Virus record (IMG/VR): IMGVR_UViG_3300033571_011013
Coordinates: 1 to 61,041 of that record
Source: a virus
Direction: 5' to 3' (one strand)
DNA: 61,041 bases
Below the pieces are notes generated by a model that was given only the letters and a program-made list of their open reading frames with translations, searched no databases and was not told where the DNA came from. Below are positions 1 through 61,041 of the stretch, in pieces (position 1 is the stretch's first letter; each line of letters begins with the position of its first letter). The translations under genes and the position numbers were made by a program.

Positions 1-947
1 ATACATATGCTATAGATTTAGATAGATATAATTTATATAGACCTAAAAATAATGAACATGCAGAAATTTTATTTGAATTATTAAAAAATATTAATGATTT
101 ATTTTATTTAGTAAATTCAAAAAGTAAAAATTTAAAATTAAAAAAACAATATTTAACTGATATACTTGATAGTTGTAAAAAATTAAATTTAAAATTTACT
201 AAAGAATTTGTTAAGAAAGTAAGGTATGAAGTTATGCCAAATTATTCGGCTAATTGGACAGGGGGAAGTAATTTAAAATATAAAGCAAGTATATCCACTA
301 TGTTTATGGAAGATAATGGTTGGAATGGAGTTAATGTGAACGGAATACCTGTATATGATAGTACGCTTCATGGTTCTGTAATTTACGATATGAAAAATGT
401 GGTAGATGCACCTAATCAAACTCCTTATTATGAAAAAGATATTTACTCAAGACATCCTAAAAATTTAAAAGATATTATAAAAAAAATAAATAAAGATGAT
501 TTTCAATCTGTTAATCTAATTAGATTATCAAATTCAGAAATAAATAGATTATTAAAATTGATAGACTACTCTAAAATTTCATATTATGACTACAATTCTG
601 ATTTTAAATTTGCACTAAAGGATGGTTATATATACTTGCATCAAATAGAGCATGTGAAGAAAGTATACCCAAAAATAATATTTGATAAAATAAAAGATTT
701 AGATTTTGAAAGAGAAAAAATTAGTGAAAAAATATATGGATTTGTAATTATGTATTTAGATAAAAATCCAAATGATTATGATATAAAGTATTTGAATTAT
801 TTATATAAAAATTATTATAGGAATAGATTTTTTATACCTAAAAATGGGAAAGATATATTAAATAATTATTTAGAAAGTTTAGATTATGAATCTTTAGATA
901 AGTATGAAAAATCAGATTATGATGAGTTAAAAGAAGATTTACAATAA
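1..947 (+). CDS. 5'-truncated protein of unknown function, probably virion-associated
   Basis: The frame is open from base 3 with no stop up to the TAA at 945-947, so the gene starts left of the window. The first in-frame ATG (234) lies in the middle of the protein, and about 314 residues are visible. The N-terminal part is Lys/Asn/Leu-rich. Around the ATG at 234 it turns Gly/Trp/Tyr-rich (NYSANWTGGSNLKYKAS), then becomes a charged, helical-looking C-terminus. I recognise no family. It sits 9 nt before the gp14-like neck gene, where T4-like phages carry neck or head-completion genes, so a virion role is an inference from position only. Confidence 0.6.
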   Translation, partial: TYAIDLDRYNLYRPKNNEHAEILFELLKNINDLFYLVNSKSKNLKLKKQYLTDILDSCKKLNLKFTKEFVKKVRYEVMPNYSANWTGGSNLKYKASISTMFMEDNGWNGVNVNGIPVYDSTLHGSVIYDMKNVVDAPNQTPYYEKDIYSRHPKNLKDIIKKINKDDFQSVNLIRLSNSEINRLLKLIDYSKISYYDYNSDFKFALKDGYIYLHQIEHVKKVYPKIIFDKIKDLDFEREKISEKIYGFVIMYLDKNPNDYDIKYLNYLYKNYYRNRFFIPKNGKDILNNYLESLDYESLDKYEKSDYDELKEDLQ

Positions 948-956
948 TATATTACT

Positions 957-1490
957 ATGGCACTATTCGGAGGTTCAAGAGATGTAAGTTTAATAAGAAG
1001 ATTGAATAGAGAATTAATTAACTCTATAATCAATACTGAAGTCATAGTATATAAGATAGCTACGCAGTATATAAAAACGAATATATATGGAGAATCAGCA
1101 AAGAAAGTATTTTTCAATCCTATGAGAATTAATTCATTGATTACAAGGGAAGGTAAAGACTTTGATGGAGATGACTATACAACTTTCATAAGAGAGATAT
1201 CTTTTTCATTTTTGCGAGATGATTTAAAAGATTTAAACTTAGTTATACAAGAAGGAGACATAATAAAGTGGGATGCTGAATACTATGAATTAAATTTAGT
1301 ATCTTCTAACCAACTTTGGATGGGTAGAAATCCTGATACTTTATTAGCAACAGTAGAAGATGGACAAGATAGATTTGGATATAATGTAAGTGTTGTAGCA
1401 AGGGGAATGAAAACAACAGCAGATAGATTAGGAATAGAGAATATAATGACTCCGAGAAATAGTATTTACGATTTACCAAATAGAATATAA
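957..1490 (+). CDS. gp14-like neck (head-tail connector) protein
   Basis: 177 residues. The segment EGDIIKWDAEYYELNLV followed by NQLWMGRNPDT resembles the T4 gp14 segment in which a 'GD-I-x-x' strand precedes 'FEINWVEP...QLGQN'. The protein is shorter than T4 gp14 (256 residues). Known role of the family: gp14 with gp13 closes the filled head and forms the docking ring for the tail. Its TAA overlaps the ATG of the gp15-like gene (TAATG at 1488-1492), which suggests translational coupling. The call rests on motif resemblance plus the conserved order neck / tail terminator / sheath / tube. Confidence 0.6.
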   Translation: MALFGGSRDVSLIRRLNRELINSIINTEVIVYKIATQYIKTNIYGESAKKVFFNPMRINSLITREGKDFDGDDYTTFIREISFSFLRDDLKDLNLVIQEGDIIKWDAEYYELNLVSSNQLWMGRNPDTLLATVEDGQDRFGYNVSVVARGMKTTADRLGIENIMTPRNSIYDLPNRI

Positions 1491-2299
1491 TGGCAGAAAA
1501 TCCTAATTTATCATTAACGGGTGTTGACCCACCATTTAATAGAGCATATGAGACAAGGAGAGATAATGACTCCTTTAGGACTCCCGCTATCACCTTATAT
1601 GATGTTGATTATGCTATAATGCATTATCTCAAAAATACTATCAATGCTCAGGTAGAACAGAATGATACTATGGTAGATGTTCCTATAGTATACGCATCTG
1701 CTGAGATTTGGAATCAAATTCAGGCAAGAGGATTTATGAGAGATAAGCAAGGAAAAATATTGGCTCCTTACGGCACTATACGAAGAATATCTATGGCTGA
1801 GGATGAGAGATTCAAGAAGTTGGATGTGAACTACGGATCAGCTACAATATCTATAACTCCTAAAGATAGAAATTTTGAAAACATAAGAGATCAGCATGGT
1901 ACATTATCTAATTCAAAATTTTCTGATGAATATTTTATATCTGTATTACCTGAATTTTATATAGTAGAATATGAATTAATTTTGTTTAGTTATTATATAG
2001 AACAGATGAATTCAATTGTACAGGATATTATTCCAACAAGTAATTTTAGTTGGGGAGATTCCTTTAAATTTAAAACAAGGGTAGGAGATATTAATTTTGA
2101 TACTATAAACCCAACAACAGCAGAAAGGTTAGTTAAAGCAACAACTACATTGACAGTAGATGCAAGACTTCAATCTGAATTTGAACTTAGAAAATCAACG
2201 ATACAAAAGGCATACACTACTAAGAGAGTTGTGTTCAGAACTGAGCAATCTTCATTTGATATAAATGCTGTTGATAGATTTCCAAATGAACAAGAATAG
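1490..2299 (+). CDS. gp15-like tail terminator / sheath stabiliser
   Basis: 269 residues, almost the length of T4 gp15 (272). Two stretches match gp15: VPIVYASAEIWNQ (gp15 has VPITYASKEHF) and IVEYELILFSYYIEQMNSIV followed by QDIIPTSNF (gp15 has MIYELSIFTRYEDDMFQIVEQILPYF). Known role of the family: a hexameric ring capping the tube and sheath at the head-proximal end and joining the tail to the neck. The start overlaps the stop of the previous gene by one base. The sheath gene follows after a 68-nt gap that contains a late-type promoter box. Confidence 0.8.
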   Translation: MAENPNLSLTGVDPPFNRAYETRRDNDSFRTPAITLYDVDYAIMHYLKNTINAQVEQNDTMVDVPIVYASAEIWNQIQARGFMRDKQGKILAPYGTIRRISMAEDERFKKLDVNYGSATISITPKDRNFENIRDQHGTLSNSKFSDEYFISVLPEFYIVEYELILFSYYIEQMNSIVQDIIPTSNFSWGDSFKFKTRVGDINFDTINPTTAERLVKATTTLTVDARLQSEFELRKSTIQKAYTTKRVVFRTEQSSFDINAVDRFPNEQE

Positions 2300-2323
2300 A
2301 GATAATTTTGGAAAATTTATATA

Positions 2324-2333
2324 CTATTTATAG
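2324..2333 (+). promoter_or_regulatory. Late-type promoter box before the sheath gene
   Basis: CTATTTATAG ends 34 nt before the sheath ATG at 2368, in the only sizeable gap of this stretch. The same box (consensus TATATTTATAg) occurs before the tube gene and several other virion or lysis genes. The promoter role is inferred from recurrence and position. Confidence 0.5.
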
Positions 2334-2367
2334 ATAGAAAATAATTATTAAATTCAATAAAAAAGAA

Positions 2368-4260
2368 ATGGCTAACGAAAGATTTGTAAGTCCGGGTGTA
2401 TTCACGAGAGAGAAAGACCTAAGTTTCCTTCCTCAAGAAATACAATCAATCGGAGCAGCAGTGATTGGCCCTACATTATACGGCCCTGCATTTAGACCTA
2501 CTACAATATCAAATTATTCAGAATACCTTAGAGCTTTTGGTAATAGCTTTATCAGTGGTTCAGGAGCTTATGCTCAAGAATATAAGTTCTTAACAAACTA
2601 TACTGCTCAAGAATATCTAAGATACGGAGATAATTTAACCGTTGTAAGAATTATAAACAGTAATGCAACTATAGCAAGAACTAATGTTGTAAGTTCAGGT
2701 TCCTTTAAATCATTTAGAAATAGAGGTAAAACTAAAACCGATCTAACTGCATCATTCTTTAATGAGGCATCTGCTTCATTTAAGATACATTTGATGTCAG
2801 AAGGTTTATATGGTAATAGTGGTACTACTATAGCTTCTAATAATGGTATAGAAGACCCATCAACTACTCAAACTTTAGGATTACTTTCTTCAACTTTAGG
2901 AACTCGATATAATTTCCGTTGGGAAGTAAATAATGTAAACTTGAAGAGAGGTACATTTAATCTTGTTTTAAGAAGAGGTGACGATAGAACGGGTAGAAAA
3001 GTTGTTATTGAGCAATTTAATAATGTGTCATTAGATCCTAATGATTCAGGGTACTTACCAAGAATTGTAGGAGATCAAGTATATACACTTAGGGATACAG
3101 GTACAGGAAGACCTTACCTACAATTATCAGGTTCTTATCCAAATCGTTCAAGATACATACGAGTACAAGTTCTTAAAACAACTTTAAATTATTTGAACGA
3201 AGCAGGTGGTATTAGAAGTGGAGCATTATCTGCATCATTACCTGCTGCTGTGTCAGGAACTTTTGCTTTCGGTAGCGATGGATATGTTCAACATCCAAGA
3301 GCTTTTTATGATAAAATTGTAGCAAGTAATACTCAAGGATTTAACTTATCTCAAGGTGCAGCAGGTATTAGCGGTTCTACTGCTTATTATGATGCATTGG
3401 ATATTTTATCTAATGCTGATGAGTATGATGTAAATATGTTGTTCATGCCGGGAATTCTACAAGAAGCAGGTGGTAAACATAGTGATATCCTAACTCACGC
3501 TATCGCAATGTGCGAAGAGAGAGGTGACGTTTTCTTAGTAGCAGATCCAACTAAATACGGAGATTCGATAGGTCAAGCTCAATTAGCAGGTGAGTCAAGA
3601 AACTCCAACTATGCAGCTATGTACTACCCATGGGTTCAAGTAGCGGATCCTGATTTGAACAGAAACGTATGGCTTCCACCATCATGTTTAGTAGCAGGTG
3701 TACTATCATTTAATGATTATGTTAGTTTCCCATGGTTTGCTCCTGCGGGTTTGAATAGAGGTGGAATTGATATTGCAGTACAAGTGGAAACTAAATTATC
3801 TACCTCAATGAGAGATGATTTATATGCAAGTAATATAAACCCAATAGCTACTTATCCAAGAGATGGAGTTGTTGTTTGGGGTCAGAAAACACTACAGAAG
3901 AAACGTTCTGCATTAGATAGAATAAACGTTAGACGTTTATTAATTGCAGCTAAGAAATTTGTAGCATCTACTTCAAGATATTTAGTATTCGAACAAAATA
4001 CTGTTCAAACGAGAAAAAGATTTGTTGATATCGTAACACCTTATTTCACAGATATTAGACAGAAACAAGGACTCTATGATTTTAGGGTAGTGATGGATGA
4101 ATCTAACAATACTGCTGAAGTAATTGATAGAAATGAACTACGAGGTGCTATTTATTTGAAACCAACGAGAACTGCGGAATTTGTAATAATTGATTTCTTT
4201 GTGTTACCTACAGGTGCAGTATTCCCAAGTGATACTCCTGAAGGATCGGGAAATAATTAA
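2368..4260 (+). CDS. Contractile tail sheath protein (gp18-like)
   Basis: 630 residues, against 659 for T4 gp18. The N-terminus (FVSPGVFTREKDLSFLP, then IGAAVIGPTLYGPAF) is the typical sheath N-terminal arm and 'G-x-x-GPA' start. The C-terminus carries the conserved core strand region (VQTRKRFVDIVTPYF, TAEFVIIDFFVLPTG) found in contractile sheaths. It polymerises around the tube and drives contraction. Its position just before the tube gene is conserved in T4-like phages. Codon use is slightly richer in C-ending codons than the neighbours, as expected for a highly expressed virion gene. Confidence 0.95.
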   Translation: MANERFVSPGVFTREKDLSFLPQEIQSIGAAVIGPTLYGPAFRPTTISNYSEYLRAFGNSFISGSGAYAQEYKFLTNYTAQEYLRYGDNLTVVRIINSNATIARTNVVSSGSFKSFRNRGKTKTDLTASFFNEASASFKIHLMSEGLYGNSGTTIASNNGIEDPSTTQTLGLLSSTLGTRYNFRWEVNNVNLKRGTFNLVLRRGDDRTGRKVVIEQFNNVSLDPNDSGYLPRIVGDQVYTLRDTGTGRPYLQLSGSYPNRSRYIRVQVLKTTLNYLNEAGGIRSGALSASLPAAVSGTFAFGSDGYVQHPRAFYDKIVASNTQGFNLSQGAAGISGSTAYYDALDILSNADEYDVNMLFMPGILQEAGGKHSDILTHAIAMCEERGDVFLVADPTKYGDSIGQAQLAGESRNSNYAAMYYPWVQVADPDLNRNVWLPPSCLVAGVLSFNDYVSFPWFAPAGLNRGGIDIAVQVETKLSTSMRDDLYASNINPIATYPRDGVVVWGQKTLQKKRSALDRINVRRLLIAAKKFVASTSRYLVFEQNTVQTRKRFVDIVTPYFTDIRQKQGLYDFRVVMDESNNTAEVIDRNELRGAIYLKPTRTAEFVIIDFFVLPTGAVFPSDTPEGSGNN

Positions 4261-4275
4261 AAAAAAAATAAATAC

Positions 4276-4285
4276 TATATTTATA
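4276..4285 (+). promoter_or_regulatory. Late-type promoter box before the tube gene
   Basis: TATATTTATA ends 15 nt before the tube ATG at 4301, which would give a very short 5' leader. It is identical to the boxes before 5950, 38114 and 41906. The role is inferred from recurrence. Confidence 0.55.
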
Positions 4286-4300
4286 TAAAACAAAACAACT

Positions 4301-4828
4301 ATGTCAGCACAATATCGTAATAATTTTCAGTTTGTTGATATGAAGCAGCAGAATCGCTTCATAATGAGCATACAATCCTATTATGAAGCGGGAGAGCAAT
4401 CATATCTTATCAAGACTACTGATATTCCATCTATTGAGAATAATCCTGTAGTAGTTGATACCATCAACTCTGAATTCAAGATAAAGGGAAAATCAAGATG
4501 GCAGGATATTTCAGTAACATTCTATGACCCTTATGAGTCATTAACAGCACGAAAAAGTGGTGCAGCTGTGGCTCATAATTGGTTGAGAGATGATCATCAC
4601 AATTCAAGTGTAGATACTGATGAATATATGTCTACTTATAAGAAGAAGATAACATTGTATTATGTACCACCTCAAGGTGATATTAACGGACTTACAGGAG
4701 CATATTGGGAATTGAATGGTGCTTTCTTTGCCAATATCAATTGGGGTAGTTTAGATGTATCTTCAGATGATTTAGTAGCTATTGAAGCAACAATTTCTTA
4801 TGATTGGGCAGAATACTTCCCATCCTAA
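4301..4828 (+). CDS. Tail tube protein (gp19-like)
   Basis: 175 residues, against 163 for T4 gp19. The N-terminal segment NNFQFVDMKQQNRFIMSI and the segment SRWQDISVTFYDP (gp19-family 'I.V.f.dp' strand) fit the T4 tube fold. The C-terminus (LVAIEATISYDWAEYF) matches the 'i...i.yD.a' closing strand of this family. It forms the inner tube through which DNA passes. The gene follows the sheath directly and has its own late-type box. Confidence 0.9.
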   Translation: MSAQYRNNFQFVDMKQQNRFIMSIQSYYEAGEQSYLIKTTDIPSIENNPVVVDTINSEFKIKGKSRWQDISVTFYDPYESLTARKSGAAVAHNWLRDDHHNSSVDTDEYMSTYKKKITLYYVPPQGDINGLTGAYWELNGAFFANINWGSLDVSSDDLVAIEATISYDWAEYFPS

Positions 4829-4874
4829 TGAACAATTATAATATTTATTAAGTTATTAAAAAAAAGTTTTAAAT

Positions 4875-5723
4875 ATGAATTTAGATACGAGCTATCCAAA
4901 AAAAGATGTTATTTCAGAGGAAGAAAGTTCTATTGTAACACAAACTCAGAAAGAAGCTGTAGGATATAGAATTCCTACAGAAATTATAGACTTACCTTCA
5001 AGAGGACTACTTTACCCAAAAGATAGTCCTCTTCATAAAGGTACTATTGAGATAAAATATATGACTGCTAAAGAGGAAGATATTCTTACTACAGAATCAT
5101 ATATTAAAAAAGGAATTGTTATTGATAAGTTTTTAGAATCTTTAATAGTTACTGAAGGTATAAAGTTAGATGATTTGTTAGTTGGGGATATCGATGCTAT
5201 AACAGTAGCTTCTCGTATTTTTGGATACGGCAGTGAGTACGAAGTTAGCATTGACACACCTTCAGGAAAGAAGCAAAGAGAAACTATTGATTTATCAGAA
5301 ATAGAACTTAAATTTTTAGATGAGCAGTATGTTGATAGTTTAGGAGTTAATGAACTTAACTTTGAACTACCATCGACTAAGAATAAGATTACATTTAGAA
5401 TGCTAAGGCAACTTGATCAAAAAAAGTTGCAAGAAGAAATTGAAAAAAATAAAAAGATATTCAACGGTTTATCCAAGATATCATCTACTCAATTAAAATA
5501 TTATATAGTTTCAGTAGATGGTAATTATGATGTTAAGTACATAAGAGATTTTGTAGATACGCAAATGTTAGCTTCAGATGCAAGATCTTTGAGGAAGTAT
5601 ATCGAGGAAGTTCAACCGGGAATAAATCTGTCAGTGGAGGTGACAGATCGACAAACAGGGGAAACCTTTCGCACTAACGCTCCCATCGGGGTACAGTTTT
5701 TTTGGCCTGACGTTAAAGTATAA
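4875..5723 (+). CDS. T4 gp26-like baseplate/tail assembly chaperone, zero-frame product
   Basis: 282 residues. The N-terminal half (PTEIIDLPSRGLLYP, then TIEIKYMTAKEEDILT) matches the T4 gp26 / 'T4 baseplate protein' family (PF12322 as I recall it), which acts in hub or tail assembly. It lies between tube and tape measure, the usual place for tail assembly chaperones made in short and frameshifted forms. The 3' end runs through a seven-T tract (5697-5703), and the +1 frame stays open for another 60 codons (see 5704-5886). The zero-frame product is therefore likely the short form of a pair. Confidence 0.8.
   Translation: MNLDTSYPKKDVISEEESSIVTQTQKEAVGYRIPTEIIDLPSRGLLYPKDSPLHKGTIEIKYMTAKEEDILTTESYIKKGIVIDKFLESLIVTEGIKLDDLLVGDIDAITVASRIFGYGSEYEVSIDTPSGKKQRETIDLSEIELKFLDEQYVDSLGVNELNFELPSTKNKITFRMLRQLDQKKLQEEIEKNKKIFNGLSKISSTQLKYYIVSVDGNYDVKYIRDFVDTQMLASDARSLRKYIEEVQPGINLSVEVTDRQTGETFRTNAPIGVQFFWPDVKV
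5697..5703 (+). promoter_or_regulatory. Candidate +1 (or -2) ribosomal frameshift site, T7 run
   Basis: The zero-frame codons are CAG TTT TTT TGG. tRNA-Phe on the TTT at 5700-5702 can slide +1 onto the TTT at 5701-5703 with perfect re-pairing, putting the ribosome in the frame open to 5886. A two-base backward slip would reach the same frame. The -1 frame stops at once (TGA 5708-5710), so it is excluded as productive. Confidence 0.6.
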
Positions 5724-5886
5724 GTTAGATTTATACAAGCAAATACTTAATTTAAGCTATAGTAGTAAAGGTTCACTATCTTTTACAGAAGTGTATAATC
5801 TTCCTGTATATGTAAGACAAATATATATACAAGAGATAAATGCATATATAAAACAAGAGAATCCTAAACAAAATAGAAGACGTTAA
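5704..5886 (+). CDS. Frameshift extension of the tail assembly chaperone
   Basis: The frame is open from 5644, just after a TGA at 5641-5643, and runs to TAA 5884-5886, with no ATG or plausible start before its protein-like part. If joined at 5703/5704 it adds 60 residues to residues 1-276 of the chaperone (336 in total). The added segment contains SFTEVYNLPVYVRQIYIQEI, which reads like the C-terminal domains of phage tail assembly chaperones ('e.y..pv..r.fy...l'). A sequencing indel could give the same picture, but the location is exactly where programmed frameshifts occur in tailed phages. Confidence 0.6.
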   Translation, partial: GLTLKYKLDLYKQILNLSYSSKGSLSFTEVYNLPVYVRQIYIQEINAYIKQENPKQNRRR

Positions 5887-5926
5887 TATTTTATATAGTA
5901 TTTATTACTAAATATGTTAGGTATAT

Positions 5927-5936
5927 TATATTTATA
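5927..5936 (+). promoter_or_regulatory. Late-type promoter box before gene 5950
   Basis: TATATTTATA followed by G ends 13 nt before the ATG at 5950. It is identical to the boxes at 4276, 38090 and 41879. The function is inferred from recurrence. Confidence 0.5.
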
Positions 5937-5949
5937 GTAAAGTATTTGT

Positions 5950-6165
5950 ATGACTAAGCAAACTTCAAAAATTTTGCAAGAGGGTTTTTTAGCAGGTATC
6001 TTAGCATTGTTTTCATTTGGTAAGCAAGTAAAGATGTTGGAAAGGATGTATACAGCAAGTAGAGATCCCGAAATTCAAGAATTAATACATGATATTAAAT
6101 TCAATGAACAACGTTATAAAGATGAAATACGGAGACTAAAGAAGAAACATCCTAATATTAAATAA
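5950..6165 (+). CDS. Small protein preceding the tape measure, unknown
   Basis: 71 residues. A short hydrophobic patch (FLAGILALFSF, residues about 13-23) is followed by a charged helix rich in Lys/Arg/Glu that ends IRRLKKKHPNIK. Its TAA overlaps the ATG of the tape measure (TAATG), so the two are probably co-translated. No family is recognised. Position suggests a tail assembly or tape-measure partner. Confidence 0.7.
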   Translation: MTKQTSKILQEGFLAGILALFSFGKQVKMLERMYTASRDPEIQELIHDIKFNEQRYKDEIRRLKKKHPNIK

Positions 6166-9100
6166 TGGCAAATAGGAAAGACCCTAAGAAAGAATTAGAA
6201 GATTTAGGAAAAGCAGCTCGACAAGAAGCAGCTGATGGTGCATTAGATATACAAAATTTACAAACCAAGTTAAAAGATTTCTTTAAAGAAAATAATAATT
6301 TAACATCAAAGCAGTTAAAGGATATTAAGGAAATACTTAAAAACTACAAAGAGTTATCTAAAGAGTTAAAGAATATAGATGTATCCAATGAAGATTATAA
6401 AAATGTTGTAGAAGAGATATTAGAAATCTTAGAAGATTCTAATAAAGAGTTACAAGTCAGTGCTTCAATATACGAAGAATTAAATAAGTTAATAGGAAAA
6501 CAATTATCAGAATTAAACAAATCATCTTCGGTAAAAGAAAAGTTAAATAACTTAGATCATGAGAATATAGGACTTATATCTAAGAATAATATGTCATTGG
6601 ATGCGAGTATATCTCTGTTGAGGGATAAAATAAGGCTAATAGATTATGCAAAGACATTGATGGATATCAGTGAGAATAGAGGTATTCTTGTAGATTCTGA
6701 TATGTTTCAACAGTTGATAAATAAAGGAGTTCAATTTAGTGATACTGTAAATAGTTTAAAATCTGAATTAGATGGTTTAAATACTAAATTATCGGAAACA
6801 AGTAAAGACGATGATTCTGAGAGAGCTTCAATACTTGAGGATATAAAATCTACGAAGTCAAAGTTATCGGATATGGCGTATGATGAATTACAGAATAACA
6901 AAAAATCATTAAATACGTTAAAGTCAGAACTTGGAGTTAGAGAGGAAATAAATGATGCTTTTGAAGATTATGTTAAAAAAGTAGATACATCATATACGAA
7001 ATATGCTGCTATAGCTAATATGATTCCATTTTTTGGAAAAGGTTTATCAAAAGCTTTTCTACAAGCTAAGGATATATCAATTGAAGCAGGTACAGCTATT
7101 AGAGATGTTTTTATGGAGACGAGAGACCCTATAAAAGCATTAGCAGCGGGTATGAAGGTTATGAGAGGTCATATTGGTATGATGGGCCCTATCATAGGTG
7201 CAATGGTATTTGCATTCAAAGGAGTACATTCCTTACTAAGTTCTATAAATGAAATTACTAAAGGTATACAAGCTGAGACAGGATTAGCATCTGTTCAAGC
7301 TTATGATTTATATAAGAATGCTTTATCTGCACAAACTTCATTTCATAATCAATTATCAACTTTAGAAGATATTGTTAATGTACAAAAGGGGTGGGTAAAT
7401 AATTACTCAAGATTTGCACAATTAACGGATACGACATTAGTACAGATATCAGATGCTGCAAAGGTATTTGGATATACTGCTGAGACTGCTGCTCAATTGC
7501 AGGGTACTTTTATGGAGTTAGGTGCTGACGAAAGTATGGCAGGAAATATGCAAGTAGCAGTGGGTAATTTGGCGAAGGCTAATAAGTTAGCTCCCGGAGT
7601 GATTACAAAAGACTTGATTGAAAACTCCGAGTTTCTCGCAACAAACTTTGCAGGAATGCCCATTGAAGCAGCCAAAGCAGCAATAGAGGTTAGAAAGTTA
7701 GGATTTAGTCTATCACAAGCAGCTAAGATACAAGATCATTTATTTGATGTTCAAGGTAGTTTGACTGCACAGATGGAAGCATCTGTTGCTATGGGTAAAC
7801 TTATTGATGTCAGTGCTGCAAGAAATTATGCTTTACAGGGAGAGACTGTGAAGATGATGCAAGAGATATCAAAACAAGCAGGTACTTACGCTGAGTTTCA
7901 AAGTGCATCTGTTCCACAAAGAATGCTATTAGCAAAAGCTTTTGGTATGGAAGTTGGGGAGCTGCAAAAGAGTTTATACATTAGAGAAAAGCTCTCAGGA
8001 CTTACAGAAGAAGAACAGAAGTATGCTTTAGACCATTTAAAAACTTTGGATGGTGTAGAAAAAATGAGTGCAGGTCAATTAAAATCTGAAATATCAAAAG
8101 CTCAACAAGCTGAAAGATTTGATGTAGCATTGAGTAAGATTAAGAATGCTCTAATAAAAGCAGTATTGCCATTAGTTGAAGCATTAGTTCCTGTATTAGA
8201 GACTGCGTCAAATATATTATCAGGAATAGCACTTATAATAAAAGGAATTGGATACGGATTTCAAGTTATAGGATATTTTGTTGAAGCTTTTTTATATCCT
8301 TTAGAAATTATAAATGATATAATATTCAATGGAATTGGAGATGCTGTAAGAAAAGTAGGGGATGATTTAAGAGATGGTTGGTTAGGCCCATTAAAGGTTA
8401 TATTAGGAGGAATGTCAGCATTATATGTTGGATCTAAATTATTTACAAAATTAAACTTTTCAAAGGTAGCTGAATCTTTCAAAAGTATATTTAATATGGA
8501 TACTTTTAAAAATATACCTGACAAAGTTAAAGGTGTTTATGATAAAATAAAAGGAGTATTTAGTGGACAAGGTATTCAATCAAGTACACCTACTCCACCC
8601 AATGGTGCGAATGCAACCCCACCACCTGATAGTGGAGGAGGTATTGGAGACACATTGAATGAATCTATTCAAAACGTATCAGAATCTTCTGATAAAATTA
8701 AACCTAAGTCAGGTCAAAATGTAAAAGATTTCCTACAGAATTTAGCTATGGGTCTTAAATCTATGGGGAAAGGTAAAGTTGCAGTAGGAGCTCTTAATTT
8801 AATACCTACAGCAGTGGGCTTTGTAGCTATGATACCTGCTATGATTGGTATTAAATTAGCATCTACTATAGATGGTAAGAGTTTAAAACTTGGACTACAA
8901 GGATTAGCTTCAGGGTTAACATCTATGGGAAGAGGTAAAGTTGTTGGAGGTTCTGTTAATTTAATAGCTGCTTCTATAGGTTTTACAGCTATGATACCTG
9001 CCATAGCGGGTATCAAGTTGGCATCTGTGATAGATGGAGAGAAATTGAAAATAGGACTACAAGGATTAGCTTCAGGATTAACGTCTATGGGAAGAGGTAA

Positions 9101-10079
9101 AGTTGTTGGAGGTTCTGCAAGTTTAGTAGCTGCTTCTGTAGGATTTGTAGCTATGATACCTTCTATAATAGGCATGAAACTAATGTCTATGGTAGATGGT
9201 AAGAGTTTAAAACTTGGACTACAAGGATTAGCTACAGGATTAACAGCTATGGGAAATAGCAAAGTATTAATAGGTGCTGTTGCAATGGCAATATCCGCAG
9301 TTGCATTTATCGCAATGATACCTGCTGCAATAGGTATGGCAGCATTAGGTTTAGCTGCTCCATTGGCAGCTACAGGTTTAACATTATTAGGTACTGCATT
9401 ATCTACATTTGGAAGTATAATGATGAGTGGTGCAGCAATATTTGGGTTAGCAATACTAATAGGATCGGCTGTAGCATTAGGATATGCATTAAGTTTAGCA
9501 GCACCTGCTATACAGGCATTTGCTAATTCATTATCATCTATGACATTAGAGCAATTATTTGTAGTTGCTGCTATGGGGCCTGCCTTAGTAGGTTTTGGCA
9601 TAAGTGCTGCTGCTGCAAGTATTGCTTTATTAGCAGCTTCAGTAGGTTTTACTGTGTTTGCATTATCATTTTCTTACTTTGGAAGTGTCGTTCAACAGAA
9701 TGTAAATCCTATAAGTGAGTTATCGAAGTCAATAGAATCTTTAGTAGAAAATTTAAATAATTTACAAAATGTGGACATAGCATCCATATCTTCTAAGTTA
9801 AAAAATTTGGGAGCTGTATCAATGACAGCAAAAGTAACTACAGATTCTACTATAAATCCAAATCCTATAGATATAAAGAATAAGACTAAGACTGATAATG
9901 TATCGACTACAACCTTTGAAGATAGAAATACATCCTTACAGAGTAACAATACCAATGCTAAGATAGATAGATTAATAAATGTAATGCAACAATATGTTAA
10001 CGCAAATCCTCAGTTAGTTATAGAATTTGACGATGGTACAGTTAGTAAATTGAAATCTAAACTAAAGAAAACAATATAA
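6165..10079 (+). CDS. Tail tape measure protein
   Basis: 1304 residues, the longest gene of the window. Residues 1-270 are coiled-coil-like (Lys/Glu/Leu heptads). A central Ala-rich helical region follows, then a long hydrophobic part (about 660-1190) containing four 54-residue repeats and further membrane-like segments. The C-terminal tail ends in a polar stretch. Length, composition and position downstream of the chaperone fit a tape measure: it sets tail length inside the tube and is probably ejected into the host envelope. The pore-forming idea for the hydrophobic repeats is inference. Confidence 0.9.
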   Translation: MANRKDPKKELEDLGKAARQEAADGALDIQNLQTKLKDFFKENNNLTSKQLKDIKEILKNYKELSKELKNIDVSNEDYKNVVEEILEILEDSNKELQVSASIYEELNKLIGKQLSELNKSSSVKEKLNNLDHENIGLISKNNMSLDASISLLRDKIRLIDYAKTLMDISENRGILVDSDMFQQLINKGVQFSDTVNSLKSELDGLNTKLSETSKDDDSERASILEDIKSTKSKLSDMAYDELQNNKKSLNTLKSELGVREEINDAFEDYVKKVDTSYTKYAAIANMIPFFGKGLSKAFLQAKDISIEAGTAIRDVFMETRDPIKALAAGMKVMRGHIGMMGPIIGAMVFAFKGVHSLLSSINEITKGIQAETGLASVQAYDLYKNALSAQTSFHNQLSTLEDIVNVQKGWVNNYSRFAQLTDTTLVQISDAAKVFGYTAETAAQLQGTFMELGADESMAGNMQVAVGNLAKANKLAPGVITKDLIENSEFLATNFAGMPIEAAKAAIEVRKLGFSLSQAAKIQDHLFDVQGSLTAQMEASVAMGKLIDVSAARNYALQGETVKMMQEISKQAGTYAEFQSASVPQRMLLAKAFGMEVGELQKSLYIREKLSGLTEEEQKYALDHLKTLDGVEKMSAGQLKSEISKAQQAERFDVALSKIKNALIKAVLPLVEALVPVLETASNILSGIALIIKGIGYGFQVIGYFVEAFLYPLEIINDIIFNGIGDAVRKVGDDLRDGWLGPLKVILGGMSALYVGSKLFTKLNFSKVAESFKSIFNMDTFKNIPDKVKGVYDKIKGVFSGQGIQSSTPTPPNGANATPPPDSGGGIGDTLNESIQNVSESSDKIKPKSGQNVKDFLQNLAMGLKSMGKGKVAVGALNLIPTAVGFVAMIPAMIGIKLASTIDGKSLKLGLQGLASGLTSMGRGKVVGGSVNLIAASIGFTAMIPAIAGIKLASVIDGEKLKIGLQGLASGLTSMGRGKVVGGSASLVAASVGFVAMIPSIIGMKLMSMVDGKSLKLGLQGLATGLTAMGNSKVLIGAVAMAISAVAFIAMIPAAIGMAALGLAAPLAATGLTLLGTALSTFGSIMMSGAAIFGLAILIGSAVALGYALSLAAPAIQAFANSLSSMTLEQLFVVAAMGPALVGFGISAAAASIALLAASVGFTVFALSFSYFGSVVQQNVNPISELSKSIESLVENLNNLQNVDIASISSKLKNLGAVSMTAKVTTDSTINPNPIDIKNKTKTDNVSTTTFEDRNTSLQSNNTNAKIDRLINVMQQYVNANPQLVIEFDDGTVSKLKSKLKKTI
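8730..9377 (+). repeat. Four in-frame 162-bp repeats in the tape measure gene
   Basis: The marker GGACTACAAGGATTAGCT starts at 8892 and 9054, and the same marker with one or two changes at 9216, giving an exact 162-bp period (54 residues). A more diverged first copy begins near 8730. Each unit reads GL.SGLTSMGRGKV followed by two hydrophobic stretches ending AMIP and G.KL.S..DG. Copies 2 and 3 are nearly identical at DNA level, a sign of recent tandem duplication. Confidence 0.9.
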
Positions 10080-10086
10080 ATTTAAT

Positions 10087-10590
10087 ATGGCAAAACCACC
10101 ATTTGAAACTATAAAGTTTGTAATTATACCATTAGGCACTTCAGTAGAGTTTCCTGCATACATAAATACAATTGCATCAAGATTTGCACCAAGTTGGACA
10201 GATTTTCCTGAGATAGGAAGAGCAGATGCCAAAGTATTGCTATCATCATTTGCTAAAGATGTTGATATAAATTTTACTGTTGTAGCAGAAAACAATGTAG
10301 ATGCTGACGTTAGTACTATGTTTGATAAATTACAAGATTTATCAAGAGCTACAATGCCACATTATTTTAGTGGTAATAAAGGATTTCAAGGTAATTTTCT
10401 ACAATTTACGATAGGTAAAATATATGTTGATGAAATAGGATATGTTAGTTCATTAGATTATCAATGGGAGAATGATAAGACAAGTTTTATTGAGGATTTA
10501 CCAATGTTAACAACGGTTAACATGACAATACGATGGGTTGGGAAGAGAATGCCATCAGACACTAATGATATATTTAGCCATAGAACATAG
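10087..10590 (+). CDS. Probable baseplate-tube junction or hub-associated tail protein
   Basis: 167 residues, starting 7 nt after the tape measure. It is a beta-rich protein with IIPLGTSVEFPAYI near the N-terminus and PMLTTVNMTIRWVGKRMP near the C-terminus. That layout resembles tube-like beta-barrel proteins that cap the baseplate end of the tube. No specific family is recognised with certainty. It follows the tape measure and precedes a LysM/gp53-like protein, the usual place for tube initiators. A peripheral baseplate protein is the alternative. Confidence 0.5.
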   Translation: MAKPPFETIKFVIIPLGTSVEFPAYINTIASRFAPSWTDFPEIGRADAKVLLSSFAKDVDINFTVVAENNVDADVSTMFDKLQDLSRATMPHYFSGNKGFQGNFLQFTIGKIYVDEIGYVSSLDYQWENDKTSFIEDLPMLTTVNMTIRWVGKRMPSDTNDIFSHRT

Positions 10591-10596
10591 TAAAAT

Positions 10597-10905
10597 ATGA
10601 AAAGATATACTAAACTTGCAAACGAAATAAAGGATAAATCTACAAGTAATTTGAGATATAGTTCTACATTCTATCCATCTATACCATTTAGACAAAGTGA
10701 TGTTTACATATATTCAAGAAGATTAGATAGATTAGATTTATTAGCAAACGAGTTCTATCAAGATCAAACATTATGGTGGGTTATAGCAAGAGCTAATAAT
10801 TTAGGCAAAGGAAGTTTTATGGTTCCCGTAGGTCTAAGATTGAGAATACCGTTTCCGATAGATGATTTGGAAATACAAAAACTAATAGAAAATGGACTTA
10901 CTTAG
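10597..10905 (+). CDS. LysM/gp53-like baseplate protein
   Basis: 102 residues. The core LDLLANEFYQDQTLWWVIAR followed by ANNL matches T4 gp53 (PEELANAIYGNPQLYWVLL) and the LysM-type tail protein family (P2 gpX-like). The end, VPVGLRLRIPFP, is the typical 'l..G..L.iP' LysM closing. T4 gp53 has about 196 residues, so this is a minimal version. In that family it locks baseplate wedges around the hub. Its stop overlaps the start of the large downstream hub gene by 14 nt. Confidence 0.75.
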   Translation: MKRYTKLANEIKDKSTSNLRYSSTFYPSIPFRQSDVYIYSRRLDRLDLLANEFYQDQTLWWVIARANNLGKGSFMVPVGLRLRIPFPIDDLEIQKLIENGLT

Positions 10906-12925
10906 ACAGAAATTTGACACTGCAACTCTCGGAGCTATGAAAGCTCGTAAAGGTCTTCATTACAATATGAGAGGTGGAGGTGTTGACCTTAGTGGAGATT
11001 ACAAGAGAAGGTTACCTGCTTGGGCAAGTATAAGTATTCCTAATACCAAATATCCATCTCTTGCATCTAAGTTAGGAGGATATACAACTACATATAATTA
11101 TAATGGTGACAATAGACCCAATGGAGCAATACTTAAAAGTTTGAGTATTAAAAGAGTTACGGGTAAAGCTGAGAAGATGAATCTTACTTTGGAGATTGAC
11201 GTTGAGTTTGAAGTATTCTCATATGATGCATTTGTAACATATGCGAGAGCATACCTGAGAAGAGAGAAGGATAGAAATCCTATAACGATAAGATGGGGAC
11301 ATGGTTCTGATTTCAATGGGAGGGGATTAGTATCAAATAAGATAGAAGGAGCTTATATAATAGCGGGAGGATATTCTAATACTGATATGAACACTTATGT
11401 TTGTAGGTTCAATGCTATAGGGCCTGCATCTGCTATTGCTAATCTTGATGTACTATCTTGTGACGTTTCTTATAAATTTCCAAATCAGAAATTTACATAC
11501 GGAAATAGTTTAATGCATTCTACTGAAAATGTTACAAGTTTGATTACTAAGATTATGTATGATTTACAGGAGGGAGGTAAGAATAGAACAGCACAATTTA
11601 GTGATGGATATGAACCTCGATCATCGGGGATGGCGGGAGGTAATCCTGTTGGGAAGATATATACCACCTTTCCCGGATTCTCTAAATTTGGATCATTCAT
11701 AATGTCATTCTTTAATTCAAAAGATGAGAGTACAGGACTTGCGAGTGATGCTCACGAATATGTTTCTCTTCAATATTTAGTAGACTTGATTAACAAGACA
11801 ATTATATCAATAACGAATGAAAAGTGTGGGAATAAATTAAAATTTGTAATAGCTTTTGAAGATAAGTATCCATACTCATACACTCCAACTTCAGTTATAG
11901 GTCAAAAATTTAGATCAGCAGATCCTGTATCAGTTTTATTTTTAGGAAGAGGTTCAGGAAATTATAAAAATAATGCAGGTCAAGGAAAAGATTTTGAAGT
12001 AGGAGGTAGTTTTTTCCAAACAAATTGTGTTCTCGGAGATTATGTTGCTCATAGATATATACTGATAAGCAGAAAAGCTGTGGTAGATGAATTATATACT
12101 AAATTTAAAGAATTGAATACAGCAAGAGAAGAATCTACTAAAAATAAAACAAATAAAACAGATAGAATATCAGATGTTACCTATAGTATAAAAGAGTTCT
12201 TTGAAACTATATTTTCAAAAATAGCAAGAGCATCGGGAAATTATGTTAATTTATCTTTTAGATTACCTGATCCTACTAAGATAAATGATTCTTTGGAAAT
12301 GCAGAAATTAATAATAACAGATGCATTATCTATAAGTGGTGAAAAAGTTGAGTTGTTTGAGTTCGATCCCATAAAAGGTGATGGTAATTGCTTATCTTTA
12401 GTAGTAGAGGGGAAACTACCTACAGATTTGGTGGACTTAGCATTAGTAACAGGAATACGAGAAGGATCAGGAACTTCAGGAAAAATATCTGAAGATAATT
12501 CTTATATATCAAATGTTAAAAAAGAGTATGATTCTCTATTAGAAAAATTAACATCTACTGATGAGCAAATTGGAGCTTATGCTAAAATGGCTAAGAAAGA
12601 GTTTAGTGAAGATTCTATTGCAGACGCTTGTTCAACCTTATCAGAATTTAAGAAAGTTTACAATGCTATGCAAGTTATGGAAGGAAAAAACTTAAATGGT
12701 AAGTTTAGTTTTACAGAATATTTTGATTTGGAAATGAAAGTTGAGATGGAAGGAACTTATCCTATAATAGCAGGAAACATATTCACGTCAACAAACTTAC
12801 CTGACTTTGCAAGACCGAGTAATGGTATAGGATTTGTTGTTATGGATGTTGAAGATAAGATAGATGCGACAGGAGTTTGGACAACGAGTCTTAGTACGAG
12901 GGCTTGTCCTTATTTAGATTTTTAA
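10892..12925 (+). CDS. Large structural protein, probable baseplate hub
   Basis: 677 residues. The N-terminal half is beta-rich (LKSLSIKRVTGKAEKMNLTL, then EIDVEFEVFSYDAFVTYARA) and the segment NPITIRWGHG resembles the start of hub proteins of the gp27 / gpD type, which read forces through beta-barrels. The C-terminal third is more charged (550-620) and ends in a compact domain (GTYPIIAGNIFTSTNLPDF, VMDVEDKID). There is no lysozyme-like motif as in T4 gp5. The assignment rests on size, position after the LysM-like gene and overall character; no exact homologue is recognised. Confidence 0.55.
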   Translation: MDLLRQKFDTATLGAMKARKGLHYNMRGGGVDLSGDYKRRLPAWASISIPNTKYPSLASKLGGYTTTYNYNGDNRPNGAILKSLSIKRVTGKAEKMNLTLEIDVEFEVFSYDAFVTYARAYLRREKDRNPITIRWGHGSDFNGRGLVSNKIEGAYIIAGGYSNTDMNTYVCRFNAIGPASAIANLDVLSCDVSYKFPNQKFTYGNSLMHSTENVTSLITKIMYDLQEGGKNRTAQFSDGYEPRSSGMAGGNPVGKIYTTFPGFSKFGSFIMSFFNSKDESTGLASDAHEYVSLQYLVDLINKTIISITNEKCGNKLKFVIAFEDKYPYSYTPTSVIGQKFRSADPVSVLFLGRGSGNYKNNAGQGKDFEVGGSFFQTNCVLGDYVAHRYILISRKAVVDELYTKFKELNTAREESTKNKTNKTDRISDVTYSIKEFFETIFSKIARASGNYVNLSFRLPDPTKINDSLEMQKLIITDALSISGEKVELFEFDPIKGDGNCLSLVVEGKLPTDLVDLALVTGIREGSGTSGKISEDNSYISNVKKEYDSLLEKLTSTDEQIGAYAKMAKKEFSEDSIADACSTLSEFKKVYNAMQVMEGKNLNGKFSFTEYFDLEMKVEMEGTYPIIAGNIFTSTNLPDFARPSNGIGFVVMDVEDKIDATGVWTTSLSTRACPYLDF

Positions 12926-12929
12926 TACT

Positions 12930-13451
12930 ATGGAAGATATTAGACACACCAAAGGATTGGAATATTATACACTACAAGGTTTAGAATATGTAGGAAGTTA
13001 TTATATAAATGCTAATAATAATATTGCATATGTATATGATCCTGTAAGTAGAAATAATAAAATTTTAGTACCAAGGCATACTTTCAATACAGAAACCGTA
13101 AGACTACGAAATTCAGTAAAAGGAGGTTCGGCAGCACCTATTCCGATAAAAAGACAATTAAAAGATTATGATTATACAGTAGGAGTAATTGTCAGATATT
13201 TTGTGCAGAAGAATAATTCACCTCAAAATACTATAGTAGAGATTGATGAATCTCAATTTAATACAATAAATTCTAACAGTAGCAAAACAAATATAGATCC
13301 TAATTTGTATAGTTATGTAAGTATTTCTTGGAGAATATCAGGAAATATAGAGTATGTTAGAAACTTTAATATAAGGCAGATAAAAGATTCTGAAAGTATT
13401 TTTATAGGATTGGATAAATTTTTAAAAAATATTTTAGAATTTTATAGGTAA
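12930..13451 (+). CDS. Hypothetical protein at the end of the virion module
   Basis: 173 residues, starting 4 nt after the hub-like gene. It is rich in Tyr, Asn and Ile, with predicted beta strands (YVGSYYINANNNIAYVYDP, YTVGVIVRYFVQKN) and no membrane segment. It is the last gene before the promoter at 13478 that begins the replication module, so it is probably co-transcribed with the baseplate genes. The family is not recognised. Confidence 0.7.
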   Translation: MEDIRHTKGLEYYTLQGLEYVGSYYINANNNIAYVYDPVSRNNKILVPRHTFNTETVRLRNSVKGGSAAPIPIKRQLKDYDYTVGVIVRYFVQKNNSPQNTIVEIDESQFNTINSNSSKTNIDPNLYSYVSISWRISGNIEYVRNFNIRQIKDSESIFIGLDKFLKNILEFYR

Positions 13452-13477
13452 AATATCTTTTTTATAAAAAAGTTTTG

Positions 13478-13485
13478 TATATTTG
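13478..13485 (+). promoter_or_regulatory. Host-type (TAnnTTTG) promoter before the replication module
   Basis: TATATTTG ends 20 nt before the ATG at 13506, in the gap between virion and replication genes. It matches the Bacteroidota -7 element. No good TTTG -33 is visible, only T-rich sequence. The same box occurs at 19607, 24923, 35902, 45125 and 57058. Confidence 0.55.
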
Positions 13486-13505
13486 CAATCACAAAGTTAT
13501 ATAGA

Positions 13506-14744
13506 ATGAAATTAGTTATATGCATACCGAATAGTAATGGTCACTATACCGAAGCAGGTATAGGATTTATGTCGGTATATGATGTAACTTCAAAGTCTAC
13601 AGAATTCTACCCTATAGAATTATCTGATATAGGCAATGTACAATACCCTGAAATTAAAGATGATTGTATAGTATACAATAAGAAATTATTTGACGTATAC
13701 TACCCAACAGTAAAGTCTTATGATTTAGAGACTCAGTTATGGTTGAATGGAATATCTTTTGATATAGACAGTTTATATTTTGGAGCATTTAGAGAACATT
13801 ATAGAGTAGTTGATTATTACAAGTATGTACCTTATTATAAGTATGTAAAAGCTTGTGAAGATTTGATATCTAAGATTATTAGCTTAGATTCCATATTTCA
13901 GATAGATACTGCTTCCAAATTCTATTCATACATTGTATACCCTTCAATTCAAGCAATTGAACGTAATGGTATGTATGTTGACATTACTAATTTTAATAAT
14001 ACTTTTAACAAGAAGTATATTAAAAATTATATAAATGTTCTGTACAGTATTCATACTAAAACAGGTAGACCTTCAAATACATTCGATGGAGTTAACTATT
14101 CTGCTTTAAATAAAAAAGATGATAGTAGAAAAAACTTCGTAAGTAGATATACCAATGGATTCTTAGTTGAGTATGATTTCGATTCATATCATTTGAGACT
14201 TATAGCAAAAATTTTAGAATATGATTTTTCTAATATAGAATCTATTCACAATTATTTTGGGAAGATGTATTTTAAAACTGATACATTAACTGAGGATCAA
14301 TACGAGGAGAGTAAGAAGTTAAGTTTTAAATTATTATATAAAGACGATGAAGATTTATGTAGAAGTTATAATATTGATTTCTTTAATAAGGTATCTACAT
14401 TAAAGAAAAAAGTTTGGGAAGATTTCAAAACTAACAAATATATTAGCAGTCACATAAGCAAAAGAAAATTACACATTGATGATGAAGACATGAATAAATC
14501 AAAATTATTCAGTTATTACATACAAATGTTAGAAACTGAAATTTCTATGCTATTTATATATGATGTGAATAGATTATTAGAATATAAAAAATCTAAAATA
14601 ATTCTTTACACATACGATTCATTTTTGATAGATTATAATTTAGAAGATGGTTATGATTTATTAAAAGATATAAAACATTTATTAATAAATAGCAAGGTAA
14701 AGAAAGGTAACAACTACAAAGAAATGGAGCTGTTTAGCGTTTGA
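13506..14744 (+). CDS. Diverged family-A DNA polymerase palm/fingers protein (second PolA)
   Basis: 412 residues. Residues about 190-255 look like the PolA thumb/motif A region: TKTGRPSNTF, then an Arg-containing DSRKNFV, then VEYDFDSYHLRLIAKILEY (usual form 'DYSQIELRxLA', with Asp and Arg kept and Glu replaced by His). Motif B appears reduced to KKLSFKLLYKD, a conserved N..iQ-like helix follows (KLFSYYIQMLETE), and motif C is LYTYDSFLIDY (usual 'qVHDElv', Asp kept, His and Glu lost). No 3'-5' exonuclease motifs are clear in the N-terminal 150 residues. A complete PolA is encoded at 22577, so this is a specialised or degenerate paralogue. Whether it polymerises is open. Confidence 0.6.
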   Translation: MKLVICIPNSNGHYTEAGIGFMSVYDVTSKSTEFYPIELSDIGNVQYPEIKDDCIVYNKKLFDVYYPTVKSYDLETQLWLNGISFDIDSLYFGAFREHYRVVDYYKYVPYYKYVKACEDLISKIISLDSIFQIDTASKFYSYIVYPSIQAIERNGMYVDITNFNNTFNKKYIKNYINVLYSIHTKTGRPSNTFDGVNYSALNKKDDSRKNFVSRYTNGFLVEYDFDSYHLRLIAKILEYDFSNIESIHNYFGKMYFKTDTLTEDQYEESKKLSFKLLYKDDEDLCRSYNIDFFNKVSTLKKKVWEDFKTNKYISSHISKRKLHIDDEDMNKSKLFSYYIQMLETEISMLFIYDVNRLLEYKKSKIILYTYDSFLIDYNLEDGYDLLKDIKHLLINSKVKKGNNYKEMELFSV

Positions 14745-14763
14745 TGCTGAAAAAAATTACATT

Positions 14764-15189
14764 ATGAAAAAACAATTATTATGTACATTTACGGTAAATG
14801 ATTCTCTGAGTCTAACAATAGACTACATATCAACGTATTTCAAGATATCCAATAATAAATTATATTTATATTGTGATCGAGACAATCCGCAGAGTCTTAT
14901 ATTAGTTTACAATATTGAAAATAATTTAAGAGATGGTTTGGCAAAGAACACAATATTGATTAATAGAAAAAAACAATCAAATACATTGTATACTATCAAT
15001 GCTTTGAACTCATTGATTAAATCTATAAACAATGGAGTATTGGATAAGAACTTACAGATAGATTGGGATAACTATCAAGATAAATTGCTTATTATCAAAA
15101 AGACATCGGTAGAATTCGAAAATGAAGAAGTGTTAGAAGACAACTTAGTTTTAATAAATTTGGATTTCAAAAAATCAGTATATATTTAA
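14764..15189 (+). CDS. Hypothetical protein upstream of the SSB gene
   Basis: 141 residues. Beta-rich N-terminal half (QLLCTFTVNDSLSLTIDYIS, KLYLYCDRDN) and an acidic C-terminal part (EFENEEVLEDN). No family is recognised. Placed between the second PolA and the gp32-like gene, it is probably part of the replication operon. Confidence 0.7.
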   Translation: MKKQLLCTFTVNDSLSLTIDYISTYFKISNNKLYLYCDRDNPQSLILVYNIENNLRDGLAKNTILINRKKQSNTLYTINALNSLIKSINNGVLDKNLQIDWDNYQDKLLIIKKTSVEFENEEVLEDNLVLINLDFKKSVYI

Positions 15190-15210
15190 TTATTAACAAA
15201 TTTCAAAGTT

Positions 15211-16026
15211 ATGAGTATTAATTTCGATGCTATTCGAGCTGACATGAATCGCTTGAATAAGAAAACTTCAAAGGATTCGACAAACAGTGATCTTTTTTGG
15301 AAACCTGAGAAAGAGCACATTATTAGAATTCTTCCGTATCCGCATGATCCAACAGATTCTCTGAGGAGACTTTATTTTCATTACAATCTAACTGACAAGA
15401 GAATTTTATCTCCCATAACTTACGGATTAGAAGATCCGATTGTTCAATGGGCTAAGAAACTACAAGCTGAAGGTAGTAAAGATTCTTGGAAGAGAGGTAA
15501 GAATTTAGAACCAAAGCTTACAGTATTTGCTCCAATTATTATTCGGGGAGAGGAACATAAGGGTGTTAAGTTCTACGGGTTTTCAGAAGCTGTTTACAAA
15601 GATTTATGCAAGTTTTTGAACAGCGGAGATTATGGAGATATTTCTGATTTGAATTCAGGAAACGATATCTACATTGAATATCACCCAAAAGTAGGAGATG
15701 GTTATCCAAGTACAACCGTAATGATTAAACCTAATAAGACTCCTGCATTTACAGATGCTTCTATAGGCAGCAGTGCTTTAGCAAGTATTCCTAAGATTGA
15801 TGATTTGTTTAAAGTACCTTCAAAGGAGGAGTTGATTAGTATTTTAGAAAATTATCTGTATCCTAACAAATCTGCTAATTTCTTTGAGCCTCAAGCAGTA
15901 CCTGCTCCAACTATTGCAACTACTGCTAATGTGGTAACATTCCCCTCAGCAAGTCCAAATATTGGACAAAATACATCGGTATACGATGCTATGAGCGAGT
16001 TCGAAAGATTGTTAAATTCAAAATAA
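15211..16026 (+). CDS. gp32-like single-stranded DNA-binding protein
   Basis: 271 residues, against 301 for T4 gp32. The core FWKPEKEHIIRILPYP and the downstream FHYNLTDKRILSPITYG region have the arrangement of T4-type SSB proteins ('W.pe.g...iRilP' and a zinc-subdomain-like stretch), though the gp32 zinc Cys ligands are not evident. Residues 110-165 complete the OB-like domain (VFAPIIIRG, KVGDGYPSTTVMIKP). The C-terminus after a Pro/Ala/Thr linker is an amphipathic, mildly acidic tail (YDAMSEFERLLNSK), as needed for protein contacts at the replisome. It is followed 6 nt later by the recombinase. Confidence 0.8.
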   Translation: MSINFDAIRADMNRLNKKTSKDSTNSDLFWKPEKEHIIRILPYPHDPTDSLRRLYFHYNLTDKRILSPITYGLEDPIVQWAKKLQAEGSKDSWKRGKNLEPKLTVFAPIIIRGEEHKGVKFYGFSEAVYKDLCKFLNSGDYGDISDLNSGNDIYIEYHPKVGDGYPSTTVMIKPNKTPAFTDASIGSSALASIPKIDDLFKVPSKEELISILENYLYPNKSANFFEPQAVPAPTIATTANVVTFPSASPNIGQNTSVYDAMSEFERLLNSK

Positions 16027-16032
16027 TTTATA

Positions 16033-17202
16033 ATGTCTAAAAAAAAGACTGAGGTTAGCGAACCATCAACTGTTAAAGACTTAACTAACTATATCAATAG
16101 TTTTTATAAAAAGAATAATGATAAAGTTGCTTTTTCTTTAGATGGATCTGATTTCAACCCATCAGATGTCACAGATTATATACCTTCAGGAAATGATATT
16201 TTAGACATTGTAATTTCAAATCGAAAAAACGGTGGTTTTCCCGTAGGGAGAATCACCGAAATTTCGGGAATGGAAGCATCAGGTAAATCTTTATTAGCAT
16301 GTCATGCTCTAAAATCTACTATAGAAAAAGATGGCATAGCTGTATATATAGACACCGAGAATGCAGCAAGTGATGAATTCATGAAAGCTATAGGATTGGA
16401 TTTGAAGAAATTAATTTATATATCCGAAAATGTTTTGGAGAATATATTTGAATTAATAGAAAAATTTATTCTAAAGCTTAGAGAATCAGATCCTGATAAA
16501 TTAGTTACTATAGTTATTGACTCTGTTATGGGAGCAACTACTAAATTAGAAACTGAGACTAATTTCGATAAGAAAGGATTCAACACGAGTAAGTCTATTA
16601 TATTGTCTCAATCTATGAGAAAGATTACACATTTAATAGGTAAGCAGAGAGTATGTTTAATACTGACTAACCAACTCAGGATTAATTTGAATATGCCACC
16701 AAACTCTCCTGATCATTATACAACATCGGGAGGTAAGGGTATTGCATTTCATTCATCTTTGAGATTGAGATTAGAACAGAAAAAGAAACTTTTTGTAGGT
16801 TCTAAGGAAGATAAGATAAAGGATTTCATAGGAGTAGAAACTGCTGTTCATGTTATGAAGAATAGATTAGCTCCTCCCCATAGAAAAGTTAAGTATAACA
16901 TATACTATAATTCAGGAATGGACAATTATAATTCTTGGTTAGAGGAGATGAAGAATCACAAATTAGTTGATTTAAATGGATCTTGGTATACCTATAGAGT
17001 TGTTAATCCTGAGACAGGAGAAGTATTAGATACCATAAAATTCTTATCAAAGGATTTTTATGATAAAGTAATAGCAAATCCTAAGTATAAGGAATTATTG
17101 TATAATCAACTATGTGATGCATTGATATTTAAATACGAAAAAGATAGTAAAGTAGATATCGATGATCTCATAATAGAAGAAGACTTTGAAGATGAGTATT
17201 GA
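16033..17202 (+). CDS. uvsX: UvsX/RecA-like recombinase
   Basis: 389 residues (T4 UvsX 391). Walker A is GMEASGKS at residues 79-86. Walker B is LVTIVIDSVMG, and the RecA-type L2/Gln region follows at LILTNQLRINLN and TTSGGKGIAFHSSLRLRL. It catalyses strand exchange in recombination-dependent replication, together with the SSB just upstream. The C-terminus is acidic (DDLIIEEDFEDEY). Its 3' end overlaps the flap exonuclease gene by 11-17 nt. Confidence 0.92.
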   Translation: MSKKKTEVSEPSTVKDLTNYINSFYKKNNDKVAFSLDGSDFNPSDVTDYIPSGNDILDIVISNRKNGGFPVGRITEISGMEASGKSLLACHALKSTIEKDGIAVYIDTENAASDEFMKAIGLDLKKLIYISENVLENIFELIEKFILKLRESDPDKLVTIVIDSVMGATTKLETETNFDKKGFNTSKSIILSQSMRKITHLIGKQRVCLILTNQLRINLNMPPNSPDHYTTSGGKGIAFHSSLRLRLEQKKKLFVGSKEDKIKDFIGVETAVHVMKNRLAPPHRKVKYNIYYNSGMDNYNSWLEEMKNHKLVDLNGSWYTYRVVNPETGEVLDTIKFLSKDFYDKVIANPKYKELLYNQLCDALIFKYEKDSKVDIDDLIIEEDFEDEY

Positions 17203-18229
17203 TTCAACATTTGAAGATTTTTTAAAATTTAAAGAAAGTCAAATATCAGAACTCAAAGTTGATAATAAGATTTTGATAGTGGATGGCTTGAATCTTTTTA
17301 TAAGAAACTTTCAAGCTGTCCCTATCATAGACTATCAAGGAGACCATGTTGGAGGAATTCTTGGATTTTTCAGAACATTACATAAAGCTATAGTAGATTA
17401 TTCACCAACATCTATATGTGTAGTATTTGATGGGAAAGGAGGCAGTAGTAGAAGAAGGAATCTACTTAAAGATTATAAGCATAGAGTTTTCAATTCGTCA
17501 AGTTTTAATAGATTTGATGATACGAGAGGCATTATAAATGAAAATGAATCTCAAAGAATGCAAGTAAATCTATTAGTAGATACGTTAGATATAATGCCTG
17601 TCAGAACTATAATTATGGATAATGTTGAAGCAGATGATGTTATAGCATATTTATGTAAGCAGATATATCCTAAAGAATCTTCAAAGATTATTATAAGTTC
17701 TGACAAAGATTATTTACAGCTTATAGATGATAAGATTTCAGTTTACTCCCATGAAAAGAAGATGTTAATAACTGAAAGTGATATGATTCCATTATATGGA
17801 TATACTCCACTAAATTATTTAACATACAGATGTTTTACGGGAGATAGAACGGATAACATATCGGGACTTAAACAAGTAGGACAAGTTGGTTTAAATAAAC
17901 ATTTCAAATTAGATTCAGCGGATGAACATGTAACTATAGATGATATAATTGATATGAGTCAAGAGTTATATGATAAAAGTTCTAAAGCTAAAATATTTGA
18001 AAATATATTAAATCAAAAAGATATATTGTACAGAAATTACGAACTTATGCAGTTGTTAGAACCTAATATGTCAGCTACTGCACGTTCTAACATAATGTCA
18101 ATAGCAAGGAGTGAACTTCCTGAATTAGATGATACTAAGTTACAAAACACTTTTTCCAATATAGGATTGTGTAAGAATGAATATGATTTTTTATTTTGGA
18201 AAAATTATCTTAAAAATTTACAAAAATGA
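17186..18229 (+). CDS. 5'-3' exonuclease / flap endonuclease (T4 RNase H-like)
   Basis: 347 residues. Metal-binding motifs of the PolA 5'-nuclease family are in order: ILIVDGLNLFIRNF, ICVVFDGKGGSSRR, NVEADDVIAYL and IIISSDKDYLQLI, followed by the helix-hairpin-helix region GDRTDNISGLKQVG. It removes RNA primers and 5' flaps during lagging-strand synthesis. The start may be the ATG at 17186 or the one at 17192 (MSIDST); both overlap the recombinase gene. The ATG of the helicase overlaps its stop (ATGA). Confidence 0.9.
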   Translation: MKMSIDSTFEDFLKFKESQISELKVDNKILIVDGLNLFIRNFQAVPIIDYQGDHVGGILGFFRTLHKAIVDYSPTSICVVFDGKGGSSRRRNLLKDYKHRVFNSSSFNRFDDTRGIINENESQRMQVNLLVDTLDIMPVRTIIMDNVEADDVIAYLCKQIYPKESSKIIISSDKDYLQLIDDKISVYSHEKKMLITESDMIPLYGYTPLNYLTYRCFTGDRTDNISGLKQVGQVGLNKHFKLDSADEHVTIDDIIDMSQELYDKSSKAKIFENILNQKDILYRNYELMQLLEPNMSATARSNIMSIARSELPELDDTKLQNTFSNIGLCKNEYDFLFWKNYLKNLQK

Positions 18230-19590
18230 AAAACACTATAAGTAGTTACGGTAAAGATTTTGAATATAAATTAATATCAGCATTGATAGACGATACTCCG
18301 TTTATTACTCAAATTTCTGATATTTTAAAACCAATTTACTTTTTCGGAAATGCATCTCAATGGATTATAAAATCCTCTTTAGATTATTATTTTAAATATA
18401 ATAAATCACCATCATTTACAGTTTTAGGTACAGAGGTGGTCAAGCTACCTGAAACTCAGAGTTTGCTCAAACAAGAAATAATTGAGTATTTGAAGAGAGG
18501 TGAGGTGTTAAAGAATTCTCCTGATTTAGATTATATAAAAGAACAATCTATAGATTTTTGTAGGAATCAGGAAATAAAGAGAGCAATATTAGAATGTGTT
18601 GAATTATTAAATACTTCTGATTATGATGGTGTTAAGTCAACATTAGATGCAGCTTTAAAATCAGGGTTCACAAGAGACATTGGACATATCTATAAAGATC
18701 AATTTGAGGAAAGATATGCTGACAATTTTAGAAATACTGTTACTACAGGGTGGGAGTGTGTAGATGATGTTCTACAAGGAGGTTTAGCAGGTGGTGAATT
18801 AGGCGTTGTGATTGCACCTGCGGGTGCAGGTAAGTCTTGGGTATTATCTGCTTTAGGTGCTAACGCTCTCATAATGGGTAAAACTGTTATACACTATACA
18901 TTAGAGTTAAATAGAATATATACTGCAAGAAGATACGATAGTATTATCACAGGGTTAAACAATTCTAATCTACTACTACATAGAGATAGGGTTGAAGACA
19001 AAGTAAAAACTGTCAAAGGCAATTTAATTGTAGAACAATTTCCTGCAAAGACTGCATCTATATTAACTTTAAAATCTCATTTAGATAGATGCATTGCACA
19101 ATCGCAGAAACCTGATATCATAATTGTGGATTATGCTGACTTACTCAAGGGACACAATAAGGAATTGAGATTTGAATTAAAGCAAATCTATGAAGGACTC
19201 AGAAGTCTGTCAGCAGAATATGATTGTCCTGTATGGACTGCATCCCAAACAAACAGATCAAGTTTGGATTCTGAGATAATAGAGGCAGATAAGATATCTG
19301 AAGACTATAGTAAGATAGCAATTGGAGATTTTATCATATCATTATCACGAAGAGCTGAAGATAAAGTATTAGGTATTGGAAGATTTCACGTTATTAAAAA
19401 TAGATTTGGAGCAGATGGTGTAACATTCCCATCTAAGTTTGATGCATCCAATGGTAACATTGAAATATTCAGAGAAAATTCGGGAGATGCTGTAAAAATA
19501 AGAAAAGAAGTAACAGCTTTTGATAATGTAAATAGAGATAAAGAAAGAGAATCTTTTTATGATATGTTTGCAGAATTTAAGAATTCCTAA
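18226..19590 (+). CDS. Replicative DNA helicase (DnaB/gp41-like)
   Basis: 454 residues (T4 gp41 475). An N-terminal helical domain of about 150 residues is followed by a RecA-type motor: GGLAGGELGVVIAPAGAGKS (Walker A), PDIIIVDYADLL (Walker B) and WTASQTNRSS (sensor Gln). It unwinds the fork, loading with primase. No primase gene is seen in the window. It is the last gene of the tight block beginning at 15211. Confidence 0.88.
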   Translation: MKNTISSYGKDFEYKLISALIDDTPFITQISDILKPIYFFGNASQWIIKSSLDYYFKYNKSPSFTVLGTEVVKLPETQSLLKQEIIEYLKRGEVLKNSPDLDYIKEQSIDFCRNQEIKRAILECVELLNTSDYDGVKSTLDAALKSGFTRDIGHIYKDQFEERYADNFRNTVTTGWECVDDVLQGGLAGGELGVVIAPAGAGKSWVLSALGANALIMGKTVIHYTLELNRIYTARRYDSIITGLNNSNLLLHRDRVEDKVKTVKGNLIVEQFPAKTASILTLKSHLDRCIAQSQKPDIIIVDYADLLKGHNKELRFELKQIYEGLRSLSAEYDCPVWTASQTNRSSLDSEIIEADKISEDYSKIAIGDFIISLSRRAEDKVLGIGRFHVIKNRFGADGVTFPSKFDASNGNIEIFRENSGDAVKIRKEVTAFDNVNRDKERESFYDMFAEFKNS

Positions 19591-19600
19591 ATAATTTAGT

Positions 19601-19614
19601 TATATTTATATTTG
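19601..19614 (+). promoter_or_regulatory. Overlapping late-type and host-type promoter boxes before nrdB
   Basis: TATATTTATA (19601-19610) runs into TATATTTG (19607-19614), so both box types share four bases. The ATG of nrdB is 30 nt downstream. This is the only place where the two boxes overlap, which may give expression in both phases. The role is inferred. Confidence 0.5.
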
Positions 19615-19644
19615 CTTACATTGTTATAAACAAAAAAAATCTTA

Positions 19645-20628
19645 ATGAAAAAGAAAAACATATTTGAAGGAAGAGTTAATATACTTCCTTATGAATACCC
19701 ATCTCTATTAAAATATAAAGATGCTATAAGACATTCATATTGGATAGACACTGAATATAATTTTACTACAGACATTAATGATTTTAAAGTAAATGTGTCA
19801 GATGTTGAGAGGGATATTATTAAAAAAACTATGTTAGCCATATCACAAATAGAAGTTAATGTAAAAACTTTTTGGGCTGATATGTATAAAAGAATGCCTA
19901 TAACTGAGATTGGTGACGTAGGTATGACCTTTGCAGAGAGTGAAGTAAGACATAAGGATGCTTATGCAAGACTGTTAAGAATCCTTGGATTAGAAGATGA
20001 GTTTAGGACAGTAGTTCAAATACCTGCTATTAGAGATAGGATATCATATTTAAGTAAATACTTAGATGGGACAAGGAGTAGAGATGATAAGATGTTTACC
20101 AAATCTGTTCTGCTATTTTCACTATTTATAGAACATGTATCATTATTCAGTCAATTTTTGATAATGATGTCGTTCAATAAAGAAAAGAATATATTTAAAG
20201 GTATTTCTAATGTAGTCGAAGCTACTTCAAAAGAAGAAGATATTCATGGTAATTTCGGAGTTGAAATCATAAATATTATAAAAGAGGAAAATCCTGAATG
20301 GTTTGATGAATCTTTTAATAGCTTAATATATTCAGCATGTAACAAAGCTTTTGTTGCAGAGTGTAAAATATTAGATTGGATTTTCGAGAATGGAGAATTA
20401 GAATTTCTACCTAAAGAAACTATCAAACATTTTATAATGAACAGATTTAATAACTCTTTGAATAAGATTGGTATGGATAGTATATTCGAAGTAGATACTA
20501 CGTTATTAGAAAGAGTCCATTGGTTTGATTTGGAAATAACTTCATCTAAGGAAGGAGATTTTTTTTATAAGAGATTAGTAGATTATACGAAGAAGGAGAA
20601 ATCTATTACAGAAGATGATTTATTTTAA
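19645..20628 (+). CDS. nrdB: Ribonucleotide reductase class I, small subunit
   Basis: 327 residues. Di-iron and radical motifs are present: ESEVRHKDAY holds the E-x-x-H ligands and the radical Tyr spaced as in E. coli R2 (H-x3-Y). FIEHVSLFSQF gives the next Glu, and KEEDIHGNFG gives the E-x-x-H pair. With NrdA (12 nt downstream) it makes dNDPs from rNDPs for phage DNA synthesis. It is the first gene of an operon with its own promoter. Confidence 0.93.
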   Translation: MKKKNIFEGRVNILPYEYPSLLKYKDAIRHSYWIDTEYNFTTDINDFKVNVSDVERDIIKKTMLAISQIEVNVKTFWADMYKRMPITEIGDVGMTFAESEVRHKDAYARLLRILGLEDEFRTVVQIPAIRDRISYLSKYLDGTRSRDDKMFTKSVLLFSLFIEHVSLFSQFLIMMSFNKEKNIFKGISNVVEATSKEEDIHGNFGVEIINIIKEENPEWFDESFNSLIYSACNKAFVAECKILDWIFENGELEFLPKETIKHFIMNRFNNSLNKIGMDSIFEVDTTLLERVHWFDLEITSSKEGDFFYKRLVDYTKKEKSITEDDLF

Positions 20629-20640
20629 AAAAAATTAGAA

Positions 20641-22281
20641 ATGGAATACACAAAATATTATTGGCTAAATGAAGATTCTCGTAAGTTTCTCTCAAGAGGA
20701 TATATAGAAGAATCTGCTGAAGATAGACTAAGAGATATATCAGAAGCAGCTGAGAGAATTCTTAATATAAAAGGATTTGCTCAAAAGTTTGAAGACTATA
20801 TGTCTAAAGGTTACTATAGTTTATCTACACCTGTTTGGATTAACTTTGCTAAAGATAAAGGATTACCCATATCATGTTATGGATCTTACACTGAAGATAG
20901 TATGATAAGTATGTTGAATACTTCTACAGAGGTGGGTATGATGTCTAAGTATGGAGGGGGCACTTCTGTATATTTAGGAGAAGTTAGATCAAGAGGTTCT
21001 AAAATAAGGACAGGAGGAACAGCTGATGGGCCTGTTCATTACTCAAAACTGTATGATACTGTAGTAGATGTATGTAAGCAATCTGAGGCTCGTAGAGGGG
21101 CTTGTGCAGTGTATTTACCTATAGAGCATGATGATATATTAGATTTCTTAGATATAGCCACAGAGGGCAATCCTATACAAAATTTGCAGTATGGTATTAC
21201 GATAGGAGATTCTTGGATGGAGGACATGAAAGCGGGAGATTCTGATAAGAGAAAAGTTTGGGCGAAGGTAATACAAAGAAGAGTAGAGTTAGGATTACCT
21301 TATATAATGTTCAGGGATACCACTAACAGAAATACTCCGTATGCAGATATTAAACATACAGAATCTTTAGAGATAGTAGCGAGTAACTTATGTTCTGAAA
21401 TACAACTACCATCCAATAAGAATGAATCTTTTGTTTGTTGTATAGGATCTATAAATCTATTACATTGGGATTCCATAAAGGATACAGATGCTATTGAAGT
21501 ATATGTTCAGTTCTTAAATGCTGTATTAGATGAATTCATAGAAAAATCTAAGAACCTAAAAGGTTTAGAAAGAGCACATAATTTTGCAAAAAACCATAGA
21601 TCAATAGGAGTTGGAGTATTAGGATATCATTCGTACTTACAATCTAAACTAATTGCTTTTGAATCATTGGAAGCTAAGATGTTGAACAATAGTATATTTA
21701 AAACATTTAAAGATAAAACAGACTTAGCATCTATTAATTTGTATCAGTCAAATCCATCAAAATATAAGTGTATAAGAGATGGCTATGCTAATACTACCTT
21801 GATGGCTATTGCTCCAACAAAATCTACAAGTTTCATTCTCGGTCAAGTATCTATGAGTGTTGAACCTATGAAGTCTAATTACTTTATAAAAGATTTGGCA
21901 AAGATTAAAACAGTTTATAAGAATCCTTATTTAGAGAGTGAGTTGCAAAAATATGGATTGGATACTCCTGAAGTTTGGAAAAGTATTATGAATAAGGATG
22001 GTTCTGTACAACATTTAGATTTCCCAACAAAGGAAGTATTTTTAACTTTTTTAGAGATAAGTCCTAAAGAAATTATACTACAGGCAGCACAAAGACAGAA
22101 GTATATAGATCAATCGCAGAGTTTAAACTTGATGATACATCCATCTATACCTGCAAAGGATATAAATGCTTTGTATATATATGCTCATTCGGAAGGAGTG
22201 AAGACATTGTATTATCAGTTTAGTCAGAATTCTGCGCAAGAATTTTCAAGAAATATATTAGAGTGTAAGAGTTGTGAATAG
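20641..22281 (+). CDS. nrdA: Ribonucleotide reductase class I, large subunit, short form
   Basis: 546 residues, much shorter than E. coli NrdA (761). The N-terminus begins almost directly at the catalytic barrel, so the ATP-cone activity site is absent. Catalytic residues are present: SCYGSYTED (barrel Cys), SNLCSEIQLP (N-x-C-x-E active site), TKSTSFILGQVS, the radical-transfer tyrosines in VKTLYYQFSQN, and the C-terminal CKSC thiol pair. Loss of the ATP cone predicts insensitivity to dATP shut-off, a common phage trait; this is inference from length. Confidence 0.93.
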   Translation: MEYTKYYWLNEDSRKFLSRGYIEESAEDRLRDISEAAERILNIKGFAQKFEDYMSKGYYSLSTPVWINFAKDKGLPISCYGSYTEDSMISMLNTSTEVGMMSKYGGGTSVYLGEVRSRGSKIRTGGTADGPVHYSKLYDTVVDVCKQSEARRGACAVYLPIEHDDILDFLDIATEGNPIQNLQYGITIGDSWMEDMKAGDSDKRKVWAKVIQRRVELGLPYIMFRDTTNRNTPYADIKHTESLEIVASNLCSEIQLPSNKNESFVCCIGSINLLHWDSIKDTDAIEVYVQFLNAVLDEFIEKSKNLKGLERAHNFAKNHRSIGVGVLGYHSYLQSKLIAFESLEAKMLNNSIFKTFKDKTDLASINLYQSNPSKYKCIRDGYANTTLMAIAPTKSTSFILGQVSMSVEPMKSNYFIKDLAKIKTVYKNPYLESELQKYGLDTPEVWKSIMNKDGSVQHLDFPTKEVFLTFLEISPKEIILQAAQRQKYIDQSQSLNLMIHPSIPAKDINALYIYAHSEGVKTLYYQFSQNSAQEFSRNILECKSCE

Positions 22282-22555
22282 AGAAGAGAAAGAACTGAGG
22301 GAGGAGGGGCTTTTGATTGCAATCAGAGTTCCTCCCGGTGATAGATGGATGCTCGTTGACTCCAACGGTAATCCCACAAAAGAAAACATCATAGAGGGCA
22401 TTGTAGAGACTCTAAGCGAGTATATGCGAAATCAGGATTTCCATGGTGATTATAGATTAGCTCCTCTTAAAGGTAAACTATATGCCATCTATGAGAGTTA
22501 TGTAGAAGTGGAGAAACCTAAACCAAAGAAATATGATTTGTATGGGGAGTTTTAG
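22274..22555 (+). CDS. Small protein coupled to nrdA, unknown
   Basis: 93 residues from a GTG at 22274 that overlaps the last codons of nrdA. Acidic N-terminus, a central segment RVPPGDRWMLVDSNGNPT, and a C-terminus rich in Lys/Pro. There is no CxxC, so it is not a glutaredoxin. Being co-translated with nrdA suggests a role in nucleotide metabolism, but nothing in the sequence proves it. Confidence 0.65.
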   Translation: MNREEKELREEGLLIAIRVPPGDRWMLVDSNGNPTKENIIEGIVETLSEYMRNQDFHGDYRLAPLKGKLYAIYESYVEVEKPKPKKYDLYGEF

Positions 22556-22576
22556 TTAAAATTATAAATTAGACAT

Positions 22577-24895
22577 ATGGAAAAAGTTTATAAAACAATT
22601 TTGTCGAAGTCTGATTTTGTAGAGTTATGGAATGAAATTCACATATCGGAAATAGTTGCAGTGGATACAGAAACCACAGGTATAAATGTATTTTCTGATT
22701 TAATAGTAGGAGCTTCATTTTCAACTAAGATCGGAAATGGTTATTACTTACCCACTCGTATTTACAATTCGGAAAAAGATTGTTTAGAGGATTACATTGT
22801 TGATGATGCATCTGCTGTAAATATTTTGAAAATAATTATAGAGAAGTTAAAAAATGACAAAAAGAAGATTGTGATGCATAATGCTTCTTTTGATACGTCA
22901 ATTATAAATAATGAATATGGAATAGATTTACTTGATGAATTGTGGATGGATACTATGTTAGCAGTTCACACTGTTCAAGAGGAAGGAGCTTTCTCCTTCG
23001 GAACTCCTTTTGGATTGAAATCGATAGCTCAGATGTATCAAAGTGAGTTAGGATTGAATGTTACTGAAGAAGCAAATATAGAACAGATTGAATTAAAACA
23101 AAGTATTGTAAAGAACGGAGGTACTACGACTAAAGATAATTATCAAATTTATAAAGCTGATTTGGATATACTATCAAAGTATGCAGCAGCTGATACAGAT
23201 TTAACACTTCGAATAGCTTATCTATTTTTAGGAAAAATACAAGATGAAAATTTAGAGAAGTTTTTTTTCGTGGATGAAGTAATGCCTGTTTATAAAGAAG
23301 TAACTATACCAATGGAGAGGAGAGGCATAAGATTAGATTTAGAATTGCTTAATAGTACTAAACACGAAATATTAGAAGTAATCAATGAAAAGAAAAAAGA
23401 TGTTATAGATGAGCTAACATCTCTAAAAGAAGTTAAGAGTTGGATATTTGATCAAGCTTGTGTTAAGACATTCCCTCCTAAGAACAAAGGAAGTTTTGCA
23501 AAACTATTAGCTGCTAATGCTAATTTAGATTTACCTAAAGATAAAAAAGGAGAAATTAGATTATTAAAAAAAGAAATTGCTAAATTAGAAGATTCTCCTT
23601 ACAAGAGATTTCTTACAGATATTGATAGTGATCACAATGTTCCTTCAAATGAATTACACCGAGTTAGTGTAAAATTGTGGAGAGATCACAATAATGGAGA
23701 TTTGATAAATATACAATCAAAAAAACATTTATCAGAAATAGCTTTTGATTATCTCAAACTAAAACCTATATCTAAAACTAATAGTGGAGTTTCTCAATTT
23801 AATGAATTATTTATAGAGAGTATAAGTTCTAAGTATGCTTGGGCAAATAAACTAAGAGTATACAATAAGTTAGTAAAGATTAATTCTACATATGTAGAGA
23901 GATTGTTAGAGAAAAACAAAAATGGAATATTCTACCCATACTTCAAACAGCATGGAACTGTGTCAGGTAGATATGGTAGTGATTTGCAACAACTACCTAA
24001 ACCTAAAGAAGAAGGAGATGACGATCCTATTGTATTGAATTTCAATAATAGAATAAGGGCTTTCTTTATGGTTAGGGAGGGATTTAAATTTATAGATTCT
24101 GATTATGAATCTTTAGAACCTCACATCTTTGCAAGTATATCCAATGATATTAATTTGCAAGAAATATTTAATAAGGGTCATGATTTCTATAGTACAGTGG
24201 CGATAAGGACTGAAAAGTTAGAAGGCGTATCTGCTGATAAGAAAGCACCCAACTTTTTGAAAAAGATAGATGCAAATAAAAGGCAGAAGGCAAAGGCATA
24301 TGCTTTAGGTATTGCTTATGGTATGACAGGATTTGCGTTGGCTAAGAGTTTGAATATTCATAAGGATGAAGGAGAGAAACTGAGAGATGCTTACTTAGAG
24401 GGATTTCCGGGAGTTGCCAATTGGATTGCCGAATCCAAAAAGGAATTTGAAACCACAGGCACTATAAAAAATAAATTAGGAAGAGTAAGACATTTATGGA
24501 GAGGAAAATCAGTATTCGATCAATATGGAGATAAGATATTAGATTATGCATTTAGAGATACCATAGTAAAAAAGTTGGGAGAGGATAAAGCAATATCTTT
24601 GTACAGAGATTTAAAGAATGCTTATAACTCAAGTTTAAACTTTCAGATACAATCGTTAGCTGCTTCTATAGTGAACAGAGCAGCATTACACATAAACAGA
24701 GAAATAAAAAAGAGAGGTTCCAAAGGACAAGTAATAGCTCAGATACATGACCAATTAATTGTAGAAATAGAAGAGGATAGAATTGAAGAATTTCTACCTA
24801 TAGTTAAGCATATTATGGAGAACACTACAACTCTTGATGGAGTTACATTAAAAGCTCCTCCTGAAATTGCAACTAATTTTTTAGATGGTCATTAA
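22577..24895 (+). CDS. Family-A DNA polymerase with 3'-5' exonuclease
   Basis: 772 residues. Exonuclease motifs: VAVDTETTGINVF (Exo I), KIVMHNASFDTSII (Exo II), YAAADTDLTLRI (Exo III). Polymerase motifs: GRYGSDLQQLP, motif A IDSDYESLEPHIFA, motif B RQKAKAYALGIAYGMTG, motif C AQIHDQLIVEI (HDQ in place of HDE). This is the likely replicative polymerase. T4 itself uses a family-B enzyme, so the module differs from T4 here. No 5' nuclease domain is fused; that activity is encoded at 17186. Confidence 0.93.
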   Translation: MEKVYKTILSKSDFVELWNEIHISEIVAVDTETTGINVFSDLIVGASFSTKIGNGYYLPTRIYNSEKDCLEDYIVDDASAVNILKIIIEKLKNDKKKIVMHNASFDTSIINNEYGIDLLDELWMDTMLAVHTVQEEGAFSFGTPFGLKSIAQMYQSELGLNVTEEANIEQIELKQSIVKNGGTTTKDNYQIYKADLDILSKYAAADTDLTLRIAYLFLGKIQDENLEKFFFVDEVMPVYKEVTIPMERRGIRLDLELLNSTKHEILEVINEKKKDVIDELTSLKEVKSWIFDQACVKTFPPKNKGSFAKLLAANANLDLPKDKKGEIRLLKKEIAKLEDSPYKRFLTDIDSDHNVPSNELHRVSVKLWRDHNNGDLINIQSKKHLSEIAFDYLKLKPISKTNSGVSQFNELFIESISSKYAWANKLRVYNKLVKINSTYVERLLEKNKNGIFYPYFKQHGTVSGRYGSDLQQLPKPKEEGDDDPIVLNFNNRIRAFFMVREGFKFIDSDYESLEPHIFASISNDINLQEIFNKGHDFYSTVAIRTEKLEGVSADKKAPNFLKKIDANKRQKAKAYALGIAYGMTGFALAKSLNIHKDEGEKLRDAYLEGFPGVANWIAESKKEFETTGTIKNKLGRVRHLWRGKSVFDQYGDKILDYAFRDTIVKKLGEDKAISLYRDLKNAYNSSLNFQIQSLAASIVNRAALHINREIKKRGSKGQVIAQIHDQLIVEIEEDRIEEFLPIVKHIMENTTTLDGVTLKAPPEIATNFLDGH

Positions 24896-24922
24896 AATAT
24901 ATTATTTTTAAAAAAATTATTG

Positions 24923-24930
24923 TATATTTG
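24923..24930 (+). promoter_or_regulatory. Host-type promoter box
   Basis: TATATTTG ends 13 nt before the ATG at 24944, in the gap after the polymerase gene. It matches the Bacteroidota -7 element. The position argues for the ATG at 24944 as the start of the downstream gene. Confidence 0.5.
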
Positions 24931-24943
24931 TAAAAATTTTAGT

Positions 24944-25201
24944 ATGTCAAAAATTTTAGGATTGGATGGAAATCCAAAGCAAATGAATATGAATGTTGAT
25001 ATTACACAGCAACCAACTCTAAAATGCAAGAGTTGCAATTGTATATTATTTGAACCTGTATTCATTATGAAAAAAATAAGTAAGATTGTAACAGGAACTC
25101 CTAATGATCAGTTAGTACCTATCCAAATACTAAGATGTTCAGATTGTGGAGAAGTATTGTTAGAATCAGTTCCTAATCCTAAATTTTTAGAAAATGAGTA
25201 A
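24944..25201 (+). CDS. Small zinc-ribbon protein
   Basis: 85 residues, start chosen as the first ATG after the promoter box. Two Cys pairs about 40 residues apart, LKCKSCNCILFEP and LRCSDCGEVLLES, form a treble-clef or zinc-ribbon pattern. Such small ribbons in phages often bind nucleic acid or RNA polymerase, but the partner is unknown here. Its stop overlaps the next gene by 8 nt. Confidence 0.75.
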   Translation: MSKILGLDGNPKQMNMNVDITQQPTLKCKSCNCILFEPVFIMKKISKIVTGTPNDQLVPIQILRCSDCGEVLLESVPNPKFLENE

Positions 25202-25394
25202 GATAGAAGATTCAGTTGCAGACAAAATACTGAAAAGAGCTGAGGTTGGTGAGCAGAAGTATGGTGTAACTATGGAGAGAAACGATTTATCAGTAGTTCA
25301 ATGGTTAAACCACCTTCAAGAAGAACTTATGGATGCTACAGTATATTTAGAAAAAATAATTCAAGAGAATGAACATAGAGTCCGTAAAGAATAA
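25194..25394 (+). CDS. Short conserved phage protein, MazG-like helix pair
   Basis: 66 residues. ILKRAEVGEQKYGVTMERND and VQWLNHLQEELMDATVYLEK form the two-helix, E-x-x-E/D pattern seen in small phage proteins related to all-alpha NTP pyrophosphatases. It is too short to be a full MazG domain, so catalytic function is uncertain. The nuclease gene starts inside its last codons. Confidence 0.65.
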   Translation: MSKIEDSVADKILKRAEVGEQKYGVTMERNDLSVVQWLNHLQEELMDATVYLEKIIQENEHRVRKE

Positions 25395-26319
25395 AATACA
25401 AGAATCTTTTAATGTAGTTGTTAATTCTGAAACAGGGGGGAGGATATCCTACTCTCAGTTTTCTAAATATGCTAAATGTCCAAAAAGTTGGGAGTTGGCG
25501 TATTTAAAGAATTTAAGAACTAAAGATCCTTCGATACATACGGTATTTGGAACAGCATTCCATGAAACATTTCAGGATTACTTAAAAGTATATTATAATA
25601 AATTAGATAATTCTTTTAAGAACTATAAATATAAGGATAGACTAAAAGAATTTATAATTGAAAATTATAAAAAAGATGTAAAAGACATCGAACACTTTTC
25701 CACTCCTGAAGAGTTGAATGAATTTTGGACAGATGGAAATATAATATTTGAAGAACTATTACCTAACATAGGTAGTTATTTTGATAATAATAGATACGAT
25801 TTATTAGGTATTGAAGTACCTCTATATACTGATGCATCTGAAATAGACTATGATGTTAAAATGTTAGCATACATTGATATCGTACTGTATGATAAGGTTA
25901 TGAATACTGTAGTCTTAGTTGACATTAAGACAAGTTTCAAGGGTTGGAACAAATACATGAGGAATGATAAACTTAAACAAGCTCAATTATTATTTTACAA
26001 ATATTATTTTGCAAAACAATATGATGTAGAATATGAGAATATAAATGTTAAATTTTTAATAGTAACGAGAAAATTGGACTATGGAGATAGTAGAGTATCA
26101 TTATTTTCTATAGCGGAGTCGAAAGAAGAAATAGAAAATTCTATTTTAGAATTAACTAATTTTGTAGAGAATTGTTTTGAAACAGATGGTTCTTATAAGC
26201 AAAATCAAATTTATTATGCTGTATCAGGAGACAGAAACAAGAATTGTAAATTTTGTGAGTTCAAAGATAGAGAAGATCTTTGCCCAAAGAAAGGAAGACT
26301 CAAACAACGAACACCTTAA
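25369..26319 (+). CDS. PD-(D/E)XK nuclease, RecB/Cas4-like
   Basis: 316 residues. The N-terminus ISYSQFSKYAKCPKSWELAY and GTAFHETFQDYL are the RecB/Cas4 family opening (conserved Cys and His). The core is AYIDIVLYD followed by VVLVDIKTS (D...D-x-K). The C-terminus has the cluster NCKFCEFKDREDLCP, which with the N-terminal Cys could hold an iron-sulfur cluster as in Cas4/AddB. Its likely role is DNA end processing in recombination or degradation of host DNA. The 3' end overlaps the SLOG gene. Confidence 0.85.
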   Translation: MNIESVKNKIQESFNVVVNSETGGRISYSQFSKYAKCPKSWELAYLKNLRTKDPSIHTVFGTAFHETFQDYLKVYYNKLDNSFKNYKYKDRLKEFIIENYKKDVKDIEHFSTPEELNEFWTDGNIIFEELLPNIGSYFDNNRYDLLGIEVPLYTDASEIDYDVKMLAYIDIVLYDKVMNTVVLVDIKTSFKGWNKYMRNDKLKQAQLLFYKYYFAKQYDVEYENINVKFLIVTRKLDYGDSRVSLFSIAESKEEIENSILELTNFVENCFETDGSYKQNQIYYAVSGDRNKNCKFCEFKDREDLCPKKGRLKQRTP

Positions 26320-26716
26320 AGTAGGTATTGTTAGTTGTATCAACTACCAAAATTTTATTAATGTAAGAGAAGTTTTCATGGCTTTGAAAACTTTTAAACA
26401 TCCTTTTGTTATTTTGGGAGGAGGAAATAAAATAGGTGCTGATGATTATATAAAATCTCTTACTTTAGAATTAGATTTTGGGTTTGTAGAATATATACCA
26501 ACACACTTTAAGCATACTGATTATAGTTATTTTCCAAGAATGTTTCATAATGGAAGATTTGATTTAGACAATATGAATACAAGATATAAGTATCTTTTTT
26601 TCGATTGCGACATTCTTATCATTTTAAAAAATAATAATAAAAAAGATGTATTCATAGATAAATTAATTGCATATGTAAAAACATCCAATTCTCAAAAATC
26701 GATATTATTAATTTAA
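26261..26716 (+). CDS. SLOG-domain protein (DUF2493 / YspA-like)
   Basis: The conserved part begins KVGIVSCINYQNFINVREVF, followed by HPFVILGGGNKIGADDYIK (the SLOG GG-x-x-x-G-x-D loop) and RYKYLFFDCDILIIL (the '.N..m...aD.li' strand). Such Rossmannoid proteins bind nucleotides or their derivatives. The start is unclear: the conserved part begins at 26315, at the very end of the nuclease gene, and the in-frame starts before it (GTG 26261, ATG 26222, ATG 26177) all lie inside the nuclease gene. I use GTG 26261. Translational coupling or a frameshift product with the nuclease are alternatives. Confidence 0.65.
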   Translation, partial: SKIEKIFAQRKEDSNNEHLKVGIVSCINYQNFINVREVFMALKTFKHPFVILGGGNKIGADDYIKSLTLELDFGFVEYIPTHFKHTDYSYFPRMFHNGRFDLDNMNTRYKYLFFDCDILIILKNNNKKDVFIDKLIAYVKTSNSQKSILLI

Positions 26717-26731
26717 ATTATATTATAAAGT

Positions 26732-27283
26732 ATGGAGTTACCTAAATTAAGAAAATTAAAACCTGATAAGAAAACAATACTTTTGTTGTCTGATGATTTA
26801 AGATTACATTCAGGTATAGGAACTATGAGCAGGGAAATTGTTGTTGGAACTTCCAATCACTACAATTGGTTTCAATTAGGAGCAGCTATTGAACATCCTG
26901 AATTTGGAAAGATTGTTGATGTTTCTGATGACGTTAACAAAGAGTTAGGTATAGATCATGCAGATGTTAAGGTTATGCCTTGGAATGGTTATGGGGATCC
27001 TCAAGTTCTTAGGTATTTGCTAAAAACTATAAAGCCTGATGCTATTGTTCATTTTACAGATCCAAGATTTTGGCAGTGGCTGTACTATATGGAACATGAG
27101 ATTAGATTGCAGTGTCCTATTATATACTATGCCATTTGGGATAATACACCATTTCCTGATTATAATTGGATGTCTTATGCTTCTTGCGACATGATATTAG
27201 GTATAAGTAAACAATCACATAATATACATAAAAACGTACTATTAAATAATAATCAAAATATAATAGAATTAAATGAATACTAA
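26732..27283 (+). CDS. Glycosyltransferase, N-terminal half of a split GT-B protein
   Basis: 183 residues. The start TILLLSDDLRLHSGIGTMSR is a GT-B N-domain ('G.G..sre'). The segment DAIVHFTDPRFWQWLYY and the end CDMILGISKQSHNIHKNVL are the part just before the GT-B linker. The frame stops at 27281-27283, where the next gene supplies the expected continuation (SFVPHGINPKYYHP). The two halves overlap by 11 nt with ATG 27273 inside this gene. Either a recent frameshift or a natural two-chain enzyme. Confidence 0.75.
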   Translation: MELPKLRKLKPDKKTILLLSDDLRLHSGIGTMSREIVVGTSNHYNWFQLGAAIEHPEFGKIVDVSDDVNKELGIDHADVKVMPWNGYGDPQVLRYLLKTIKPDAIVHFTDPRFWQWLYYMEHEIRLQCPIIYYAIWDNTPFPDYNWMSYASCDMILGISKQSHNIHKNVLLNNNQNIIELNEY

Positions 27284-28202
27284 ACCAATTTATTTGTCTT
27301 TTGTGCCACATGGTATTAATCCAAAATACTATCACCCTATTGAAGTTGGACATAAAGATTATGATGATTTCCAAAACTTTGAACAAAATTTTAAAACTAA
27401 GAATGATGTATCTTTTATAGTATTTTGGAATAATAGAAATATACGAAGAAAACAATCAGGAGATTTAGTATTAGCTTTTAGAAAGTTTTGTGATGGACTA
27501 CCTAAAGATAAAGCATCTAAGGTATGTTTACTTATGCATACAGAACCAATAGATGAGAACGGAACTGATCTAATATCTTTAAAAAATACCTTATGCAATG
27601 ATTACAAAGTAATATTCTCTGATAAGAAATTATCAGTTAGAGAGTTAAACTTCTTATATAACTTAGTAGATGTTACTGTAAACATAGCAAGTAATGAAGG
27701 ATTTGGGTTAAGTAGTGCGGAGTCTATGATGGCGGGAACTCCTATCATAAATAATGTTACAGGAGGATTACAAGATCAATGTAGATTCGAAGATGCTACA
27801 GGTTCTTGGATCAACTTTGATTCTCAAATATCTTCTAATCATAATAAAACTTACAGTACTCATGGAAGTTGGGTAAAGCCTGTTTTCCCAACAAATAGAT
27901 CTCTTCAAGGATCTGTTCCAACTCCATACATATTTGATGATAGATGTAGTTTTGAAGATGTAGCAGATGCCTTAAAATATTGGTATGATATGTCTAAAGA
28001 GGATAGGAAAAAATTTGGGAAGATGGGAAGAGAATGGGCTCTAAGTGAGGAGAGTGGTATGTCATCTACAGAGATGTCAAAGAGATTCGTTAATTGCATA
28101 GATAAGTTATTAGATGTATGGGAACCAAAGGATTCATTCATTATTAGCAAATCTAAAAATACTATTACAAATTCATCAAACAACATAGGTATAACTTGGT
28201 AA
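27273..28202 (+). CDS. Glycosyltransferase, C-terminal half (GT4-like) of the split protein
   Basis: 309 residues. It begins with the interdomain segment LSFVPHGINPKYY and continues with the nucleotide-sugar domain: VSFIVFWNNRNIRRKQ, VDVTVNIASNEGFGLSSAES and MMAGTPIINNVTGG (the E-x7-E region of GT4). A TAA in this frame immediately precedes the ATG (27270-27272), so translation must restart here or shift +1 from the previous gene. It opens the sugar-transfer island together with its N-terminal partner. Confidence 0.78.
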   Translation: MNTKPIYLSFVPHGINPKYYHPIEVGHKDYDDFQNFEQNFKTKNDVSFIVFWNNRNIRRKQSGDLVLAFRKFCDGLPKDKASKVCLLMHTEPIDENGTDLISLKNTLCNDYKVIFSDKKLSVRELNFLYNLVDVTVNIASNEGFGLSSAESMMAGTPIINNVTGGLQDQCRFEDATGSWINFDSQISSNHNKTYSTHGSWVKPVFPTNRSLQGSVPTPYIFDDRCSFEDVADALKYWYDMSKEDRKKFGKMGREWALSEESGMSSTEMSKRFVNCIDKLLDVWEPKDSFIISKSKNTITNSSNNIGITW

Positions 28203-28203
28203 T

Positions 28204-29472
28204 ATGGCAAAGAAAGTTTTAATGTATGCTCCAATTATGACAAGGTCAGGTTATGGAGATCATTCAAGAGATATAGCATATTCTATATTAAAAAATCAAG
28301 ATTACAAATTGCAGATATTTCCTGTGAATTGGGGAAATACATCTTGGGATGGATTGGATTTAGAAACAGAAAAGGGTAGAGAAATCGAGAAGCACATAGT
28401 AAACAATCCTATGTCCAATCCTGATATATTTATCCATGTAACTATACCCAATGAATTCATGCAACTTGGAACATACAACATCGGTATCACAGCGGGTATA
28501 GAAACTGATTTGTGTATGCCTGAATGGATTGAGGGTTGTAATAGAATGGATATGGTAATTGGTACAAGTAATCATACGATAGATGTTCTAAAGAATTCAG
28601 TATTTGATAAACATGAAAAAGAAACTGATAGACTACTTGATGTTTTAAAATTGAAAGATTCTTTAAGATTAGAAGTTTTGTTTGAAGGAATAGATACTTC
28701 AGTTTACAAGAAGGTTTCAGTAATATCTGACAATATGCGTAAGAAGTTGGATGTTATAAAAGAATCTAATTGTTATCTGTTTGTAGGACATTGGCTTCAG
28801 GGAGATTTAGGTCAGGACAGAAAAGATGTTGGGATGCTCATTAAGATATTCTGTGAAACATTCAAGAATAAACCATCTACTACAAGACCTGCCTTAGTAT
28901 TAAAAACGAGTGGATCTACTCATAGTATACATGATTATAAAGATATTGAGAATAAGATAAATGAAATAACCAAAGATATAAAGAATTGTCCATCGGTGTA
29001 TATAGTACATGGTAACTTAACAGATTCTGAAATGAATGAACTGTATAACTATCCTAAGATAAAAGCCATGGTATCCTTTACGAAGGGAGAGGGATTCGGA
29101 AGACCTTTATTAGAATTTTCGATTACGGGAAAGCCTGTTATAGCTTCCAATTGGTCAGGTCAGACTGATTTCTTGCATCCTGAGATGTCTGTCCTCCTTC
29201 CGGGAGAGCTTACTCCTGTTCACAAATCTGTACTAAATGATTGGTTTATGAAAGAAGCTAAATGGTTTACCGTAAATTATATATATGCCATGAAAATACT
29301 TCAGTCTGTAGAAAATAGTTATAAAGACTATAAAACAAAATCTGAGAACCAAAGAAATTATACTAAAAGTAATTTCACATTAGATATGATGTCTGATAAA
29401 CTACATAGTATTTTATCTACTATTAGAGTATCTGAAGAAATAGTTTTAAATCTTCCTAAATTAAAAATATAA
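28204..29472 (+). CDS. GT4-like glycosyltransferase (GT-B fold)
   Basis: 422 residues, complete counterpart of the preceding split pair. N-domain: VLMYAPIMTRSGYGDHSRDI. Linker: LEVLFEGIDTSVYKK. C-domain: YLFVGHWLQGDLGQDRKDVG, then KAMVSFTKGEGFGRPLLEFS and GKPVIASNWSGQTDFL, which contain the E-x7-E motif. It transfers a sugar from an activated donor; donor and acceptor cannot be read from the sequence. Confidence 0.85.
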   Translation: MAKKVLMYAPIMTRSGYGDHSRDIAYSILKNQDYKLQIFPVNWGNTSWDGLDLETEKGREIEKHIVNNPMSNPDIFIHVTIPNEFMQLGTYNIGITAGIETDLCMPEWIEGCNRMDMVIGTSNHTIDVLKNSVFDKHEKETDRLLDVLKLKDSLRLEVLFEGIDTSVYKKVSVISDNMRKKLDVIKESNCYLFVGHWLQGDLGQDRKDVGMLIKIFCETFKNKPSTTRPALVLKTSGSTHSIHDYKDIENKINEITKDIKNCPSVYIVHGNLTDSEMNELYNYPKIKAMVSFTKGEGFGRPLLEFSITGKPVIASNWSGQTDFLHPEMSVLLPGELTPVHKSVLNDWFMKEAKWFTVNYIYAMKILQSVENSYKDYKTKSENQRNYTKSNFTLDMMSDKLHSILSTIRVSEEIVLNLPKLKI

Positions 29473-29474
29473 CA

Positions 29475-29954
29475 ATGAATTTACAAGTAACCAAAGGTAA
29501 GTATGATGAGATATCACCTATAACTAATAACTTTTGTGTATTAGTTGATATTGATGAAGAAACTATGTTAGTATCTAAGATATGTATGGAGTCAGGATAC
29601 GTTACAAATTCATACTTGATGAATGATTCTGAAGTATTAGAAAAACTTCAAAGCAGTATTGCTAAAGTAGCTTTTGATTTTAAAATTATAGATACTTTAG
29701 GTTATATATGGATTCCCTGTATGCAGGCCTCTGAGTATTCTTCCATATATCCTATACCCGATGTTAACAATCCTGAATCATTTGTTTGGCAGGTTACGCC
29801 TATAAAAAAATTGTCTGAAGAGGATTCTAAAAAATATCCCGATCCGAATAATAAAGGTGAATTATTACAAAGTTATATTGATTTTGAAAATTCTGTAGAA
29901 TTTCCTAAAGATAATTTTGTAGATGCTTTTAAGCATTTTGCAACAGCTGTATAA
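29475..29954 (+). CDS. Hypothetical protein inside the glycosyltransferase island
   Basis: 159 residues, 2 nt after the GT4-like gene. Acidic, with beta-rich NNFCVLVDIDEETMLVSKI and IDTLGYIWIPCMQASEYSS segments. No signal peptide, membrane segment or glycosyltransferase motif. The family is not recognised. It could be an acceptor protein or accessory factor of the island. Confidence 0.65.
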   Translation: MNLQVTKGKYDEISPITNNFCVLVDIDEETMLVSKICMESGYVTNSYLMNDSEVLEKLQSSIAKVAFDFKIIDTLGYIWIPCMQASEYSSIYPIPDVNNPESFVWQVTPIKKLSEEDSKKYPDPNNKGELLQSYIDFENSVEFPKDNFVDAFKHFATAV

Positions 29955-29976
29955 TTATTAACTTAAATAAAACAGA

Positions 29977-30720
29977 ATGATTAGTTATTTAATAACGGTA
30001 TGTGATGAGGATTTAGAATTGCAAAAATTGATAAATAGTATAGTATTATCTGAGGATGATGAACTTATAATACTGTATGATTCGACAAAAGTAACTCCTG
30101 AAGTTATGGATGTTGTATTACATTTTAGTACTTCATTACCTAATGTAAAATATTTCGGAGAACCTTTTAACGGAGATTTTGCCTACTTCAAAAATGTAGG
30201 TAACAGTAAATGTTCTAAAGAATGGATATTTCAATTAGATGCTGATGAACACCTAACTCAAGACTTAGCTGAGAATGTAAGAGATATCATAACATCTAAC
30301 CCACCTGAATTAGAATTAGTACATATTCCGAGAATTAATACTGTTCAAGGTATTACTCTTGATCATGTTAAGAGATGGAATTGGAATATTAGTAGTGATG
30401 ATTCTATACAAAATTGTGAGTTTTTTAATACTTATACAGATTTCTACTTCTTACTAAAGAATTTAGATTTAATACTTCATGAAAGTAATTCTAATGGTGA
30501 AATATCTGTAATCTATAAAGAACCTATAATAAACTTTCCTGATTATCAAGGAAGGTTGTATAGAAATAAACCACATATCATGTGGGAGGGTAAGGTTCAT
30601 GAGAGAATAGTAGGCACATCTGTTATATCAAGATTACCTTTGCAGAAGATATATTGCTTAGTGCATCCTAAAGATATTATTAGACAGGAGAGACAGAACA
30701 ATTTATATAACAGTTTATGA
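29977..30720 (+). CDS. GT2-like glycosyltransferase (GT-A fold)
   Basis: 247 residues. N-terminus MISYLITVCDEDLELQKLIN, then DELIILYDS, NGDFAYFKNVGNSKCSKEW and the metal-binding FQLDADEHLT (D-x-D). The late segment GRLYRNKPHIMWEGKVHER is shared with the 'family 2' enzymes that act on proteins or lipid sugars. The stop overlaps the next start (ATGA). Confidence 0.82.
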   Translation: MISYLITVCDEDLELQKLINSIVLSEDDELIILYDSTKVTPEVMDVVLHFSTSLPNVKYFGEPFNGDFAYFKNVGNSKCSKEWIFQLDADEHLTQDLAENVRDIITSNPPELELVHIPRINTVQGITLDHVKRWNWNISSDDSIQNCEFFNTYTDFYFLLKNLDLILHESNSNGEISVIYKEPIINFPDYQGRLYRNKPHIMWEGKVHERIVGTSVISRLPLQKIYCLVHPKDIIRQERQNNLYNSL

Positions 30721-31448
30721 ATTTAGTATATATAGTAAACTTAGGAGATAATAAATATTCTAAGTACTGCATCGATTCTTGGAAAATATGGGCAGCTAAA
30801 TATGATGTTAAGGTAGTAGTGATGGATGTGGATTTAAATCCTTCCATAGAACCACATTGGATGAAAATATTTGCTATGTCTATATTACAAAATTCTGAAA
30901 TAGAATTTGATAAATTAGCTATTGTAGATAATGATACCATAGTAAATCCTTTATGCCCAAATTTTTTCAATGAGGTTAGTGCTCATGAAATAGGAGTTTG
31001 TTTAGATGACACTAACTATGATTGGATTATTAGGAGTATAGAAGCATATCATACAAAGCATTTCTTTGATATGGATATTATATCTCCATTCAATTATTTC
31101 AATTCAGGATTTATGGTATTGGATAAGAGTCATAAGGATCTATATGCAGACATAGCAAACTATGTTATTGAGCATTATGATGATTTAAACTATATTCAGA
31201 AAACATATGGAGTAGGAAGAGATCAGACAGTATTAAACTTCTTGATATCAAAATTTATAAAAACAAAATATAATTTTTTGAATTTAAAATTTATGGATGT
31301 TAAGTATAATGTTCAAGGATTAGTTTCTAAAAAATTATTAGATAAAAAAATTATTAGTGAGTATTCCTATGTAACTCATTTCAATGCTATGGACAGAGAC
31401 TACAGGGTAATACTTATGGATGAATTATATAATATGTACTATGGCTAA
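30717..31448 (+). CDS. GT8-like glycosyltransferase, tandem copy 1
   Basis: 243 residues. MNLVYIVNLGDNKYSKYCID, FDKLAIVDNDTIVNPLCPNF (D-x-D-like metal site) and PFNYFNSGFMVLDKSHKDL (acceptor-loop 'fNsG.m.l') fit GT8-type GT-A enzymes. The C-terminal VTHFNAMDR carries a His often used for metal binding. It is clearly paralogous to the next gene along its whole length, so a tandem duplication. Confidence 0.78.
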   Translation: MNLVYIVNLGDNKYSKYCIDSWKIWAAKYDVKVVVMDVDLNPSIEPHWMKIFAMSILQNSEIEFDKLAIVDNDTIVNPLCPNFFNEVSAHEIGVCLDDTNYDWIIRSIEAYHTKHFFDMDIISPFNYFNSGFMVLDKSHKDLYADIANYVIEHYDDLNYIQKTYGVGRDQTVLNFLISKFIKTKYNFLNLKFMDVKYNVQGLVSKKLLDKKIISEYSYVTHFNAMDRDYRVILMDELYNMYYG

Positions 31449-32190
31449 AAATTTAATTTATATTGTTAGCATATCTGTTGATTCGGCTAAAATAGATCAT
31501 AACGAATATTCTGAATATTGTATAAATACTTGGAGATATTGGTGCAGTAAAAATAATTGTGATTTAAAAGTTATTCATCATAATGATAGTAGATGCGGAA
31601 GAGTTGTTTGGAACAAAGAACTTATATTTGAGCATGGTAAAAATTATGATAAAATAGGAATAGTAGATGCTGATACCATGGTGAAATGGGATGCACCAAA
31701 TGTATTCGATATGTTTGACGATGATTTTTGTATGGTCAGAGATTTAGTTAATTGGGATTGGGTATATAATAGCATTAGCAATTACAGTAAATTTTTTAAA
31801 GGAGTACACTTAGACATATCAAATTATGGAAATACAGGAGTTATATTTTTTCATAAATTATATTTACCCTTATTTGAAGAGATATTTAATTTTTATCTTA
31901 GTAACAAAGAAGAATTGGATTCTTGGGATAAAGGAGGAGGAAGAGAACAAACAATATTGAATTTTCATCTTGCAAAAAATAATGTAGATGTAAAGTTTTT
32001 AGATGGCAGTTGGAATGTTTTAGGTATGTTTGATAAGGGTTGGCTGAATACTAATACTCAATTAAAATCTGAAGATTTACATTTGATTAAGTACGGTAAT
32101 ATATGGCACTTTACAGGATTTGCTATAGAAGATAGGATTAAAGTAGTTAAATATATTTGGAATTTAGTAAAATATAATTATAATGGATAA
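31441..32190 (+). CDS. GT8-like glycosyltransferase, tandem copy 2
   Basis: 249 residues from the ATG at 31441, which overlaps the stop of copy 1; an upstream ATG (31420) would add seven residues from the other frame. YDKIGIVDADTMVKWDAPNV and SNYGNTGVIFFHKLYLPLF match the metal site and acceptor loop of copy 1. GREQTILNFHLAK matches its GRDQTVLNFLISK. The end IWHFTGFAIEDR keeps the His. Same fold, probably different specificity. Confidence 0.78.
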   Translation: MAKNLIYIVSISVDSAKIDHNEYSEYCINTWRYWCSKNNCDLKVIHHNDSRCGRVVWNKELIFEHGKNYDKIGIVDADTMVKWDAPNVFDMFDDDFCMVRDLVNWDWVYNSISNYSKFFKGVHLDISNYGNTGVIFFHKLYLPLFEEIFNFYLSNKEELDSWDKGGGREQTILNFHLAKNNVDVKFLDGSWNVLGMFDKGWLNTNTQLKSEDLHLIKYGNIWHFTGFAIEDRIKVVKYIWNLVKYNYNG

Positions 32191-32914
32191 TTCAGATATA
32201 CTATTCGTAGTTCCAACTATAATGAATAGACCTTTGTATGAAATACTTAATTTGGAGAATTGTGCTAAAAATTTTCCTGAGTCAAGATTTTTATTTATAT
32301 CTAACGTAGAGGATGAAAATTTCAATAACTATGAACCTACATTAGATAATATAGAAAAATATGTATCAGGAGTACAGTATTCTATAAGTGAAGCTATCAA
32401 TAAAGGATATAGATTAAATCATTCAGAAGAGTATTTTTGTTTCTTACAATCAGATGTACATATAACAAAGGATAGTATAAATTCTATAAAGAACCTATGT
32501 AATGATGTTAATCTAAATGTTGGTGTTGTGGGTATAACTAAACATTCTAATTTTAATAGATTCAATAAAAGATTAGGTATGTTTTATGGAATGGATGTCC
32601 ATAAAGTATTGTGGGCTGATGGCATCATGTTCTTTAAGATGTCTATGTTTGATAGCATTGGATTATTTGATACCTCATATTTCGGAGATAAGGAGAGTCA
32701 AGATTTTTGCTATAGAGTCCATGACTCAGGATACAATAATCTATTTGTTGAATCTTGTATGGAAAATCATAGATGGATTCATAATTCAATAACATTCTCA
32801 GAAAAGTCTAAAACTGATAATTCTAATTTCAGAGAAATGGTAACTGCTTCAAGAAATTTATTTGCAAAAAAATGGTATTCATGGGAAGACGAGCAAACAC
32901 ATTTATTTGTGTAG
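32183..32914 (+). CDS. GT2-like glycosyltransferase
   Basis: 243 residues. N-terminus DILFVVPTIMNRPLYEILN. EYFCFLQSDVHITKDSI carries the D-x-H metal-type site, and VLWADGIMFFKMSMFDSIG with FDTSYFGDKESQDFCYRVHD is the typical GT2 acceptor region ('.G..f..r...f...G.fDe.f....eD.D...R'). It starts inside the previous gene (8-nt overlap). Confidence 0.75.
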   Translation: MDNSDILFVVPTIMNRPLYEILNLENCAKNFPESRFLFISNVEDENFNNYEPTLDNIEKYVSGVQYSISEAINKGYRLNHSEEYFCFLQSDVHITKDSINSIKNLCNDVNLNVGVVGITKHSNFNRFNKRLGMFYGMDVHKVLWADGIMFFKMSMFDSIGLFDTSYFGDKESQDFCYRVHDSGYNNLFVESCMENHRWIHNSITFSEKSKTDNSNFREMVTASRNLFAKKWYSWEDEQTHLFV

Positions 32915-33579
32915 TATTTCATCACTCATCTTTAAGACCTGAAGGTTATAAGATGGCTAAAGAATTTTATGAATCTTGGAAGAATTGTAAATTCAAAATG
33001 AATCTAATTATATTAGATAATGAATCTACATGTGATTTTGACTTTGTAGATACTTCAGAATGTGAATTTATTAGAATAGATAATCAACAAGCTAACGGAG
33101 GTATAACAGGGTCTTGGAATACCTTATGCAAAGTTGCTATAGAAAGAGGAGCAGATGTTATAATGGGATTTAATGATGATATTATATTAAATGATTCATT
33201 GGAAGTTTTAGCTGAAAATACTGTGGACTCTAATAAAGTATACGTACCTATAACAGATGGAATGCATGATGCTTGGATTGAGCAGAAGGCTGATGGTATA
33301 AGGGAGGGATATAGACTTACAGTTAAATCTATAAATGGATTTTTTATGTCATTCACTTCAGAATTTTGGCATCAAAAATCTATAGATGGTAATTTATTTA
33401 TTCATAATACATTTGATGATGATAATTATATTGATGATTGGGCAGGTCAGGAGCTAATGTTATGGGTTTGGGACTATCTATATCAAACAGATGCAGATAT
33501 AATAGGTGACTGTTGGATCCATCATAAAAAGTTGCGAAGTTGGAAAAACGCAAGAAAACATTATAAACATGATACTTAA
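32884..33579 (+). CDS. GT2-like glycosyltransferase
   Basis: 231 residues from the ATG at 32884; the ATG at 32872 would add four. FICVVFHHSSLRPEGYKMAK, LIILDNESTCDFDF, NQQANGGITGSWNTL and VIMGFNDDIILNDSLE (D-D-x metal site) give a complete GT-A N-domain. The segment KSINGFFMSFTSEFWHQKS is the 'G..m..t...f' acceptor strand. It overlaps both neighbours, so translation is likely coupled. Confidence 0.75.
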   Translation, partial: GRRANTFICVVFHHSSLRPEGYKMAKEFYESWKNCKFKMNLIILDNESTCDFDFVDTSECEFIRIDNQQANGGITGSWNTLCKVAIERGADVIMGFNDDIILNDSLEVLAENTVDSNKVYVPITDGMHDAWIEQKADGIREGYRLTVKSINGFFMSFTSEFWHQKSIDGNLFIHNTFDDDNYIDDWAGQELMLWVWDYLYQTDADIIGDCWIHHKKLRSWKNARKHYKHDT

Positions 33580-34225
33580 ATTTACTATAAGTTCTCATAA
33601 GAATTTTTATGAGAAAACTTTAGATGTGATAGTTCCAAGTCTCATAGATTCAGGAATACCTAAAGAAAACATATATTTTTTTATAGGAGGACACGATACT
33701 TATGAATCTGTGAATAACAAATACAATATAAATTTGTATAAATCATCTCACAATTCTATAGATTTTACAGGTTTGATATCAGTATTAGATTTAAAAATAA
33801 AAGCAGATTATTGGTTTTTATTGCATGATACTTGTATGGCAGGTAAGAACTTTTTTACTGAAATAAGTAAAGTAAATTTAAATTCAGATACCATTGCGTT
33901 AACATCTAATAATCGTAGTATGAATATGGGAGCTTACAGCGAACAACATATTCACAATAATAAAGAGAAACTGAACAGCTATAGAGGAAGTTCTTCTATA
34001 GATTATAACATACAGAAGTTAAAGAAAAAACTAATAGATGAAGAAGATATATTTTTATTATCAAAAGATAAACATAGTTTTAGCAAAGTTGAAAGAAAGA
34101 TAATAGATTCTAACAACATATACGACAGCAGTGTGAAGCGAATAACCGAGTATTTTTCGGATATTGATTTTTATAAAATGAAATCAAATTGGAAACCTAA
34201 AAAAGAATATGAATTAAACATTTAG
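33569..34225 (+). CDS. Glycosyltransferase-like protein (GT-A character)
   Basis: 218 residues from the ATG at 33569, which overlaps the preceding TAA by 11 nt. MILKFTISSHKNFYEKTLDV, NIYFFIGGHDTYES and DYWFLLHDTCMAGKNFFTEI (a DxC in the metal-site position) resemble GT-A enzymes, but no classical D-x-D is present. The C-terminus is basic and ends with WKPKKEYELNI. A sugar-transfer role is inferred from its place in the island. Confidence 0.55.
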   Translation: MILKFTISSHKNFYEKTLDVIVPSLIDSGIPKENIYFFIGGHDTYESVNNKYNINLYKSSHNSIDFTGLISVLDLKIKADYWFLLHDTCMAGKNFFTEISKVNLNSDTIALTSNNRSMNMGAYSEQHIHNNKEKLNSYRGSSSIDYNIQKLKKKLIDEEDIFLLSKDKHSFSKVERKIIDSNNIYDSSVKRITEYFSDIDFYKMKSNWKPKKEYELNI

Positions 34226-34227
34226 AT

Positions 34228-34857
34228 ATGAATATAATTGATAAAAGTATTTACAACAATTTAAACTTGTTACCTGAAGATTTACAGGGTTGGAATGGAA
34301 ATAGTAAGGTATTTAAACAACTTATAGACGCTGTTAATCCAAAAGTAATTATAGAAGTTGGAACTTGGAAAGGACTGTCTGCAATTACAATGGCAGAGCA
34401 TATAAAACATACCAATAAATCCACAAAGATATATTGTGTTGATACTTGGTTAGGTGCTATAGAATTTTGGAGTTCTCACAAAAGCACTCCTGAAAGAGAT
34501 TTGTTACTAAAGAATGGATATCCTAATATATATTATCAATTTTTAAGTAATGTAGTTCATAGAAAAGTAGAGGATATCATAATACCATTTCCAAATACAT
34601 CCTACATAGGATATTTATATTTTAAATCACAAAATATAAAAGCAGATATGATATACATAGATGCATCTCATGATGAATTTGATGTGTACAATGATATTAA
34701 ACATTATATGGAAATATTAAATACTAATGGAGTAATCTTCGGGGATGATTATAAAAGTTGGGAAGGCGTAAAAAAAGCTGTAGATAGTTATTCTTACGAA
34801 AATGATTTAGATGTTCAATTAGCAGAAAATAATTTTTGGGTTATAAATAAAAAGTAA
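34228..34857 (+). CDS. Class I SAM-dependent methyltransferase
   Basis: 209 residues. KVIIEVGTWKGLSAITMAEH is the SAM-binding E-x-G-x-x-x-G loop, TKIYCVDTWLG the acidic strand 2 end, and ADMIYIDASHDEFDVYNDIK with GVIFGDDYKSWEGVKKAV the catalytic D/H-containing region of Methyltransf_24/CmcI-like O-methyltransferases. Within a glycosyltransferase island it may methylate sugars; this is inferred from context. Confidence 0.85.
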   Translation: MNIIDKSIYNNLNLLPEDLQGWNGNSKVFKQLIDAVNPKVIIEVGTWKGLSAITMAEHIKHTNKSTKIYCVDTWLGAIEFWSSHKSTPERDLLLKNGYPNIYYQFLSNVVHRKVEDIIIPFPNTSYIGYLYFKSQNIKADMIYIDASHDEFDVYNDIKHYMEILNTNGVIFGDDYKSWEGVKKAVDSYSYENDLDVQLAENNFWVINKK

Positions 34858-34858
34858 T

Positions 34859-35866
34859 ATGATAAAGTTAAAAACAAAAGAAAATCCTAAGATAGCTATA
34901 GGAACTTTAATACAATGGTATGAAGTTGAGATAATTCCTGAATATGTAGAAAGTTTAGTGAATGCTATAGAATATCGTGAAAGCTATGATACTTTATATT
35001 TAGATTTTGAAATATATTCAGGAACTATGTTAGAGAAACCAAGTCCTGAAATTTCAATATCTGAATTAGTTAAACGTATAAACAATACTTTACAAATAAT
35101 ATCGGATAGATTTCCTAATATCAATATGTATGTAAATGTAGTCGACAGACTTAGAACTATAGCAGATTACAGAAGAGATTTTAATGCAGTATTCTGTACT
35201 ATAGCTGACGTATTGGTATGGGGAGAATCTGATATGTTAGTACCTAAAGAATTCTTTACGAGTATTGATGCAATACATTCAGTAGAACAAAAAGATTCAA
35301 AATATATTGCTACGTTTGCTATTACTAAAATGTGGGATTCTTCTTGGAAATCTTTAGAACATCCTACAGTTAAGGATAAGGAGTTTATAGATGGAGATAC
35401 TGAAAATTGGTGGTCTGTAAGATATACGATGTCTCTTAGTGAGTTGTATGAGATAAATGGAAAAGAAGAATTATTTTCGGTAACAAAGATAAATCCTATT
35501 AAGTTTAATGGTTGTGGATTAGTTATATCTTCTGAGTTGGTAAAATCAGGAGTTAATATCCCAAGTAGCATATTTTTCGTACATGAGGATACAGCATTTA
35601 TGCTTATGTGTCAACGTATGTTCCCACAACTTAGTCAGTATCATTTTGCAAATATATTATTAGCACATAATAGAAAACATCCTAATAAAAGATCTTATAT
35701 TCTTGGAGAGGGTGGAATAGATAAAACGAATATAGGAGCTCTAAGAAAAACGCATGATTGGTATCCTATTGCTAATAAATTTTGCGAGACGAACTGTCAT
35801 AACCTACTCAATCCCAACTATAAAGCATATACATGGAATGATGTATTCAGTAAAATTCAGCATTGA
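34859..35866 (+). CDS. Probable GT-A-like glycosyltransferase
   Basis: 335 residues. Segments NPKIAIGTLIQWYEVEIIPE, DTLYLDFEIYSG, FCTIADVLVWGESDMLVPKE (E-x-D in metal-site position) and IFFVHEDTAFMLMCQRM (late 'hED..f..R' motif) suggest a GT-A fold. The family is not certain. It is the last gene before a promoter-bearing gap at 35867-35931. Confidence 0.6.
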   Translation: MIKLKTKENPKIAIGTLIQWYEVEIIPEYVESLVNAIEYRESYDTLYLDFEIYSGTMLEKPSPEISISELVKRINNTLQIISDRFPNINMYVNVVDRLRTIADYRRDFNAVFCTIADVLVWGESDMLVPKEFFTSIDAIHSVEQKDSKYIATFAITKMWDSSWKSLEHPTVKDKEFIDGDTENWWSVRYTMSLSELYEINGKEELFSVTKINPIKFNGCGLVISSELVKSGVNIPSSIFFVHEDTAFMLMCQRMFPQLSQYHFANILLAHNRKHPNKRSYILGEGGIDKTNIGALRKTHDWYPIANKFCETNCHNLLNPNYKAYTWNDVFSKIQH

Positions 35867-35901
35867 TAAGTTTTACATAACTTAATCTAAAGTAATATTT
35901 G

Positions 35902-35909
35902 TATATTTG
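35902..35909 (+). promoter_or_regulatory. Host-type promoter box inside the glycosyltransferase island
   Basis: TATATTTG ends 22 nt before the ATG at 35932, in a 65-nt gap. No clear TTG is visible at the expected -33 distance. It would drive the last two transferase genes. Confidence 0.45.
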
Positions 35910-35931
35910 TATAAAATATTAATAAGTCTAT

Positions 35932-36891
35932 ATGCGGATATGTTGGTTTACAGAATGGGAAGCAAGTGTTGAAAAATTGCCAAGAGGTTTCGGAAATATG
36001 AGGACTGAGTATGCTTGGTATGTAGCTCAGGATGCTTATCATAATAATATAAACTCTCTGAAAGAGTTACCTGATAATTCTTTTGATTTAGGTATTATAA
36101 TTGTTCCTAAGAAGTTAGAACATTTAATATCTTGGGATATTGTAGTAGATTTAAAAAGAGTATGTAAGAAATATGCATTTATGCAGGAAGGTGCTTCTTG
36201 GATATTTCAAGATTATGATCCAATACAAAGTTTTTGGTTTTACTCTATCATGCTAAATGCAGACTTCTTCTTATGTCATAATAAAGTAGATTTAGAATAT
36301 TATGAATCATTATTAAATAAGAGAGGATACGTAAATCCTACTCTTATGATAGAAGATTCTATTAAAGATCTGCCTAAAGTAGAAAGATCTAACGTAATTA
36401 TTGGAGGAAATCTTGTTAGATATTATGGAGGGTTTAACTCCTTAGTAGTTGGTTTAGAGATAGAAGATTTTGTGTATGCACCATCAATGGGAAGAATGCA
36501 TAAAGAAGAGAAATTAGTACAGGCTATAAAACATATTCCCTATTATTCTTGGGTAGATTGGATTGCAGAGTTGAATAAGTATAAGTATGCGGTGCATTTA
36601 AATCCGAATAGTATTGCGGGTACATTTAGTTTGAATTGTGCTTATTTAGGAATTCCATGCATAGGTAATATAAATTCAGATGCACAAAGAATATGCTATC
36701 CTAAGTTATCTTCGCATCCTGATGATTTGAAATTCTTTAAAAAAGTTGCGAAGAAGTTAAAAGAAGATAATGATTTTTATATGGAATCATCAGAGGAAGC
36801 TAAGATGAATTACATGACATACTATTCAGAAGAAGTATATAAGAATACTTGGAATACTATTATACAAAAAGAATTTAACACAACTATATAA
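35932..36891 (+). CDS. GT-B-like glycosyltransferase
   Basis: 319 residues. MRICWFTEWEASVEKLPRGF opens a GT-B N-domain. ICWFTEW is followed by SFDLGIIIVPKKLEHLISWD and YAFMQEGASWIFQDYD. The C-domain has KYAVHLNPNSIAGTFSLNCA and YLGIPCIGNINSDAQR, a donor-binding region like GT4 but without the full E-x7-E. It has its own promoter. Confidence 0.7.
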   Translation: MRICWFTEWEASVEKLPRGFGNMRTEYAWYVAQDAYHNNINSLKELPDNSFDLGIIIVPKKLEHLISWDIVVDLKRVCKKYAFMQEGASWIFQDYDPIQSFWFYSIMLNADFFLCHNKVDLEYYESLLNKRGYVNPTLMIEDSIKDLPKVERSNVIIGGNLVRYYGGFNSLVVGLEIEDFVYAPSMGRMHKEEKLVQAIKHIPYYSWVDWIAELNKYKYAVHLNPNSIAGTFSLNCAYLGIPCIGNINSDAQRICYPKLSSHPDDLKFFKKVAKKLKEDNDFYMESSEEAKMNYMTYYSEEVYKNTWNTIIQKEFNTTI

Positions 36892-36893
36892 AC

Positions 36894-38084
36894 ATGAAAA
36901 TATCAATTATTCAACCAAGTAGGAACAATCTAAAATATCTTAAATGGTCTTACAATTCTATAAGAAATAATCAAGGTAATCATACTGTACAGATATGTGT
37001 AGCTGATGATTTCTCAAGTGATGGAACTTGGGATTGGTGTTTACAAAAGATGGAAGAGGATAGGAACTTTTCTGCAATAAGAAATGAAGGCCCTGAAAGA
37101 TTAGGTCATACTATCCTGTATGACAGATTAGTCAGTAAGGTAGCAAAGCATGATTATTGTATAATATATCATGCAGATATGTATTTAGCTCCTAAAGCAT
37201 TAGATGCTATAGAAAAGCATATCAAGAGAGGAACCATAGTATCCTTAACAAGAGTAGAACCTACGGGACTTCATCCTGAAGGGCCTGAAAAGATACTAAA
37301 GGATTTTGGTGATGAACCATCTAATTTTGCAGAAAGTAGATTTCTAACATGGTTTGAAAATTATAACAAAGATACTGCAAACACCAAAGTAACAGATGGT
37401 ATATTTGCACCATGGGCTTTTCACAGGAAAGATTTTTTAGAAATAGGAGGACATGATGATTTATTTGCTCCACAATCCAAGGAAGATTCAGATATATTCA
37501 ATAGGTTTATGTTGAACGGAATTGATTTTATTCAGACTTGGGAGGGATTAGTTTATCATTTAACTTGTAGAGGTTCACGATTCAACACTACTATAACTAA
37601 GGTAGGTACTAATTCTGATGAATGGATTCATCAAAATATTAAGAGTGCTCGTAACTTTATAAGAAAGTGGGGTCATTACGTAGAGCATACACCATTGATG
37701 AAACCTATCGTACCTCCTAAGTATAACATAGTTATAAAACTATTAAATTGTAAAAGATACGAAGGTTTAGCTAATATAGAACCTTGGGGAGATGTGGTAT
37801 ATACAGATTTTACAGATTATAGAAAGTACGTAGAAGAAGAACAATCTAATACGTTATATGCTATGGAAACAAGAGTTAAGAGTTTAGATGACTATGAAAG
37901 AGGCAATGTAGTAGTAACTATAGATTTTGATAAATTCACAGATGCTGAGAGATATGGATTGAATGAATTGCCTAAAATAATTGCCAATAGCAATGAATTG
38001 GGAGAGTTTAGTTTAGGATCTATGAAGGTTGAAATATATGATTTAAAAACTTTTGAACATACATTAATTACTAATAACTTATAA
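36894..38084 (+). CDS. GT2 glycosyltransferase with C-terminal extension
   Basis: 396 residues. MKISIIQPSRNNLKYLKWSY, QICVADDFSSDGTWDW, YCIIYHADMYLAPKALD (D-x-Y metal-type site) and GIFAPWAFHRKDFLEIGGHD with KEDSDIFNRFMLNG (the 'eD.d...R' motif) make a confident GT2 call. About 130 extra residues follow the catalytic domain; they contain NIEPWGDVVYTDFTDYRKYV and may bind the acceptor. Confidence 0.85.
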   Translation: MKISIIQPSRNNLKYLKWSYNSIRNNQGNHTVQICVADDFSSDGTWDWCLQKMEEDRNFSAIRNEGPERLGHTILYDRLVSKVAKHDYCIIYHADMYLAPKALDAIEKHIKRGTIVSLTRVEPTGLHPEGPEKILKDFGDEPSNFAESRFLTWFENYNKDTANTKVTDGIFAPWAFHRKDFLEIGGHDDLFAPQSKEDSDIFNRFMLNGIDFIQTWEGLVYHLTCRGSRFNTTITKVGTNSDEWIHQNIKSARNFIRKWGHYVEHTPLMKPIVPPKYNIVIKLLNCKRYEGLANIEPWGDVVYTDFTDYRKYVEEEQSNTLYAMETRVKSLDDYERGNVVVTIDFDKFTDAERYGLNELPKIIANSNELGEFSLGSMKVEIYDLKTFEHTLITNNL

Positions 38085-38089
38085 AAGTA

Positions 38090-38099
38090 TATATTTATA
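38090..38099 (+). promoter_or_regulatory. Late-type promoter box before 38114
   Basis: TATATTTATA ends 14 nt before the ATG at 38114. It is identical to the boxes before the tube gene and 5950, and suggests that 38114 and 38536 are late genes. Confidence 0.5.
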
Positions 38100-38113
38100 T
38101 AAAAGAGAATAGT

Positions 38114-38524
38114 ATGTCACAGTATTTTAATATTAATATGCTTGATGATTATCTTGAAATAGGTTTAAAATTCAAGGTATATGTTAATGGCGAATATCTT
38201 ATAGTTAATGATCCTTGGGATTTACTTAATGATTTCAAAGCTACAGGTTATGATTCAAAAGGTGCTCCTGTAGAATTTGAATATATGGATATAGACCATG
38301 TTAAAATTGGAAGTAATGTATTTACAAAAGAAGAATTAAATAATATAGAAAAGAAGGAAGGTGACTCTGCTGAGGGTGATGCTGAGGGTGGTGCTGATGC
38401 AGGAGCTGTTGAAACAGGATCTGAACCTGCACCTGAAGGAGGAGAGGCTGAGGGAGAAGAAGAACCTCCTGCGGAAGAGACTCCTGAAAAACCTGTTCAA
38501 GAGTACTTATTCTATAGAAGATAA
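38114..38524 (+). CDS. Acidic protein with low-complexity Glu/Ala/Gly/Pro tail
   Basis: 136 residues. Residues 1-75 look globular (LKFKVYVNGEYLIVNDPWDL). Residues 80-125 are an acidic low-complexity tail rich in Glu, Ala, Gly and Pro, ending VQEYLFYRR. The late-type box upstream suggests a virion or assembly role. The composition is reminiscent of prohead core or internal proteins, but no family is recognised. Confidence 0.7.
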   Translation: MSQYFNINMLDDYLEIGLKFKVYVNGEYLIVNDPWDLLNDFKATGYDSKGAPVEFEYMDIDHVKIGSNVFTKEELNNIEKKEGDSAEGDAEGGADAGAVETGSEPAPEGGEAEGEEEPPAEETPEKPVQEYLFYRR

Positions 38525-38535
38525 ATGATAAGTAT

Positions 38536-40017
38536 ATGTTAAATGAAGACTTAAAAAAATGGCTGAATCAGAAGTGGGTTAGAATAAATACTTCAGGTAA
38601 TATAGAAGGAGATTGCGGTACTTCTAAAAGAAAATCTAATCCCAATAGATGTTTACCATTATCTAAAGCAAGAAGTTTAACAAAGTCTCAAAGAAGATCA
38701 ACAGCATTAAAAAAGAAAAGTCAGGGAAAATCAGGGAAACAATTTGTAAAGAATACTAAAGCAGCTAAAGTTACTACTGAAAATGTAGATAGACTGATAA
38801 ATGAGTACATTGGTGATGAGTTAACTATATTGAAGTCTTTTGAGTTTAAGAACGAACTATGTCCTGATATATTCTCTAATAATAAGTTGATTCCTGAAAT
38901 AAGACAAAATTTATTAGATATTGTCGAACAGTTTAAGAATTTTTTAGATTTTAAAATATCTGAAGAAGACGTAGTATTGACAGGTTCTATAGCTAACTAT
39001 AATTGGTCTGATTATTCAGATATAGATTTACACTTAATAGTAGACTTCAATGGTATTAATGAGAATAAGGATCTTCTTGCTCAATATTTTATATCAAAGA
39101 AATCATTATGGAATGATACATATCCTATAAAAATTAAAAATTTTGATGTTGAATTATATGTTGAAGATGTCAATGATTTGACAGTATCTTCAGGACAATA
39201 TTCCGTTAAAAATGATTCTTGGATTGTAGAGCCAAAGAAAGTAAATGTAGATATAGATTATAAAAAAATACAAGATAAAGCGTCAGACTTTATAGAATTG
39301 ATAGATACCTTAGTCAACAGTAGTGATGACGCTAAAGTTAGAATTGCTAATATTAACAAATTAAAAAATAAACTAAAAAATTATAGAAAGTCAGGATTAT
39401 CATCTAATGGAGAATATTCGTATGAGAATTTAGTTTATAAATTTTTGCGAAGAGGAGGGTATTTGAATAAACTAATAGATTTAAAAAAAGATTTAATAAC
39501 GAAATACTATTCGATGAATGAATCTAAGAAAAAAGCTAAAAGAGATAGATGTTATTATAGAGCTGTAAAATCTTATGGGAATAAAACTTCAGCTTATAGA
39601 TCTTTAGCAATAGCTGCTTGTAGGAAGGGGAAGATATGGAAAAAGAAATCACTAAAAGAATGTGGATGTTCTGATGATAGAAATGATACTATACAAGATT
39701 TTGTAAATTTCTGTACAGATACATTATCAATCAATGCTCCTAAAATAAAATTACATACAGAACCAAGGGAGGACATAACTTCTTTTGGTGGATATTTACC
39801 CAATGAGGAAACTTTGGAAGTTGTTGTTCACAATAGAAATTTAGCTGATATACTTCGCACCGTAGCTCATGAGTTAGTTCATCATAAACAAAACTTAGCA
39901 GGTATGCTTAATGCATCATCAGGACAGGATGGTTCTAAGCACGAGAATCAAGCTAACGCAATAGCAGGTGTTTTGATGAGAATATATAGTAAAAATAACC
40001 CTCACATATACGAATAA
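38536..40017 (+). CDS. Multidomain protein: basic Cys motif, nucleotidyltransferase, metallopeptidase
   Basis: 493 residues with four parts. Residues 1-65: small basic domain (KWVRINTSGNIEGDCGTSKR, NRCLPLSKARSLTKSQRR) seen in several T4-like phage proteins. About 140-230: Pol-beta-type nucleotidyltransferase core, LTGSIANYNWSDYSDIDLHL followed by IVDF (GS...D-x-D). About 325-370: second basic Cys domain (RDRCYYRAVKSYGNKTSAYR). About 385-493: zinc metallopeptidase-like end, VAHELVHHKQ (H-E-x-x-H) with a downstream Glu in KHENQANAIAG. Such mixed-enzyme 'polyvalent' proteins are known to enter host cells with phage DNA; injection is inferred. Confidence 0.75.
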   Translation: MLNEDLKKWLNQKWVRINTSGNIEGDCGTSKRKSNPNRCLPLSKARSLTKSQRRSTALKKKSQGKSGKQFVKNTKAAKVTTENVDRLINEYIGDELTILKSFEFKNELCPDIFSNNKLIPEIRQNLLDIVEQFKNFLDFKISEEDVVLTGSIANYNWSDYSDIDLHLIVDFNGINENKDLLAQYFISKKSLWNDTYPIKIKNFDVELYVEDVNDLTVSSGQYSVKNDSWIVEPKKVNVDIDYKKIQDKASDFIELIDTLVNSSDDAKVRIANINKLKNKLKNYRKSGLSSNGEYSYENLVYKFLRRGGYLNKLIDLKKDLITKYYSMNESKKKAKRDRCYYRAVKSYGNKTSAYRSLAIAACRKGKIWKKKSLKECGCSDDRNDTIQDFVNFCTDTLSINAPKIKLHTEPREDITSFGGYLPNEETLEVVVHNRNLADILRTVAHELVHHKQNLAGMLNASSGQDGSKHENQANAIAGVLMRIYSKNNPHIYE

Positions 40018-40021
40018 AACT

Positions 40022-40252
40022 ATGAAGATTAATATACTAAGCGAAGCAGTAAAGAATGATGAAGGACAGACATCAATGCGAAGAATTGTTACATTTCTAA
40101 CTATGATGTTAATGTACGGGATAGTCATTATGGATATATTTACAGATTATAAGATATCTGAATTTATATTCGATGGATTACTAATTTTACTTTTAGGAGG
40201 ATTAGGTTCAATAGCCTCTGAAAAATTTGTGTTAAAAAAAAATAGACTTTAA
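40022..40252 (+). CDS. Two-span membrane protein, holin-like
   Basis: 76 residues. A polar N-terminus (KINILSEAVKNDEGQTSMRR) is followed by two membrane segments, about 24-42 (VTFLTMMLMYGIVIMDIF) and about 48-68 (EFIFDGLLILLLGGLGSIA), and a Lys-rich end. This is the layout of small class II holins. It is 4 nt after the polyvalent protein gene. Another holin candidate is at 42768. Confidence 0.6.
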   Translation: MKINILSEAVKNDEGQTSMRRIVTFLTMMLMYGIVIMDIFTDYKISEFIFDGLLILLLGGLGSIASEKFVLKKNRL

Positions 40253-40254
40253 TT

Positions 40255-40557
40255 ATGAAATCGGAGAGTGTAGAAAAATTAGAAAAATTAGTTAAAGGTT
40301 CTTTAATTGCAAGTAACTTCATTGATAAGAATATTAATGAGGGAGTTAAGTTTAAAAATATACCGTACCTTTCTTTAATTGTAGATTGGATAGAAGAATA
40401 CTCAGGATTCGATGGAGACTTGGTATTACAATGTATGGAAAAACACTACAATATGATATTAGAGAATTCCAAAGAGGATAGATCCTTAATAATGGATATA
40501 TTAATAACTGAAGTTCGAAGTAGGCTTGGGAAAGATTTGGGAATCAGGGTAAATTGA
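40255..40557 (+). CDS. Hypothetical protein
   Basis: 100 residues, mostly helical and soluble. The segment YLSLIVDWIEEYSGFDGDLV followed by LQCMEKHYN may be a helical bundle. No family is recognised. It is in the close-packed block 40022-41861. Confidence 0.6.
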   Translation: MKSESVEKLEKLVKGSLIASNFIDKNINEGVKFKNIPYLSLIVDWIEEYSGFDGDLVLQCMEKHYNMILENSKEDRSLIMDILITEVRSRLGKDLGIRVN

Positions 40558-40561
40558 TAAT

Positions 40562-40795
40562 ATGAACAGAGTAGAAACTTTAAAACAAATAATTTCTGAT
40601 GACGTTTATAATATATTATGTGAGAATGATGGTAACATAGAATGGCCTATAAAATTTAGCCATAGTGACAAATTGAAATTCTTGGATAATGTAGTAAAGA
40701 CATTAGAAAATTTGGAAGAATATAAAAAATGTAGTGATGTTGCAAAAATAAAAACTAACTTAGAAAGTGTATATGAATCAAATAAAAGTTGTTAA
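40562..40795 (+). CDS. Hypothetical small protein
   Basis: 77 residues, helical and charged (DKLKFLDNVVKTLENLEEYK). No family recognised. Its end overlaps the next gene by 23 nt. Confidence 0.6.
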   Translation: MNRVETLKQIISDDVYNILCENDGNIEWPIKFSHSDKLKFLDNVVKTLENLEEYKKCSDVAKIKTNLESVYESNKSC

Positions 40796-40955
40796 GAGAG
40801 TTAAGTATATAAATGTTCCCGATTCTGATAAATCATTTTGTATTTTATATACTATGGATTCTGATACAGATACTTTGTTATACGGAAAAATATATTCAAA
40901 ATATTATTATTATTTTTTGAAAATATATGAAAAAACATATAATACTTTGTTATGA
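40773..40955 (+). CDS. Hypothetical small protein
   Basis: 60 residues from the ATG at 40773 (MNQIKVVKRVKYI); an ATG two codons upstream is also possible. Tyr-rich C-terminus (KYYYYFLKIYEKTYNTLL). Overlaps the ClpS-like gene start (ATGA). Not recognised. Confidence 0.5.
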   Translation: MNQIKVVKRVKYINVPDSDKSFCILYTMDSDTDTLLYGKIYSKYYYYFLKIYEKTYNTLL

Positions 40956-41200
40956 GTGAAAGTACTAAATCTAACATAGAACTTATATATGATGAGAATC
41001 AATCTTATGAATATTTTGCAAAAGCAATCACATCTAATTTCAGCATACCTGAGACTCAAGCTGAACAATTATACTATTTACTGAGAATAGGAGGTAAGAC
41101 TACTATGTTTAGCAATAAAAGTAAGGATGAGTTAACTAAGATATCAGAAATATTAGATAAATGTAAATTAAAAAATGTTATAGTATGGAAAGAGGAATAG
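40952..41200 (+). CDS. ClpS-like adaptor protein
   Basis: 82 residues. ELIYDENQSYEYFAKAITSN, then the helix ETQAEQLYYLLRIGGKTTMF and the end EILDKCKLKNVIVWKEE follow the ClpS pattern ('l.nDd.t..evv..l...f....eeA..l....h..G', then a final '.gl....v' strand). ClpS feeds N-degron proteins to ClpAP. A phage version could redirect host proteolysis. The ribosomal L12-like fold is the alternative, and low sequence identity keeps this tentative. Confidence 0.5.
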   Translation: MSESTKSNIELIYDENQSYEYFAKAITSNFSIPETQAEQLYYLLRIGGKTTMFSNKSKDELTKISEILDKCKLKNVIVWKEE

Positions 41201-41700
41201 GTCATAGTATGGACATCCCTGAAAAGATGATTCGATATGCCATGGCTAATACTAAATCTAATAAATCAGCAGCTGCATTTCTAAAAGTATCTTATAATAC
41301 TTACAAAAAATATGCTAAATATTATATAGATAGCGATAGTGGTAAGAGTTTATTTGATTTACATAAAAATATGCAGGGATTAGGAATATCTAAAGGATCT
41401 ATGAGACCTACTGCTTATAAGAGATTGAAAGAAGTTATATCAGGATATTGTCCTGATTATCCATCTATAAAATTAAAAGAAAGACTTGTTAGAGAATCTA
41501 TAGTAGAAGAGAAGTGTAATAGATGTGGATTTTGTGAGAGACGAATATTAGATTATAAGATACCATTGCTTATGGATTGGAAGGATGGTGACAGAACAAA
41601 TCATAGATTAGATAACTTGCAATTACTTTGTTATAATTGCTATTACTTAACTGTTGACAATGTAGTTGGCAAAAGAATGATAATACCTGATAATATATGA
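41185..41700 (+). CDS. HNH-like zinc protein with N-terminal helix-turn-helix, catalytic His missing
   Basis: 171 residues; the start may instead be ATG 41209 (MDIPEKMIRY). Residues about 20-50 (TKSNKSAAAFLKVSYNTYKK) look like a helix-turn-helix. Later, EEKCNRCGFCERRI and NHRLDNLQLLCYNCYYL match the HNH zinc scaffold, but the first catalytic His ('LDHidGd') is replaced in LLMDWKDGDRTNHRLDNL and the terminal His is Tyr. It is probably a DNA-binding regulator derived from a homing-type nuclease. Confidence 0.65.
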   Translation: MERGIGHSMDIPEKMIRYAMANTKSNKSAAAFLKVSYNTYKKYAKYYIDSDSGKSLFDLHKNMQGLGISKGSMRPTAYKRLKEVISGYCPDYPSIKLKERLVRESIVEEKCNRCGFCERRILDYKIPLLMDWKDGDRTNHRLDNLQLLCYNCYYLTVDNVVGKRMIIPDNI

Positions 41701-41861
41701 AAGATAATTTAGATGATTTATACAGCCAATTAGGACTTGTTTCCTATAACATAGCACTTCATAAGTCTATATTGAAAACTCTTAAAGATAGTAAACAAGA
41801 GTTATTATCAAAGATTCAGAATACTCAGTTACAACCTGAAAAAAATTCAAATAATAAGTAG
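41697..41861 (+). CDS. Small helical protein
   Basis: 54 residues; ATG 41697 overlaps the previous stop (ATGA), stop TAG 41859-41861. Sequence starts MKDNLDDLYSQLGLVSYNIA and continues as a charged helix ending in Asn/Lys. Unknown function. Confidence 0.6.
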   Translation: MKDNLDDLYSQLGLVSYNIALHKSILKTLKDSKQELLSKIQNTQLQPEKNSNNK

Positions 41862-41878
41862 TTATAAATAATAAATAT

Positions 41879-41888
41879 TATATTTATA
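41879..41888 (+). promoter_or_regulatory. Late-type promoter box before 41906
   Basis: TATATTTATA followed by G ends 17 nt before the ATG at 41906. Same box as at 4276, 5927 and 38090. Confidence 0.5.
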
Positions 41889-41905
41889 GTTGTAATTAAT
41901 AGTAT

Positions 41906-42766
41906 ATGGAATATAGAATAGAAGAGGATGTAAATGATAACGATGTATTCGAAAAGAATATTAGTAAAATACCTACAGATACTATCCGATTAGACAATAT
42001 GCCTAAAGGTTTCAAATCGATCCCTCATGAATGGAGTCAAATACATGTAGATTCATGGTTAGCTCTTAAAAAACATTTAAAAAATAAATATAATATAAAA
42101 GGCAGGAGAGAGAAGGTTGAACCTTACTTTACGTCAAGAGGAGAGCGAAGACATGTTAGAATGTCAAATTTATATCCACCAAAAAAGATAGTTAAAAAAA
42201 GTGCGGTAGATGCCTTATCCAATAGTCCTAATCTGAGACCTGCATATATAATGCAATACAAGAATAAGTATTTTCCATTTGATTTAGAAGACGTGACAAT
42301 AGCTGCGATAGATATTATTCAGAATAATGGATTGATAGGCCCTTGCTTAGTTATAAATCTATCTGATTCCAATAGGAAAGATATGGGTAATGTATTGGGT
42401 AAGACCTTTGATATGGAAAGAGTATTTCAGTTTTTAGAAGTTCCCGAAGCTGACGAGGTTAAAACTGATTATGATGTTGAATCGGATGAGGATTTAACGT
42501 CTAAGCAAATGGACTTGTACAGAAATCCTCCTGATGATGAGAGTATAGATATAGGTTTTAAAGATTCAATAGAATCAAACAACAGTATACAAAGACTCGA
42601 TAAATTAGATAACAATGCTCATAAGATTAGAGCAGCTCAATTTATGATTAATAGATTAGATGGAACCCTAACAAGAACAAAAGATCCTGAAAAAATAAAA
42701 AAATTGAACAGGAGCAGAGATATATGGAGTTCTTATAAAAAATCAATATCAAAAGAATTTAAATAG
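41906..42766 (+). CDS. Hypothetical protein, probably late
   Basis: 286 residues, preceded by a late-type box. Basic N-terminal half (HLKNKYNIKGRREKVEPYFT, PPKKIVKKSAVDALS), an Ile/Leu-rich centre (VTIAAIDIIQNNGLIGPCLV), an acidic linker (residues about 190-215) and a helical C-terminus. Family not recognised. Its 3' end is followed 1 nt later by a membrane protein gene. Confidence 0.7.
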   Translation: MEYRIEEDVNDNDVFEKNISKIPTDTIRLDNMPKGFKSIPHEWSQIHVDSWLALKKHLKNKYNIKGRREKVEPYFTSRGERRHVRMSNLYPPKKIVKKSAVDALSNSPNLRPAYIMQYKNKYFPFDLEDVTIAAIDIIQNNGLIGPCLVINLSDSNRKDMGNVLGKTFDMERVFQFLEVPEADEVKTDYDVESDEDLTSKQMDLYRNPPDDESIDIGFKDSIESNNSIQRLDKLDNNAHKIRAAQFMINRLDGTLTRTKDPEKIKKLNRSRDIWSSYKKSISKEFK

Positions 42767-42767
42767 T

Positions 42768-43166
42768 ATGGTAAAATTAAGAGAAATAATAATGTATGGT
42801 GATAGTGAACCATTAGAGATTATATTAAGTTTTATAATGATTTCACAGTTATGTTATCCATCTTATTCTATTTTTTGTATGTCTAATATAGAAATAAATG
42901 ATAATTATTATTACATTGGCATAGCATCTTCCTTTGGATTGTTTTTGGGTAATATTATAAATTCTATATCTATACGGAAGTGGAGTGCTAATATATCATT
43001 TATAGTAGTATTGAGCATATTTGTTCTATCTATAGTAAACAACATATATAATATCCAAATGCATTTAATATTCGTTTCAGAATTAATAGCGTTATTTTGG
43101 ATTACTTGGAGATGCAGTAGGGAGGAGGTTTCGAAATTAATGAAACTGATAAAACACAAATATTAA
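42768..43166 (+). CDS. Four-span membrane protein, holin candidate
   Basis: 132 residues. The N-terminus MYGDSEPLEIILSFIMISQL resembles a short motif ('YGDSEPLEIILG') that I recall from several phage membrane proteins. Four hydrophobic segments lie near 17-37, 46-64, 72-90 and 96-114. The C-terminus is basic. The next gene has one membrane span and a coiled coil, so the pair may be a holin and a spanin or regulator. Confidence 0.6.
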   Translation: MVKLREIIMYGDSEPLEIILSFIMISQLCYPSYSIFCMSNIEINDNYYYIGIASSFGLFLGNIINSISIRKWSANISFIVVLSIFVLSIVNNIYNIQMHLIFVSELIALFWITWRCSREEVSKLMKLIKHKY

Positions 43167-43475
43167 ATGATTAGCGAAAATATAACAACGGTAATAATAA
43201 CTCTAATCACCATGGCAGGATCTGCGGGTGCTTGGAAATTTTATGAATCAAGATTAAAATTAAACTATAAGTTAAACGAGCATAGTACTAAAGAAAATAC
43301 ACTCTTCAGAGAAGATCTTAGAGAACGAGTATATAATTTAGAAAAGAAATTGACTGAGAAAGAGTTAGAGAAGGAGGAGTTACAGAAACAAATAACTGAA
43401 CTTAAAACTCAATTAGCCGAATACAAAGTTAGATTAGAGTATTTAGAAAAAGAGAATAAAAGATTATCAAAATAA
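43167..43475 (+). CDS. Single-span membrane protein with coiled coil (inner spanin-like)
   Basis: 102 residues. An N-terminal membrane segment (TTVIITLITMAGSAGAWKFY) is followed by a long Glu/Lys/Leu coiled coil to the end. That is the layout of inner-membrane spanins. The stop of the previous gene and the ATG are adjacent. A small lipoprotein that could be the outer partner is at 46078. Confidence 0.6.
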   Translation: MISENITTVIITLITMAGSAGAWKFYESRLKLNYKLNEHSTKENTLFREDLRERVYNLEKKLTEKELEKEELQKQITELKTQLAEYKVRLEYLEKENKRLSK

Positions 43476-43481
43476 TATAAA

Positions 43482-43847
43482 ATGATTCACCCAAAATATT
43501 GTCTACATCATTATAAATGCAAGTTATTAAGAATTATTGATGGTGATACTTTAGAATGTACTATTGATTTAGGATTTGATGTTTGGAAGAAAGCTACTAT
43601 ACGTCTAATAGATATAGATGCTCCTGAAGTTAAAACTTTAAATTTAGAAGAGAAAGTTCTCGGTAAACTATCAACACAGGCTCTTACTGAAATTATGGAT
43701 GTAGAAAAATCTAATGGAAATTTTTATATACATTCTAAGACTGTAGATTCTTTTGGAAGATCGTTAGCAACTATATACTTAGAGTCAGGTCTTGATGTTA
43801 ATGCACATCTCATTGAGTTAGGATATGCAACAAAATGGAAAATCTAA
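43482..43847 (+). CDS. Thermonuclease (staphylococcal nuclease-like, SNase)
   Basis: 121 residues. LLRIIDGDTLECTIDLGFDV, ATIRLIDIDAPEVKT (catalytic Arg and Asp) and DSFGRSLATIYL (second Arg) are SNase motifs. No signal peptide, so it should act in the cytoplasm, perhaps in breakdown of host DNA or RNA. Confidence 0.88.
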   Translation: MIHPKYCLHHYKCKLLRIIDGDTLECTIDLGFDVWKKATIRLIDIDAPEVKTLNLEEKVLGKLSTQALTEIMDVEKSNGNFYIHSKTVDSFGRSLATIYLESGLDVNAHLIELGYATKWKI

Positions 43848-43858
43848 AATTTTAACAT

Positions 43859-44026
43859 ATGAATCAGAAATCAAAAGGTTTAGGAGATACCATAGCTAAA
43901 ATAACAAAAGCTACAGGTATCGACAAAGTAGCAGAAGGCGTAGCAAAAGCAATGGGTGCTGAAGACTGCGGATGCAACAAAAGGAAGGAAGCGTTAAATA
44001 AAGCATTTCCTTACAAAACAAAATAG
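43859..44026 (+). CDS. Small conserved phage protein with Cys motif
   Basis: 55 residues, ATG 43859 to TAG 44024-44026. GLGDTIAKITKATGIDKVAE and AEDCGCNKRKEALNKAFPY match a small family I recall from several phages and Bacteroidota elements; the paired Cys in DCGCNKR and C-terminal 'FPY' are its hallmarks. Function unknown. Followed by a strong terminator. Confidence 0.7.
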   Translation: MNQKSKGLGDTIAKITKATGIDKVAEGVAKAMGAEDCGCNKRKEALNKAFPYKTK

Positions 44027-44046
44027 TAAATATCATATTTTTTTTG

Positions 44047-44077
44047 AGTGGACTCTCCTATGAGAGTTCACTTTTAT
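44047..44077 (+). terminator. Rho-independent terminator after the SNase block
   Basis: AGTGGACTCTC and GAGAGTTCACT form an 11-bp stem (one G-T) with loop CTAT (44047-44072), followed by TTTATTTT. An eight-T run also precedes the hairpin, so it could work in both directions. Confidence 0.85.
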
Positions 44078-44109
44078 TTTGTACATACTAAACAATTGAA
44101 TAATTTTAC

Positions 44110-44119
44110 CATATTTATA
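44110..44119 (+). promoter_or_regulatory. Late-type promoter box before the protease
   Basis: CATATTTATA followed by G ends 23 nt before ATG 44143, right after the terminator. One base differs from the consensus box. Confidence 0.45.
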
Positions 44120-44142
44120 GGTAGACACAAAAACAACTTAAT

Positions 44143-45093
44143 ATGGCAAAAAATGTAATTGTACCTCCACACATCGTAAACGATTTGAATCCTATCATGA
44201 CTCTTAGTCAGACAATAGGATGGGGAATTCAAAAGTTAAACATCTTAGATCTACATCAAAAAGGTTTTACAGGTAAAGGAGTTAAAATTGGAATCATAGA
44301 TTCAGGATGTGATTTAAGTCATCCTGATTTAAAGATACAAAGTTTTAAAAACTTTACAGAATCTAACAGTGCCGAAGATACGTCAGGTCATGGAACACAT
44401 GTAGCAGGTATAATTGCAGCACAAGGAAATAATTATGGAATTTTAGGAGTAGCTCCCGATGCTGAAATCCATATATATAAAGCATTAGATGGATCGAGTG
44501 GAACTATAAAAGGTGTTATAGATGCTTTAAAAGCAGCAATAGATGATGATATGGATATTATTAATATGTCTTTAGGTACACCATCTGAGGTAAGTGGTTT
44601 AGAAAAACTTTGCAAGAAGGCACAATCAAAAGGAATATCAGTAGTTGTAGCAAGTGGTAATAGCGGAATGCAAGAGAACTTCTACCCTGCTTCATATGAT
44701 TGTTGTATAGCTGTAGGAGCTATTGATGAGAGTATGAAAGTTGCTTATTTTACTACGTATGGTCAACAATTGGATGTAGTCGCACCGGGAGCAGAAATCC
44801 TCAGTACCTATCTCCAAGGATCCTACGCAGTTCTATCAGGTACATCCATGGCTGCACCATTTGTAAGTGGATGTTTAGCATTAATGAAACAATCAGGTAT
44901 TGATTTAAACTATAAAAGCATAACAGAATCAACTATAGACATCGAAAAACCTAATTTAGATGTTAAATCAGGATATGGTATAGTGAATCCATCTAAGAGT
45001 ATTACAGGAACTGATATCATTATTAATAAACCACAGACTAAACCCAAAAAGTGTTTATTCTGTCATATTAAAAGTTTTTTCAAAAAAAGTTAG
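44143..45093 (+). CDS. Subtilisin-like serine protease
   Basis: 316 residues. The full catalytic triad is present: VKIGIIDSGCDLSHPDL (Asp), DTSGHGTHVAGIIAA (His) and LSGTSMAAPFVSGCLALM (Ser), with oxyanion Asn in VVVASGNSGM. There is no signal peptide, and only about 40 residues precede the domain, so it is not a classical secreted pre-pro enzyme. The C-terminus is basic with CLFCHIKSFFKKS. It stands alone between a terminator and the next promoter. A late-type box suggests action in head maturation or lysis; both are inference. Confidence 0.9.
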   Translation: MAKNVIVPPHIVNDLNPIMTLSQTIGWGIQKLNILDLHQKGFTGKGVKIGIIDSGCDLSHPDLKIQSFKNFTESNSAEDTSGHGTHVAGIIAAQGNNYGILGVAPDAEIHIYKALDGSSGTIKGVIDALKAAIDDDMDIINMSLGTPSEVSGLEKLCKKAQSKGISVVVASGNSGMQENFYPASYDCCIAVGAIDESMKVAYFTTYGQQLDVVAPGAEILSTYLQGSYAVLSGTSMAAPFVSGCLALMKQSGIDLNYKSITESTIDIEKPNLDVKSGYGIVNPSKSITGTDIIINKPQTKPKKCLFCHIKSFFKKS

Positions 45094-45100
45094 TAAAATA

Positions 45101-45132
45101 TTTGCTTTTAATATATAAGCAATATATATTTG
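45101..45132 (+). promoter_or_regulatory. Host-type promoter, -33 and -7
   Basis: TTTG at 45101-45104 and TATATTTG at 45125-45132 with a 20-nt spacer match the Bacteroidota sigma consensus. The ATG of the lysin is 24 nt downstream. Confidence 0.65.
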
Positions 45133-45156
45133 CATTTGATTATAAAATTATAATTT

Positions 45157-45888
45157 ATGATACGTAATAGTATTAGGGTAATATTCATAGTATTAGTATA
45201 CATCTTAGGGATGGGTACTAATGCTATTTACATATATTCTAAAAACTTGCAAGAGAACTCAAAGAACCAAAAACTAATTATAGAGTCAAGAGATTCTACT
45301 TTGGTAGGAACTGTCAATCTTCATAATGATTTAGATACCATTATAAGTTTAGCAAAGTTAAGAGATTCCGTACAGGCTGAGTATATAGAGAAATATGCAT
45401 ATATTGCTATTAATGAGAATACTAAATACAACTTCCCTGCATCGGTGAAGATAGCTCAGTTTCTATTGGAGGGAGGATTTAACATTAACAATCCAAATGG
45501 ATCTAAATTAGTCATTGAGAATAACAATCCTTTTGGTATTAGATATTTCGGAGATGATATTCCTAATAGGATACTAAATTGGAATAACTATGCGTTATCC
45601 AAAGATATAATTAAATTGTATTCTACATGTGCTAATAGATCTTGTAGATATATAAAATTTAAAAGTATTTGGCATTCTTTTAGATATCACAGTTTATTTA
45701 TGGTCGGTACTGAGGATAACCCAAGTCATTATATGAAGTATGTTAATGATGATAGCAGTTGGTCTAATTGGATAGATGCTTTAGATAAGGGAGGATATGC
45801 CACATCAGATGATTATAAATCAAGTTTAAGAAGTATAATTATTAAATATAGATTATATTTGTTAGATAAGTATGAAATAATTTTGTAA
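45157..45888 (+). CDS. Membrane-anchored glucosaminidase-like lysin (GH73)
   Basis: 243 residues. An N-terminal hydrophobic segment (VIFIVLVYILGMGTNAIYIY) acts as signal or signal-anchor. Residues about 85-235 follow the GH73 pattern: FPASVKIAQFLLEGGFNINN with the catalytic Glu, NNPFGIRYF, IKFKSIWHSFRYHSLFM and WIDALDKGGYATSDDYKSSL. It cleaves the glycan backbone of peptidoglycan. With the lipoprotein 46078 and membrane proteins 42768/43167 it forms the lysis set. Confidence 0.8.
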   Translation: MIRNSIRVIFIVLVYILGMGTNAIYIYSKNLQENSKNQKLIIESRDSTLVGTVNLHNDLDTIISLAKLRDSVQAEYIEKYAYIAINENTKYNFPASVKIAQFLLEGGFNINNPNGSKLVIENNNPFGIRYFGDDIPNRILNWNNYALSKDIIKLYSTCANRSCRYIKFKSIWHSFRYHSLFMVGTEDNPSHYMKYVNDDSSWSNWIDALDKGGYATSDDYKSSLRSIIIKYRLYLLDKYEIIL

Positions 45889-45902
45889 CAAAAACGTTAT
45901 GT

Positions 45903-46100
45903 ATGGTGTATAAGACAAGATTCAAAAAGAATGCAAATGAAGAGCATGAGTTCGGCCCTAACATAGTTGCAGAGAATTTAGATCAAGCAAAAGTATTATT
46001 TAGTCACCTTAAAAAACAGTATCCCTCATTAGAAATGTTGGGAGAAGTAAAAGAAACAAATGAAAGTTCTAAGAAAAATGAAAATTTACTATTGGGTTAG
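45903..46100 (+). CDS. Small hypothetical protein
   Basis: 65 residues. MVYKTRFKKNANEEHEFGPN is followed by an amphipathic middle (AENLDQAKVLFSHLKKQYPS) and polar end. No motif. Overlaps the lipoprotein gene by 23 nt. Confidence 0.55.
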   Translation: MVYKTRFKKNANEEHEFGPNIVAENLDQAKVLFSHLKKQYPSLEMLGEVKETNESSKKNENLLLG

Positions 46101-46299
46101 TATTGTGTTATGTGTAAGTAGTTTCTCATGCGGATCCATACAGTACGGATATACCAATTCATTTAGATTACCAATGTTGAATAATAAGGTAATTCTGAAT
46201 ACAACGTCAAACAGAACAGGAACTAATAATAGTATTCTGTTAAGGACAAAGTATATGAATAGTAATTTCAATATATCAATACCTAAACGTAGAAAATGA
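46078..46299 (+). CDS. Small lipoprotein, possible outer spanin
   Basis: 73 residues from ATG 46078 (ATG 46060 would add six, mostly basic). Signal MKIYYWVSIVLCVSSFSC ends in a Cys with lipobox-like SSFSC-G, then a short polar mature part rich in Asn/Arg/Ser. Outer-membrane spanins are short lipoproteins like this, and the lysin gene is close by. The lipobox lacks the usual Leu at -3. Confidence 0.55.
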   Translation: MKIYYWVSIVLCVSSFSCGSIQYGYTNSFRLPMLNNKVILNTTSNRTGTNNSILLRTKYMNSNFNISIPKRRK

Positions 46300-46877
46300 T
46301 TATGGAGAAGTTACCTACATTCATTTCTAAAGTTACAGATATAGATAATGTAACTTCTTTTGATCTATTTCAAGATCAAGTAGAGTTCGTAGATAATTGT
46401 TTACATTTTGTAGATATACAGATTGACAAAATGATACTTGATAGAAAATTAGATGATGAAGCTTATCTAAAATATTACGATTCTATGATAAGTTGTATCT
46501 CTGACTTGAAAGAAATAACCAATGCAGATTTTTCAAACTTTATAGAATTTGATGATGATGAAGAAAAGCTTTTTATAAAAGCTATATACGATAATGATGA
46601 ATCAGCAGTAGATAAAGGCAGAATTCATTTTATCAAGTCTTCTATGTTAAACAGAGACTTTGTTAAAAATTTTGGAGATTATACAAATATAGATATTGTT
46701 TTTTGCTATGCTGAGATATTGGGTCTCCCATATCCATTATCTATAAATTTCAATAATTACAATAAGTTTTTAAACAAAGCACTTGAGTACTACGTTTCTA
46801 TCGAAATATATGAAAATGCTGCTAAAGCTAAGAGAACTTTAGATAAGTTAGAGATTCTTACAAATTTTTTAAAATAA
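46296..46877 (+). CDS. Hypothetical acidic protein
   Basis: 193 residues; ATG 46302 is an alternative start. Acidic, helical (DNVTSFDLFQDQVEFVDNCL, FDDDEEKLFIKAIYDNDES). No motif recognised. Overlaps the previous stop. Confidence 0.65.
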   Translation: MIMEKLPTFISKVTDIDNVTSFDLFQDQVEFVDNCLHFVDIQIDKMILDRKLDDEAYLKYYDSMISCISDLKEITNADFSNFIEFDDDEEKLFIKAIYDNDESAVDKGRIHFIKSSMLNRDFVKNFGDYTNIDIVFCYAEILGLPYPLSINFNNYNKFLNKALEYYVSIEIYENAAKAKRTLDKLEILTNFLK

Positions 46878-46894
46878 ACTAAAACAATAAGGTT

Positions 46895-47203
46895 ATGATA
46901 CCAACATTTGATGAGTCAGCCCAACTTGTATTTGAATGGGCACAGCAGAAAAATTTGATTGTAAAAGGAAATGAATTCAATCAAATTAAAAAAGTAAGGG
47001 AAGAGGTATTGGAAATAGTAGATGCAATACAATCTCAGAATATAGATAAAATACGAGATGAGATCGGGGATGGTTTCGTTACTCTGATTATATTAGCGAG
47101 ACAAGTAGGACTATCTCCTGAAGAATGTTTGAACGAGGCTTACAATAAAATCTCTAAGAGAACAGGGAAAACCATTAATGGTCTTTTTGTAAAAGATAAG
47201 TAA
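46895..47203 (+). CDS. MazG-like NTP pyrophosphohydrolase
   Basis: 102 residues. QIKKVREEVLEIVDAI and KIRDEIGDGFVTLIILARQV carry the E-x-x-E and E-x-x-D metal sites of all-alpha NTP pyrophosphatases (MazG). A single-domain phage form that may hydrolyse (d)NTPs or alarmones. Confidence 0.85.
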   Translation: MIPTFDESAQLVFEWAQQKNLIVKGNEFNQIKKVREEVLEIVDAIQSQNIDKIRDEIGDGFVTLIILARQVGLSPEECLNEAYNKISKRTGKTINGLFVKDK

Positions 47204-47229
47204 CAGAAAACTTCAAATAAATAGTCACC

Positions 47230-47424
47230 ATGTTAGATTCAGTTATATTTTCCATTTTGTTTGTCCTTACGTTTTGGAGATCTACGCTAAATGTAAGAGA
47301 TTACAATATGTCTATACATTATAAAGATATGTTTACTCAAAGAATAGCTCTTGATGCTGCAATATACTCGCTACTAACTTGTAGTATGTTTTTGTACTTC
47401 TTAATAGATAGTGTTATATATTGA
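47230..47424 (+). CDS. Small two-span membrane protein
   Basis: 64 residues. Hydrophobic segments at about 3-20 (DSVIFSILFVLTFWRS) and 43-62 (AIYSLLTCSMFLYFLIDSVI) with a polar middle. Function unknown; precedes the second lysin-like gene. Confidence 0.6.
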   Translation: MLDSVIFSILFVLTFWRSTLNVRDYNMSIHYKDMFTQRIALDAAIYSLLTCSMFLYFLIDSVIY

Positions 47425-47461
47425 TAACATACTATTTTCAAATTTAACAAAGTTACAAATA

Positions 47462-48295
47462 ATGAAGAAAGAACCAATTCAGACTTTAGTTCCTGAAAAA
47501 AAATATTTAACTGAAATAGCAGCTGTATCGTTATCTACAGCTTTCTTTTTAGGATTGATATACTCACCACCTGAAAGTCCATATACAAAACTATCAGTTG
47601 TTACTAACACTGAGATAGAAACTGTGTATATTGACAAAGTGATTGACGTATCTAAAAAAATAAAAATCCCTGAAATAGATGAATACGCTTACAGTTCAAG
47701 ATCTTATGGATATGAAATACGTAAGCTTAATGTTTCTGAATTTAGAAAATTTTTACAAAATAAAGGATTCAGAAATTTAGATAAAGTAGATCTATATAAG
47801 ATGAGACGAGTATGGGTAGCTTACAAATATGAATCCATGCTTATGAATGTTCATCTTATGACTGATTTTCCCGTATCTATGATCTACTCTTTTTTTATTA
47901 TTGAGGCAACTAACAAAGGAATAGAGACAGATCTTTGGAGAGTTCATTCTAATGCAGGGGGAATAAAGTCTTTAAAAGGACATAGTTTCGTCACGTTTAG
48001 GACAAGAGAGGTTATACGAGGTAGGAATAGGTATATTAACGCTAAATTCTTTTCATCTGACGATACTGAAGAAGGTATAAAAATTTGGGCAGATGTACTT
48101 AATTCTAATAGATATAGGAGATGTAAGAAACCTAACTATAAACTATCTAAGATGAGAGTGTATGAATCTATATGTAGATGTATCTATGAAAATGGATACC
48201 ACACTGATTCTGATTATAAGTTTAGGGCATCTCTTATGGCAGAATTTTGGGATATAAAAGGTAAACATTTCCCAAAACATAACGAATCTCATTAA
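47462..48295 (+). CDS. Second membrane-anchored lysozyme-like protein
   Basis: 277 residues from ATG 47462; an upstream ATG at 47411 overlaps the membrane protein and is less likely. Hydrophobic segment EIAAVSLSTAFFLGLIY near residues 18-34, then a GH73/lysozyme-like domain: FPVSMIYSFFIIEATNKGIE (candidate catalytic Glu), SNAGGIKSLKGHSFVTFRT, EGIKIWADVLNSNRYRR and CIYENGYHTDSDYK. It looks like a distant relative of 45157. An active-site match is less clear than there. Confidence 0.65.
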   Translation: MKKEPIQTLVPEKKYLTEIAAVSLSTAFFLGLIYSPPESPYTKLSVVTNTEIETVYIDKVIDVSKKIKIPEIDEYAYSSRSYGYEIRKLNVSEFRKFLQNKGFRNLDKVDLYKMRRVWVAYKYESMLMNVHLMTDFPVSMIYSFFIIEATNKGIETDLWRVHSNAGGIKSLKGHSFVTFRTREVIRGRNRYINAKFFSSDDTEEGIKIWADVLNSNRYRRCKKPNYKLSKMRVYESICRCIYENGYHTDSDYKFRASLMAEFWDIKGKHFPKHNESH

Positions 48296-48327
48296 TATTA
48301 TTAAGTACTAAAACATATCACTATATT

Positions 48328-49485
48328 ATGAATAGTAAACATTTGACAATAGATGAACAGTATAATAACTTGCTTCTTGATATAATATCTTCAGGACAAG
48401 TTAAGAAAGATAGAACAGGAGTGGGTACTTTATCTGTGTTTGGTAGACAAATACGTCATAAGATGAGTGATGGGTTTCCGCTATTGACTACTAAGAAAAT
48501 GGCATGGAAATCAATTATTATAGAATTACTTTGGTTCCTCAGAGGTGATACTAATATCAAATTTCTATTAAACTATAATTGTAACATTTGGAATGGAGAT
48601 GCTTATAAAGCATATAAGTTAAGACACAATTTCCAAATTAATCAGGGAATAGATATCCTCACTCAGGATGAATTTATTAATAAAATCAAAACCGACAATG
48701 GATTTGCTGAAGAATGGGGAGACTTAGGTAGAATATATGGAGCTCAGTGGAGAAGATGGAAAAAAGTTGACGAGGTTTGGGATGAAAACTTAATACCTCC
48801 ATTTAAGATTGAAAATATAGAACTTATAGACCAAATTCAAAACCTAATCAAAGATATTAAAGATAATCCTGACAGCAGAAGATTGATGGTTAATGCATGG
48901 AATGTAAGTGATTTGGATAGAATGGTTTTACCACCATGTCATTATGGTTTTCAAGTATATACAAGAGAACTGAGTATTGAAGAAAGACTACGATTAGCAT
49001 CTAAAAAATACAGAACCTTTGAGCCATCGGATTTTGTTAGAGTTGATCATTTAGAGATTGATGAATTATATCCTGTACCTAAGAGAGCAATATCTTTAAT
49101 GTGGAATCAACGTTCTGTTGATACCTTCTTAGGATTACCGTTTAACATTGCTTCCTATGCTTTATTGTTAGAATTAATAGCTAAATCTGTAAATATGATG
49201 CCTGATGAGTTAATTGGTAATTTAGGAGATACTCATTTATATGTGAATCACATTAAACAAGCTGAAGAACAAGCTCATAGAACACCTTATGAGTTGCCTA
49301 CACTTACCATAAACACTGAGTTTTGGCAAACATTTTCAGGAGAGTGTGGAGTTGGCGATATTGATGCAGAGGCAGTATTTAATTCATTTAAAGATATTAG
49401 TTTTTGTGAATGTTTATTAGATGAAGATATTCAACTACGAAATTATATTTCACATCCAACTATTAAAGCACCTATAAATAACTAA
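48328..49485 (+). CDS. thyA: Thymidylate synthase with an insertion
   Basis: 385 residues, against about 264 in E. coli ThyA. DRTGVGTLSVFGRQIRHKM, LPPCHYGFQVY (catalytic Cys), NQRSVDTFLGLPFNIASYAL and DTHLYVNHIKQAEEQ are the ThyA motifs. Additional residues are inserted in the N-terminal half (about 90-115) and after the active site (EERLRLASKKYRTFEPSDFV region). It makes dTMP, complementing the RNR genes. Inserts of this kind occur in other phage ThyA proteins. Confidence 0.93.
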   Translation: MNSKHLTIDEQYNNLLLDIISSGQVKKDRTGVGTLSVFGRQIRHKMSDGFPLLTTKKMAWKSIIIELLWFLRGDTNIKFLLNYNCNIWNGDAYKAYKLRHNFQINQGIDILTQDEFINKIKTDNGFAEEWGDLGRIYGAQWRRWKKVDEVWDENLIPPFKIENIELIDQIQNLIKDIKDNPDSRRLMVNAWNVSDLDRMVLPPCHYGFQVYTRELSIEERLRLASKKYRTFEPSDFVRVDHLEIDELYPVPKRAISLMWNQRSVDTFLGLPFNIASYALLLELIAKSVNMMPDELIGNLGDTHLYVNHIKQAEEQAHRTPYELPTLTINTEFWQTFSGECGVGDIDAEAVFNSFKDISFCECLLDEDIQLRNYISHPTIKAPINN

Positions 49486-49488
49486 AAA

Positions 49489-49797
49489 ATGGATTACGAA
49501 AAATTTGAAAACATTATTTTACAATTAAAATATATTTCTGAAACTGAACATAGTATTCATAAACATGGAATAGATTTGCATGAATTTATATCAAGATATT
49601 CTAATATAATCTTTGATTTATTTAGAACTATTTATGGAGCAGAAGGATGTGATTGGATTGAATTTTTTTGCTATGAATGTGATTTTGGAAGTAAGGGAAT
49701 TAGAGCATGGGATGAGAACAAAAATCCAATGTGTTACGATGTGAAATCATTGTGGGAATATATAGAAAATAAGTGTTCACAAATAAAAAAATTATAA
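49489..49797 (+). CDS. Hypothetical protein downstream of thyA
   Basis: 102 residues. Contains EGCDWIEFFCYECDFG and a Trp/Tyr-rich C-terminus. I recognise no family. Directly follows thyA (3 nt). Confidence 0.6.
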   Translation: MDYEKFENIILQLKYISETEHSIHKHGIDLHEFISRYSNIIFDLFRTIYGAEGCDWIEFFCYECDFGSKGIRAWDENKNPMCYDVKSLWEYIENKCSQIKKL

Positions 49798-49802
49798 AAT
49801 AT

Positions 49803-49964
49803 ATGTTAAAAAAATTTGGGGAAGAGGACTTTAACAGAGAAGATAGTTTGTACAATATTAAGATACAGATACGACATAACAATAGTCAGTATTTTGATAA
49901 TTTGGTAAAGTCAATTTACAAATCACTGAAATTTGACTCAGTATTAATAAGAAGAGAATGGTAA
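49803..49964 (+). CDS. Small hypothetical protein
   Basis: 53 residues from ATG 49803. MLKKFGEEDFNREDSLYNIK, then a basic end. Overlaps the phosphatase start by 7 nt. Unknown. Confidence 0.5.
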   Translation: MLKKFGEEDFNREDSLYNIKIQIRHNNSQYFDNLVKSIYKSLKFDSVLIRREW

Positions 49965-50689
49965 AGACAGTTGTAATAGGAGACATTCATGGTCTTAGTT
50001 TATGGAAAGATATAGTAAATCAATCAAATCCTGACAGAGTAGTTTTTGTTGGAGATTATTTTGATTCATTTGATATAAAGTTTGAGAATCAGCTTACCAA
50101 CTTTTTAGATATCTTAGAGTTTAAGAAATCAAGTGGTAAGGATGTTATCCTGTTAATAGGAAATCATGACTTTCATTATATGTCTTTCACTCAAGAGTAT
50201 TATTCAGGTCATCAGTCAAGTAATCACTTTGCTATTCAGAATGTACTTATGGATAATATAAATCATTTATCAATGTGTTATAGAATTGATGAGTATCTAA
50301 TGAGTCATGCAGGAGTCAGTATAACATGGTTATCTCATTTCTATAATAAAATACATAATAAAGTATTAACAGATTATGATAATGTAGATGTTATTGTAAA
50401 TGATATTTGGAAATATAAACCACATTCATTCAGATTTACAGGCTATGATCCTTACGGAGATAGCGAGGAATCTTCTCCTATTTGGATTAGACCAAAATCT
50501 TTGCAGAGGGTAAATAAACATTCTCTAAAAAATCAGTATATACAAATAGTTGGTCACACACAGCATAAGAATATAGATGTAACAGGAGCAACTACGGGAG
50601 GTAGATACTACTATGTAGACACTCTACAAAGCAGTAAAGAGTATATCATATTAGAAGATGGTAAATTATCAGTTCAAACAATAAACTAA
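49958..50689 (+). CDS. Calcineurin-like metallophosphatase
   Basis: 243 residues. VVIGDIHGLSLW, VVFVGDYFDSFD, VILLIGNHDFHYM, MSHAGVSITW and IVGHTQHKNI are the complete GDIHG / GDYFD / GNHD / H / GH motif set of Ser/Thr protein phosphatase-type metallophosphatases, with two metal ions. Phage members dephosphorylate proteins or nucleotides; the substrate is unknown. Confidence 0.9.
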   Translation: MVKTVVIGDIHGLSLWKDIVNQSNPDRVVFVGDYFDSFDIKFENQLTNFLDILEFKKSSGKDVILLIGNHDFHYMSFTQEYYSGHQSSNHFAIQNVLMDNINHLSMCYRIDEYLMSHAGVSITWLSHFYNKIHNKVLTDYDNVDVIVNDIWKYKPHSFRFTGYDPYGDSEESSPIWIRPKSLQRVNKHSLKNQYIQIVGHTQHKNIDVTGATTGGRYYYVDTLQSSKEYIILEDGKLSVQTIN

Positions 50690-50699
50690 ATAAAAAATT

Positions 50700-50939
50700 A
50701 TGAAAGAACAAGATTTTGAAGCATTGGGATTTGAAAAAGAATTTACCGATGATAATGCTCATTATTATGTTTGTGATATTGTAGACTGCGTTACATTGAT
50801 AACAAATGAGTGTAGCGATGAAGTTGTTGATGGAGAATGGTCTGTTTCTTTTTTAGATTGTGAGAAGCCTATTAGATATAGCACTTTAGAGCAAGTGGAT
50901 AATATTATAAAGGCAGTACGAAATATAGATAAGCAATGA
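50700..50939 (+). CDS. Conserved small phage protein
   Basis: 79 residues. ALGFEKEFTDDNAHYYVCDI and SVSFLDCEKPIRYSTLEQVD look like a small alpha/beta protein I recall as common in Bacteroidota phages. Function unknown. Stop overlaps next start (ATGA). Confidence 0.6.
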   Translation: MKEQDFEALGFEKEFTDDNAHYYVCDIVDCVTLITNECSDEVVDGEWSVSFLDCEKPIRYSTLEQVDNIIKAVRNIDKQ

Positions 50940-51250
50940 TATTAAAATCTGAACTTAAAGTAGTACATTGTAAAAAAGAAATATACGATGTGTACATCGG
51001 AAGACCGAGTAAATGGGGTAATCCCTTCACTCACATAAAAGATGGGAAAACACTTGCTAAGTATGTAGTAGATACGAGAGAAGAAGCTGTAGAAGCTTAT
51101 AGAGAGTGGATTACTAATGGGGAGGGGAAATATCTTTTAGATCATTTAGATAACTTGAAAGGTAAAACATTAGGATGTTGGTGTAAACCTTACGCATGTC
51201 ATGGAGATATATTAGTTGAACTTGTAAACAAAAAATTTTATGATATATAA
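50936..51250 (+). CDS. DUF4326 protein
   Basis: 104 residues. YDVYIGRPSKWGNPFTHIKD and LGCWCKPYACHGDILVELV are the signature of DUF4326 (conserved G-R-P-x-x-W-G-N-P and C-W-C-x-P-x-x-C-H-G-D). The Cys/His cluster suggests a catalytic or metal-binding site; function unknown in this family. Confidence 0.85.
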   Translation: MILKSELKVVHCKKEIYDVYIGRPSKWGNPFTHIKDGKTLAKYVVDTREEAVEAYREWITNGEGKYLLDHLDNLKGKTLGCWCKPYACHGDILVELVNKKFYDI

Positions 51251-51479
51251 TATTTTAGAAAACTATTCTGAAGATTCATTCTTAAAAGCAGATGGTTTTG
51301 ATGAAGCCATAATTGGAGTAGATGAATCATCAATGAGACTTATCTATTCAGTTTCTAAATGCATATTAATCTTAATGAGAGATATGACTGAAGAAGATGC
51401 TATAGAACATTTCTACTATAATGTTAGTGGAGCTTATGTTGGAGAGCAAACACCTATATGGTGTAATGATAATTTTTAG
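51240..51479 (+). CDS. Conserved small phage protein
   Basis: 79 residues. LKADGFDEAIIGVDESSMRL and VSGAYVGEQTPIWC match a small conserved phage family of unknown function. Overlaps DUF4326 by 11 nt. Confidence 0.65.
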   Translation: MIYNILENYSEDSFLKADGFDEAIIGVDESSMRLIYSVSKCILILMRDMTEEDAIEHFYYNVSGAYVGEQTPIWCNDNF

Positions 51480-51505
51480 AAATTCACAAACCTAAATTCA
51501 CTGTT

Positions 51506-52063
51506 ATGTACATTTTAATTATTTTATTAATTACTGTAATTGGGTATATCCCTGCAATAATACTGTTCCATTACATTAAATCATACATATCTTATAAAAT
51601 AGGATTATACCAATTGGAAAAGAAGTATGGTTCGATGTCAAGCAAGAGCCAACGGTACAGGTTTCCTCCCGTAGCTTTCAAAGATATCCTATTATGTTTC
51701 TCCAACCACAGAGAAGAAAAGTATCACTACTTAGGTATTTCTTGGAATATATTTACAGAAGGTACTGATTTACATGGATACTTAGAAGACTTTATAAAGT
51801 TTGTCGCAAAGAAAGCTAAACCATGGTGGTGTCCTGCATTTGTGTTGAATCTTCTCCATTTATTTGCTAATGATAATTCAATAGTAAGATGTAGAGACAT
51901 GCACTTGTCGTCTGCTCTTAGATATCTTACAGGAGGATTATTAATAACTGACATAAAAATAAAGTATGGTACACTGAGAGTTTACGGATATTTCACTCAA
52001 GAGATAAATGATGAATTAACCAAATTAGAAAATTTGATTAACCCACATTTAGAAGCTTACTAA
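51506..52063 (+). CDS. Membrane-anchored hypothetical protein
   Basis: 185 residues. N-terminal span LIILLITVIGYIPAIILFHY, then a soluble part with WWCPAFVLNLLHLFAND, RCRDMHLSSALRYLTGG and IKYGTLRVYGYF. Family not recognised. Confidence 0.65.
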   Translation: MYILIILLITVIGYIPAIILFHYIKSYISYKIGLYQLEKKYGSMSSKSQRYRFPPVAFKDILLCFSNHREEKYHYLGISWNIFTEGTDLHGYLEDFIKFVAKKAKPWWCPAFVLNLLHLFANDNSIVRCRDMHLSSALRYLTGGLLITDIKIKYGTLRVYGYFTQEINDELTKLENLINPHLEAY

Positions 52064-52064
52064 T

Positions 52065-52304
52065 ATGGAAACTATTAGCAGACAAGAATATTTAAAACGT
52101 TGGTATCAAAATCTAACAGAAGATCAAAGAGTTGAACGTAGTCGTAAGTCTTTAGAAAGATATCATAAGTTACCTATTAAGCAAAAAGTTGAGATAGGAA
52201 ACAAGCAGAAGCAGTATTATCAAGAGAATAAAGAAAAACTTAAAGAATATAGTAGGAATTATTACCACAATAAGAAAAAATTAGATATCTTTGCAGAACA
52301 ATAA
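52065..52304 (+). CDS. Small basic protein, possible nucleic acid binder
   Basis: 79 residues, rich in Lys, Arg, Tyr and Gln (QKQYYQENKEKLKEYSRNYY). Such 'KEY-rich' short proteins are frequent near homing endonucleases and transcription factors in phages and algal viruses. No function assigned. Confidence 0.6.
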   Translation: METISRQEYLKRWYQNLTEDQRVERSRKSLERYHKLPIKQKVEIGNKQKQYYQENKEKLKEYSRNYYHNKKKLDIFAEQ

Positions 52305-52331
52305 ATTTTTAACCACAAAAAAGTTTTAATT

Positions 52332-53471
52332 ATGAAAAACATTAATAGTGTTTGTTATATCTCAAAAGTTACTGAGATTAAAAAAATAGAGGGAGCCGAC
52401 AACATTGAGCAAGTTATGATTCAAGGGTGGAGTTGTGTTACTAAAAAAGGATTACATACAGTAGGAGATTTAGTAGTATGTGCCACTACAGATGCAGTAA
52501 TTCCTACAGAATTAGCAACTGAATTAGGAATACAGAACTATCTAAGAAACGGAAATAGAGTAAGGACTGTAAAACTCAAAGGTGTATATTCTGAATGTTT
52601 AATAATTCCTATAAATTTTGTATCTGATCACAATTTAAAAGATGGGGATGATTGTATGGATATACTAAACATACAGAAGTATGAGCCACCTGCTAAGATG
52701 ATTAGATTATCTAATGGAAAGACTTTTAAATACGATGTAAATCCAAACTTTAAAATATATTACAAATTTCCAAATTTCAAAAATGTTCCAAACATGTTTG
52801 ATGAGGATAGCTTAGTTCAAATAACGAGAAAAATTCATGGAACAAATGCAAGGTTCGGAGTTGTTAGAAAATATAAGTTAAGCATCTTAGATAGAATTAA
52901 GAAATTCTTTGGATTTAAATTAGCAGGATATGAATTTGTAGTAGGATCTCACAATGTAGAAAAGGGATCTGACTCTCAGGGATTTTACGATACCAATGTT
53001 TGGTATGATATAGCTAATAAATATGATGTTAAGAATAAACTCATTAACTATATTAATAGCTTTAAGTATCTTTCAGTAGAAGATACATTTGGGGATGGCA
53101 TTACTATATATGGGGAGATCTACGGAATGGGTATCCAAAAAGGTTATGACTATGGACTGAATGATGTAAGATTCGCTGTGTTTGATATTATGATTGGAAA
53201 TAATTATGTAGGATCAGATTTCGTATCTGAATTCTGTAATGAAGTAGATTTACCAACTGTTGAAGTATTGTATGAGGGTTTATATTTAGAAGACATATGT
53301 AAGACATTTATCTTAAACAATTATATTGAAAATCTTCCGAAGGGTAAGAAGATTCCTCATGAAGGTATTGTTGTTAAATGTATAAGCGGATCAAGAGATA
53401 GAGTAGCGAAGATGATAAATCCTGAATATCTTATCTTCAGTGAGAAACATAATGTAGAAGATTCGCACTAA
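52332..53471 (+). CDS. RNA ligase (DraRnl / Rnl5-like)
   Basis: 379 residues. N-terminal OB-like domain (ITEIKKIEGADNIEQVMIQG-like lysyl/OB strands), then nucleotidyltransferase motifs: ITRKIHGTNARFG (I, catalytic Lys in K-x-x-G-T-N), YGEIYGMGIQKGYDYG (IIIa-type), VRFAVFDIMIG, HEGIVVKC (IV) and VAKMINPEYL (V). The N-terminal OB domain is typical of the Deinococcus-type nick-sealing RNA ligase. It could repair tRNAs cut by host defences. Confidence 0.88.
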   Translation: MKNINSVCYISKVTEIKKIEGADNIEQVMIQGWSCVTKKGLHTVGDLVVCATTDAVIPTELATELGIQNYLRNGNRVRTVKLKGVYSECLIIPINFVSDHNLKDGDDCMDILNIQKYEPPAKMIRLSNGKTFKYDVNPNFKIYYKFPNFKNVPNMFDEDSLVQITRKIHGTNARFGVVRKYKLSILDRIKKFFGFKLAGYEFVVGSHNVEKGSDSQGFYDTNVWYDIANKYDVKNKLINYINSFKYLSVEDTFGDGITIYGEIYGMGIQKGYDYGLNDVRFAVFDIMIGNNYVGSDFVSEFCNEVDLPTVEVLYEGLYLEDICKTFILNNYIENLPKGKKIPHEGIVVKCISGSRDRVAKMINPEYLIFSEKHNVEDSH

Positions 53472-53482
53472 AATACACTATC

Positions 53483-54625
53483 ATGTCTAACATAAAACTA
53501 ACAAGTAAGATATTAAATGATAAGTATACACAATACATATATGAATCATTTGATATACAAAATAAAGAAGAAACTTCTGTTGATATTCCGTTCAATTTAA
53601 ATAATTTAGATAGTTTTGATTGGAACATAGGAGTAATAGTAGGTAACAGTGGCAGTGGAAAAACTACCATATTAAAAAGTTTGGGAGAAGTCAAAACAGT
53701 AAATTTCCATCCTGATAAACCATTAATAAGTAATTTTGATTGGTTAGAACCTAAAGATGCAACTTTTCTACTAACATCTATGGGATTATCATCTGTACCA
53801 ACATGGCTTAGACCTTTCAGATTATTATCTAATGGAGAACAATACAGAGCTGTCTTAGCATACTTAGTATCATCTTCAAATGATGGAGATACAATACTAA
53901 TAGATGAGTATACATCTGTAGTAGATAGAGACGTAGCTAAAGCAATGAGTTTTGCATTACAGAAGTATATAAGAAAAAACAATAAGAGGATAATACTTGC
54001 ATCTTGTCATTACGATATAGTTGATTGGATTATGCCTGATTGGATCTGTTCACCACAAAAGGAGGGCGCACTCGAAAGGTGCGACTATCATCGGCAAGGC
54101 AGACCAAAAATTGAATTACAAGTTAGTAGGGTCGAGTCTGAAGCTTGGAACTTCTTCAAAAAGCATCATTATTTAACAGAGAATGTTAATAAGAGCTGTA
54201 GTTTCTTTCTATTTGAATGGGATGATAAACCTGTAGCTATAGTTGTAGTATCCCCTCTACCGAGTGGAACTGTACAGAATTCATATAGATTGAGTAGAAC
54301 TGTAGTACTCCCTGATTATCAGGGGATGGGTATAGGAAGTAAAGTTTCTGAGTTTATATCTTCCATCATCAAGGGGAGGGTTTACACTAAGACTATAAAT
54401 CCTGCACTCGGTGAGTATAGAAGTAGCAGTCCTAAATGGAAACCTACTTCTAAGAATAGAAAAGTATTAAGAGGTTGCAAAAAAGAATTAGGTGAAAATA
54501 TGTGGACTACTAAAGTGAGACCATCTTATTGTTACGAATACATTGGTGAGTATGTAGAAGGTTATGATCATCTACTCTCTCCTGTAAGTGACTTACGAAA
54601 GCAGAAAGTATTAACTTTATTTTAA
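53483..54625 (+). CDS. ABC-type ATPase fused to GNAT acyltransferase
   Basis: 380 residues. Residues about 45-205: ABC ATPase with IVGNSGSGKTTIL (Walker A), LSNGEQYRAVLAYL (signature), DTILIDEYTSVVDRD (Walker B) and ASCHYDIVDW (H-loop). Residues about 215-370: GNAT-like fold with LSRTVVLPDYQGMGIGSKVS (acyl-CoA pyrophosphate loop, Q-x-x-G-x-G). There is no transmembrane part, so it is not a transporter. An ATPase tied to acyl transfer suggests modification of nucleic acid or protein (compare the GNAT-like Mu Mom, which modifies adenine); the substrate is unknown. Confidence 0.85.
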   Translation: MSNIKLTSKILNDKYTQYIYESFDIQNKEETSVDIPFNLNNLDSFDWNIGVIVGNSGSGKTTILKSLGEVKTVNFHPDKPLISNFDWLEPKDATFLLTSMGLSSVPTWLRPFRLLSNGEQYRAVLAYLVSSSNDGDTILIDEYTSVVDRDVAKAMSFALQKYIRKNNKRIILASCHYDIVDWIMPDWICSPQKEGALERCDYHRQGRPKIELQVSRVESEAWNFFKKHHYLTENVNKSCSFFLFEWDDKPVAIVVVSPLPSGTVQNSYRLSRTVVLPDYQGMGIGSKVSEFISSIIKGRVYTKTINPALGEYRSSSPKWKPTSKNRKVLRGCKKELGENMWTTKVRPSYCYEYIGEYVEGYDHLLSPVSDLRKQKVLTLF

Positions 54626-54634
54626 TATTATAAA

Positions 54635-54874
54635 ATGGCAGAGTTTAGCAAACAATATTGTGAGATGAATAATATGGGTTTCGAGGGAGACTTCGATATT
54701 TTAGAAGAGTTCGACACCTTATCTATTGGATACTATAAGTCTATGATATGTGAGGGATTTGGATTTGTTGCATTAGCCAAAGATGTAGATGGCAGATGCT
54801 TAGTAGGATTGAGAGACGATGATGGTAAAGTTAGTTGGGAATCTTATGATATTTTTATAAACAAACAAAAATAA
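54635..54874 (+). CDS. Hypothetical small acidic protein
   Basis: 79 residues (GFEGDFDILEEFDTLSIGYY, FGFVALAKDVDGRCLVGLRD). Small beta-rich fold, unrecognised. Confidence 0.6.
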   Translation: MAEFSKQYCEMNNMGFEGDFDILEEFDTLSIGYYKSMICEGFGFVALAKDVDGRCLVGLRDDDGKVSWESYDIFINKQK

Positions 54875-54879
54875 TAACT

Positions 54880-55056
54880 ATGGAGAGTAAGTTTAAAGTT
54901 GGAGATAAGGCATTTAAACCTAAAGGTTATGCATTTCCATGCACTATCATTTCAGTATTTGAAACTACTAAAGGTGATATTAGAGTTGTGGCTGAGATGG
55001 ACAACTACGGATTGTTACATATCTTTAACGAAAGTCAATTAGAATTAATCAATTAA
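54880..55056 (+). CDS. Small SH3-like hypothetical protein
   Basis: 58 residues, ATG 54880 to TAA 55054-55056. KFKVGDKAFKPKGYAFPCTI and IRVVAEMDNYGLLHIFNE read like a small five-strand barrel ('vGD.v..p......tI......vEm'). Common in phages, function unknown. Confidence 0.65.
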   Translation: MESKFKVGDKAFKPKGYAFPCTIISVFETTKGDIRVVAEMDNYGLLHIFNESQLELIN

Positions 55057-55067
55057 AAACTAAAGTT

Positions 55068-55325
55068 ATGATAAAAGAACGTGCTGAAGAATTTGTTAAT
55101 AAATTTACAGATGTGCAAGTAACCACCATAGGTTGTTTAGATGATGGCAATCCCTGTATATTTGGAAACACGATAGATTTTTCAGCTGCTAAAGAATGTG
55201 CTGTTATAGCTATTGATGAGATTCTATCATTATTAGAAATCTATGGTAATTATGGAATCATAACTTATTACGAGGATCTAAAAACTGAAATTTTAGATAA
55301 AAATTTTGGGAAGCGGAGCAAATGA
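55068..55325 (+). CDS. Hypothetical small protein
   Basis: 85 residues. The segment GCLDDGNPCIFGNTIDFSAA followed by KECAVIAIDEILSLL is conserved-looking. No family. Overlaps the next start (ATGA). Confidence 0.6.
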   Translation: MIKERAEEFVNKFTDVQVTTIGCLDDGNPCIFGNTIDFSAAKECAVIAIDEILSLLEIYGNYGIITYYEDLKTEILDKNFGKRSK

Positions 55326-55624
55326 AAGCATATAAGTTAGTAAGAAGGCTAAAAGATAATAGCATATCTCCACTATTTATAAACAAGAAACTAAGACTAC
55401 CTAAAGGTATATGGTTAGAAGCAGAGAATCATAAAACAAAAGGATTCAAGGAGAGGAAGGGATGGCACTGTACATTAGTTATGGAAGCACCTCACCTATC
55501 CAAGAAGAATAGAGTTTGGATAGAAGTAGATGTAGAGGATTATGAATTGTATAATAGACCTGAAAGTCAGGGAGGTACTTGGGTTCTTGCACAACGTATG
55601 AAAGTAGTAAGAATAGTAAATTAA
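55322..55624 (+). CDS. Conserved phage protein of unknown function
   Basis: 100 residues. LRLPKGIWLEAENHKTKGFK, ERKGWHCTLVMEAPHL and RPESQGGTWVLAQRMKVVR match a conserved protein I recall from many phages of unrelated hosts. Possibly a nucleic acid or ligand-binding beta fold. Confidence 0.7.
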   Translation: MKAYKLVRRLKDNSISPLFINKKLRLPKGIWLEAENHKTKGFKERKGWHCTLVMEAPHLSKKNRVWIEVDVEDYELYNRPESQGGTWVLAQRMKVVRIVN

Positions 55625-55629
55625 ATAAT

Positions 55630-56631
55630 ATGAAACAAAACAGTACCTCTAAAAAAGTATCACTATCTGAGATGGCAAATAGTATTAGTAAACTTTCAGA
55701 TACTTTTGTAGTATCTGAAGATAATCAATACAGTAAGATTGTTAGTCTTGGAAAGGATGTAGTCGATAGATTAAGAAAACAGAATAAAAATTTAGATTCT
55801 GAACTTAAAGATCCCATATATAAGTTTAAAGGTATATATGCTAAAGGAGGTGCTGCGAGATTAGCATTACAACTATATGATAATAAAATAGAGTATAAGT
55901 ATGAGGTTGTAAGAGATAAGGATTATGTGTATATATCTAAAGATTACGGAGATGCTTATAAAGAAGTTAGAGATTTTTGGATTGATAATTCCTATGATGA
56001 TAGAATGGAAATAGTTAGTTCTATAGAATCGTATCTTACAAGTAGAGACTTTACAGCTAATGAAGTTTTGCTTAGACCTGATGCACTCATATTCTCTCGG
56101 AGAGCTCTGAGAGATATATCTAAGAAAGTGATAAATCCAAAGTTATCATCATATAAAGATGTGTATTCTGATGGTAGTTACAATATTAGTAATGCTTTAG
56201 AAATCGATCCAAGAACTACTTCAAGACTTTTACTTTTCGCAGCGAGGTATAATTATAAAATTAATCCTAAATTTATAATAAACATTGAAAGTTTAGATAC
56301 ATTTATAATTTTAGTTGCCTTGATAAAATCATTTGAACTTAATATAGAAGATAAGTTCTTTGAATTATGTAAAGAATATGATTTAACGGAGGGTAGGAAC
56401 AGTTTAGATGAATGGTTAATGTATCTTATGAAATTACATTATAACTTTACATATGCATCTAAATATCCTAAAAACTTAGTGAATGTTTTAGCTTCCGATT
56501 ATGATAAGGCTGTAAATTATATAGATGAGTTAGAAGATGATTCTACATTAAAATTAGAACTTTTCAAAATGAAAAACTTAAATAAGTATTCTGATGAAGA
56601 GTATATAAAAAAATATTTAAAAAAGTATTAG
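55630..56631 (+). CDS. CCA-adding / poly(A) polymerase-like nucleotidyltransferase (diverged)
   Basis: 333 residues from ATG 55630, 5 nt after the previous gene. YKFKGIYAKGGAARLALQLY and YEVVRDKDYVYIS have the shape of the poly(A) polymerase head ('GG.vRD.ll....DiDi'), and SRDFTANEVLLRPDALIFS followed by RRALRDISKKVINP strongly resembles 'RRDFTiNA...d..g..id...kviR'. The first metal site is diverged. The C-terminal half is helical, as in tRNA nucleotidyltransferases. It may repair tRNA 3' ends, with the RNA ligase at 52332. Confidence 0.55.
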   Translation: MKQNSTSKKVSLSEMANSISKLSDTFVVSEDNQYSKIVSLGKDVVDRLRKQNKNLDSELKDPIYKFKGIYAKGGAARLALQLYDNKIEYKYEVVRDKDYVYISKDYGDAYKEVRDFWIDNSYDDRMEIVSSIESYLTSRDFTANEVLLRPDALIFSRRALRDISKKVINPKLSSYKDVYSDGSYNISNALEIDPRTTSRLLLFAARYNYKINPKFIINIESLDTFIILVALIKSFELNIEDKFFELCKEYDLTEGRNSLDEWLMYLMKLHYNFTYASKYPKNLVNVLASDYDKAVNYIDELEDDSTLKLELFKMKNLNKYSDEEYIKKYLKKY

Positions 56632-56632
56632 T

Positions 56633-57010
56633 ATGAAACAAAACAGTATATCTGAGAATACTTCTTTAGTAAACATTCTAAAGAACTTCATCACAGAAAA
56701 CTTGGGGAGCAGCCTCTCTCAAAAATATAATATAGATGTAGAAGTAGATGAGTATGAAGACTACATAGAACTGAAGAAGATAGTGGTACCTAAAGAACAT
56801 AGGAATAGAGGTATAGGAAGTGTAGTAATGAGTGAGTTAATAAAGTATAGTGAAACGAATAATAAAGACTTATTCGTAACACCTGATGCAGCCTATGGAG
56901 GTAATGTGAATAAACTAAACAAGTTCTATAGATCCTTTGGATTCAAACCAAACAAGGGGAGGGATAGAGACTTCAGGAGTAAAGAGTCTATGGTAAGGCG
57001 TAGTAAATAA
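56633..57010 (+). CDS. GNAT acetyltransferase
   Basis: 125 residues. KKIVVPKEHRNRGIGSVVMS (acyl-CoA loop R-x-x-G-I-G) and LFVTPDAAYGGNVNKLNKFY with RSFGF are GNAT motifs. The first 16 bases (ATGAAACAAAACAGTA) are identical to the start of the preceding gene, giving the shared N-terminus MKQNS. Residues 14-22 form a short helix (ILKNFITEN). Target unknown. Confidence 0.82.
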   Translation: MKQNSISENTSLVNILKNFITENLGSSLSQKYNIDVEVDEYEDYIELKKIVVPKEHRNRGIGSVVMSELIKYSETNNKDLFVTPDAAYGGNVNKLNKFYRSFGFKPNKGRDRDFRSKESMVRRSK

Positions 57011-57034
57011 TTTTATATTTTTTTTTTAAAAAAC

Positions 57035-57065
57035 TTGTTTTTTTAAATAAACTGTATTATATTTG
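57035..57065 (+). promoter_or_regulatory. Host-type promoter, -33 and -7
   Basis: TTG at 57035-57037 and TATATTTG at 57058-57065 with a 20-nt spacer, in the 92-nt gap before ATG 57103. Downstream T-runs and TTGTTATAAATAATC make the leader AT-rich. Confidence 0.6.
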
Positions 57066-57102
57066 CTGTTGTTATAAATAATCACTGATCACAAAACAAA
57101 AT

Positions 57103-57318
57103 ATGGACAAAGATGCAGGAAAAGGGTTAGACTATATCATAGTATTAACCATAGTATTTGTAGTACTTAAACTAACTGATACCATTGATTGGTCATGGTG
57201 GTGGGTACTATCACCACTCTTAATAAGATTCGGAATATTCATAGTATTAGGATTAATTGCTATATTGTATGTAGTACTTTCCGATATGGTAAAGAAGATA
57301 CGAAACAAGTTATATTAA
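57103..57318 (+). CDS. Two-span membrane protein
   Basis: 71 residues. Spans at about 11-29 (YIIVLTIVFVVLKLTDTI) and 38-60 (LIRFGIFIVLGLIAILYVVL) around a Trp-rich loop DWSWWWVLSP. I recall similar phage proteins labelled 'transmembrane Fragile-X-F protein'; the name gives no function. Confidence 0.75.
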   Translation: MDKDAGKGLDYIIVLTIVFVVLKLTDTIDWSWWWVLSPLLIRFGIFIVLGLIAILYVVLSDMVKKIRNKLY

Positions 57319-57340
57319 AAACCAAAAAAAAGTTGCGGAG

Positions 57341-57616
57341 ATGAACCCAATCCAATTCAAATCATTCAGCTGTAAGGTAGAGATGAGTACCTATGTAGCA
57401 GACAGTACTAAACAATCTATACTACTAAGAGATGTAGAAGACAATACACCTATAGCAAAGGCAACAGTGTATATAGAGAATCTTCAGGAGGGAGAGGTAG
57501 CTATAAAAGACTACTCAGAGAATGAAGGGATACTACAGGTACTTATAGAGAATAACGTAATAGAGTATCCACATAGAACACAGAACGGATTCCCTATCTG
57601 CTACATAAAGAAATAA
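57341..57616 (+). CDS. Hypothetical protein with raised G+C
   Basis: 91 residues. MNPIQFKSFSCKVEMSTYVA opens a beta-rich protein (VEDNTPIAKATVYIENLQEG). It is the last gene before the control region, and its codons use more C and G than most of the window. Unrecognised. Confidence 0.65.
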   Translation: MNPIQFKSFSCKVEMSTYVADSTKQSILLRDVEDNTPIAKATVYIENLQEGEVAIKDYSENEGILQVLIENNVIEYPHRTQNGFPICYIKK

Positions 57617-57637
57617 ACAAACTAAGATCGTATAGCA

Positions 57638-57658
57638 CCCTCCCCACCAAAGGGAGGG
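57638..57658 (+). terminator. GC-rich hairpin after 57341
   Basis: CCCTCCC and GGGAGGG pair across a 7-nt loop. No T-run follows directly (GGCTTATTGG), so it is a weak terminator or a structural element. It resembles the C/G-rich hairpins found later at 58494 and 59661. Confidence 0.5.
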
Positions 57659-57688
57659 GGCTTATTGGAAAATTAACTATACAGTTAT

Positions 57689-57844
57689 ATGAAGAGTATA
57701 AAGAGTAAAGTGTGTATTAAACTAATCGTGGTGTCAAATAAATTGTATGAGTCTAAGATACTGAGGGTAGTGAGGAGGGAGGAGATTAACTCAAAACAAT
57801 TGATAACTAACGTATTTGTTATGTTATTAACATTATGTGGATAA
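57689..57844 (+). CDS. Doubtful small ORF
   Basis: 51 codons from ATG 57689 (MKSIKSKVCIKLIVVSNKLY...), ending at the TAA inside the first DnaA-box unit. No promoter box or recognised domain. Its overlap with the repeat argues that it may be chance. Confidence 0.25.
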   Translation: MKSIKSKVCIKLIVVSNKLYESKILRVVRREEINSKQLITNVFVMLLTLCG

Positions 57845-57869
57845 CTATGTGGATAACTATGTGGATAAC
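57834..57869 (+). repeat. Three tandem 12-bp repeats, each with a perfect DnaA box
   Basis: TATGTGGATAAC repeats three times without a gap (57834-57845, 57846-57857, 57858-57869). Each holds TGTGGATAA, the exact complement of the consensus DnaA box TTATCCACA, at 57836, 57848 and 57860. They stand just right of the palindrome ATGTTATTAACAT. All lie in the same orientation at 12-bp spacing, roughly one helical turn, so DnaA would bind on the same face. Confidence 0.9.
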
Positions 57870-58012
57870 TTTTAGGTTTATTTGGTTGATGCTTGTAAGT
57901 GTGTGTTAAGGGAGGGGGATGTCAATGGAAAAAAATGAGTGTATCTGCCCTATTTTCATCCCGCCCTCCCTTTTTTTTCACAGGAAATCTATTTTTAAAT
58001 TTTAAATTTTAA

Positions 58013-58336
58013 ATGATGAAACCCTTTACTGACAACAAGTCTGTTAATTTAAAATACAATTACTTTGAAATAAAATATAAAATTAAAAATGAAAATGATT
58101 TTAATATTTTAAAAAGTATAATTAAAAATGATAATTTAAAATATAGGGATGATCATGAATCTGATTCTATTTTTAAATTATCTTCCAAGGTTGATGGTAT
58201 AAAATATTTAGAGTATTTAAATGATCAGGCATACTTCCTTAACATCATAGGGAGGGATCTATATGAAAAGAATAAGAGGAGTATAAATGATAAAGATTGT
58301 TTAGACTTTTACGATATACATGTTTTTGTGGTTTAA
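58013..58336 (+). CDS. Hypothetical AT-rich gene
   Basis: 107 residues (or 106 from ATG 58016). Lys/Asn/Asp-rich, alpha/beta layout (YFEIKYKIKNENDFNILKSI; GIKYLEYLNDQAYFLNIIGR). Much lower G+C than its right-hand neighbours. Unrecognised. Ends just before a terminator and the first repeat module. Confidence 0.6.
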   Translation: MMKPFTDNKSVNLKYNYFEIKYKIKNENDFNILKSIIKNDNLKYRDDHESDSIFKLSSKVDGIKYLEYLNDQAYFLNIIGRDLYEKNKRSINDKDCLDFYDIHVFVV

Positions 58337-58370
58337 GTGTGTGCTTTGCTTTTTCGTTGTCATTGTGTTG

Positions 58371-58400
58371 ATGGAGGGTCTTTATGATCCTCCATTTTTG
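58371..58400. terminator. Terminator, module copy 1
   Basis: ATGGAGGGTC and GATCCTCCAT form a 10-bp stem (one G-T) around TTTAT (58371-58395), followed by a five-T run. It ends gene 58013 and directly precedes the 52-nt repeat. Confidence 0.85.
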
Positions 58401-58452
58401 ATTTACCTATAAGGTACTTGATGAAATGAGATAATTGCGTGTTTGATCTTTG
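58401..58452 (+). repeat. 52-nt regulatory repeat, copy 1
   Basis: Starts with ATTTACCTATAAGGTA, whose TACCTATAAGGTA is a perfect inverted repeat (arms TACCT/AGGTA), and ends ATGAGATAATTGCGTGTTTG ATCTTTG. Five differences from copy 2, all in the stretch after the palindrome. The final GATCTTTG is one base off TAnnTTTG, so the element may be an operator-promoter. Confidence 0.85.
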
Positions 58453-58470
58453 CACACTTTCGGAGTGGAT

Positions 58471-58512
58471 CCTCCCCTCCCCTACCCCATCCACCACCTC
58501 CCCGAAGGTGGG
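58471..58512 (+). repeat. C-rich tract and hairpin, module copy 1
   Basis: Runs of C separated by T/A/CA (CCTCCCCTCCCCTACCCC) followed by CCACCT...AGGTGG with a 6-nt loop (58494-58511). The minus strand carries matching G-runs able to form a G-quadruplex. Highly unusual in this AT-rich sequence; the same type of tract recurs at 59641 and 61031. Confidence 0.8.
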
Positions 58513-58546
58513 AAAATACATTAACAAAATTTTAACATATGGGTAC

Positions 58547-58578
58547 TTGCAATTGTGCAAACTAATGTTGTAGATTTG
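58547..58578 (+). promoter_or_regulatory. Host-type promoter before the DUF932 gene
   Basis: TTG at 58547-58549 and TAGATTTG at 58571-58578 with a 21-nt spacer; ATG 58611 is 32 nt downstream. Two TTAACA motifs stand upstream (58521-58536), as they do before the next gene. Confidence 0.65.
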
Positions 58579-58610
58579 CATCAACAATCAACCAAAAAAA
58601 AAACATTGTT

Positions 58611-59459
58611 ATGATTAACGAACTAAGCTTACAAAATCTAATTTCATTGGCACCTGCTATCAAAAGTGCGGGAGCCGTATCTACAGTATCCAAGAGATAC
58701 ACATTCATCTCTTCTATGCAAGTAATAGAAGACATGATTAAATTAGGTTGGACACCTGTAGCTGCAAAGCAGAAGAGGTCTAAGACTACAAACCCATACG
58801 GGCAACACAAAGTAGAATTCAGGATTAACAAACCTATTGTTATTAAGAAAGCTACAGAGGAGGGAATGAGAGATGACGTAATATACCCACAGGTAACATT
58901 CATCAATAGCCATGATGGTAAGTCATCCTTCAGGTTCTATGCGGGTCTATTCCGCTTAGTATGTGAGAACGGACTGTCTGTACCTGTAAAAATTAATAAT
59001 GAGTCATTCTCAGATGGCTTCAGGATTAAGCATACTGACTATACCATGGAGTCTTTGAGAGAGACCATGTTCAAGTTAGTGTCCAAAATAGTTGATTCCT
59101 TGGAGCCTATTCACAAGATGCAGAAAAAGGTTCTAACCATCACCGAGGCAAGGACATTCGCAGCAAAGGCATTAGCCATCAGAAATAACATACCTGAAGA
59201 GGGTGTTGCAGATTACATAGGTAGTGTAGAATCCCTCACTTTAGATTCCATGCTATGGACTAAGAGAAGAGAGGATGAAGGTATCAACTTATGGACTGTA
59301 TTAAATGTAGTTCAGGAGAAGGTAGTAGAGGGAGGATTCCTTAGCCACAGAAGTACTGAAGATGGAATCAGATTTCGTAAGGCTAAGAAGCTACAGGATA
59401 TGACCAAGTTACAGACAATCAACAGAAGGTTGTTTGAAGAGGCAGAGATACTGTTATAG
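58611..59459 (+). CDS. DUF932 family protein
   Basis: 282 residues. YPQVTFINSHDGKSSFRFYA followed by GLFRLVCENGLSVP is the core of DUF932 ('..NShDg..a....gl.RlvC.NGl'). N- and C-terminal parts are basic and helical. DUF932 proteins occur in phages, plasmids and in association with CRISPR systems; biochemical function unknown. G+C and C-ending codons are clearly higher than upstream, consistent with an early, highly expressed or more recently acquired gene. Confidence 0.88.
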   Translation: MINELSLQNLISLAPAIKSAGAVSTVSKRYTFISSMQVIEDMIKLGWTPVAAKQKRSKTTNPYGQHKVEFRINKPIVIKKATEEGMRDDVIYPQVTFINSHDGKSSFRFYAGLFRLVCENGLSVPVKINNESFSDGFRIKHTDYTMESLRETMFKLVSKIVDSLEPIHKMQKKVLTITEARTFAAKALAIRNNIPEEGVADYIGSVESLTLDSMLWTKRREDEGINLWTVLNVVQEKVVEGGFLSHRSTEDGIRFRKAKKLQDMTKLQTINRRLFEEAEILL

Positions 59460-59540
59460 TCTATATATAGTTACGTAGGGGGGATTGGTGAACTCATCAT
59501 CCCCCAAAGATATGATTGATTACTTAGTGGTTTAGTTTGA

Positions 59541-59567
59541 TGGGAGGCTCTTAGTCTCCCATTTTTT
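59541..59567. terminator. Terminator, module copy 2
   Basis: TGGGAGGCT and AGTCTCCCA pair (one G-T) around CTT (59541-59561), followed by a six-T run. Directly abuts repeat copy 2. Confidence 0.85.
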
Positions 59568-59619
59568 ATTTACCTATAAGGTATCTGTACAAATGAGATA
59601 ATTGCGTGTTTGATCTTTG
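59568..59619 (+). repeat. 52-nt regulatory repeat, copy 2
   Basis: Same palindrome TACCTATAAGGTA at its left and GATCTTTG at its right. One base differs from copy 3, five from copy 1. Followed by TTAGATCCCTGAGA, shared with copy 3. Confidence 0.9.
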
Positions 59620-59640
59620 GGTACTTAGATCCCTGAGATA

Positions 59641-59676
59641 CCCCCCCCCTCCCCTACCCCCCCCCTTCGGGGAGGG
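59641..59676 (+). repeat. Poly-C tract with UUCG hairpin, module copy 2
   Basis: C-runs of 9, 4 and 9 bases divided by T and TA, then TTCG and GGGGAGGG. CCC-TTCG-GGG can form a UUCG tetraloop hairpin, and the minus strand has G-runs of 9, 4 and 9. The region 59460-59768 holds no gene, only the terminator, repeat, this tract and the promoter. Confidence 0.85.
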
Positions 59677-59710
59677 TCAGAAACATTAACATAATCTTAA
59701 CATAAGTACA

Positions 59711-59742
59711 TTTGCATTTGAATAGAATAGTATAGATATTTG
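59711..59742 (+). promoter_or_regulatory. Host-type promoter before 59769
   Basis: TTTG at 59711-59714, 20-nt spacer, GATATTTG at 59735-59742 (one mismatch to TAnnTTTG). Preceded by two TTAACAT(A) motifs at 59686-59705, the same arrangement as before 58611. Confidence 0.6.
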
Positions 59743-59768
59743 CAGAGAATTAAAATCAAAACAACCGT

Positions 59769-60332
59769 ATGAATACTACCACTACCATCATCGAAAGAAA
59801 GGTCATCACTATGAACCATGACCAACTTAAAGATTATCTTACAAGCATTCAGGGGATGCCGTTTACAGGTGTTACCCTGAAGACTGAAGTTAAACTCACT
59901 AAGAAGGCAGAAGCTATCTTAGGAGGTAAATTAACCAAGGTAGCAAATTATATCTTCTGTGCCAACAGAAGCTACCTGAAAGCGATAGAGACTACCATGA
60001 AGAAGGAAGGGTTAGACTTTGCCACATGGCAGTCAGCACCACTATGGAAAGGAGCAGTACGCATTAGTGACATAGTCAGATACTACCCACCTACGGGTAA
60101 CTACTATGCACAGTTCACGTTCTCAAAGAACAGTACTATCGAAACTAAGTACTATGTGAATGGCGTAGAAATAGATTACAAGGAGATAGCTACCCTATTG
60201 CCATCTTCCAAGGGTGAATCTATGAAGCAGAAATTAGCAGGTATCGAACATGACGTAAAGGTTATAAACCCAAAGCTATATTCTATCACTGAGATTAGAT
60301 TGGATAAATTTGACATTCACCACATAAACTAA
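59769..60332 (+). CDS. Hypothetical early-type protein
   Basis: 187 residues from ATG 59769; ATG 59811 (MNHDQLKDYL) is an alternative that removes a Thr/Ile-rich leader. Lys-rich N-terminal half (VKLTKKAEAILGGKLTKVAN) and a Tyr-rich centre (DIVRYYPPTGNYYAQFTFSK). No family recognised. Higher G+C than the bulk of the window. Confidence 0.7.
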   Translation: MNTTTTIIERKVITMNHDQLKDYLTSIQGMPFTGVTLKTEVKLTKKAEAILGGKLTKVANYIFCANRSYLKAIETTMKKEGLDFATWQSAPLWKGAVRISDIVRYYPPTGNYYAQFTFSKNSTIETKYYVNGVEIDYKEIATLLPSSKGESMKQKLAGIEHDVKVINPKLYSITEIRLDKFDIHHIN

Positions 60333-60337
60333 TAACC

Positions 60338-60550
60338 ATGAAAGTATACACATTTGAGATAGGCAGAGAGATTTATGAGTTCTACGACCTTAGAAAGGCT
60401 CGTAAGAGAGCAAGAGAAATCTCTAAAGAGACTAATGCGGAAGTTCTAATAACGTGTACCCACAAACCATCTTACAATCAGGATTGGTATACGGTGTTCC
60501 CTGATGGAACTTTCGTAACAGACATGAAAGGATTTAAGGCTAACAATTAA
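60338..60550 (+). CDS. Small hypothetical early-type protein
   Basis: 70 residues. MKVYTFEIGREIYEFYDLRK and RKRAREISKETNAEVLITCT resemble small phage alpha/beta proteins. The start context AATAACCATG also precedes 60597. Unknown. Confidence 0.65.
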   Translation: MKVYTFEIGREIYEFYDLRKARKRAREISKETNAEVLITCTHKPSYNQDWYTVFPDGTFVTDMKGFKANN

Positions 60551-60557
60551 AAAATCG

Positions 60558-60582
60558 GGGGAGATGCTAACAACATCTTCCC
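60558..60582 (+). promoter_or_regulatory. Hairpin just upstream of 60597
   Basis: GGGGAGATG (60558-60566) pairs with CATCTTCCC (60574-60582), one G-T, 7-nt loop. It would bury the ATG at 60564 and leaves ATG 60597 free, so I chose the latter start. A translational control or mRNA-stability element is possible. Confidence 0.5.
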
Positions 60583-60596
60583 ACAAACCAATAACC

Positions 60597-60752
60597 ATGG
60601 AAATAACACCTGAGATAGTAGAGAGCCTGTATAAGGACTACCACAACAAGAATCACTTTATATCTATGTTTGGAACCACAAAGTTCAGGTTCGTAGATGA
60701 GAAGAGATTAGTTAAAATGTATCAATTCCTAAATAAGAGAGTAAAGAGATGA
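60597..60752 (+). CDS. Small hypothetical early-type protein
   Basis: 51 residues from ATG 60597 (MEITPEIVESLYKDYHNKNH), chosen for the AATAACCATG context and because the upstream ATG 60564 lies in a hairpin. Helical, basic end. Stop overlaps the next start (ATGA). Confidence 0.6.
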   Translation: MEITPEIVESLYKDYHNKNHFISMFGTTKFRFVDEKRLVKMYQFLNKRVKR

Positions 60753-60919
60753 AAAAAGACAAAGTAAGAATATCCATCTACAAGAACGGAGTAGAGATTA
60801 GGCATCGCATAGTACGTGAGAAAGACGTACAATCTCATTTCGAAGATATGTTCGATATGGCAGGAGGAATGTACAACGGTAAGGATACGTTTTCCGTAAG
60901 AGTGAACCCAATACCATAA
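60749..60919 (+). CDS. Small hypothetical early-type protein
   Basis: 56 residues, ATG 60749 to TAA 60917-60919. MKKDKVRISIYKNGVEIRHR, then a short helix and KDTFSVRVNPIP. Coupled to the previous gene by an ATGA overlap. Unknown function. Followed by a terminator. Confidence 0.65.
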   Translation: MKKDKVRISIYKNGVEIRHRIVREKDVQSHFEDMFDMAGGMYNGKDTFSVRVNPIP

Positions 60920-60925
60920 CTCAGG

Positions 60926-60950
60926 AAGGCAGTCTAAAAGGCTGCCTTTT
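60926..60950. terminator. Terminator, module copy 3
   Basis: AAGGCAG (60926-60932) pairs with CTGCCTT (60942-60948), followed by TT. It abuts the third repeat copy, as in the other two modules. Confidence 0.8.
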
Positions 60951-60953
60951 GTA

Positions 60954-61005
60954 ATTTACCTATAAGGTATCTGTACAAATGAGATAATTGCGTGTTAGAT
61001 CTTTG
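60954..61005 (+). repeat. 52-nt regulatory repeat, copy 3
   Basis: Same palindrome TACCTATAAGGTA and end GATCTTTG; a single T-to-A change from copy 2. Followed by TTAGATCCCTGAGA and then G-run and C-run to the window end. Confidence 0.9.
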
Positions 61006-61025
61006 CAGCATTTAGATCCCTGAGA

Positions 61026-61041
61026 GGGGGCACCCCCCCCC
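61026..61041 (+). repeat. Terminal G/C homopolymer tract, module copy 3 (cut off)
   Basis: GGGGG-CA followed by at least ten C. The window ends inside this run, in the position where copies 1 and 2 carry their C-rich tracts. Probably an assembly break at a hard-to-read homopolymer. Confidence 0.75.

Follow-up and report, generated by a model that had tools for sequence, protein, structure and literature searches.

Near the end of the window, by which is meant the whole stretch of DNA analysed here (the 61,041-bp virus record IMGVR_UViG_3300033571_011013, probably a fragment), a short palindromic sequence recurs in front of unrelated genes, which raises the question of what the repeated unit does there. 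The answer that is judged rather probable is that the repeated modules are regulatory cassettes placed between genes, where they drive small genes of early type and also provide homology for gene shuffling. The tail sheath gene at 2368-4260 identifies the virus as a contractile-tailed phage, and among named phages it is closest to the Immutovirus genus of Flavobacterium phages (43.6% identity in the sheath, 34% in the DUF932 protein). The gene-proximal promoters of the window fit the Bacteroidota consensus TTTG / TAnnTTTG, as taken from PMC6847099, which makes a Bacteroidota host very probable. Elsewhere in the window, the longest ORF (1304 aa, without a family match) contains 162-nt tandem repeats at 8733-9281 and is probably the tape measure protein, and the ORF at 44143-45093 shows, by eye, the subtilisin-like serine protease motifs GHGTHVAG and SGTSMAAP.

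Anatomy of the repeated modules

The palindrome TACCTATAAGGTA is found exactly at 58404-58416, 59571-59583 and 60957-60969, which bears out the triplicated module described in a first-pass annotation, and neither an exact nor a one-mismatch copy occurs elsewhere in the window. A search for more copies in relatives, set beforehand as a test of that description, yielded four in a near-identical phage contig, IMGVR_UViG_3300042478_002320 (78.9 kb, probably also a fragment). Window copies 1-3 are referred to as W1-W3 and the copies in this relative as R1-R4, with R1-R3 being the positional orthologs of W1-W3. The features of the array are as follows.

58370..58396, plus strand: intrinsic terminator upstream of W1 (terminator scan)
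58404..58443, plus strand: W1 element (palindrome 58404-58416, spacer 58417-58424, AATGAGATAATTGCGTGTT 58425-58443)
58444..58519, plus strand: W1 C-rich hairpin-forming variable zone (RNA fold z -2.6; 71% identical to ortholog)
58521..58536, plus strand: TTAAC direct repeat, period 11 nt, after W1
58547..58578, plus strand: Bacteroidota-type promoter TTG...TAGATTTG (-7 element 58571-58578; consensus from PMC6847099)
58611..59459, plus strand: DUF932 protein, 282 aa, gene after W1
59539..59563, plus strand: intrinsic terminator upstream of W2 (terminator scan)
59571..59610, plus strand: W2 element
59611..59685, plus strand: W2 C-rich hairpin-forming variable zone (RNA fold z -4.8; 57% identical to ortholog)
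59686..59701, plus strand: TTAAC direct repeat, period 11 nt, after W2
59735..59742, plus strand: probable -7 element GATATTTG of the W2 promoter (one departure from TAnnTTTG)
59769..60332, plus strand: 187-aa orphan protein, gene after W2 (77.6% nucleotide identity to ortholog)
60338..60752, plus strand: two small ORFs, 60338-60550 and 60564-60752 (stretch absent from the relative at that place)
60926..60948, plus strand: terminator-like hairpin upstream of W3 with a short T run (by eye; 100% identical in the relative)
60957..60996, plus strand: W3 element
60997..61041, plus strand: W3 variable zone, start only (C run at contig end)

The repeat had been described as a 52-nt element. The repetition is real, but alignment of the seven copies resolves it into 40 nt, in which two conserved blocks, TACCTATAAGGTA (13 nt) and AATGAGATAATTGCGTGTT (19 nt), flank an 8-nt spacer that varies in six of its eight columns and never in length. 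The first block is a perfect 5-3-5 palindrome that is invariant in all seven copies, and the second is nearly so, the single departure being a change from GATAAT to TATAAT in R1, where the hexamer is preceded by TGn; these seven copies come from only two genomes and are not independent of each other. Similarity among the copies falls sharply after GTGTT. Within the window an 81-nt repeat unit aligns at 75-85% between copies, far above chance, and over 44 nt the copies are 86-98% identical to one another, the cores of W2 and W3 being 98% alike.

All seven copies share a single orientation and the same order (W3 being readable only to its C run), which in the readable copies runs from terminator to element, GC- or C-rich hairpin zone, TTAAC repeats, Bacteroidota-type promoter and gene. 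R3, the ortholog of W3, continues with a hairpin, TTAAC repeats, a promoter and a gene. The element thus stands behind a terminator, with about 160 nt separating it from the start codons downstream and more than 100 nt from the TAnnTTTG promoter. As the first-pass annotation had it, a terminator precedes each copy; its stems, however, differ among the three and lie outside the repeated sequence. The terminator scan recovered the first two, and the third is clear by eye. Each of the six testable hairpin zones folds better than shuffled sequences that kept base but not dinucleotide content (z from -2.0 to -4.8), despite their differing sequences, and these figures, like those for patchwork identity given below, are script-derived and depend on alignment in low-complexity C runs. 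A minus-strand G-quadruplex at the modules was considered and rejected by eye as impossible in R3 and R4.

The continuation of copies 1 and 2 with paired TTAACA motifs and a host-type promoter was confirmed, as was the unrelatedness of the neighbouring genes, one encoding a DUF932 protein and the other the 187-aa orphan; neither this protein nor a 350-aa neighbour had further relatives in protein searches. The proposal of an insulator/promoter cassette is upheld to the extent that the readable copies (W1, W2 and R1-R4) lie between the terminator of one gene and the promoter of the next, and the genes concerned may be early ones, judging from their position and promoter type.

Beyond the two phages the element was not encountered. 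The exact 15-mer TTTACCTATAAGGTA is present in 71 IMG/VR stretches, just one of which, IMGVR_UViG_3300042478_002320, has the rest of the element, and the second half searched alone in IMG/VR gave no additional relative. No copy was found in GTDB either, where 84,980 bacterial and archaeal species were scanned with one genome each, and the other palindrome matches in IMG/VR and GTDB are without the second block. Comparison of the array region at the DNA level with phage records gave no match, and 28 tail-sheath relatives yielded a single weak 14-nt match to the element. The contigs of the latter probably stop short of the region, since those checked for DUF932 or TTAAC boxes had none, with the exception of the near-identical relative itself, so absence from these phages is not implied.

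Patchwork identity between two near-identical phages

Over 54635-58369 the identity between the two phages is 99.1% (3703/3736 columns), and against this background the identity of the modules is uneven. For module 1 the terminator is 100% identical to that of the relative, the core 96%, the hairpin zone 71% and the promoter 97%, followed by a gene (DUF932) at 95.6%, with differences mostly in its first 300 nt; for module 2 the corresponding values are 100% for the terminator region, 84%, 57% and 99%. Across the array, then, the flanks follow orthology (terminators 97-100%, promoters 97-99%), whereas the core and hairpin zone do not. Indeed, the 52-nt stretch of W1 at 58392-58443 is identical to R2 and not to its positional ortholog R1, the first ~30 nt of the R2 hairpin zone equal R3, and the last ~38 nt of the R1 zone, TTAAC box included, equal R2. 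In parts of the element and hairpin zone a copy is closer to other copies of its own genome than to its ortholog, from which it follows that sequence is exchanged between copies.

Family B, a second type of cassette in the relative, has three copies (L092 2778-2885, 3575-3682 and 4473-4580) that lack the element and have another spacer. R4 is a hybrid in which a family B terminator stands directly before the family A element, which marks the junction between terminator and element as a place of exchange. Elsewhere in the relative, 12-nt repeats at L092 5-790 translate into QV-type tetrapeptide repeats in small opposite-strand ORFs.

Regulatory readings of the cassette and their rivals

In the cassette reading, the array would occupy a stretch of small, probably early genes in a contractile-tailed Bacteroidota phage. 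The terminator of each cassette is predicted to isolate one gene from the next, making each small gene an independent transcription unit, and the next gene would start from a host-type TTTG / TAnnTTTG promoter with helix-phased TTAAC repeats ~50 nt upstream of the -7 element. R2, like W2, has a -7 element one base off the consensus. The relative contains 10 period-11 TTAAC pairs where 0.47 would be expected, and no other period from 5 to 24 is enriched in this way; most of the pairs lie 47-51 nt upstream of a -7 element, R3 carries four repeats, and boxes are also present at promoters without the element. The phased repeats are a possible activator site of Bacteroidota promoters. Their 11-nt period resembles sites of the OmpR/PhoB family, a Pho-box reading for which the papers listed in a literature search included none on Bacteroidota, and the TTAAC motif is present in few of the host genomes tested. 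Two apparently unrelated phage contigs (L285 4617-4675; L286 859-917), found by searching for this TTAAC/-7 arrangement itself, have TTAAC pairs 47 nt before the -7 element. Because several genes have this cassette in front of them, its copies recombine, a process that makes the cassettes more uniform and could move genes from one to another.

The 40-nt element would most likely be a binding site with two contacts, the fixed internal spacing of its blocks suggesting a protein-DNA complex. Tentatively, it may act as a second promoter, for a phage-modified or phage-regulated polymerase. GATAAT (TATAAT in R1) would then be a -10-like hexamer, with the palindrome centred near -32, conservation ending at about +2 and the variable hairpin-forming zone providing the leader of the transcript; the second promoter is favoured because the hexamer with its TGn, the palindrome and the end of conservation are in register. 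Not every copy of the element matches the host sigma-ABfr consensus, and a GATAAT-like hexamer is not used by the host sigma factor (consensus in PMC6847099). The scan of 40 proteins against PHROGs found neither a sigma factor nor a regulator, which leaves the second-promoter step without a partner, and the restriction of the element to this array speaks against a general phage promoter class. Several other promoters in this phage do without the element. A sigma-54 or minus-strand promoter inside the element was rejected by eye, its consensus being unmatched. The sequence TATTTATA, which precedes seven gene starts by 21-43 nt (2325, 4278, 5929, 19603, 38092, 41881 and 44112), structural genes among them, is the probable late promoter motif of the window phage; it does not match the element, which was accordingly dismissed as a late promoter.

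The main rival to a second promoter, itself rather unlikely, is a plain operator, in which a dimeric phage or host regulator would bind TACCTATAAGGTA (and the second block) so as to repress or activate the downstream host-type promoter, the element being no promoter at all. A palindrome that is perfect in every copy, readable copies that all face the same kind of promoter, and a two-block architecture suited to a protein complex could feasibly reflect such a site, but the TAnnTTTG promoter is over 100 nt away, beyond a strong and variable hairpin zone, which is far for a simple operator, and no candidate regulator emerged from the PHROGs-scanned proteins. That the repeat is a recombination seam only, kept as homology by gene conversion and devoid of a regulatory role, draws on the clear exchange between copies and on hybrid R4; it is nonetheless improbable, as homogenisation alone leaves invariant blocks beside a diverging spacer and hairpin zone unexplained. 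It is very doubtful that the element is instead a dedicated cassette-exchange site, with a phage recombinase or nuclease acting at the palindrome or hairpin zone, although if true this would amount to an integron-like gene-swapping array in a phage, with promoters travelling along.

A structured RNA common to all copies, be it a riboswitch, sRNA or attenuator, could account for hairpin zones that are more stable than shuffles, yet it is very unlikely given that the six complete copies yield a weak consensus fold (-4.66 kcal/mol), that the palindrome pairs never vary, that the hairpin sequences differ between copies and that no Rfam family came near its gathering score for the modules. The other suggestion of the first-pass annotation, repeated replication-origin units, takes some encouragement from a trio of DnaA boxes and an AT-rich stretch ~500 bp upstream, but is highly improbable and was abandoned, since the modules have no DnaA boxes, iterons or AT-rich unwinding stretch and the origin-like feature is single-copy and separate. 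It comprises three exact DnaA boxes (TTATCCACA, minus strand, 57836-57868, 12-nt period) followed by the AT-rich stretch, and the region as a whole (57834-58012), conserved in the relative, is likely a replication origin in its own right. A similar 12-nt iteron array was observed in the DUF932 region of Immutovirus (L098 11091-11136), and the tandem 22-mer TGTGGATAACTATGTGGATAAC is present in over 100 IMG/VR stretches.

Comparison with known systems

The modules recall the promoter early stem-loop cassettes (PeSLs) of T4-like phages, reportedly described by Arbiol et al. in 2010 and Comeau et al. in 2014. As far as they are outlined in PMC4503421, and from general knowledge, PeSLs are composite promoter-terminator intergenic cassettes among small genes and are tied to gene shuffling. 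The likeness lies in repeated promoter-terminator intergenic cassettes among small unrelated genes, with gene shuffling between close relatives. Judged by sequence, a putative host-polymerase promoter and a stem-loop terminator are combined in one intergenic unit; near-identical copies populate a small-gene region (three in the window, four in the relative, plus the second family); and shuffling is evident from the patchwork, the allele difference of gene 2, the ORFs gained or lost and the hybrid cassette. However, the sigma-70 early promoter and sequence kinship with T4 that this outline would call for are lacking, the promoters here being of Bacteroidota type. Because promoter type and sequence differ, the modules are not filed as PeSLs, and unlike those outlined they add a two-block palindromic element, a hypervariable hairpin zone and helix-phased TTAAC repeats.

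In cluster K mycobacteriophages, SAS/ESAS are short conserved repeats of unknown function, with inverted-repeat parts, that likewise precede a subset of non-structural genes (PMC3203893). The SAS, however, is a 13-bp sequence, GGGATAGGAGCCC, within a few nt of start codons, whereas the present element differs in sequence and lies ~160 nt upstream, and the inverted repeats of the ESAS, 17 bp long, are imperfect, in contrast to the perfect 13-nt palindrome found here (PMC3203893). The Flavobacterium phage vB_FspM_immuto (MW353176), a distant relative (sheath ~44%, DUF932 34% identical), has 15 promoter-like repeats, TTG...TAtnTTTAGGTAT / TTG...TATaTTTAGGTAT, before small genes in its DUF932 region (L098 5689-16075), but neither a two-block element nor TTAAC boxes were found there. 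The hairpin promoters of the N4 virion RNA polymerase are palindromes with 5-bp arms and a 3-nt loop, as in TACCTATAAGGTA, though the second block has no N4 counterpart. No virion RNA polymerase was recognised in the window, both contigs probably being fragments.

A pair of phages that are 99% identical allows exchange of this kind to be mapped. Bacteroidota phages would appear to have a counterpart to the T4-like cassette shuffling of small genes, built from other promoter signals, and the element and the phased TTAAC repeats offer defined sites at which the regulation of these phages, so far little studied, can be tested.
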